From NCBI GenBank assembly GCA_025454495.1, contig JALOOI010000014.1, positions 1 to 33,038 on the forward strand: a DNA stretch of 33,038 nt. The letters are read 5' to 3'. Under the pieces are notes generated by a model that saw only the letters and a list, made by a program, of their open reading frames with translations, made no database searches and was not told the DNA's origin. The stretch comes from Anaerolineae bacterium (GTDB lineage: Bacteria; Chloroflexota; Anaerolineae; Aggregatilineales; Phototrophicaceae). Position numbers and translations under genes: made by a program. Below are positions 1 through 33,038 of the stretch, in pieces; position 1 is the first letter of the stretch, and each line of letters begins with the position of its first letter.

Positions 1-971
1 GTATCCACCGGCGGCACGGTGGCATCCGGCGGCAGCGCGGCCTGAAGCAGCAGATAGTAATTGGCCATGCTGCCATCATACGTTTGCGCGGGGATGCCCT
101 GGGCGGCCAGCGCGGCCAGCGCCGTCTGCGTCACCTGGTCGGGCGTGCTGTCATCAGCGTACAGCGGGGCCCGCGCCGGCAGTTGCTCATCCAGGAAGGG
201 GATGCCGCCGGGGGGCACCAGGCCGGTGGACAGCGGGCGATTGGTGGCCGGCACCGGCTGGTTGAACAGCGCATAATCCAGCCCGGCCGTGCGCGAATAG
301 CCCGCCCACGGCACATAGGGCGCAGCATTGATGCCGCCGCTGCCATCGGTCGCCAGCAGGTTAAAGGCCTCCAGCGGGCGCTCGCCGGTCAAAATTTGGC
401 CCAGGGCCGCCCCCGCCTGGTTAAAGTCGGACGGCAAATTGTGCAGGCCAATCGCCAGCGGCTCGAACAGCAGCGCCAGCGTGCGAATGGGGTCGGCAAG
501 CTGCGTTTCCTTTAACGGAATGACGGCCCGCACATCCAGACTGACGGGCAGCGCCGGCTCGCGCACCGGCACATTCAGGTTAAGCTGCACCGGCAGTTGC
601 AGCCCGGCCGGCAGTTCCAGTTCCACCGTGGCATTCACGTTGAAGGCATTAATCCCTGGCAGGTCGATCAGCGCATTCACCTGCAACGGCACCGGCCGCG
701 TCAGCACCACGATGGTCTCGGTGTTCAACGCCACATCCAGGTTCACCGGGATGGTATCGCGCACCGGGATCGTCCAATCGATGGTGGCATTTTCCAGGCC
801 CACGGCCGTACTGTGCAGCCCGCCCACCAGTGGATCGGCAATATTATTTTTAATCTCAAAAATCAGGATGCCCGCCCCGATGAGGACAACCACCAGCACC
901 AGATTGACGATGAAGGAAAAGATGACCATGAAGCGCCAGATGAAGCGTCCCAGTCCTTTAAGGAAGCGCAT
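1..971 (-). CDS. Membrane-anchored extracytoplasmic protein of unknown function (C-terminus outside window)
   Basis: The minus strand stays open from position 971 to the window edge, about 323 codons with no stop, so the gene is cut at its 3' end. Residues 1-14 are basic and amphipathic, and one strongly hydrophobic segment follows (roughly residues 14-38, rich in V, L, I and F), consistent with a single N-terminal membrane anchor. The next 120 residues are rich in alternating V/L/N/P beta-type sequence with repeated phrases such as LPVQLNLNVPV, and the rest is Ala/Pro-rich. I recognise no family. The ATG at 971 was chosen because an AGGAG lies 8 nt upstream; an in-frame ATG at 977 is only 2 nt from that AGGAG. 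The gene is divergent from glmS across about 220 bp. Confidence 0.75.
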   Translation of the reverse strand, partial: MRFLKGLGRFIWRFMVIFSFIVNLVLVVVLIGAGILIFEIKNNIADPLVGGLHSTAVGLENATIDWTIPVRDTIPVNLDVALNTETIVVLTRPVPLQVNALIDLPGINAFNVNATVELELPAGLQLPVQLNLNVPVREPALPVSLDVRAVIPLKETQLADPIRTLALLFEPLAIGLHNLPSDFNQAGAALGQILTGERPLEAFNLLATDGSGGINAAPYVPWAGYSRTAGLDYALFNQPVPATNRPLSTGLVPPGGIPFLDEQLPARAPLYADDSTPDQVTQTALAALAAQGIPAQTYDGSMANYYLLLQAALPPDATVPPVD

Positions 972-1141
972 AAGCATGTCTCCTGGACCACTGCCGGTTG
1001 AATGACCCCATGCTCACAAGTATACGCGCTGCACGGGAGGCGGGCAAATAGATTTCTAACCCCCGCCACCATTTGTAAAAATCGTATCAAAGAGGCTTGC
1101 CAGAATGCTGATTCACGGCTATAGATAGAATTTGTAATAAT

Positions 1142-1150
1142 TGCTATGAT
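1142..1150 (+). promoter_or_regulatory. Extended -10 promoter for glmS
   Basis: The sequence TGCTATGAT contains a TG dinucleotide one base before a TATGAT hexamer, the classical extended -10 form. It lies 45 bp upstream of the glmS ATG, in the AT-richest part of the gap at 972-1194. No good -35 hexamer is visible 16-18 bp upstream, which is usual for extended -10 promoters. The rest of this gap shows nothing I can name. Confidence 0.45.
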
Positions 1151-1194
1151 TCACCCAGGGACAGCCCTTTGCTGCCCGGATAGAGGCGAAAACA

Positions 1195-2912
1195 ATGTGC
1201 GGCATCGTCGGTTATGTGGGATCGCAGGAAGCAACGCCCATCATTCTGGATGGGCTGGGCCGGCTGGAGTATCGTGGTTACGACTCCGCCGGGGTCGCGG
1301 TGCTTCAGCAGGCAAACATCGAAGTCCGGCGCGATGTCGGTAAACTCATCAACCTGCGTCATCGCGTGTATCAGCAGCCCATTCACGGCAGCATCGGCAT
1401 TGGCCACACGCGCTGGGCCACGCACGGCGTGCCGGCCGAACACAACGCCCACCCGCACGTCAGCATGAACGGCGATTTTGTGGTGGTGCACAATGGCATC
1501 GTGGAAAATTACCAGGAACTGCGCGAAGAACTGACGGCCGAGGGGGTCACGTTTACCTCGGAAACGGATACCGAAGTGATCGTGCAGCTTGTCGAGCGCC
1601 TGGCGGCCAACGGCGTGCATGACCTGACGGAAGCCGCGCGGCAGACGGTGAAGCACCTGCGCGGGGCCCATGCCATCGTGCTGATGAGCCGGCACCAGCC
1701 GGATCGCCTGGTGGCCATCCGCATCGGCAATGCCGGCGGCGTGGCCATTGGCGTGGGCGAGCAGGAAAATTACGTCGCCTCCGATATGCCGGCCATCCTG
1801 GAATATACGCGCCGGATGGTGTTCCTGGAGACGCGCCAGATCGCCACCATCACCGCCGACGGCATTACCCTGCAAACGCTGGACGGGGCCCCGGTGGAGG
1901 CCGTCATCCACAATATCCCCTATGACCCGGTGAGCGCGGTGAAGGGCGAATACAAGCACTTCATGCAGAAGGAAATTTACGAGCAGCCGCGCAGCATCAC
2001 CGATACCATCCGCGGGCGCATTGATTTTGAGCATCAAACGGTACACATCCCGGAATTGAACCTGACGGCGGAACGGGCGCAATCGCTCACCCGCATGGTG
2101 ACGGTGGCCTGCGGCACCAGCTACTACAGCGGCCTGGTGGGTAAATTCTTCATCGAACACATGGCGCGGCTGAACGTGGAAGTGGATTATGGCAGCGAAT
2201 ACCGCTACCGTGATCCTATTCTGGACGCGAACACGGCCGTGCTGGCCATCACCCAGAGCGGCGAAACGGTGGATACGCTGGCCGCGCTGGAAGAAGCCCG
2301 CGAGAAAAAATCGCTCATCTGGAGCATTGTGAACGCCATCGGCAGCCAGGCCATGCGCGTGGCGGATGGTTACATCACCATGAACGCCGGCCCGGAGATC
2401 GGCGTGGCTTCCACCAAAGCCTTCACCACCAGCATTGTGGATCAATACCTGCTGGCGCTGTACCTGGGGCAGTTGCGCGGCACGCTGAAGCCGGACGTGC
2501 TGCATCGTTACACCCAGGACATCGCCCGCCTGCCTAACCTGGTGGGGCAAACGCTGGAACTGGAAAACCACATCGAAGAACTGGCACGGCTGTTCTACAA
2601 GGCCAGCAACTTTTTGTACCTGGGGCGCGGCATCAATTACCCCATCGCGCTGGAAGGGGCGCTCAAGCTGAAGGAAATCAGCTATATCCACGCCGAAGGC
2701 TACCCGGCCGGCGAAATGAAGCACGGGCCCATCGCGCTCATTGATGAGCAAATGCCGGTGCTGGCCATCGCCCTCAAGGATTCGGTCTACGACAAGATGA
2801 TTAGCCAGATTGAGCAATCCAAAGCCCGCGGCGGCAAAGTGATCGCCGTGGCCACCGAAGGCGACGAGTTCACCAGCCGCGTAACCTGGCCAAAAGCGTG
2901 ACGGTGGAATAA
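1195..2912 (+). pseudogene. glmS: glmS, glutamine--fructose-6-phosphate aminotransferase, with 3' deletion and frameshift
   Basis: GlmS makes glucosamine-6-phosphate from fructose-6-phosphate and glutamine, the entry step to UDP-GlcNAc and peptidoglycan. The N-terminus MCGIVGYVG has the Cys that acts as the glutaminase nucleophile. The glutaminase domain is followed by the two SIS domains (CGTSYYSG and TQSGETVDT motifs in SIS-1; EGALKLKEISY and EGYPAGEMKHGPIAL in SIS-2). A GAGG lies 8 nt before the ATG. The in-frame protein stops at the TGA at 2899-2901 (568 residues), ending in a non-family tail after ATEGDE. In the next frame, 2874-2912 encodes QPRNLAKSVTVE and a stop, the family's conserved C-terminus with the isomerase lysine (K603 in E. 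coli). About 40 codons between these points are missing and the junction near 2867 is out of frame. The gene is either disrupted or mis-assembled here. Confidence 0.85.
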
Positions 2913-2916
2913 GCCG

Positions 2917-3549
2917 TTACGCCAGCTCCGGCGGCGGGGGCAGCCCTGCCCGCCGGAACAGGGCCGCGATATAGGCCAGCAGCACCGTGACGATTGCCTC
3001 GCTGACAACTTCCGGGGCCAGGTGGTGCGGGGGGTCCGTAAGCTGCATCAAGCCTTTGACGATACCCACGCAGATGAGCGCATTCTGCTGCTGCTCGTGC
3101 GCGGGCAGGGCCGGCCCGCGGGCGTGCAGCAGCCGCGCCACCGCACTCACAATTTCGGCGTGCAGCGCGTGCGCAGCCGCCACCCTTTCCCGCATGAACA
3201 GCGGCCGAAACGCCGCATGAGTCATTTCAAAATGCGCAAAAGCCAGTACCATCTGGCGCAGCAGGGCCGCCGTCGTGAGCTGTGCGCTGCGGGCCGGGTC
3301 TAAATGCTGCTGCACCACCGCCCGCAGGTCGGCCACGTAGCGCTCCTCCAGCGCCACCAGCAGCGCCTCTTTATCGCTAAAAAACTGGTATAGCGACCCA
3401 ATCGACACCCCGGCGCGGGCCGCGATGCTGTTGGTGGTAGCCTGCTCATAACCCAGTTCCGCGAAAACCTGCGCGGCGCTGTCCAGCAGCCGCGTCACTT
3501 TCTCCTGGCTGCGTACCTGGCGCGGCGTGCGCCGCCTGCGCTCGTCCAT
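2917..3549 (-). CDS. TetR/AcrR-family transcriptional regulator
   Basis: This 210-residue protein has the TetR layout: an N-terminal helix-turn-helix (about residues 17-65, with the phrases AGVSIGSLYQFF and SDKEALL typical of recognition helix and helix 4) and an all-helical C-terminal ligand and dimerisation domain. The ATG at 3549 was chosen because ACAGGA lies 8 nt upstream; an in-frame ATG at 3558 is one base from that site and is less likely. The gene is divergent from the epimerase at 3694, and the 144-bp gap carries two operator-like palindromes, so it probably represses its neighbour and itself. The ligand cannot be deduced. It converges on glmS, with only 4 bp between the glmS terminal codon and its own stop. 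Confidence 0.9.
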   Translation of the reverse strand: MDERRRRTPRQVRSQEKVTRLLDSAAQVFAELGYEQATTNSIAARAGVSIGSLYQFFSDKEALLVALEERYVADLRAVVQQHLDPARSAQLTTAALLRQMVLAFAHFEMTHAAFRPLFMRERVAAAHALHAEIVSAVARLLHARGPALPAHEQQQNALICVGIVKGLMQLTDPPHHLAPEVVSEAIVTVLLAYIAALFRRAGLPPPPELA

Positions 3550-3590
3550 CCGCTGCATCCTGTGCTTGATGAGAAAATGCTGAATGATCC

Positions 3591-3618
3591 TTGAAATGCG
3601 AGTAAATGCTCATATTAT
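3591..3618 (+). promoter_or_regulatory. Promoter of the epimerase gene (TTGAAA-16-TATTAT)
   Basis: A -35 hexamer TTGAAA (3591-3596) and a -10 hexamer TATTAT (3613-3618), each matching 5 of 6 consensus bases, are separated by 16 bp on the plus strand. Transcription would begin near 3625, giving a leader of about 70 nt before the ATG at 3694. On the minus strand the same AT-rich core reads TATAAT (3619-3614) and may serve the TetR gene, but its -35 match is poor. Confidence 0.6.
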
Positions 3619-3638
3619 AAAAATGTGAGCAATCGCTC
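3600..3638. promoter_or_regulatory. Pair of TetR-type operators in the intergenic promoter
   Basis: Two 12-bp near-palindromes of the same design, GAGTAAATGCTC (3600-3611) and GAGCAATCGCTC (3627-3638), are spaced 27 bp centre to centre. The first occupies the spacer between the -35 and -10 hexamers of the epimerase promoter, and the second covers the predicted start site. Together they also form a wider inverted repeat with arms TGCTCA and TGAGCA. Position beside a TetR gene makes that regulator the likely ligand. This is an inference; no binding is shown. Confidence 0.6.
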
Positions 3639-3693
3639 GCGTTTTAGACTTTGATTATACCCGCAATGCGGATGCAGCGCACAGGAGCGAAAG

Positions 3694-4731
3694 ATGAGAG
3701 CATTTGTCACCGGGGGAACGGGGCTGCTGGGCAGCAACGTCGTCAGCCTGCTGCTGGCGCAGGGGCATGAGGTGCTGGTGCTGGCCCGGTCAGCCGCGAA
3801 GGCCGCGCAACTGCTGCCGGCCGGTGTCACGGTGCTGACCGGCGATATGGCCGATGTGCCGGCCTTCGCCCATCATCTGGCCGGGGTGGATGTGGTGTTT
3901 CACACGGCGGCCTATTTCCGTGAATACTTCAGCACCGGCGATCATCGGGCGCGGCTGGAGCAGATTAACGTGCAGGCCACCATGCAGCTTTTGAACGCTG
4001 CCGAAGCGCAGGGCGTAAAAAAGGTGATCTACGTCAGTTCTTCCGGGGTGATCGGCCTAAAACCGGGCGGTCTGCCCGGCGATGAAACCACCCCGCCGGA
4101 TGCCCACACCCACAGTAACCTGTATTTTCACAGCAAAGTGCTGGCCGAAGAAGCTATCAGCGCCTGGTTGCAGACGCATCGCCTGCCGGTGGTGCTCATC
4201 CTGCCGACAGCCATTTTTGGCCCCGGCGACTCGGGCCCCACCGGGGCCGGGCAGATGATCCTGGATGCGCTGACCGGCCGCCTGCCGGCCATCCCGCCGG
4301 GGGGCCTGAGCGTGGTGGATGTGCGCGAGGTGGCGCAGGCGATGGTGAACGCGGTGGAGCGCGGCCGCAGCGGTGAGCGTTACATCATCAACCACCGTTA
4401 CTACAGCATCGGCGAAATTCTGGCGCTGCTGGAACGACTGACGGGCATTCCCGGGCCGCGCCTGCCGCTGCCCTATCCGCTGGCGCTGCTGGTGGCCACT
4501 GGCTCCGAACTGGTCTCCCGGCTGACCGGCACCGAACCGCAGATCACGGTGAACGCTATACGCACGCTGGGGCTGCGCCGCGAAGTCCGCACCGACAAAG
4601 CGCAGCGCGAACTGGGCATTCAGACGCGCCCGTTTGAAGAGACTCTGCGCGATGAGGTGGACTGGTTCGCCCGGCACGGCTACATCAAAGATGCCCGCGT
4701 TCTGGGCCAACTGGCGCACAGGGCCCGCTGA
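3694..4731 (+). CDS. NAD(P)-dependent epimerase/dehydratase, dihydroflavonol-4-reductase-like
   Basis: This 345-residue protein is an extended short-chain dehydrogenase/reductase. The nucleotide-binding loop TGGTGLLG is at residues 6-13, the Ser triad region VSSSG is near 114-118, and the catalytic YFHSK (Tyr144, Lys148) fits YxxxK. The tail ELGIQTRPFEETLRDEVDWF is the conserved end of the DFR-like/hopanoid-associated sugar epimerase group. The ATG is preceded by AGGAG at 6 nt spacing. The substrate cannot be assigned; a TetR-controlled gene of this family may act on an aldehyde, ketone or nucleotide sugar. The last 140 bp of this gene are repeated directly downstream as a degenerate copy, but this copy is intact. 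Confidence 0.88.
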   Translation: MRAFVTGGTGLLGSNVVSLLLAQGHEVLVLARSAAKAAQLLPAGVTVLTGDMADVPAFAHHLAGVDVVFHTAAYFREYFSTGDHRARLEQINVQATMQLLNAAEAQGVKKVIYVSSSGVIGLKPGGLPGDETTPPDAHTHSNLYFHSKVLAEEAISAWLQTHRLPVVLILPTAIFGPGDSGPTGAGQMILDALTGRLPAIPPGGLSVVDVREVAQAMVNAVERGRSGERYIINHRYYSIGEILALLERLTGIPGPRLPLPYPLALLVATGSELVSRLTGTEPQITVNAIRTLGLRREVRTDKAQRELGIQTRPFEETLRDEVDWFARHGYIKDARVLGQLAHRAR

Positions 4732-4913
4732 GGCTGTCGCGCAGGGCCCGCAGCGACAAAGCGCAGCGCGAACCGGGCATTCAGACGCGCCCGTTTGAAG
4801 AGACCCCGCGCGATGAGGTGGACTGGTTCGCCCGGCACGGCTGCATCAAAGATGCCCGCGTCCCGGGCCAACCGGCGCACAGGGCCCGCTGAGGCTGTCG
4901 CGCAGGGCCCGCA
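4592..4913. repeat. 161-bp tandem duplication over the 3' ends of two convergent genes
   Basis: Copy 1 (4592-4752) contains the last 140 bp of the epimerase gene and 21 bp beyond its stop. Copy 2 (4753-4913) follows directly, and cutC ends inside copy 2. The pentamer CCGCA marks all three boundaries (4587-4591, 4748-4752, 4909-4913), suggesting duplication by microhomology. The copies differ at eight positions: T-to-C at 4613/4774, 4644/4805, 4646/4807, 4701/4862, 4703/4864 and 4712/4873, A-to-G at 4682/4843, and C-to-G at the junction base 4592/4753. Four Leu codons (CTG) of copy 1 have become CCG in copy 2, and a Tyr codon has become Cys, so the epimerase part of copy 2 is decaying. Confidence 0.93.
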
Positions 4914-5547
4914 CTTTGTCCGCGTCCACGCGGCCTGCTGTCATCACGGCGCTGGCGGTGTGCACGGCGTGTACGCCGGTGAATGCCACCAGGTCGGCCG
5001 CGGTGGCCAGGCGCACCCGGCCGGCCGCCACAAAATGATACTCCGGGCAGGCCTGCACCCACTGCCGCAGGGTATCCCGCCCCAGGTCAACCTCCGGCGC
5101 ACTGCCCGAAGCCAGCACCCGCTGCACCGTGCCCCGCAGAGCATCCAGCGCCGGCAGCGGGTTCACACAGTGATCCAGCGCCCGGTGCAGCGTGATGACG
5201 GCCGCCGGGGCCACGGCCGCCACCTGGCGGATGAGATCAACATCCAGCGTGCCATCCGGCCGCAGCCCGCCGATGACCAGCCCATCCACCCCCAGGAGCA
5301 GCATCTGCGCCGCCTGCGCCAGGATGTGCTGCTGTTCCGCCGGCGTGTACACGAAATCGTGGGCGTGCGGGCGCAGGATCACATGCAGCGGCAGCCGCAC
5401 CTGCGCCCGAATGGACTGCACCAGCGCCGGCGGCGGCGTGAGGCCGTCCTGCGCCAGATCAATGGAAATTTCGATGCTGTTCGCACCGCCGGCGGCCGCC
5501 TGCTGCGCGTCTGCCAGGGTGGTGACTGCCACTTCCAGGCACGTCAT
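4846..5547 (-). CDS. cutC: CutC family protein (copper homeostasis protein CutC-like)
   Basis: The 233-residue product is a TIM-barrel CutC protein. It begins MTCLEVAVTTLADAQQA and has the family phrases GGANSIEIS, VILRPHAHDFVY, GVDGLVIGGL, ITLHRALDH and a late ILASG-like segment (VLASGSAPEV). CutC proteins were named for copper sensitivity in E. coli, but their biochemical role is unsettled. The ATG at 5547 has GGAG 8 nt upstream and lies 18 bp after the ATPase stop, so the two are probably one operon with a shared metal-ion theme. An upstream in-frame extension (to 5670) lies inside the ATPase and is rejected. The last 22 or so residues are encoded by copy 2 of the tandem duplication; one substitution there turns a Glu into Gly relative to copy 1, and two others are silent. 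Confidence 0.85.
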   Translation of the reverse strand: MTCLEVAVTTLADAQQAAAGGANSIEISIDLAQDGLTPPPALVQSIRAQVRLPLHVILRPHAHDFVYTPAEQQHILAQAAQMLLLGVDGLVIGGLRPDGTLDVDLIRQVAAVAPAAVITLHRALDHCVNPLPALDALRGTVQRVLASGSAPEVDLGRDTLRQWVQACPEYHFVAAGRVRLATAADLVAFTGVHAVHTASAVMTAGRVDADKVRALRDSLSGPCAPVGPGRGHL

Positions 5548-5564
5548 GGCCGGCGCTCCACGGC

Positions 5565-8500
5565 TTACCGGGCGGCCGGGGCCAGCGGGGCGCGGGGCGC
5601 TTCGGCCGGCGCGAAAAAGAGTTTCTCCAGTTCCACCGCCGCCAGCACCACCGACCCCAGCAGAATGCACAGGATAAATTCCGGCGGTTGCAGCACCGCC
5701 GTCTGGAACGCCTGGCGCATAAACGGCACATACACCACGATCAATTGCAGGATGAAGGTGGACAGAATCGCCCAGAACAGCAGCATATTCCCCTTAAAGA
5801 AAACGCGGAAGAAGGAGACATGGCTGCCGGGGTGAATGCCCATCACATGGAACATCTGCACAAACGCCAGGATGCAGAAGGCAATCGTGCGCGGGATGCG
5901 CTCGGCTGCGCCCAGCAGCCCATCCACCGTTTCAAAGGCCTCCATCCCGCCCGCTTCGCTCTGGCGCAGGATGTCTTCGCGCTCCGTCAGGCTCAGGCTG
6001 TCCCAGTTGGCCGGGATGAAGCTGGCTTCGGCCCCCAGGAAGGCCAGCGCCTGGTCACGGGTCAATTCTTCGTAGTGCCCTTCGATGATGTGGGTGCGTT
6101 TTTCCACGCTGTAACTATCCCAGTCGGCGGGCAGCACCAGGTGTTCCACGCCGGAGCGCTCCAGCAGATCGCTGAGGTCGGCCCGGGTGAAGGTTTCCAG
6201 CCCCAGGGTGCGGCTGAAGGCATCCATGCCATTGGCGCTGTGCCCCCACAAAAAGCCGCCGATGGTGAGGATGGTGATAAGAATACCCACCCACACGATA
6301 TGCCGGCCCATGCCGCCGGCGAAGATGCTCTCCCGGGTGGGGCGGGGGCGGCGCTGCATCACGCCTTTTTCTGCCGGTTCAAAGCCCAGGGCGATGGCCG
6401 GCAGCCCGTCCGTGACCAGGTTAATCCACAGAATCTGGATGGCCAGCAGCGGAATTTTTAGCCCGGCCAGCAGCGCCACGAACATCACCAGAATTTCGCC
6501 CACGTTGGAGCTGAGCAGGTATTTGATGAACTTGCGGATGTTGTCGTAAATGGCGCGGCCTTCTTCCACCGCCGCCACGATGGAGGCGAAGTTATCATCC
6601 GTCAGCACCATTTCGGCGGCCCCCTTGCTGACTTCGGTGCCGGTGATGCCCATGGCCACGCCAATATCGGCCTGCTTCAGCGCCGGAGCATCGTTCACGC
6701 CGTCGCCGGTCATCGCCACGATTTGCCCCTGCGCCTGCAACACCTGCACGATCTTCAGCTTGTGCGACGGCGATACGCGGGCGAAACAGGCGGTTTTTTG
6801 CAGTTCCTGCGCCAGGCGGGCATCATCCAGCGCGTCCAGTTCAATGCCGGTGATGGCCCGCTGCTCCGCGGTGAGGATGCCCAGGTCGCGGGCGATGGCC
6901 TCGGCCGTCAGCGCGTGGTCGCCGGTAATCATGATGGAGCGAATGCCGGCTGCGCGGGCCGTCTTCACCGCTTCACGGGCTTCGGGCCGCGCCGGGTCAA
7001 CGATGCCCACCAGCCCCACCATCACCAGGTCGCGCTCGATGCTCTCCTCCAGCTTCGCCGGGACGGCGCTCAGCGGGCGATAGGCAATCCCCAGGACGCG
7101 CAGCCCCTCGGAGGCCATTTTGTCGATGCGTTTTTGCCAGCGCTGGCGGCGTTCAGCCGTCAATTCTTTGCGGCCTTCGGGGAAGTGTTCGGCGGCGGCC
7201 CATTCCAGCAGCTTATCCGGTGCGCCTTTGGTGATGGACACATAACGCGGCGTGTCGAACAGGCGCAGGTCTTCGGCCGCGGTCACATCATGCACAGTGG
7301 TCATGGCTTTGCGGTCGCTGCTGAAGGGCAGTTCGCCGATGCGCGGCATGGTCTGTTCCAGCACCGCGCGCGACCAGCCCACTTTTTGCGCCGCCACCAG
7401 CAGCGCCCCCTCCGTGGTATCGCCGACGATGTGGTATTCCCCGCCGGATTGATCCAGATGGGCATTGGTGGCGAGCGACATGGTTTTCAGGAAGCGGGCC
7501 ACGGCGCTGTCCTGGAGGGGGTCGATCTTTGCGCCGGTTTCGCTGACGAAATCGCCCTGCGGGGCGTAGCCGATGCCGCTGATGTTGATGTAATCGTGCC
7601 CTGGCAGCGCCAGGTAGGTGGCGGTCATTTCGTTGCGCGTCAGGGTGCCGGTTTTATCCGAGCAGATGACCGTGACCGAGCCGAGCGTTTCCACGGCCGG
7701 CAGCCGGCGAATGAGCGCATGTCGCCTGACCATGCGGCTGGCCCCCAGGGACAGGCCAATCGTCACCAGGGCGGGCAGGCCTTCCGGCACGGCGGCCACC
7801 GCCAGGCTCACCGCCACCAGGAACATGGTTTGCGGCGGAATTTGCTGGATGAACACACCGACGACGAACACAATGGCCACCACGATCAGCGCCCCGGTGG
7901 CCAGCGTTTTCCCCAGTTGATGCAGCCGTCGTTGCAGCGGGGTGACGTTTTCTTCCACGCCCATCAGCATCCCGGCGATTTTGCCAATCTCCGTTTGCAG
8001 CCCGATGTCCGTCACCAGCAGCAGCCCGCGCCCGTAGGTGACGGCCGTGCCCATGAAGGCCATGTTGCTGCGGTCGCCGGGGGTGAGCGTGCCGGTGCCC
8101 GGCAGTGCCTCTGTCTGCTTGTCCACCGGCACCGATTCGCCGGTGAGCGCGGCTTCTTCAATCCGCAAATTGACCGATTCCAGAATGCGCCCGTCGGCAG
8201 GGATGGTATCGCCTTCTTCCAGCAGCACCATATCGCCCGGCACCAGGTCCACCGCGCTGATCTGGCGGACTTCGCCATCGCGGCGCACGCGCACCAGCGG
8301 CACCTGCATGGCCCGCAGCGCGGCCAGCGCCTGCTCCGCGCGATATTCCTGGTACACGCCCAGGGCGGCATTGAGCACGACGATAATCAAAATGACGATG
8401 ACATCGGTACTTTCGCCCAGGAAGGCGGAGATGAGGGCGGCCACCAGCAGAATGATGACCATAATATCTTTAAATTGCTGGATGAGCAGTTGCAGGATGG

Positions 8501-8642
8501 TGGTGCTTTCACCGGCGGGCAGGCTGTTGGGCCCGTGCTGTGCGCTGCGCCGGGCGACTTCGTCGGTGGCCAGGCCGCGCTCTTTGCTGCTGCCCAGCAC
8601 CGCCAGCGCCGCTGTCGGTTCGATGCGGTAAAAATCGGTCAT
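5565..8642 (-). CDS. P-type cation-transporting ATPase, type IIA (calcium-type)
   Basis: This 1025-residue membrane pump has the full P-type layout: N-terminal cation ATPase domain, actuator domain with LTGES, the ion-binding helix PEGLP, phosphorylation motif SDKTGTLT with Asp at about residue 329, [12 protein letters not shown] in the hinge, and C-terminal helices. PEGL and the overall length fit SERCA/PMR1-like calcium pumps that export Ca2+ from the cytoplasm at the cost of ATP; Mn2+ transport is also possible. Odd feature: between what should be TM7 (after [16 protein letters not shown]) and TM8 ([16 protein letters not shown]) lies an extra loop of about 110 residues (roughly 800-913). 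It contains two similar blocks, [13 protein letters not shown] and [14 protein letters not shown], about 40 residues apart. A G-rich ribosome site precedes the ATG. It is followed by cutC. Confidence 0.95.
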
Positions 8643-8669
8643 GGTTTTTCCCCCCGTGCTATCACGAAC

Positions 8670-8688
8670 ACGCCTCTTGAACAGGCGT
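8670..8688 (-). promoter_or_regulatory. Hairpin in the ATPase mRNA leader
   Basis: On the minus strand ACGCCT and AGGCGT flank a 7-nt loop, giving a perfect 6-bp stem just after the predicted start site and 27 nt before the ATPase ATG. It could stabilise the 5' end or bind a regulator. No known riboswitch fold is evident. Confidence 0.35.
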
Positions 8689-8698
8689 GATGGGGGCG

Positions 8699-8728
8699 AT
8701 TATAGTCCTAAAAGGAGCCTCCGGTAAA
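8699..8728 (-). promoter_or_regulatory. Promoter of the ATPase-cutC operon (TTTACC-18-TATAAT)
   Basis: On the minus strand a perfect TATAAT (8704-8699) lies 18 bp after TTTACC (8728-8723, 4 of 6 matches). The start site would be near 8692, giving a leader of about 50 nt. It sits directly after the etfA terminator. Confidence 0.6.
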
Positions 8729-8758
8729 CCAAAAACCCCCATTTTCCGGGGGTTTTGG
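8729..8758 (-). terminator. Rho-independent terminator after etfA
   Basis: Read on the minus strand, CCAAAACCCCC and GGGGGTTTTTGG form a long stem with a short A-rich loop, and the T tract lies within the descending arm. It starts about 22 bp after the etfA stop. The plus strand also has a T run, so it could work both ways, but no plus-strand gene ends here. Confidence 0.85.
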
Positions 8759-8780
8759 CGCTGCTGTGCCGGGCGCGGGC

Positions 8781-9800
8781 TTATTTGCCCAGGCGTTTCT
8801 TCAGTTCGGCCGTCAGCACCGGCACGAACGCATACATATCTTCCACCACGCCATAGCGGGCCAGCTTAAAGATGGGCGCTTCGCCGTCTTTGTTGATGGC
8901 CACGATGAGCTTGCTGTTACGCATCCCCGCCTGATGCTGGATCGCGCCGCTGATGGCGCAGGCGATGTACAGATCGGGGTTCACATTTTTGCCCGTTTGC
9001 CCCACCTGGTATTCGTAGGGGATGAAGCCGGCATCGACGGCGGCGCGGCTGGCCCCCAGGGCCCCGCCCAGGGTATCCACCAGCGGTTGCAGCACGCTGG
9101 CGAAGCCATCTTTGGCTTTCCAGATGGCCGCATCGCCGGCATCGGCCGGGGCTGCTTTGGGGTTGTTGGCGATGCCGCGCCCGCCGCTGACGATGATGGC
9201 GGCATCGTTCAGGCTCACTTTGCCACTCTCTTTTTCAAACGCTTCGATCTTGACCGGGATTTGCGCTTCGCTGAGCACCGGGGCCACCGCCACCGGGCTA
9301 ACGCTGGCGGCCGGATCCGCATCCAGCGGTTTAAAGGCCCGCCCGCGCAGGGTGACGAATTTGGTGCCGCTTTTGATGGCCAGTTTGCTGATGATCTTGC
9401 CGGCGTAGGCCGGTTTCACCGCGTGCAGTTCGTCGCCGTTCAGGGTCAGTTCCACCACGTCGGACAGGATGCCGGCATCCACATCGGCGGCACTGGCGGA
9501 CAGCAGTTCGCGGCCGGCGGCCGTCGCCACGGCCAGCACCACCGCGGGTTTGTGTTCCTGCACCAGCTTCGTCAGCAGGGCCGCATACGGCTCCAGGCGA
9601 TAATCATGCAGGGTGGCATCATCGCACACGACGGCCGCGGTTGCGCCGTACTGCGCGGCTTCCGCCGCGATGGCCGCCGCATTCTTGCCGAACACCGCCG
9701 CCGTCACCGTGCTGCTCAGCCCGCGGGCGGCCGCCAGCGCTTCCCGGCTGGAGGGGTTCATGCTGCCTTCAAAGGTTTCGATCCAGACCAGCACACTCAT
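8781..9800 (-). CDS. etfA: Electron transfer flavoprotein alpha subunit
   Basis: The 339-residue protein has an N-terminal ETF domain and a C-terminal FAD-binding domain with the family signature: IIVSGGRGI, GASRAAVDAGFIP, YQVGQTGKNVNPDLYIACAISGA, then IVAINKD and APIF (quoted here in pieces of one conserved stretch near residues 200-320). ETF accepts electrons from acyl-CoA dehydrogenases or similar flavoenzymes and passes them to a quinone oxidoreductase; some ETFs bifurcate. No partner dehydrogenase or bifurcation partner is in the window. Its ATG overlaps the etfB stop in an ATGA arrangement, so the two are translationally coupled. Length is normal for the family. Confidence 0.96.
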   Translation of the reverse strand: MSVLVWIETFEGSMNPSSREALAAARGLSSTVTAAVFGKNAAAIAAEAAQYGATAAVVCDDATLHDYRLEPYAALLTKLVQEHKPAVVLAVATAAGRELLSASAADVDAGILSDVVELTLNGDELHAVKPAYAGKIISKLAIKSGTKFVTLRGRAFKPLDADPAASVSPVAVAPVLSEAQIPVKIEAFEKESGKVSLNDAAIIVSGGRGIANNPKAAPADAGDAAIWKAKDGFASVLQPLVDTLGGALGASRAAVDAGFIPYEYQVGQTGKNVNPDLYIACAISGAIQHQAGMRNSKLIVAINKDGEAPIFKLARYGVVEDMYAFVPVLTAELKKRLGK

Positions 9801-10570
9801 AGCACTTTTTCCTCCAGCAGTTTATCAATCAGTTTGGCCGCTTTTTCTTCCATCGAGGCACCCTCGATGATTTCGGTCTTCACTTCGCGCGCCGGCGGGT
9901 TCTGGTAGGCCACCAGTTCGGTGGTCTTGCCCGGCAGCGCTGCGCCCAGGTCGCCGGCTGACCACACCGGGATGGTGGCTTTGGAGGCTTTGCGAATGCC
10001 GATGAAGGACGGGTACCGCGGTTCGTTGATGCCCTTCAGCACGGTGATGACGGCCGGCAGGCTGGCCGTGACGACCTGCTTGCCATGCTCGGTGATGCGT
10101 TCCACCTTCAGGCTGCCGCCGCCGGCGCTGAGGATTTTGGAGACATTGCTCACCATCGTCCAGCCCAGTTTACGGGCGGTCTGGTAGGCGTGGCTGTCGG
10201 TGCCAATATCAATGCTCTCTTTGCCGAAGATCACCAGCCCCACGTCGCCAATCTTTTTGACGGCCGCGGCGGCCAGCACGGCAAACGCCAGCGTATCGGT
10301 GGGGTCGGCCGGCGCTTCCACGCGGTAGGCTTCATCCAGCCCCATCGCCAGGCTGTGCTTCAGTGCTTCGTTGTGCATCTCGGCACCCACGGCCACCACG
10401 ACGGCCTTGCCGCCCAGGTCTTTGGCGCGAACGATGCTCTCTTCCAGCGAATACTCGTCCCACGGGTTGACGACAGTGGCTGCGTCGCCCCAGGTGATGG
10501 CACCGCTGCTGTTGACTTCCACTTTCGCAGCGGTATCGGGCGTGCTGCGGGTAAAGGTCACGACGTGCAA
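9797..10570 (-). CDS. etfB: Electron transfer flavoprotein beta subunit (TTG start)
   Basis: This 257-residue product matches ETF beta (FixA-like): NPWDEYSLEE near the N-terminus, a nucleotide-binding GMD-type segment (LAMGLDEAYRVE), IFGKESIDIGTDSH and the conserved LPAVITVLKGINEPRYPSF region. The beta subunit binds AMP (or a second FAD in bifurcating forms) and forms the heterodimer with EtfA. The start codon is TTG at 10570, fixed by a perfect AGGAGG 6 nt upstream; no ATG is available at this position. The order etfB-etfA with a 4-bp overlap is the common one. Confidence 0.95.
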   Translation of the reverse strand: MHVVTFTRSTPDTAAKVEVNSSGAITWGDAATVVNPWDEYSLEESIVRAKDLGGKAVVVAVGAEMHNEALKHSLAMGLDEAYRVEAPADPTDTLAFAVLAAAAVKKIGDVGLVIFGKESIDIGTDSHAYQTARKLGWTMVSNVSKILSAGGGSLKVERITEHGKQVVTASLPAVITVLKGINEPRYPSFIGIRKASKATIPVWSAGDLGAALPGKTTELVAYQNPPAREVKTEIIEGASMEEKAAKLIDKLLEEKVL

Positions 10571-10701
10571 GGGAATCCTCCTGTACTACAGATGGTCATA
10601 GACCCGGACATTCTACAAAGATTCGGCCAGAAAATCGAATCTCTGTTAAATTCAATCGGCAGAGTGATGACGAATGCCATAGCCAGAAGATGATGACTGA
10701 C

Positions 10702-10724
10702 GGGGCCGGTAAGGCACCGGCCCC
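10702..10724 (-). terminator. Hairpin terminator after the VWA lipoprotein gene
   Basis: GGGGCCGGT and ACCGGCCCC form a perfect 9-bp stem with a 5-nt loop, 13 bp beyond the stop of the VWA gene. The following minus-strand sequence is only moderately T-rich, so termination is likely but not strong. The rest of the gap to etfB (10571-10701) probably holds the etfB promoter; a TAGAAT at 10615-10610 on the minus strand is a weak candidate. Confidence 0.6.
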
Positions 10725-10737
10725 GCGGTACGGGTGT

Positions 10738-12495
10738 TTAGAAGTAACTGCCGATCAATTCCAGCAGCGCCTGGATGTTGTTGGGGTCGCCGGATTGCAG
10801 GGTGGTGTTGCTGGCTTCCGCCATGCGGCTGAGCGTGCGCGTATCCGCCGCGGAGCCATAGGCCACCGGGATCACAATCACCGGGTTCAGATCGTTGCGG
10901 GTGGCGCGAATGGCATTGGTCACGGCCAGCAAATCATACTGGACGGATTCGGTATCTTCGCCATCGCTGAGCACCAGCACCGCGCGGATGCGGTCGCCAT
11001 CGTCCGAGGCCGCGGCGATATTGTTCATCACGGCCACGGTGGCATCATACAGGGCGGTGCCGCCCTGGGGTTGCAGCGACTGGATGGCCTGGCGCAGCGC
11101 CTGTTGATTGCGCTCCAGGTTATCCAGCGGCACCACTTCGGTCACGCTGGTATCGAAGACGGTCAGCCCCACGCGGTTGTTGGTCTCCATCTGGTCAATG
11201 AACGCCAGCGCGGCCTGCTTGGCCTGTTCCAGCCGGTTCTCCTGCGCCATGGAGCCAGAAATGTCGATCAGCAGCATAATATCCGCCTGCTTCTTAACGA
11301 ACGTCCAGCTCTCCTGAATGGCGACGATCACCTCAGCATCGGGCACATCCAGCACGGTGGCGGGGCCCTCTACGGTCACGCCGTACTGTTCTTCAAACGG
11401 GAAGCCCAGGGGCACATCCGGGTTCGCCGGGCGGAAGCCATAGGACATGATGTAGGCCTGCGGGTCGGGCAGCAGCACATAATCGGTAAAGACGCGGGCC
11501 GCGGCCTGCTCTTCGGCCGTCACCCAGTCGCCATTGACGATGCCGAAGGGGTGTTCGTGCCAGAAGGTGCCTTCTTTGGGGTAGAGGGCCACCAGGCGTT
11601 CCGGCGGCTGGTACTGCGTCAGCCCGCGATTGATGGCGATGAGATCATTTTCTTCCAGCGCCACGAAGTCCAGGTATTCCGGCCCCTGGGCGATGTAATT
11701 CTTAAATTCGGTGGTGCGGCGCGAGTAGTGGCGAATCAACTGTTCGATCTCGCGCACGCCGGAACGCACGTCTTCATCCATCACCACGTCCATCGTCAGC
11801 ACGCGCCCGGTGAAGCCATTTTCGCGGGCGGCGGCATAAAATTCGGCGATGAGGGTGGAGAGGCCGGTGGAACTGACGAAAGGATCGGTATGGCCGTAGA
11901 AGACCGTGCGCCGGCCGTCGGCAATGCCGAAGTCCTGCCAGCCGTTGGGCGCGTCCAGCACCTGGAGCAGTTCTTCCCAGCCGATGTCATCATAGCCCAC
12001 CGTTTGCCGGATGGCGTTCAGGCGGCTTTCCCAGATGGCCATGACCACCGGGGCCAGGGCGGTGGGGCGGGCTTCGGACAGGTTAAAAATCTGGCGGCGG
12101 CTGAGGCTGTTGGCCAGCGCCAGCCAGTGGCTGACACTGGGCTGGAAGATGACCGGGCGCTCCACGTTGCTGTTGGAGGGGGCGATGAGGGCATTCACGA
12201 TGCCCTGCATCACCGTGCCGGAGGAGCCATTTTTGCCGCTGATGAAGATGGGGCGCTCGCCTTCGGCCAGCGGCTGCCCGGTGACGGGGTTGATGCCGCG
12301 CCGGTAAGAGTCGTTGAAGTCCTGCATGATTTTGGGCATGTAGTCCTGCGACTCTGGCGCATAAATAATATCAATCTGGATGGCGTTGGCCGGAATGCTG
12401 CCCTGATCGGTGGTGGTGGTGCTGCTGTCGCCGCCATCGCAGCCGGTGAGGAGCAGCATGAACAGCAGGAAACTCGTCAGCCAGTGATTTCGCAT
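10738..12495 (-). CDS. Lipoprotein with substrate-binding domain and C-terminal von Willebrand factor A domain
   Basis: The 585-residue protein starts with a lipoprotein signal whose lipobox LTGC puts the acylated Cys at residue 19, followed by a Ser/Thr linker. Residues of about 35-380 resemble an extracellular solute-binding fold, with phrases shared with the upstream paralogue (for example IFQPSVSHWL). The C-terminal third is a VWA domain with the MIDAS motif DISGS (Asp near 411), a Thr in GGTAL and the Asp of LVLSDGED, so metal-dependent ligand binding looks intact. It would sit on the outer face of the membrane. It lies 41 bp after the paralogue at 12537 and both face away from a MoxR ATPase. 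The ligand is unknown. Confidence 0.88.
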   Translation of the reverse strand: MRNHWLTSFLLFMLLLTGCDGGDSSTTTTDQGSIPANAIQIDIIYAPESQDYMPKIMQDFNDSYRRGINPVTGQPLAEGERPIFISGKNGSSGTVMQGIVNALIAPSNSNVERPVIFQPSVSHWLALANSLSRRQIFNLSEARPTALAPVVMAIWESRLNAIRQTVGYDDIGWEELLQVLDAPNGWQDFGIADGRRTVFYGHTDPFVSSTGLSTLIAEFYAAARENGFTGRVLTMDVVMDEDVRSGVREIEQLIRHYSRRTTEFKNYIAQGPEYLDFVALEENDLIAINRGLTQYQPPERLVALYPKEGTFWHEHPFGIVNGDWVTAEEQAAARVFTDYVLLPDPQAYIMSYGFRPANPDVPLGFPFEEQYGVTVEGPATVLDVPDAEVIVAIQESWTFVKKQADIMLLIDISGSMAQENRLEQAKQAALAFIDQMETNNRVGLTVFDTSVTEVVPLDNLERNQQALRQAIQSLQPQGGTALYDATVAVMNNIAAASDDGDRIRAVLVLSDGEDTESVQYDLLAVTNAIRATRNDLNPVIVIPVAYGSAADTRTLSRMAEASNTTLQSGDPNNIQALLELIGSYF

Positions 12496-12536
12496 GGTTG
12501 GATCATCTCTCCCTTGTGAGGCGGACTATGAACACA

Positions 12537-13640
12537 CTATTCCAGGGCCCGCAGCAGAATATCTGCTTCGGTGCGGGCGGGCAGGGGCACCACCTGGGCG
12601 GGCACGTAGTCCGCCAGGATGCCGTAGGGGGCGGCGACGGTGAACAGGGTGGCGCTGCTGTCCACCACGCCGCTGGCGGGGCGCAGCCCGGCCGCGCTGG
12701 CCGCCTGCTGGCCGGCCGGGCCGGCCAGATAGGCCGCGAAGGCGGCCGCCGCCTGCCGCTGCAGATCGGTGGTGCTGGCATCGTCCCACAGTGCCAGCGG
12801 GAAATCCAGCAGCACCTGGTAGGCCGGGTAGCTGAAGACCAGGCGCTCCTGGCGCAGCAGTTCATTCAGGCTCACCAGCCACTGGGCTTCGGGCAGCAGG
12901 GCGAAATCGGCCACGGAAGCCCCGCGTGAGGCCATCGCCTGCGCCGGCGATTCGCCCAGGCGCTGCGCGTTGCGGACGGCGGCGGCGAAGGGCTGCCGCC
13001 AGGCTTCATAGGCGCTGCCGCTCAGGCTGCTGCGGCTGATGGTGCTGCTGCCGCCCAGGTCCGCCACCCCGCTCACCAGCGCCGCCAGCCCGGCCATGGA
13101 GCCGGTGGGCCAGTTGAGCGCCATATTCACATTGCCGCGCACATCGGTTGCGCCGGCGGCGGCCCAGGTGCCGGCGGCCAGCACCGCGTTCACGCTCGGC
13201 CAGTCCAGCGGCAGGCGGTCATCGTCGGTGATGACCTGCACCCGGCTGATGAAGCCGCCCCACACCAGCGGCGTTTGGGCCAGCGAGGGCACCAGCGGCG
13301 TATACGCCAGGTTGGATGGGCGATATTGCAGCGCCGCCGAGGACGAGGGCAGCCACAGCAGCGGGTGCGATTGCGCCGTCCAGCCCGCCGCGCCCGTCCA
13401 CACGCGCACATCATTGATGACCGTCGTCACATTCACCCGTACCCGTGTGGTGCCGTTGTTGATGGTGGTCTGGCTGGCGTTGAAGGCCTCCACCGCCCCG
13501 CGTACCCACGTTTCCGCCAGCGGGTCTACCGCCAGCGTGATTTCCAGCGGCGGCTGCGTCCGCACCAGGCGGTCATAACCGAGCAGCCCGGCGATGACCA
13601 CGATGAACAGGATGAGCACAATGGTTGAACGTCGCAACAT
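12537..13640 (-). CDS. Membrane-anchored substrate-binding-like protein
   Basis: This 367-residue protein has an N-terminal hydrophobic segment (about residues 7-21, ILFIVVIAGLLGYD) that looks like an uncleaved anchor or signal, with no lipobox Cys. The remainder resembles periplasmic-binding-type proteins: ITLAVDPLAETWVRGAVEAF at the start, LLWLPSSSAAL in the first lobe and a helical second lobe ending in LADYVPAQVVPL. It aligns by eye in layout with the N-terminal two-thirds of the VWA lipoprotein downstream, so they are probably paralogues. An AGAGG lies 5 nt before the ATG. No ABC permease or ATPase is nearby, so transport is doubtful and a sensing or surface role is possible. Confidence 0.82.
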   Translation of the reverse strand: MLRRSTIVLILFIVVIAGLLGYDRLVRTQPPLEITLAVDPLAETWVRGAVEAFNASQTTINNGTTRVRVNVTTVINDVRVWTGAAGWTAQSHPLLWLPSSSAALQYRPSNLAYTPLVPSLAQTPLVWGGFISRVQVITDDDRLPLDWPSVNAVLAAGTWAAAGATDVRGNVNMALNWPTGSMAGLAALVSGVADLGGSSTISRSSLSGSAYEAWRQPFAAAVRNAQRLGESPAQAMASRGASVADFALLPEAQWLVSLNELLRQERLVFSYPAYQVLLDFPLALWDDASTTDLQRQAAAAFAAYLAGPAGQQAASAAGLRPASGVVDSSATLFTVAAPYGILADYVPAQVVPLPARTEADILLRALE

Positions 13641-13779
13641 GATTACCTCTTGTCGGGTTGATTCCCGCCACCATACATGTATTGTAACGTGAGAACGCCG
13701 AAGCTGACCCCCTCAAGGTGGGGGATTTGACGCACTTTTAACGATTCGCCCCCGCGCCCGTTCCGGGGCACCCTGGCGC

Positions 13780-13808
13780 TTGTCATCCCCTGCAATCAGG
13801 CATATAGT
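13780..13808 (+). promoter_or_regulatory. Promoter of the MoxR gene (TTGTCA-17-TATAGT)
   Basis: TTGTCA (13780-13785) and TATAGT (13803-13808) are separated by exactly 17 bp, each with 5 of 6 consensus bases. The start site is near 13815, about 53 nt before the ATG. The opposite strand has a TACAAT (13686-13681) that may serve the substrate-binding gene, with a poor -35. A small inverted repeat, CCCCC and GGGGG around 13708-13724, lies between the two. Confidence 0.78.
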
Positions 13809-13867
13809 TAGGCTGTAGCGAATGACCGCTGACCCCTTTCACACCCTGAACGGAATCGGAGTTCTCC

Positions 13868-14830
13868 ATGTCTAACAACGTAGGTCAGGTCACAAATGCC
13901 CTGCGCGAGCGCCAGTATATCGCCACCGATGAGATTGCGACGGTGGTGTTTCTGGCCACGCAGCTTGGTAAACCGCTGCTGGCCGAAGGCCCGGCGGGGG
14001 TGGGCAAGACCGAGCTGGCCAAAGCCTGGGCCAAAGCCACCGGGATGCCGCTGATCCGGCTGCAATGTTATGAAGGGCTGGACGAGAGCAAGGCGCTGTA
14101 CGAATGGGAATATGCCAAACAGATGCTGTATACGCAGCTCCTGCGCGATAAGCTGAGCCAGATTTTATCCGAAGCGGAGACGCTCTCGGCAGCGGCCGAC
14201 CGGCTGGCGCAGGAAGATGATGTGTTCTTCAGTGAGCGCTTTTTGCTGGCCCGCCCGCTGCTGAAGGCCGTCACGTCCGATGTGCCGGTGGTGCTGCTGA
14301 TCGACGAAATTGATCGCGCGGATGCTGAATTTGAGGCTTTTCTGCTGGAAATCCTCAGTGATTTTCAGGTGTCCGTGCCGGAACTGGGCACCATCCAGGC
14401 GAAGCACCAGCCCTTTGTGCTGCTCACCAGCAACAACACGCGCGAGCTTTCCGAAGCGCTCAAGCGCCGCTGCCTGTACCTGTTTGTGGATTACCCCTCG
14501 CACGAGGCGGAACTGAACATCGTGCGGCTGCGCGTGCCAGAATTGAACAGCAAGCTGGCTTCGCAGGCGGTGGAAGTGGTGCAAAACCTGCGCGGGCTGG
14601 ATTTGAAGAAGAACCCCAGCGTGAGCGAAACCATCGACTGGGCTAAAGCGCTGGTGCTGCTGAATGCCAACACGCTGGATCAGACGACGCTGGAAACCAC
14701 GCTGACGGTGCTGCTGAAGCATGAGAGCGATGTGCAAAAAGCCCGCCGCGCCCTGATGCGGGCCCAGGGCACCGACCGCGACCTGCCCGGTGGCGGCAGC
14801 GGCAAAGGGCGGCGCAACCCCTTTAATTAG
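13868..14830 (+). CDS. MoxR-family AAA+ ATPase (CoxD-like)
   Basis: The 320-residue protein has Walker A GPAGVGKT at residues 41-48, Walker B VVLLIDEID near 139-147, sensor phrase LLTSNNTREL and an arginine finger region LKRRCLYL. The stretch RLQCYEGLDE followed by KALYEWEYAKQ is typical of the CoxD-like branch that works with VWA proteins in cofactor maturation of molybdenum and related enzymes. MoxR ATPases are cytoplasmic remodelling chaperones. Usually a cytoplasmic CoxE-type VWA gene follows; here the next gene is a membrane protein and the only VWA protein is the divergent lipoprotein. A GGAG precedes the ATG by about 6 nt. The C-terminus is a Gly/Lys/Arg-rich tail. Confidence 0.92.
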   Translation: MSNNVGQVTNALRERQYIATDEIATVVFLATQLGKPLLAEGPAGVGKTELAKAWAKATGMPLIRLQCYEGLDESKALYEWEYAKQMLYTQLLRDKLSQILSEAETLSAAADRLAQEDDVFFSERFLLARPLLKAVTSDVPVVLLIDEIDRADAEFEAFLLEILSDFQVSVPELGTIQAKHQPFVLLTSNNTRELSEALKRRCLYLFVDYPSHEAELNIVRLRVPELNSKLASQAVEVVQNLRGLDLKKNPSVSETIDWAKALVLLNANTLDQTTLETTLTVLLKHESDVQKARRALMRAQGTDRDLPGGGSGKGRRNPFN

Positions 14831-14839
14831 AGGCGCACG

Positions 14840-16039
14840 ATGGGTTCATGGTGGAAGGGGCTGGCGGCAGCGCTGCTGTGGGTGGGCGGGCTGTCGCTGC
14901 ATGAACCCATTCGGCTCATTTTTAACGATAACCTGTTTTACCTGGATATGGCGCTGTATGGCCTCAGTGCGCCAGAACGCCTGGCTTCCCCTTTTGCGTA
15001 TCGCTTTTTAACGCCGCTGCTGGCCGGCCAGCTTGCCAGCCTGACGGGCAGCACGCCGGCACAGGCGTTTTATGCGCTGGCGCTGGTTGGTGCGGTGCTG
15101 CAACTGCTGCTGGTGTACGCGCTGGCGCGGCGCTTCGGCGCGGATGACGGGGCCGCGCTGGTGGTGCAGGCGGTGGTGGCGCTGTCTTTTTACCAGGTGC
15201 GTTTTTTGCTGGCGGATTCGCTGCGTCCCGACCACCTGGCCTACCCGCTGATGCTGGTGGTGATGCTGCTCATCTTCGCCGGGCGGCGGTGGCCGGCGCT
15301 GCTGCTGGCACTGGTGGGGCTGAATGTGCGTGAATTTTTCCTCATCCCGCCGCTGCTCATCGGGCTGCTGGCCTACCGCGATTTCAGCCGCCGCCGCGAC
15401 CGGGGGGCGCTGCTGCTGCTGGTGACGGCGTTTGGTTCGGTGTGGGTGGTGTTCCTGCTCCAGCGCCTGCTGATTCGGGTGAGCAGCGTGGCCGCCTATC
15501 TGGAGCCGCTGCGGACAGATTTTGTGGCGGTGCTGCTGGCCACCCCGCTGGATGTGGCGCGGCTGTACAATGTGGGGCTGGCAGCGACCGGGTATCTGCT
15601 GCCGCTGCTGCTGCTGCTCACCCCGGCCCGCTGGCGGGCCATACAGGCTGAACGCCGCCCCCTGGGGCTTATTACGGGGGTGTACAGCCTGGTGGTGCTG
15701 CTGATGACGCTCTATGGCGGCACGGACATCCCGCGCTTCGTCACCTATCTGTTCATCCCGCAGGCGGTGCTGCTGGCGCTGCTGCTGCGCCGGGGGGTGC
15801 CGCCGCTGGAAGTGGCTTACATGCTGCTGGTGGTGGCGCTGTATAATCGGCTGTTCTTCGCCATGCCGCAGGACGGCCGCGCCTACCTGGATTTTCATAC
15901 CCCCTATGCCAGCGTCATCAACGCGGCCACCTGGCGTTTTAGCCTGGCCATCGTCGTTTGCCTGGCGGGGATGCTGGCGCTGCGGGCGATCCTGCGCCGG
16001 GGCGCAGCGGCCCGGGGCCGCCACCCGGCGACCCCCTGA
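14840..16039 (+). CDS. Polytopic membrane protein, possibly GT-C-fold glycosyltransferase
   Basis: The 399-residue protein has about nine to ten hydrophobic segments spread over its whole length. An early acidic pair (FYLDMALYG) is followed by PFAYRFLTPLL, and a later loop contains LADSLRPDHLAYPLML. Such layouts occur in lipid-linked sugar transferases of the GT-C fold, where an acidic residue in the first extracytoplasmic loop is catalytic. I cannot confirm the family by eye, so this is a suggestion only. It starts 9 bp after the MoxR stop with GAGGCG upstream, so it is probably cotranscribed with MoxR, and ends 16 bp from the convergent ugd stop. Confidence 0.75.
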   Translation: MGSWWKGLAAALLWVGGLSLHEPIRLIFNDNLFYLDMALYGLSAPERLASPFAYRFLTPLLAGQLASLTGSTPAQAFYALALVGAVLQLLLVYALARRFGADDGAALVVQAVVALSFYQVRFLLADSLRPDHLAYPLMLVVMLLIFAGRRWPALLLALVGLNVREFFLIPPLLIGLLAYRDFSRRRDRGALLLLVTAFGSVWVVFLLQRLLIRVSSVAAYLEPLRTDFVAVLLATPLDVARLYNVGLAATGYLLPLLLLLTPARWRAIQAERRPLGLITGVYSLVVLLMTLYGGTDIPRFVTYLFIPQAVLLALLLRRGVPPLEVAYMLLVVALYNRLFFAMPQDGRAYLDFHTPYASVINAATWRFSLAIVVCLAGMLALRAILRRGAAARGRHPATP

Positions 16040-16055
16040 CCCTGAACTGACCCGA

Positions 16056-17378
16056 TTAGTCGTGCAGCCCTTCGCCGTTGTAGCCGCGCCCCACCCCGCG
16101 ATAGATGAAGCCCAGATCGTGCATCACCTGCGGATCGTAGATGTTACGGCCATCCACCAGGATGGGCAGTTTCATGCTGGCGCGGATGCGTTTCATATCC
16201 AGTTGCTTAAATTCGTTCCAGTCGGTCATGATGACCAGGGCATCGGCATCTTCCGCCACCTGATAGGCGTTGTCCAGCAGGGCCAGGCCTTTCAGTTCGG
16301 CGGTGGCGGTTTCCATGGCCACGGGGTCATACGCCCGCACTTTGCCGCCCTGGTTCATCAGTGACCGGGCGACGGTCAGCGCCGGCGCATCGCGCACGTC
16401 ATCGGTATTGGGCTTAAAGGCCAGCCCCAGAAGGCCCACCTGTTTACCCTCCAGCGAGCCACCGAGCAAATCGCGCACCTTCAGCACGATCTGCTTGCGC
16501 TGGAAGTCGTTGATTTCCATGACGGCGTTCAAAAGCTGCGGGTGCATCCCGTGGGTGAGGGCCATGTTGGCCAGCGCTTTTACGTCTTTGGGAAAGCAGC
16601 TACCCCCGTAACCCACCCCGGCCTGAAGAAAATGCGGGCCAATGCGCTTATCGTAGCCCATGCCGCGGGCGACTTCGGTCACGTCCGCGCCCAGGCGCTC
16701 GCAGATGATGCTGATTTCGTTGATGAAGCTGATGCGCGTCGCCAGAAAGGCGTTGGAGGCGTACTTAATCATCTCGGCGGTGCGAATATCGGTGATGACG
16801 ATGGGTGCTTTCAGCGGCTCATACAGCTCGGCCACTTTTTGCGCGGCCGCCGCATCGGTGGAACCCAGCACCGTCCGGTCAGGACTCATAAAATCGCCGA
16901 TGGCCGAGCCTTCGCGCAGAAATTCCGGGCAGCTTACAACGGCGAAATCCACCGGCTCCGGCTGCGATTTCTTCACAATGTCCGCCGTCCAGTCGCCGGT
17001 GCCCACCGGCACGGTCGATTTGTTGATGATAATCAGCGGGTGCCGCATGTGTTCGGCGATGGTCTGCGCCGCCGCCCGCACATATTTCAGGTCGGCTTCG
17101 CCATCCACCGCCGAGGGCGTGCCCACGCAGATAAACACATACTGCGCCTGTGCCAGCCCGTCATCATAGGAGGTGGTAAAATGCAGCCGCCCGGCCTTGA
17201 CGTTGCGCTCAACCAGTTCTTCCAGGCCGGGTTCATAAATCGGCATGATCCCCTGTTTGAGTTTGTCGATTTTTCGCGCGTCAATATCCACCGTGACGAC
17301 ATGATTCCCCAGATCGGCAAAGCAGGTGGCCGTCACCAGCCCCACATAGCCCGACCCGATCACGCAAATCGATTTCAT
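16056..17378 (-). CDS. ugd: UDP-glucose 6-dehydrogenase
   Basis: The enzyme oxidises UDP-glucose to UDP-glucuronate in two NAD-dependent steps, feeding polysaccharide synthesis. The 440-residue protein begins [14 protein letters not shown] with the Rossmann glycine motif at residues 8-13, then has [16 protein letters not shown], the catalytic Cys in YGGSCFPKD at about residue 261, and [15 protein letters not shown] in the C-terminal domain. All key residues are present and the length is normal. The ATG at 17378 is preceded by AGGA at 7 nt; an upstream in-frame ATG at 17420 would add an unconserved leader and overlaps a palindrome that looks regulatory. A UDP-galacturonate or ManNAc dehydrogenase is less likely because of the [15 protein letters not shown] wording. 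Confidence 0.95.
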
Positions 17379-17401
17379 GGTTTCATCCTTGCTGACATAA
17401 A

Positions 17402-17423
17402 CCGATGATATATACATCACCGG
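17402..17423. promoter_or_regulatory. Imperfect 22-bp palindrome upstream of ugd
   Basis: The 22 bp have arms CCGATGAT and ATCACCGG around an AT-rich centre; 18 of 22 positions obey dyad symmetry. It lies 23 bp before the ugd ATG in the leader region. An operator is plausible, but no regulator gene is adjacent. A TATACT (17452-17447, minus) upstream is a weak -10 candidate. Confidence 0.35.
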
Positions 17424-17497
17424 GGCATCGAATGCTCACTGGCAGGAGTATATCATAATCTTTCGGGCAGGATCAGGCGGGGAGTGTTGCGAACCTG

Positions 17498-17785
17498 TTA
17501 AGGGTTCGGGCGCTTTTCCCCGGCCCGTAGTTCATTGCTCAGGAAATACCAGGCCAGCGCCATGGTCAGCGCGGCAAAGCCGCCGCCCACCAGCAGCCCC
17601 ACCAGCAGCGCATGGACGACGAGATTATTCTGCGCCAGCGAAAACAGCGTCATCGTCAGCACGCTGCCCACCATGCCACCGGCGGCGATGAGGCCGGGGG
17701 CGGCGGCCCGCCGGCGAATAGTGAGATAAATACCGACGATCACCCCGGCGAACAGGGCAAAGAAGATCAGGGCCAGCAGATTCAT
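17498..17785 (-). CDS. Small membrane protein of unknown function
   Basis: The 95-residue protein has three hydrophobic segments (about residues 3-22, 31-50 and 57-80), with a basic turn IRRRAAAPG after the first and a charged tail NELRAGEKRPNP, suggesting the N-terminus is outside. I recognise no family. It starts 20 bp after the kynB stop and runs in the same direction, so the two are probably cotranscribed. A gap of about 120 bp with the ugd leader follows. Confidence 0.72.
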   Translation of the reverse strand: MNLLALIFFALFAGVIVGIYLTIRRRAAAPGLIAAGGMVGSVLTMTLFSLAQNNLVVHALLVGLLVGGGFAALTMALAWYFLSNELRAGEKRPNP

Positions 17786-17805
17786 AGCATCAACTCCCTT
17801 AGAAA

Positions 17806-18432
17806 TCAGGACAGGGGGCGCAGCACCGCCCGCACCGGCGAACCGCAGGCGGCGGCCAGCTTCAGCGGCAGCGCGATCAGTTCATAATCACCATCGGGCA
17901 CAGCGTGCAGGCACAGGCATTCCAGGTTCACCAGGCCATGCTGCCGCAGCGCGTGGTGGCAGGGCAGGTCCTGGCTGTGAAAAGCATCCACCGAGGGCGA
18001 ATCCAGCCCGATGAGCCGGTAGTCCAGCGCGGCCAGATGCTCGATGAGGGCTACGCTGAGGTAAGGAAAAGTCTCCGGCCACCGGTCATCCGGCAGGTGG
18101 CTCACCGGCGAATGAATGAGCAGGCGCTCGCCGCCGCGCAGGTCTACCCCGGCGAAATCGGCCGGCAGCAGCGGCCCGGCCGCTTTCGTCACCGTCACCA
18201 CCCGCGCCCGGCCCAGGTAGGCCGCCAGCGGCATCGCCTCCGGGTGTGCGCCGTCGGTGGTGTAATGATAATACGCATCGGCATGGGTGCCGGTGTGCGG
18301 GCTGAGCGTCAGCGTCAGCAAATTGACGTTATCCCCGGCCGCCAGTTGCAGCGCCGGGGCCGCCTGGTAGGGGGTGTCGCCGGGCCACACCGCCGTGGCG
18401 GGGCTGACGCGCCGTGTGATGTCGTACAGCAT
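17806..18432 (-). CDS. kynB: Kynurenine formamidase (arylformamidase), cyclase family
   Basis: KynB hydrolyses N-formylkynurenine to kynurenine in tryptophan breakdown. The 208-residue protein begins YDITRRVSPATAVWPGDTP, close to the bacterial KynB start, and has the metal-binding HTGTHAD motif at residues 46-52 with a later His in SQDLPCHHAL. It ends ELIALPLKLAAACGSPVRAV, quoted here as the typical KynB finish. Tryptophan dioxygenase and kynureninase are not in the window. The ATG at 18432 has AGGA 9 nt upstream; an in-frame TGA just before rules out earlier starts. A stronger AAAGGAGG (18469-18462) lies 29 nt upstream, too far to serve this ATG. Confidence 0.88.
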   Translation of the reverse strand: MLYDITRRVSPATAVWPGDTPYQAAPALQLAAGDNVNLLTLTLSPHTGTHADAYYHYTTDGAHPEAMPLAAYLGRARVVTVTKAAGPLLPADFAGVDLRGGERLLIHSPVSHLPDDRWPETFPYLSVALIEHLAALDYRLIGLDSPSVDAFHSQDLPCHHALRQHGLVNLECLCLHAVPDGDYELIALPLKLAAACGSPVRAVLRPLS

Positions 18433-18555
18433 CCTGCTTCATCCTGGTTCGCGTGATGAATCCTCCTTTAGTGTAAAACGATTCTCGCCTTTGCTGCACG
18501 AAATGCAGTCGAAATTGAACAAAATGATACTCCCGGCGCATCCGGGCCGGCTGTC

Positions 18556-18583
18556 TCGACAGAAAGACCCGAATCGGTTAAAT
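18556..18583 (+). promoter_or_regulatory. Candidate promoter of the pullulanase gene (TCGACA-16-TTAAAT)
   Basis: TCGACA (18556-18561, 5 of 6) and TTAAAT (18578-18583, 4 of 6) are 16 bp apart, about 64 bp before the chosen ATG. The surrounding gap 18433-18646 is AT-rich relative to the genes and otherwise shows no clear element. Confidence 0.42.
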
Positions 18584-18646
18584 TTATGGCGCAGGATATT
18601 TCACTCAATGTTAATCTCGTCGGGTTTTATGAAAGAGGGCTTAATA

Positions 18647-21600
18647 ATGATGCGTGTACGACTTTGCCTGCTGCTGCTGGTGCTGCTCATCGGCGGCCGG
18701 CTGCTGGCGCAGGACAACAAGGACGGGCTGCCCGTGCCGACCCTGGTCACGATTCCGGGCACCCTTCAGAGTGTGCTGGGCTGCCCCGGCGACTGGCAGC
18801 CAGAATGTGAAGCCACCGCGCTCACCTATGACGCAGCGGCCGACCTGTGGACGGGTACGTTTGCCCTGCCCGCCGGCAGCTATGAATACAAAGTGGCGCT
18901 CAATGGAAGCTGGACGGATAACTACGGCGCGAATGGCGAAAAAGGCGGCGCGAATATCCCGCTGACGCTGGACGCAGAGGCCGAAGTCACCTTCACCTAT
19001 GACCACAAAACCGGCATCGTCACCGACAGCGCCGGCACGGGCAGCGGCCCGGCCGCCCCGGCCGAAGCCGGTGCCGCCCCGGCCCCGGTCATCCCGACCA
19101 TGGTCAACGTGCCCGGCACCCTTCAGCCGGCCCTGGGCTGCCCCGGCGAATGGCAGCCGGATTGCACCGCCACCCAGCTAGAATACCTGGCGGAATACGA
19201 TGTGTGGACGCGCACGTTTGCGGCTGTGCCCGCCGGCAGTTATGAATACAAGGTCGCCATTGATGGCGGCTGGGGCGAAAATTACGGCGGCTTTGGTGAT
19301 CGGGATGGGCCCAATATCCCCCTCAGCGTGCCTGCCGATGTCCCCATCACCTTCGTCTACGATCATAAAACGAACTGGATCATGGACACGGTGCGCCAGC
19401 CGCTCGTCACTGCGCCCGGCACCTACCAGGATGAACTGGGCTGCGCGGCCGATGCCATGGCCGATTGCCTGCTCTCCTGGTTGCAGGATGTGGACGGCGA
19501 TGGCATTTACACGCTGACCACGGCCGCCCTGCCGGCCGGTGAGTATGAAGCGCAGGCGGCCGTCAATGGTGCGGTGCTGCCCGGCGCGGCGCAAACATTT
19601 ACCGTGGCGGCCGACGGCGAAGCGGTCACTTTTGCCTACGATGCCAGCCTGAATGCGATGGTGGTTACTGCGGGAGGATCGGCTGTGTCCGGGGCGAATT
19701 TGCGAGAACTGCGGGCCCACTGGGTGAACCGCGATACCCTGCTGTGGGCGGTGGAGCCGGACGAAACGCTGTCTTACCGGCTGCTGTACAGCGCCGATGC
19801 CAGCATGGCGGTCGATCTGTTCGGGCTGAAGGGCAGCTTTGCCGCCCTGCCGCTGACACCCGGTACGGCCGATGCCGCCACCCTGGCGAAATTCCCGCAT
19901 CTGGCCGGGCAAACTGCCCTCAAAATCGACCCGGCCGACGTGGCGCAGGTGCCAGAGATTTTGCGCGGCCAGTTCGCCGTGGCGGCCTATCGCGGGGACA
20001 ATGTGGTGAACCTGGCCGGGCTGCAAATCCCCGGCGTGCTGGATGATCTGTTTACCTATGAAGGCGACCTGGGCGTGGTGTTCGATGCCAATGGCATTCC
20101 GTCCGTCACCCTGTGGGCCCCCACCGCCCGTAATGTGAGCTTCCTGCTGTATGCGGATAGCAACCCGCGCACCGACCCGCAGCTTTTGCCGATGGTGCCC
20201 AATGCCGCCACCGGCACCTGGCGCATCGTGGGGCTGCCGTCGTGGCAGGGGCAGTTCTACCGCTTCGTGGTGGAGGTGTACGCGCCTTCCGTGCAGCAAA
20301 TCGTGCAGAACGAAGTCACCGATCCCTATTCCATCAGCCTGTCGGTGAACAGCCTCCGCAGCCAGATCGTGGATTTGAACGAGGCAGCGCTGAAGCCCGC
20401 CGGCTGGGATACGCTGGCCAAACCGGAACTGGCCGCGCCGGAAGACATCGTGCTGTATGAACTGCACATCCGCGATTTTAGCGCCTTTGCCGACGATGTG
20501 CCGGCCGAACTGCGCGGCACCTACAGCGCCTTCACCCTGCCGGAGACGGCCGGGATGCGCCACCTGGCCGGGCTGGCCGCCGCCGGGCTGACGCATGTCC
20601 ATCTGCTGCCATCGTTTGATATTGCCACCATCAATGAAAATCGCCGCCGCTGGTTTGAGCCGGATTATGCCGAACTGGCCGCGCTGCCACCCGACAGCGA
20701 CCAGCAGCAGGCGATTCTGGCCGAATTCCGCGATCTGGATGGCTTCAACTGGGGCTACGATCCCTATCATTTCAACGTGCCCGAAGGCAGCTACAGCACC
20801 AACCCCGATGGCCCGCAGCGCGTGCTGGAATATCGCCAGATGGTGCAGGCGCTGAACCTGGCCGGGCTGCGCGTGGTGCAGGATGTGGTCTACAACCACA
20901 CCAACGCCGCCGGGCAGGAAGGGCGGTCGGTGCTGGATCGCGTGGTGCCGGGTTATTATCACCGGCTGGATGACAAAGGCCAGGTGGCCCGCAGCACCTG
21001 CTGCGCCAACACCGCCACCGAACATAACATGATGCGCCGCCTGATGATCGATTCGGTGCTGCTGAATGCCCGTTTCTACAAAATCGACGGCTTCCGCTTC
21101 GACCTGATGGGGCACCACATGCTGGCCGATATGGTCGCGGTGCGCCAGGCGCTGGATACGCTGACGCTGGAAACCGATGGCGTGGACGGCCGCAGCATTT
21201 ACGTCTATGGCGAAGGCTGGAACTTTGGCGAAGTGGCGGACAATGCCCGCGGCCTCAACGCCACCCAGTTGAACATCGGCGGGACGGGTATCGGCGTGTT
21301 TAATGATCGCCTGCGCGATGCCGTGCGCGGCGGCAGCCCCTTCGGGGATCGCCTGGTGCAGGGCCTGTCTAACGGGCTGTACGTGCTGCCCAACGGGCTG
21401 GATGAACGCAGCGAGTCGCTGGAGCGCCTGCTGCTGTCCGCAGATTTAACCCGCGTGGGGCTGGCGGGCAACCTGCGCGATTACACCTTCACCGGCCTGG
21501 ACGGCACCCCCGTCACCGGCGCAGACGTGGATTATAACGGCAGCCCGGCCGGCTACACGCTCGACCCGCAGGAGAACATCCTGTATGTGGCCGCGCACGA

Positions 21601-22333
21601 TAATGAAACGCTGTACGACATCATCGCCTACAAAGCCCCGCGGGATACCACCCCCGAAGACCGGGTGCGGATGAACGTGCTGGCCATGAGCTACATCATG
21701 TATGCTCAGGGTATACCCTTCTTCCATGCCGGCGATGAAATGCTGCGCTCCAAATCGCTCGACCGCAACAGCTACAATTCCGGCGACTGGTTCAACCGGC
21801 TGGATTTCACCTTCAGCAGCAATAACTTCGGCGTGGGGCTGCCGCCGCGGGCGGATAACAGCGCGGAATACCCCACCATGCAGCCGCTGCTGGCCGACCC
21901 GGCGCTGCGGATGGGCCCGGAAGCCATCACCGCCACCGTCAGCCGCTTCCAGGATATGCTGCGCGTGCGGGCCAGTTCGCCGCTGTTCCGCCTGCAAACG
22001 GCGCAGCAGGTGCAGGAACGCCTGAGCTTCTACAACGTGGGGCCGGAGCAGCAGCCAGGCGTGATCGTGCTGCTGCTGGATGATCGCCAGGGGGATGATC
22101 TGGATGAAACCTATGCGGCGGTGGCCGTGGTCTTCAATGCCACCCCGGCGGCCATCACCTGGGGCGACGCTGCCTTTGCCGACCAGGCCTTTGAACTGCA
22201 TCCGGCGCTGGCCGCGGGCAGCGATGAGGTGCTGAAAGCCGCTGCCTTCGATGCCGCGACGGGCACCTTCAGCGTGCCGGCGTGGTCTACGGCCGTCTTC
22301 GTGCTGCCGCAGCGCGGCGCGATGCTGCGCTAA
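18647..22333 (+). CDS. Secreted multi-modular pullulanase (GH13) with tandem X25-type modules
   Basis: The 1228-residue protein starts with a signal peptide (MMRVRLCLLLLVLLIGGRLLAQ). Three N-terminal repeats follow near residues 36, 155 and 257, each opening PGT.Q..LGC; the first two have GDWQP or GEWQP, AGSYEYKVA and YDHKT, matching X25-like starch-binding modules, while the third has lost the Trp motif. A pullulanase N-terminal region, a CBM48-like module (SVTLWAPTARNVSFLLY) and the GH13 barrel come next. Conserved regions are DVVYNHT (about 742), DGFRFDLMG with the nucleophile Asp (about 813), YGEGW with the acid Glu (about 854) and AAHDNE (about 982). It would debranch alpha-1,6 links in pullulan, amylopectin or glycogen outside the cell. 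The ATG at 18647 has GAGGG 7 nt upstream; an ATG at 18650 is possible. Confidence 0.93.
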   Translation: MMRVRLCLLLLVLLIGGRLLAQDNKDGLPVPTLVTIPGTLQSVLGCPGDWQPECEATALTYDAAADLWTGTFALPAGSYEYKVALNGSWTDNYGANGEKGGANIPLTLDAEAEVTFTYDHKTGIVTDSAGTGSGPAAPAEAGAAPAPVIPTMVNVPGTLQPALGCPGEWQPDCTATQLEYLAEYDVWTRTFAAVPAGSYEYKVAIDGGWGENYGGFGDRDGPNIPLSVPADVPITFVYDHKTNWIMDTVRQPLVTAPGTYQDELGCAADAMADCLLSWLQDVDGDGIYTLTTAALPAGEYEAQAAVNGAVLPGAAQTFTVAADGEAVTFAYDASLNAMVVTAGGSAVSGANLRELRAHWVNRDTLLWAVEPDETLSYRLLYSADASMAVDLFGLKGSFAALPLTPGTADAATLAKFPHLAGQTALKIDPADVAQVPEILRGQFAVAAYRGDNVVNLAGLQIPGVLDDLFTYEGDLGVVFDANGIPSVTLWAPTARNVSFLLYADSNPRTDPQLLPMVPNAATGTWRIVGLPSWQGQFYRFVVEVYAPSVQQIVQNEVTDPYSISLSVNSLRSQIVDLNEAALKPAGWDTLAKPELAAPEDIVLYELHIRDFSAFADDVPAELRGTYSAFTLPETAGMRHLAGLAAAGLTHVHLLPSFDIATINENRRRWFEPDYAELAALPPDSDQQQAILAEFRDLDGFNWGYDPYHFNVPEGSYSTNPDGPQRVLEYRQMVQALNLAGLRVVQDVVYNHTNAAGQEGRSVLDRVVPGYYHRLDDKGQVARSTCCANTATEHNMMRRLMIDSVLLNARFYKIDGFRFDLMGHHMLADMVAVRQALDTLTLETDGVDGRSIYVYGEGWNFGEVADNARGLNATQLNIGGTGIGVFNDRLRDAVRGGSPFGDRLVQGLSNGLYVLPNGLDERSESLERLLLSADLTRVGLAGNLRDYTFTGLDGTPVTGADVDYNGSPAGYTLDPQENILYVAAHDNETLYDIIAYKAPRDTTPEDRVRMNVLAMSYIMYAQGIPFFHAGDEMLRSKSLDRNSYNSGDWFNRLDFTFSSNNFGVGLPPRADNSAEYPTMQPLLADPALRMGPEAITATVSRFQDMLRVRASSPLFRLQTAQQVQERLSFYNVGPEQQPGVIVLLLDDRQGDDLDETYAAVAVVFNATPAAITWGDAAFADQAFELHPALAAGSDEVLKAAAFDAATGTFSVPAWSTAVFVLPQRGAMLR

Positions 22334-22352
22334 CACGCGCTATTCTGACATC

Positions 22353-22388
22353 ATCACCGGGTGGCCCACGCTGCCCGGTGATTTTTTT
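22353..22388 (+). terminator. Rho-independent terminator after the pullulanase gene
   Basis: ATCACCGGG (22353-22361) pairs with CCCGGTGAT (22374-22382) in a 9-bp stem, followed by a run of seven T. It begins 19 bp after the stop codon. Confidence 0.9.
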
Positions 22389-22406
22389 GGGGGCCCGCCG
22401 CCGGGC

Positions 22407-22436
22407 CTAACCCTGACCCTGACCCTGACGCTAACC
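22407..22436. repeat. Short degenerate hexamer array (CTRACC)5
   Basis: Five adjoining hexamers read CTAACC, CTGACC, CTGACC, CTGACG and CTAACC. They lie between the pullulanase terminator and the glycosyltransferase stop, which falls in the last unit. A looser relative (CCTGACCCTGAACTGACCC) is found between the convergent genes at about 16036-16055. No function is evident. Confidence 0.6.
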
Positions 22437-23987
22437 CTTGCGGCTGACGCGAAATTGCAGCGGAATGCCCAGCAGCAGCCGCGTTTGCGCCTGGAGCGTG
22501 GGCAGCGCCACCACCAGCAGCGTGAGCACCGGCAGCAGCGGAAAGCTAATCATCGTCCAGAAAAATTCCGTGGCCGTCATGCGCTGGCGGCGCGGCGGCC
22601 GTACCACCATATCCTGAAACCAGAAGATCATCCCCGCGGCGATGACTAGCAGGCTGGCCACCGTGATGATGAACCACGCCGGGTTATCGATCAACCGGGC
22701 CGGCACCGAGGCCAGCAGCGCCGGATTCACCAGAATTTCCACCGGGTTAAAGGGCGAAATTTCCGGGTGCAGCAGAATGGGAAGCTGCGACCCGGCGGTG
22801 ATGATGATCCAGCCGGCCCCGGCCAGCAGAATATCATGGGCGATGCGTACCAGCAGCCGGAAGGACGCAGCAAAATTGACCTGCGGGTTATCGATCATTT
22901 TGGCCAGCATGAAGCCCACTTCCTTGCTGCCCCAGGCATGGCGCAGCGTTTGCTGGTAGCGCTCGCGCAGTTCATCCAGCACGCCATCGCCGATGGTGGC
23001 ATCGGCCATGAAGGGCAAAAAGATGGGCCGCAGCGTCACCCGGCCTTCACGGGCGAAATAGGCTTTGATGAACATATGCCATTCATCCGCGATGACATCG
23101 TTATCCCAGTAGCCGCTGGCATCCAGCAGCTTCAGGCTGAGCGAATAGGACGACATGGGCATGGCTTTCCACCACGGCGAAGCCAGATAGGCCAGTTCCA
23201 TGGCCGTGGCATAGGCATTGACGATCCGCAGCAGCGGGTTAATCTCCCAGATGTTGCCATGATAGCGAATGGGCGACTGCCAGAAGCGCAGGTGCCGGTC
23301 CGCATCCAGCGCAAACTGGCAGGTGAGGGCGTAAAAAAAGGCCGGGTGCCAGCGCGTATCCGCATCCTGCGTGGTCACACACAGATGCTCGATGTTGTAG
23401 CCCAGTTCGTCCACCACTTTGCGCTTAATCCAGCGGGCCGCCCACGATTCATTGGCGGATTTGCACTGCATCTCGCCCGGCAGCCCGCGCGGGTGCACGG
23501 TGTAATACAGGCGGGCGAAGCAGGCGGCATATTCGGCTTTCAGCAGTTCGGCTTTTTGCACGCTGTCGGCTTCGCCGGCTTCCATGGCCAGCACCACGAT
23601 CAGCCGCTGCCGCGCTTCATACTGATGTTTGAGGTTGTCCAGCGTGCGCCGCAGCACCGGCAGCGGTTCTTTGTAATTGGGGATGATGACGATGTGCTGC
23701 ACGGCATCCCAGGGCAGCGCGGCCGGGGTTTTCTGGTCTTCGTACACCTGGTACCAGTTGGTTTGTTCCCAGCGCCGAATTTTGACGATGCCCATGGCGT
23801 TGAACACGGCCGCCATGCCGAAGCGGATGGCCGAATACAGCCCCAGCAGCCCGGCGATCAGCAGCAGCGTGCGCGGGAAAGCGATGGCGCTGGCGATGGA
23901 GAACAGCAGCGCCAGCCACGCCAGAAAGCCCGGAATGCCATCCAGCACGCGCTCCGGGATGGGGGTCGGGGGCGTGCCGCCCCACAT
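22431..23987 (-). CDS. Membrane glycosyltransferase, family-2-like
   Basis: The protein (518 residues from the chosen start) has two N-terminal hydrophobic segments, a cytoplasmic catalytic region and two to three C-terminal membrane segments. The catalytic region opens HIVIIPNYKEP, has a DAD metal motif in VTTQDADTRWH, an acidic site in IADEWHMFIKAYF and RYQQTLRHAWG in the position of the QxxRW motif of processive family-2 enzymes. It may extend a polysaccharide or glycolipid from a nucleotide sugar; ugd and the putative GT-C protein fit that theme. The start is uncertain: in-frame ATG at 23987, GTG at 24011 and ATG at 24101 are possible. I favour 23987 because a good extended -10 covers 24105-24097. 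It is divergent from the response regulator. Confidence 0.85.
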   Translation of the reverse strand: MWGGTPPTPIPERVLDGIPGFLAWLALLFSIASAIAFPRTLLLIAGLLGLYSAIRFGMAAVFNAMGIVKIRRWEQTNWYQVYEDQKTPAALPWDAVQHIVIIPNYKEPLPVLRRTLDNLKHQYEARQRLIVVLAMEAGEADSVQKAELLKAEYAACFARLYYTVHPRGLPGEMQCKSANESWAARWIKRKVVDELGYNIEHLCVTTQDADTRWHPAFFYALTCQFALDADRHLRFWQSPIRYHGNIWEINPLLRIVNAYATAMELAYLASPWWKAMPMSSYSLSLKLLDASGYWDNDVIADEWHMFIKAYFAREGRVTLRPIFLPFMADATIGDGVLDELRERYQQTLRHAWGSKEVGFMLAKMIDNPQVNFAASFRLLVRIAHDILLAGAGWIIITAGSQLPILLHPEISPFNPVEILVNPALLASVPARLIDNPAWFIITVASLLVIAAGMIFWFQDMVVRPPRRQRMTATEFFWTMISFPLLPVLTLLVVALPTLQAQTRLLLGIPLQFRVSRKG

Positions 23988-24096
23988 CGATGGCCCGGCA
24001 CCAATATGCACTTTGCTGCGACGTTCATCCCCGGAGCGATACGGCACACCCGACCATCCCGCCTGCTTTGTGAAAATCCGCACGACACACATCAGC

Positions 24097-24105
24097 ATCA
24101 TAGCA
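24097..24105 (-). promoter_or_regulatory. Extended -10 promoter of the glycosyltransferase gene
   Basis: On the minus strand TGCTATGAT (TG 24105-24104, TATGAT 24102-24097) is identical to the extended -10 in front of glmS. Transcription would start near 24090, which argues against translation starting at 24101. Confidence 0.45.
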
Positions 24106-24162
24106 CAGCCGGCCGGCACTTGCTACCACCGGATGCCGGGCTGTGCTGGATTTTGGGTCTGA

Positions 24163-24171
24163 TGTTAAAAT
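24163..24171 (+). promoter_or_regulatory. Extended -10 promoter of the response regulator gene
   Basis: TGTTAAAAT holds the TG motif one base before TAAAAT (24166-24171), about 35 bp before the chosen ATG. No convincing -35 hexamer is seen. Confidence 0.45.
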
Positions 24172-24205
24172 ACCGCCAGGCTTACCGTGTGACAGGATGA
24201 AACAC

Positions 24206-24910
24206 ATGAATCCGCGTGTCCTCATCATCGAAGATGACGAAGAACTTTCTCGCTTATTGCAACTGGATTTACAGCGGCATCGCTTTGAGGTAACGGTGTG
24301 TAAAAATGGCCTGGAGGGGCTGCGGACGTTCCAGGAGAGCCGGCATGACCTGGTGGTGCTGGATGTGTCGCTGCCGGGCATGGACGGGCTGACGGTGTGT
24401 GAGCGCATCCGCGAAATTTCCAACGTGCCCATTTTGATGATGACCGCGCACGCCGTCAGCGAGCATAACATCGCCGAAGGGCTGAACCGCGGGGCCGATG
24501 AATACATGGTGAAGCCCCTGGGCAAGATCGAATTCCATGCCCGCATCAAGGCGCTGCTGCGCCGGGCCCGCATTCAGGATGAGCCGGCCGAGACCATCAC
24601 CCGCTTTGATGATGGCCATCTCACGGTGGATTTGAAGACGCGCCGCGTCATGATCGGCGGGGAAGAAATTCGCCTCACCCCCACGGAATTTAAGCTGCTG
24701 GCGACCTTCATCCGCAATCCGGGCGAGGTGCTCAGTTTTCAGCAGTTGCTGGAATGGGTGTGGGGCGCGGAATACACCAGCGAACACCATTACCCGCGCA
24801 TTTATGTCTCGCACCTGCGCCGCAAGATTGAGCCGGACATCAAAAACCCGACCTATATTCACAACGAATACGGCATCGGCTATCGCTTTGTGGGCACCGA
24901 CCAGGGCTGA
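24206..24910 (+). CDS. OmpR/PhoB-type response regulator (orphan)
   Basis: The 234-residue protein has an N-terminal receiver domain with the acidic pair Glu9/Asp10 in IIEDDEE, phospho-acceptor Asp53 in VLDVSLPGMDG, Thr80 in MMTAH and Lys103 in YMVKPLG. A C-terminal winged helix follows, with LTPTEFKLLATFIRNPGEV and the ending YPRIYVSHLRRKIE and GIGYRFV. All switch residues are present. AGGA lies 8 nt before the ATG at 24206; the in-frame ATG at 24197 overlaps that site. No histidine kinase gene is adjacent, so its partner lies elsewhere. The stop is 3 bp from the stop of the convergent TPR gene. Targets are unknown, the divergent glycosyltransferase being one candidate. Confidence 0.94.
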   Translation: MNPRVLIIEDDEELSRLLQLDLQRHRFEVTVCKNGLEGLRTFQESRHDLVVLDVSLPGMDGLTVCERIREISNVPILMMTAHAVSEHNIAEGLNRGADEYMVKPLGKIEFHARIKALLRRARIQDEPAETITRFDDGHLTVDLKTRRVMIGGEEIRLTPTEFKLLATFIRNPGEVLSFQQLLEWVWGAEYTSEHHYPRIYVSHLRRKIEPDIKNPTYIHNEYGIGYRFVGTDQG

Positions 24911-24913
24911 GCG

Positions 24914-26767
24914 TTAGCTCTGGTTGACCAGGCAGGTGAGCGTGAGCGTAAACGCGCCGCGGCTGCTGCCCAGGTCCTGCTGGAAGCGGGTGGCCACGAT
25001 GGTATAGGTGCCGGCGGGCAGGCGAATTTCGCGCAGGAAGGCGTTGCTGCCGCCCCCGCGCGGGTCATCGTCGTTTTCAAAAATGAGCGTATTATCCGCA
25101 TCCAGCACTTTTAAAAACGTATCCAGGTTGCCCGCAGTCGCCTGCATGTCCAGATCGACGGTGACGGTGCGCGGGGTGGTGAAGGTGTAAGCGCTGCTGA
25201 AGGCCTCATTGCTGAGCTGGCCGCTGACGGTGCTATCACAGGTGATGGGGGTGGCTGCGCCGGTGACGGTGACGCTGCTGCCAATGGTGCCCTGTGCCGG
25301 GGTCAGCGTCAGGCTGAGGGTAAACGTGCCGGTGGTGCTGCCCAGGTCCTGCTGAAAACGGCTGGCGATGATGGTGTACTGGCCATCGGCGGGCAGTTCA
25401 AACGCGCGGATGAAGCTGTTTTTGCCCGCGCCGGCGCTGGTATCATCATCGTTAAAGACCAGTTCGGTGCCCGCCGCATCGGCCAGGATCAGCAGCGGGT
25501 CCAGGTCGCCGCTGTCGGCCAGCATCTGGATATCGACCACATCGCCGGTGCGGCCGCTGAAGACGAAACGCACGGCAAAGGCTTCCTCGCTGATGCTGCC
25601 GGTGGTGGTATAGGTTGCGCCATCGGCCAGGTCGGCCGGCGCAATGACCGTGCCGTTAACGATGAGCGTAATGCCCAGGATTTCGCGCAGGTCGCCGGTG
25701 CCGGTGTCGCAGGCGGCCACGCCTTCGGTCACGCCGCTGAACGGGGTCGTGTCCAGTTCCAGGTAGCGGCGCAGGTCAGCGCAGGCGGCTTCATCCTGCC
25801 CCAGGGCGGCCAGCGCATAGCCGCGGCTGTACAGCGCGTAGGCATTCTCCGGCTCGATGGCCAGCGCGGCACTAAAATCCGCGGCGGCGGCCGTATAATC
25901 GCCCTGGAAATAGTAGGCATCGCCCCGGCCGTTGAGTGCCGAAACGCGATCCGGGGCCAGTTCCAGCGCCCGGATAAAATCTTCGATGGCGGCCGGATAA
26001 TTGCGAAGATTGTAATAAGCGTAGGCGCGGCCTTCGTAAGCATCGGCATCGCCGGCGTTCAGCTCAATGGAGCGATCATAGGCCACGATGGCCCCTTCGT
26101 AATCATCAAGCTGCCGCCGGGTGAAGCCCAGGTTATAGAAGATGATGGCGCTGTCCGGGTTCAATTCGGCGGCCCGTTCAAAATCGACCAGGGCCAGGGT
26201 GTGTTCGCCAAGCTGGCTGTAACTAAAGCCGCGGCTGTTCAGCACATCGGCATTGTCCGGGTCGAGTTCCAGGGCGCGGGTGTACAGGTCAACCGCCCGC
26301 TGATACTGCCCGTTGCCGCGCTGGGTATCCGCCTGGTTCAGCAGCACTTCGATTTCGCCGGTGGCTCCGCGCGGCGTATTGGTCGGTGTCCTGGTGGGTG
26401 TGTGCGTGGGCGGGCTGGTGGGCGTATCCGTCGGTGTTTGCGTCGGCGTGCCGGTGGGTGTGCTGGTGGGCGTAGCAGTCGGTGTCTGCGTGGGTGTAGC
26501 AGTCGGCGTGCCGGTGGGCGTGTGCGTCGGTGTGCTGGTGGGTGTGTGCGTTGGCGTGCTGGTGGGCGTATGCGTCGGCGTATGGGTGGCTGATGGTGTG
26601 CTGGTGGCCGTCGCCGTGGGCGTGGCGGTTTCGGTGGGTATGCGCGTGGGGATGAGTGCGCCGCGCAGGGTAGCCGACGGCAGCGGTACGGGCGTGCCAT
26701 CGGCGGGCTGGCAGGCCGCCAGCACCAGGCTGAAAAGAACAATCACCGAAATGAGGCGCACAGACAC
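24914..26767 (-). CDS. Lipoprotein with Pro-Thr linker, TPR array and two PPC-like C-terminal domains
   Basis: The 617-residue protein begins with a lipoprotein signal; LVLAAC puts the acylated Cys at residue 19. Residues of about 40-130 form a low-complexity linker of TPT tetrads. A TPR array of about six to seven units follows (for example [21 protein letters not shown], quoted short, and [12 protein letters not shown]), then two beta-rich domains sharing [20 protein letters not shown] and [19 protein letters not shown], typical of pre-peptidase C-terminal type domains. It is probably a surface scaffold that binds partners. The GTG at 26767 was chosen because GGGGG lies 7 nt upstream; a TTG at 26794 would weaken the signal peptide. 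It is 53 bp after the ddl stop. Confidence 0.88.
26375..26640 (-). repeat. Minisatellite-like DNA coding for a Pro-Thr linker
   Basis: Twelve-base units with the pattern CGCCCACC/ACACCCACC recur about twenty times, coding (T/S/G/A/H/Q)TPT tetrads. The DNA units are not identical, so drift at third positions keeps the peptide while the sequence varies. Such tracts are prone to copy-number change by slippage and to assembly collapse. Confidence 0.85.
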
Positions 26768-26803
26768 AGCAATACCCCCGCGTGCAGTCCACAAACTACA
26801 TTC

Positions 26804-26832
26804 ATTGTAAACGCCGGCCGTTATTCTGGCGA
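26804..26832 (-). promoter_or_regulatory. Candidate promoter of the TPR lipoprotein gene (TCGCCA-17-TACAAT)
   Basis: On the minus strand TACAAT (26809-26804) follows TCGCCA (26832-26827, 4 of 6) by 17 bp. The -35 lies within the last codons of ddl, so the lipoprotein gene may have its own promoter as well as read-through from ddl. Confidence 0.4.
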
Positions 26833-28056
26833 ATGGCGCGGGGCAGAACTAACCGCTTTCGCACCATTTTTTACCCCTTTAATACCCCGCCGGGCGGTCA
26901 GCCCCACCAGTTCGGTCTGGTAATCGTACAGGCTGCGGCGTTTTTCCGCATGGGCCGCCTGCGCCAGGCGCACCAGTTCCGTCACCAGTTGCGCCGGCGG
27001 CAGCCCGGAAGGTTCCCACAGGTAAAAGGCCAGCGAACCGGGCATCGTGTTCATTTCGTTCAGGTAAACCGCGTCCGCGGCCGGCTGCACCAGAAAATCA
27101 ATGCGGGTGATGCCGCGCCCGTCCACTGCCTGGAAGGCCGCCAGCGCCATCTGCTGAATGCGCTGCGTGAGCGCGTCACTGAGGGGGGCCGGGATGAGGC
27201 GGTCGGCGCTTTTCATGCCGCTGCTGCCGCGCAGATATTTATCCTCAAAGGACAGCAGTTCATCCTGTGTGATCGGCTGTTCCAGCACCGAGGCCCGCGC
27301 CCCGCTGCTATCCCCGATGACCGCGCAGTTCACTTCCACCCCGCCGACGATGGCCCGTTCCACCAGTATCCGCCGGTCAAAATTGGCGGCAATGTCGATG
27401 CGTAATTTCAGCATCTCCAGGTCATCGGCGCGGCCCACCCCGATGGAAGACCCCAGGGTGGCCGGCTTCACAAACGCCGGAAAGCCGATCTGGTCGCACA
27501 CGCGCCGCAGGACTTCTTCCGGCTGCTGCTGCCACGCGCTGCGGCTGAAGCCCACCTCCGGCACCACCGGAATATCATGCTGGCGCAGGATGTGTTTGGT
27601 CATGATTTTGTCATTCGTCAATGCGGAGCCGAGCGTGGCGAAGCCCACATAGGGCAAATCCGCCAGTTCCAGCAGCCCCTGGAGGGTGCCATCTTCGCCG
27701 TGGCTGCCGTGCAGGGCCGGGAAGACCACATCCAGGCGCTGCACCCGCGGCTTTTTCAACCAGCCCGCCGGCAGCGGATCCACCAGCAGGCCATGATGGC
27801 GCACATCCGGCGACAGCAGCACCGGCACCACGTCGGGCCGGTCTGTGATGCGCCCGGCGGCGAAGGCTTTCAGGTCACGCAGGGGCGCGCCGGTGAACCA
27901 TTTGCCCTCGCGGGTGATGTACACCGGCACCACCTCGTACTGCTCCGGGGGCAGGGCCTGCATAATCTGCTGCCCGGTGACGATGGAAACATCATGCTCC
28001 ACGCTGCGCCCGCCGAAGATGACCCCGATGCTGGTTTTACGCGCTGCTGCGCTCAT
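26821..28056 (-). CDS. ddl: D-alanine--D-alanine ligase
   Basis: Ddl joins two D-alanines with ATP for the peptidoglycan stem peptide. The 411-residue protein begins with [14 protein letters not shown], has [15 protein letters not shown], the ATP-grasp segments [13 protein letters not shown] and the Mg-binding [14 protein letters not shown]; the last motif ends in the family signature. The length exceeds the usual 310-370 residues because of extra sequence in the N-terminal lobe and a basic C-terminal tail of about 40 residues. The ATG at 28056 has GAGGAG 6 nt upstream, so the longer open frame upstream is not used. A MurF-like ligase, which would use its product, is 1.6 kb away on the other strand. 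A D-Ala-D-lactate ligase cannot be excluded from sequence alone, but the VEHDVSI start favours D-Ala. Confidence 0.95.
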
Positions 28057-28121
28057 AAGCTTCTCCTCGGTGCGTTTAGGCTGCCCCCGCTGCGCCGGCG
28101 GCCGGGGGTTATGCGCTGAGA

Positions 28122-28149
28122 AGCATAGCTTAAAGCCTCCGGGATGCAA
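28122..28149 (-). promoter_or_regulatory. Candidate ddl promoter (TTGCAT-16-TATGCT)
   Basis: On the minus strand TTGCAT (28149-28144) and TATGCT (28127-28122) are 16 bp apart. The leader of about 60 nt contains a GC-rich inverted repeat (CCCCCG and CGGGGG arms near 28084-28110). Confidence 0.45.
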
Positions 28150-28172
28150 CGGTGAATCGCGCCGGGGGGGTG

Positions 28173-28181
28173 TGCTATAAT
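28173..28181 (+). promoter_or_regulatory. Extended -10 promoter of the alpha/beta hydrolase gene
   Basis: TGCTATAAT combines the TG motif with a perfect TATAAT (28176-28181), about 43 bp before the ATG. The -35 region is poor. It is back-to-back with the ddl promoter. Confidence 0.7.
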
Positions 28182-28223
28182 GCCCGCCGCAGGCATCACG
28201 GGCCACCAGGGAGCACGCCGCGC

Positions 28224-29045
28224 ATGAGCGAGATTCCGGTCACATTCATCACCGTGCAGGGGCTAAACGTGGCCCAGGCGATCAGCGGGCAGGGGCCGCC
28301 GCTGCTGCTGCTGCACGGCTGGGGCGCGTCGTTAAAGCTGGTGTGGCCGCTGGCCGAGCGCCTGGCCCGGGCGGGCTATCGCGTGTATGCGCTGGATTTG
28401 CCCGGCTTCGGCGCGAGTGACCCGCCGCCGGCCCCGTGGACGGTGTACGATTACGCGGCCTTCGTCACGGCCTATCTGGACGCGCACGGGCTGCCACAGG
28501 TGCATCTGTTCGGGCATTCCTTCGGCGGCCGCCTGGGGATTATCCTGGGGGCGCAGCAGCCGCAGCGGCTGCAAAAGCTGGTGCTGGCCGGCAGCGCCGG
28601 GGTACGTGCGCCGGCCCCGCTGCCGGTGCGCCTGCGCCTGGCCGGCTATAAAGCCCTGCGTGATGCGCTCCACCGCGCCGGGCTGCGCGCACTGGCCGAG
28701 CGCCTGCGGGCCGCCTACAACGCCCGCTACGGCTCCACCGATTTTCAGCAGGCCACCGGGGTGATGCGGGCGACCTTCGTGAACGTGGTGAATGAGGATT
28801 TGCTGCCGCTGGCGGCCCGCGTGCAGCGCCCCACGCTGCTGTTCTGGGGCGACCAGGACACGGATACGCCGCTGTGGCAGGGGCAGCGCCTGGAACAGAC
28901 CATCCCCGATGCCGGGCTGATCGTGCAGGCGGGGGCCGGGCATTACAGCTACCTGGAGCGCGTGGACGAGACCGCGCGGGTGATGGATCATTTCTTCCGC
29001 CAGGCGGCCGCGCCCCACCCTGAAGCCAGCATAAAAAGATTGTAA
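28224..29045 (+). CDS. Alpha/beta-hydrolase fold protein
   Basis: The 273-residue protein has the oxyanion loop HGWG (residues 31-34), the nucleophile elbow GHSFGG with Ser99, an acidic residue in LFWGDQDTDTP and the catalytic His in GAGHYSYLE. A basic cap region (about 130-180) separates the two parts of the core. It is a soluble hydrolase of the esterase/haloperoxidase type; the substrate cannot be deduced. The ATG at 28224 has GGGAG about 10 nt upstream, and a longer open frame to 28152 would include the promoter, so it is not used. A short gap with an SRPBCC gene follows. Confidence 0.9.
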   Translation: MSEIPVTFITVQGLNVAQAISGQGPPLLLLHGWGASLKLVWPLAERLARAGYRVYALDLPGFGASDPPPAPWTVYDYAAFVTAYLDAHGLPQVHLFGHSFGGRLGIILGAQQPQRLQKLVLAGSAGVRAPAPLPVRLRLAGYKALRDALHRAGLRALAERLRAAYNARYGSTDFQQATGVMRATFVNVVNEDLLPLAARVQRPTLLFWGDQDTDTPLWQGQRLEQTIPDAGLIVQAGAGHYSYLERVDETARVMDHFFRQAAAPHPEASIKRL

Positions 29046-29065
29046 CGCCGCCGTGCCGCATCCCG

Positions 29066-29074
29066 TGTTATAGT
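29066..29074 (+). promoter_or_regulatory. Extended -10 promoter of the SRPBCC gene
   Basis: TGTTATAGT carries TG one base before TATAGT (29069-29074), about 39 bp before the ATG. The same TATAGT hexamer is used before the MoxR gene. Confidence 0.55.
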
Positions 29075-29112
29075 CAGGGCAGCATCTCGCACAGGATCCC
29101 CGGAGGACTGGC

Positions 29113-29550
29113 ATGGCACGGATTGAGAAAGATGTCATTATTCACGCGACCACCCAGGAAATTGACGAATTCGCCATCAATGCCCGCACCTGGCCCGAAT
29201 GGTCTACCGGCGTAGAAGCGGTGGAGGTGGATCACATCTTCCCGGAGAAGGGCGGTAAGCTGAACCTGAAGTATAAATCCGCCGGGCTGACCTTTGATAT
29301 TCAGTTCACCACGCGCGAGATTGTGCATGGCAGCCATGTCATCTGGGATATGGAAGGGATGATTAACGGCTACCAGCACTGGACGTATGTCCCGGCCGGC
29401 GGCGGGGCGGTCAAAGTGAGCTGCCTGTTTGAGTACACCGTGCCCGGCGGCGGCCTGGGCGCACTGGCCGATAAGCTGATCGTGGAACGCATGAATACCG
29501 CCAACATCGAAAGCACGCTGGCCAATTTGAAGAAGATGGTGGAAGGCTAA
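29113..29550 (+). CDS. SRPBCC-family protein (polyketide cyclase/dehydrase type)
   Basis: The 145-residue protein matches the START-like SRPBCC fold: ARIEKDVIIHATTQEIDEFA opens the first strand and helix, WPEWSTGVEAVE follows, and the last long helix is LADKLIVERMNTANIESTLANLK. These proteins form a hydrophobic pocket for lipids or other small ligands; the ligand is unknown. GGAGG lies 6-8 nt before the ATG. It has its own promoter and a GC-rich palindrome behind it, so it is probably monocistronic. Confidence 0.87.
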   Translation: MARIEKDVIIHATTQEIDEFAINARTWPEWSTGVEAVEVDHIFPEKGGKLNLKYKSAGLTFDIQFTTREIVHGSHVIWDMEGMINGYQHWTYVPAGGGAVKVSCLFEYTVPGGGLGALADKLIVERMNTANIESTLANLKKMVEG

Positions 29551-29565
29551 CCCGGACCCCGGTAT

Positions 29566-29587
29566 GGCGGCGGGCCGGCCCGCCGCC
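29566..29587 (+). terminator. Perfect 22-bp GC palindrome after the SRPBCC gene
   Basis: Two 11-bp arms, GGCGGCGGGCC and GGCCCGCCGCC, adjoin without a spacer 15 bp after the stop. As RNA it would fold into a strong stem with a small loop, but no T tract follows (GAAACCCTCTCTT), so it may slow rather than end transcription. Confidence 0.45.
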
Positions 29588-29598
29588 GAAACCCTCTC

Positions 29599-29628
29599 TT
29601 ATCAGCCGCCCATGTCGCCCCGTATAAT
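29599..29628 (+). promoter_or_regulatory. Promoter of the MurF-like gene (TTATCA-18-TATAAT)
   Basis: A perfect TATAAT (29623-29628) lies 18 bp after TTATCA (29599-29604, 4 of 6). It is 54 bp before the ATG. Confidence 0.65.
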
Positions 29629-29681
29629 ACGCTGCATGGACTGACCAACTGGCGCACTGGCGCGGCGGTACACAGGACTTT

Positions 29682-31325
29682 ATGCCAACCCTCCTCCTGA
29701 TGCTCATCGTGCTCACCTGGCTGGCCGGCGCGGGGGTGCGCGTTTACCGGCAGGCGCGCTTTTTCCAGATCGAAGAATACCTGAACGGGCGTTATCTGCG
29801 CTGGTGCCTGGCGGATCGGCAGCGCTGGCTGCCATCGCGGCCGGCGGCCGTGTGGTTCGTGGGGTCGGCGGTGGGGCTGTTCCTGGGCGAAGCGCCGGGG
29901 TCGGTGCTGCCGCACCTGCTGGCGCTCATTGCCGCGCTCATCGCGGTGCTGCCGCCGGATGAAGGCGAGATCAAGAAAAAATTTGTGGCCACGCCGCGGG
30001 CCAAACGCCTGCTGGCGGCCGCCTGGGCCGTCGCGGTGCTGCTGCTGGCGCTGCTGGTGGCGCTGGCCACCGCCGCCGGGGCCGTGCTATCGGACGCACT
30101 GGTGCCGCTGGTGGGGCTGGCGGGCCTGCTCACGCTGCTGGCCGCCCCGCTGCTGCTGGTGGCCGGCAATGTGCTCATGATCCCGGTGGAGGCGGCTTTC
30201 CGGCAGCAGTTCATCCGCCGGGCGCAGCGCGTCATGGCCGACGTGCAGCCGAAGGTGATCGGCATTACCGGCAGTTATGGCAAAACCACCACCAAAAATT
30301 ACCTGCACGCCATTCTCAGCGGGCGCTACCACACCTACGCCACGCCCAAAAGCTACAACACCATGATGGGGGTGTGCCTGGCCATCAACAACGACATCGC
30401 CGGCGATTACAGCGTGGAATATTTCATCTGCGAGATGGGCGCATACATCCCCGGCGAAATTCAGCGCATTTGCCACCTCACCCCGCCGGATATTAGCCTG
30501 GTGATCGAAGTGGGGCCGCAGCACCTGGAGCGCTTCGGCAGCCTGGAGAACGTCGCCATCGCCAAATATGAGATCATCAAAGGGCTGAAGCCGACCGGGC
30601 TGGGCGTGTTTAACGTGGATAACCCGTACATCAAAACCATGTACGAGCGCGGCTATCCCGATCAGCGGATTGCCGTCAGCACCCGGCTGCCGCCGGAGAG
30701 CACGCCGCCGGCCCAGGCCCGCTTCATCGCCTCCGGGGTGACGCAAACGCTGGATGGGCTGTCCTTCGCGGTGACGGATACGCTGACGGGCGCGAGCGCC
30801 TTTTTTAGCACGCCGCTGGTGGGCGAGCATAATGTGCTGAATGTGCTGCTGGCCACGGCGGTGGCCGTCCATGAGGGGATGACGCTGGCGGAGGTGGCCC
30901 GCCTGGCGCAGCGGTTGCAGCCGGCCGCAAGCCGCCTGGTGCGCCAGGTGACGGACAGCGGCATCACCATCATCAACGATGCCTACAGCGCCAACCCGGT
31001 GGGCATCGTCAGTGCTTTGCAGGTGCTGGGGCTGCACACCGGCGGGCGGCGGCTGCTGATTACCCCCGGCATGGTGGAACTGGGCCATTTGCATGAGCCG
31101 GAAAATCGCCGCCTGGGGGAACTGGCCACGCAGTACGCCACCGATATTATCCTCATCGGCGCGAAGCAAACCGCCCCCATTCAGGCCGGCATCCGGGCCA
31201 CGCCGTTCCCGCCGGAGCGCCTGCACATTATGGAAACGCTGTCGGAGGCGGTCGCCTGGTATCAGCAGCAGTTGCAGCGCGGCGATACCGTCCTGTTTCT
31301 CAATGATCTGCCGGATACCTACTGA
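29682..31325 (+). CDS. Membrane-anchored Mur ligase family protein, MurF-like
   Basis: The 547-residue protein has about 180 N-terminal residues with four to five hydrophobic segments (first at 3-20, others between about 58 and 170). A Mur ligase core follows: P-loop GITGSYGKTTTK at about 193-204, the lysine-loop and Mg region (VEYFICEMGAY), a hinge EVGPQHLERFG, HNVLNVLLA at the start of the last domain, and NDAYSANPVGI, close to the DAYNANP signature of MurF. MurF adds D-Ala-D-Ala to UDP-MurNAc-tripeptide. The normal MurF N-terminal UDP-binding domain is missing and replaced by the membrane part, so the substrate may be lipid-linked or different. A short AGGA precedes the ATG. ddl nearby is consistent with a wall role. 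Confidence 0.88.
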   Translation: MPTLLLMLIVLTWLAGAGVRVYRQARFFQIEEYLNGRYLRWCLADRQRWLPSRPAAVWFVGSAVGLFLGEAPGSVLPHLLALIAALIAVLPPDEGEIKKKFVATPRAKRLLAAAWAVAVLLLALLVALATAAGAVLSDALVPLVGLAGLLTLLAAPLLLVAGNVLMIPVEAAFRQQFIRRAQRVMADVQPKVIGITGSYGKTTTKNYLHAILSGRYHTYATPKSYNTMMGVCLAINNDIAGDYSVEYFICEMGAYIPGEIQRICHLTPPDISLVIEVGPQHLERFGSLENVAIAKYEIIKGLKPTGLGVFNVDNPYIKTMYERGYPDQRIAVSTRLPPESTPPAQARFIASGVTQTLDGLSFAVTDTLTGASAFFSTPLVGEHNVLNVLLATAVAVHEGMTLAEVARLAQRLQPAASRLVRQVTDSGITIINDAYSANPVGIVSALQVLGLHTGGRRLLITPGMVELGHLHEPENRRLGELATQYATDIILIGAKQTAPIQAGIRATPFPPERLHIMETLSEAVAWYQQQLQRGDTVLFLNDLPDTY

Positions 31326-31369
31326 CTGCGGGCCGGGCGGCTGCCGGCGGCGAAATGGCATTCTGTCGG

Positions 31370-31375
31370 TATAAT
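31370..31375 (+). promoter_or_regulatory. Candidate -10 of the CNNM/CBS gene
   Basis: TATAAT at 31370-31375 lies 32 bp before the ATG at 31407 in a gap of 81 bp. No clear -35 or TG extension is present. Confidence 0.45.
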
Positions 31376-31406
31376 GAAGCCGGTGATGGCTGCGGGTTGA
31401 TAGCTT

Positions 31407-32693
31407 ATGGAACTGTTGATTTTACTGGGTCTAACTCTCATCAACGCGGTGTTCGTCATGTCCGAACTGGCGGTGATTTCCTCGCGCCGGGCCCGGTTGC
31501 AGGCCCTGGTGGATGCCGGGGATCGCCGGGCTAAAACCGTGCTGGAACTGATGGACAACCCGGATCGCTTTCTGTCCACGGTGCAAATTGGCATTACGCT
31601 CATTGGCACGCTGGCCGGGGTGTTCGGCGGCGCGGCCATCGCCGAAGATATTGCCGTGTGGATTCGCAACACGCTGCCGGCGCTGGCCCCCTATGCCGAC
31701 CCGCTGAGCGTGGCGGCCATCACCCTGCTGACGGTGTATTTAACGCTGGTCATCGGCGAGCTGGTGCCCAAACGCCTGGCCATCCAGAACCCGGAGCGCA
31801 TCGCCTGCACGCTGGCCGCCCCCATGCAAAGATTATCGCGCCTCACCGCGCCGCTGGTGGCCCTGCTCACGCTTTCCAGCAACCTGGTGATTCGCCTGCT
31901 GGGGGTGAAACCGCCCTCCGAGCCGGCCGTGACCGAAGTCGAAGTGCTGTCCATGATTGAGCAGGGCATTGAGGGCGGCATTTTTGAAGCCTCCGAGCAG
32001 CAAATGGTGCAGGGCGTGTTTGAACTGGATGCCCGCCAGGTGCGCGAAATTGTCACCCCCCGCCCGGATATTGTGTGGCTGGATATTGACGATACCCGTG
32101 ACGACATCCGCCGCAAGCTGAGCGAAAACGTGTATTCGGCGTACCCGGTGTGCCGCGATGGGATTGATAATGTCCTGGGGGTGGTGCACAGCCGGGAACT
32201 GCTGCTGCACGTCATCTCCGGGGGGGACAAAGTGGAGTTAACGCGCATCATGCAGCCGCCGCTGTTCATCCCGGAGGCGGTCACTGTGTCGCGGGTGCTG
32301 CGCCGCTTTAAAGAATCTGGCATTCACATCGCGCTGATCGTGGGCGAAGATGGCGGCGTGGAAGGCCTGGTGACGCTGAACGATATTGTGGCCGAAATCC
32401 TGGGGGCTATGGATCAGGAAGACCCGCAGTTTACAAAGCGCGAGGATGGCTCCTGGCTTATCGACGGCTACATGCCCATCGCCCGCTTTACGGAGATGTT
32501 CCCGGATATACAACTGCCGGAGAACGAAGAAGGTGAATATCAATCGGTGGCCGGGTTCGTGCTGGCCCGCCTGGGGCGCATTCCGGCGGCGGCCGAGGGC
32601 TTTGTGTGGCAGGGTTACACTTTTGAAGTGGTGGATATGGACGGGGTGCGGATTGATAAGGTGCTGATTCGCGCGAAGGGGGACAACTCGTGA
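31407..32693 (+). CDS. CNNM/HlyC-CorC family protein with CBS pair
   Basis: The 428-residue protein has the family's three parts. The DUF21/CNNM membrane domain (about 1-175) has three to four helices and the phrases NAVFVMSELAVISSRRARL, STVQIGITLIGTLAG and VIGELVPKRLA. A CBS pair (about 200-330) includes VREIVTPRPDIVWLD and GIHIALIVGEDGGVEGLVT, quoted in part. A CorC/HlyC C-terminal domain (about 345-425) includes DGSWLIDGYMP and FVWQGYTFEVVDMDG. Members move or sense Mg2+ and other divalent cations; the old hemolysin name is not informative. The ribosome site is weak. The stop overlaps the next start by 4 bp (GTGA), implying coupled translation. Confidence 0.93.
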   Translation: MELLILLGLTLINAVFVMSELAVISSRRARLQALVDAGDRRAKTVLELMDNPDRFLSTVQIGITLIGTLAGVFGGAAIAEDIAVWIRNTLPALAPYADPLSVAAITLLTVYLTLVIGELVPKRLAIQNPERIACTLAAPMQRLSRLTAPLVALLTLSSNLVIRLLGVKPPSEPAVTEVEVLSMIEQGIEGGIFEASEQQMVQGVFELDARQVREIVTPRPDIVWLDIDDTRDDIRRKLSENVYSAYPVCRDGIDNVLGVVHSRELLLHVISGGDKVELTRIMQPPLFIPEAVTVSRVLRRFKESGIHIALIVGEDGGVEGLVTLNDIVAEILGAMDQEDPQFTKREDGSWLIDGYMPIARFTEMFPDIQLPENEEGEYQSVAGFVLARLGRIPAAAEGFVWQGYTFEVVDMDGVRIDKVLIRAKGDNS

Positions 32694-33038
32694 GTTCCCG
32701 GCTGCGCTGGCTGTGCCTGCTGCTGCTGCTGACGGGCGGGCTGCTGTGGGCGCAGCCGCCCGCCCCGGTCATCACGGCGGCCAATGTGGCCGCGCTGCAA
32801 ACGGTGGCCCGGGTGGATTTTGCGCCGGCCGCCGGTTTTAGCAGCGGGGCCTTTTTTATGAATGCGGCCGGCACCCATTTCGCCGCGCCGAGCCGTACCG
32901 CGCTGTGGCGCTGGCAGATGGACGCAGCCGGCACGGTGACAGCGCTGCCGCCGGTGCCGCTGGCGGGTGCCTGGTTGGTGGACGCACAGTATGATGCTAA
33001 TCATGGCCTGGTGGCGCTGCTGAGCGTGGGCCCGGCCT
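32690..33038 (+). CDS. Secreted WD40/beta-propeller-like protein, N-terminal part (cut by window end)
   Basis: The GTG at 32690 overlaps the TGA of the CNNM gene and the frame stays open to the window end (116 codons). Residues 1-21 form a clear signal peptide (SSRLRWLCLLLLLTGGLLWAQ). After it comes ITAANVAALQTVARVDFAPA, which resembles the opening of Chloroflexota beta-propeller proteins (ITxxNxxxLxxLAxL), and a first blade-like stretch with GTHFAAPS and ALWRWQMD. The family call rests on this short stretch, so it is tentative. Its coupling to the transporter-like gene may reflect a functional link. Confidence 0.7.
   Translation, partial: MSSRLRWLCLLLLLTGGLLWAQPPAPVITAANVAALQTVARVDFAPAAGFSSGAFFMNAAGTHFAAPSRTALWRWQMDAAGTVTALPPVPLAGAWLVDAQYDANHGLVALLSVGPA

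Follow-up and report, generated by a model that had tools for sequence, protein, structure and literature searches.

A 161-bp tandem duplication across the ends of convergent SDR-family and cutC genes, and the tail-to-tail overlap it probably resolved

Overlaps between convergent genes can arise by stop-codon loss (the SCM mechanism; PMC2174442), and bacteria also form tandem duplications whose junctions carry only a few bases of homology. Here we describe a locus from an Anaerolineae bacterium at which these two kinds of event appear to have met; our literature searches found no description of an overlap resolved by tandem duplication. The window is an entire 33,038-bp contig (C86) of a 4.74-Mb, 382-contig assembly that is 91% complete. 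Genome-wide statistics were drawn from a 1.27-Mb sample of this assembly (120 stretches, each up to 20 kb), in which genes were called with a home-made heuristic gene caller that misses some genes. The features of the locus are as follows.

3694-4731, + strand: SDR-family sugar epimerase/dehydratase gene (extended SDR, HpnA-like), 345 aa, ending inside repeat copy 1
4587-4747: repeat copy 1, comprising the SDR gene 3' end plus 16 bp
4587-4592, + strand: left boundary, CCGCAC
4685-4731: counterpart of the putative ancestral 47-bp overlap, from in-silico removal of either copy
4732-4845: spacer, 114 bp, 70% GC, a product of the duplication
4748-4908: repeat copy 2, comprising a relic of the SDR end (4748-4845), which has become spacer, and the cutC 3' end (4846-4908)
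4748-4753, + strand: internal junction, CCGCAG, where the two parental sites have C as their final base
4846-5547, - strand: cutC-family gene, 233 aa, with its final 21 codons, stop included, within repeat copy 2
4909-4914, + strand: right boundary, CCGCAC

The two genes belong to well-known families. The SDR protein matches the Pfam Epimerase model (5.4e-35), and its best NCBIfam model is TIGR03466 (HpnA); the score of 288.1 bits falls below the curated cut-off of 367.65, and we therefore do not assign the protein to HpnA. A TetR-family gene lies upstream of the SDR gene in divergent orientation. The CutC protein matches Pfam CutC (PF03932; 2.2e-36) with a score of 125.7, above the gathering cut-off of 23.3, and scores 119 bits against NCBIfam PRK11572, under the cut-off of that model. 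Its conserved part stops near residue 220, where the closest CutC relatives also end (LRxIL), so that the last 13 or so predicted residues, antisense to the SDR end, form an extension beyond the relatives. SDR orthologues terminate 0 to about 20 residues past a conserved GY(I/V) motif.

The repeat consists of two 161-bp copies arranged head-to-tail without a gap. They are 95% identical over the 161 bp (TRF score 600, far beyond chance), and the longest run identical between them is 40 bp (4713-4752). A genome search with the repeat unit returned no other copy, except for a weak 35-bp, 86% match on contig C370. Six bases of microhomology accompany the copies: each parental site reads CCGCAC, and the internal junction reads CCGCAG. 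An earlier note on this DNA had claimed a tandem duplication at 4587-4913 with CCGCA at all three boundaries and a microhomology junction; all of this holds, the third CCGCA occupying 4909-4913 directly after copy 2. Adjacent head-to-tail copies with a short identical sequence at the parental sites and the junction are what a microhomology-junction tandem duplication is expected to leave. As a separate observation, GACAAAG at 4594-4600, just within the left boundary, has its reverse complement CTTTGTC at 4913-4919, at the right boundary; this 7-base inverted match flanks the duplication and is possibly a matter of chance.

With either copy removed in silico, the stops fall at 4685 for cutC (233 aa) and at 4731 for the SDR gene (345 aa), and both frames are open across a 47-bp tail-to-tail overlap. 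These are the ends that the earlier note had predicted, as is the present arrangement in which each gene has a private 3' end, the SDR gene in copy 1 and cutC in copy 2. No stop in the cutC frame occurs in either copy from the SDR stop to the junction, so the two ancestral genes most likely overlapped already when the duplication took place. The overlap would touch solely the non-conserved tails of the two proteins, beginning at about CutC residue 220. Among 198 convergent pairs called heuristically in the genome sample, 37 overlap, two of them by at least 40 bp; an overlap of 47 bp would therefore be long, not outlandish. Taken together, a history in which duplication separated an overlap is well supported by the sequence of the locus.

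Among 98 genomes of the family, close SDR orthologues occur in 5 others and CutC in 39 others; among 154 genomes of the order, 8 others have a close SDR orthologue, and 7 of these 8 retain the SDR-TetR pair. Translated comparison of the loci, which included at most 1.5 kb of flank apiece and covered all but nine of the weakest cutC matches, found SDR-cutC adjacency in no relative checked. The one genome of the same genus among those compared lacks both cutC and a close SDR orthologue. Within the order we found no single-copy relative with the SDR-cutC pair, and a scan of genome contigs gave only distant SDRs. The SDR-cutC juxtaposition looks lineage-specific, and the overlapping ancestor is a reconstruction from this one sequence.

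Eight bases differ between the copies. Seven are internal transitions, given here with the copy-1 base first: T>C at 4613, 4644, 4646, 4701, 4703 and 4712 and A>G at 4682. The earlier note had described seven differences at which copy 1 always has AT and copy 2 always GC; these are all present, and the note omitted an eighth, C>G at 4592/4753, at the final position of the CCGCAC microhomology. SDR orthologues (51-64% identity) have Leu at codon 4612 in 6 of 6 cases, Leu, Val or Ile and never Pro at codon 4645, and Tyr at codon 4681 in 5 of 6, where copy 2 encodes Pro, Pro and Cys, respectively. These residues make copy 1 the ancestral state at those three sites. Polarity is firm for these 3 of the 7 internal changes, the SDR tail being only loosely alignable; orthologues do not polarize the tail leucines (4702, 4711) or the SDR-synonymous sites (4644, 4701).

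The changes are divided between two kinds of DNA. Four of the seven lie in the spacer (copy-2 positions 4774, 4805, 4807 and 4843) and three in the cutC coding sequence (4862, 4864 and 4873). In the cutC frame the latter comprise one GAA>GGA replacement (Glu to Gly) and two synonymous CCA>CCG changes (Pro) at 4864 and 4873. Were the genes still overlapping, the SDR frame would read each of these two as a Leu-to-Pro replacement. They are harmless to the SDR protein only after the frames have parted, and are therefore a direct sign of released constraint. The proposal that copy 2 is the relaxed copy stands in so far as copy 1 is ancestral as the SDR end; copy 2 is not wholly relaxed, with three of its seven changes in coding DNA of cutC.

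Based on these data, we propose a history of overlap, microhomology duplication and neutral retention, which we regard as the probable explanation of the locus as a whole. In this lineage, cutC would have come to lie tail-to-tail with the SDR gene with no stop codon at its old end, and its frame would have continued antisense to the SDR 3' end for 14 codons and a stop, so that two dispensable tails overlapped by 47 bp. Slippage or a template switch at the 6-base CCGCAC may then have produced the 161-bp duplication that is seen today. Copy 1 would have stayed with the SDR gene and the far end of copy 2 with cutC, freeing cutC from the SDR frame and leaving an intergenic SDR relic to gather substitutions. 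Persistence of the repeat may follow from the same substitutions: if recombination restored a single copy, any crossover ahead of 4713 would leave the SDR gene with relic codons and its protein with Leu-to-Pro and Tyr-to-Cys replacements; the last 40 identical bases (4713-4752) alone would be safe. The duplication probably has no function; it would be neutral, and retained because loss of a copy would by now harm the SDR gene in most cases.

A different reading takes the uniform direction of the internal changes as its starting point. The earlier note saw in them AT-to-GC decay of unconstrained DNA, and the relaxed copy could have been the target of a genuine GC-directed process, either GC-biased gene conversion or an A-to-G mutator specific to one strand. 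All seven internal differences are indeed AT>GC transitions, and on one strand six of them read T>C (P = 0.027, post hoc). The significance of the direction hinges on the reference chosen: P is 0.0004 for an equilibrium GC of 49%, 0.011 for 68% and 0.33 for 92% (fourfold-site GC). Our neutral reference was the short convergent spacers (mean GC 0.684 over 97 spacers of the genome sample) and not the overall intergenic GC of 0.49, because convergent spacers are the closer analogue and because the simple gene caller misses some genes. On this best reference the case is weak: the expected AT>GC share at a 68.4% GC equilibrium is 0.55, and the four spacer changes, all to GC, give P = 0.09. The seven changes together (P about 0.01 at 68% equilibrium) make some real bias possible. 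Against such a process, cutC coding DNA holds three of the seven changes, and codon preference explains two of these (among proline codons in the sample, CCA accounts for 4.1% and CCG for 60.8%); only three of the seven have firm polarity, and the other tandem repeats in the 1.27-Mb sample show unpolarized changes in both directions. Not all of the changed sites are thus unconstrained and polarized, and the claim of GC-directed decay of unconstrained DNA is not supported in the form given. Bacterial mutation is described as generally AT-biased in PMC2936535; a GC-ward result would therefore mean a bias in fixation, and three polarized sites cannot demonstrate one. We consider it unlikely that a GC-directed process acted on the relaxed copy, and distinctly unlikely that a strong and perhaps strand-specific process drives relaxed DNA in this genome to GC, with the locus recording it in addition to overlap resolution. 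We attribute the all-GC direction to cutC codon preference, high-GC convergent spacers and small numbers combined.

Selection for the duplication itself, by giving each gene its own terminator or by lessening transcriptional collision, would suit the enlargement of the spacer to 114 bp and a weak hairpin-plus-T match on the cutC strand (4868-4854) that includes one changed base. Terminator-like matches are, however, no more frequent than in shuffled sequence (1 found versus 1.3 expected) and folding z-scores are near 0, so that no signal for a terminator or RNA-structure role at the locus rises above shuffles; we think selection very unlikely. We give equally little credence to an assembly or strain-mixing artefact, in which this metagenome-assembled genome would truly have one copy. 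The assembly is fragmented into 382 contigs, and glmS, 1.7 kb away, has an odd apparent internal deletion with a frameshift; but six bases of junction homology would not suffice for a de Bruijn join, no stretch identical between the copies exceeds 40 bp, which lets a short-read assembler with a larger k tell them apart, and the SDR allele of a second strain would not be expected to have Leu-to-Pro replacements at conserved sites. Overlap followed by duplication and neutral retention is the reading we keep.

Several further observations were made at and around the locus. The terminator-like hairpin at 4854-4868 on the - strand reads GCCCG-GGACG-CGGGC and lies just before the cutC stop, and its closing G-C pair is present in copy 2 only. 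Elsewhere in the window, a degenerate 24/48/60-bp tandem array occupies 26373-26589 within a predicted gene (24914-26761, - strand). The glmS gene (1195-2901) is the genome's only full-length glmS match and appears to lack about 127 bp close to its 3' end, with an accompanying frameshift (window 2860-2910); its conserved C-terminus QPRNLAKSVTVE resumes in another frame, and relatives have some 43 more codons there. The gene is usually essential, and the apparent deletion may be a true lesion or a fault of assembly. In the genome sample, tandem repeats at L092:2-153, L100:1-365, L167:1-274 and L180:1-312 begin at contig base 1 or 2, as if the assembly broke within them.

The duplication is real, neat and ordinary in kind, and GC-directed decay is not established; with too few changes that are both polarized and unconstrained, the locus alone has no bearing on GC-biased substitution in bacteria. 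Its value is as a clean single-locus case of undoing a tail-to-tail overlap, in which the shared ends were duplicated and one was kept for each gene, and as a display of constraint release in two cutC-synonymous changes that the SDR frame would read as Leu to Pro. The putative ancestral overlap fits the stop-codon-loss route (PMC2174442): as in SCM convergent overlaps, one gene would have read through into the antisense of the other, tail-to-tail. It differs in that the overlap here would have been undone by tandem duplication, and in that overlaps of its length class (at least 40 bp) are rare in the sample. Like the short-junction (microhomology) tandem duplications of bacteria, this one is a head-to-tail copy with a few bases of junction homology, whereas it is small, 5% diverged by age and spans two gene ends.
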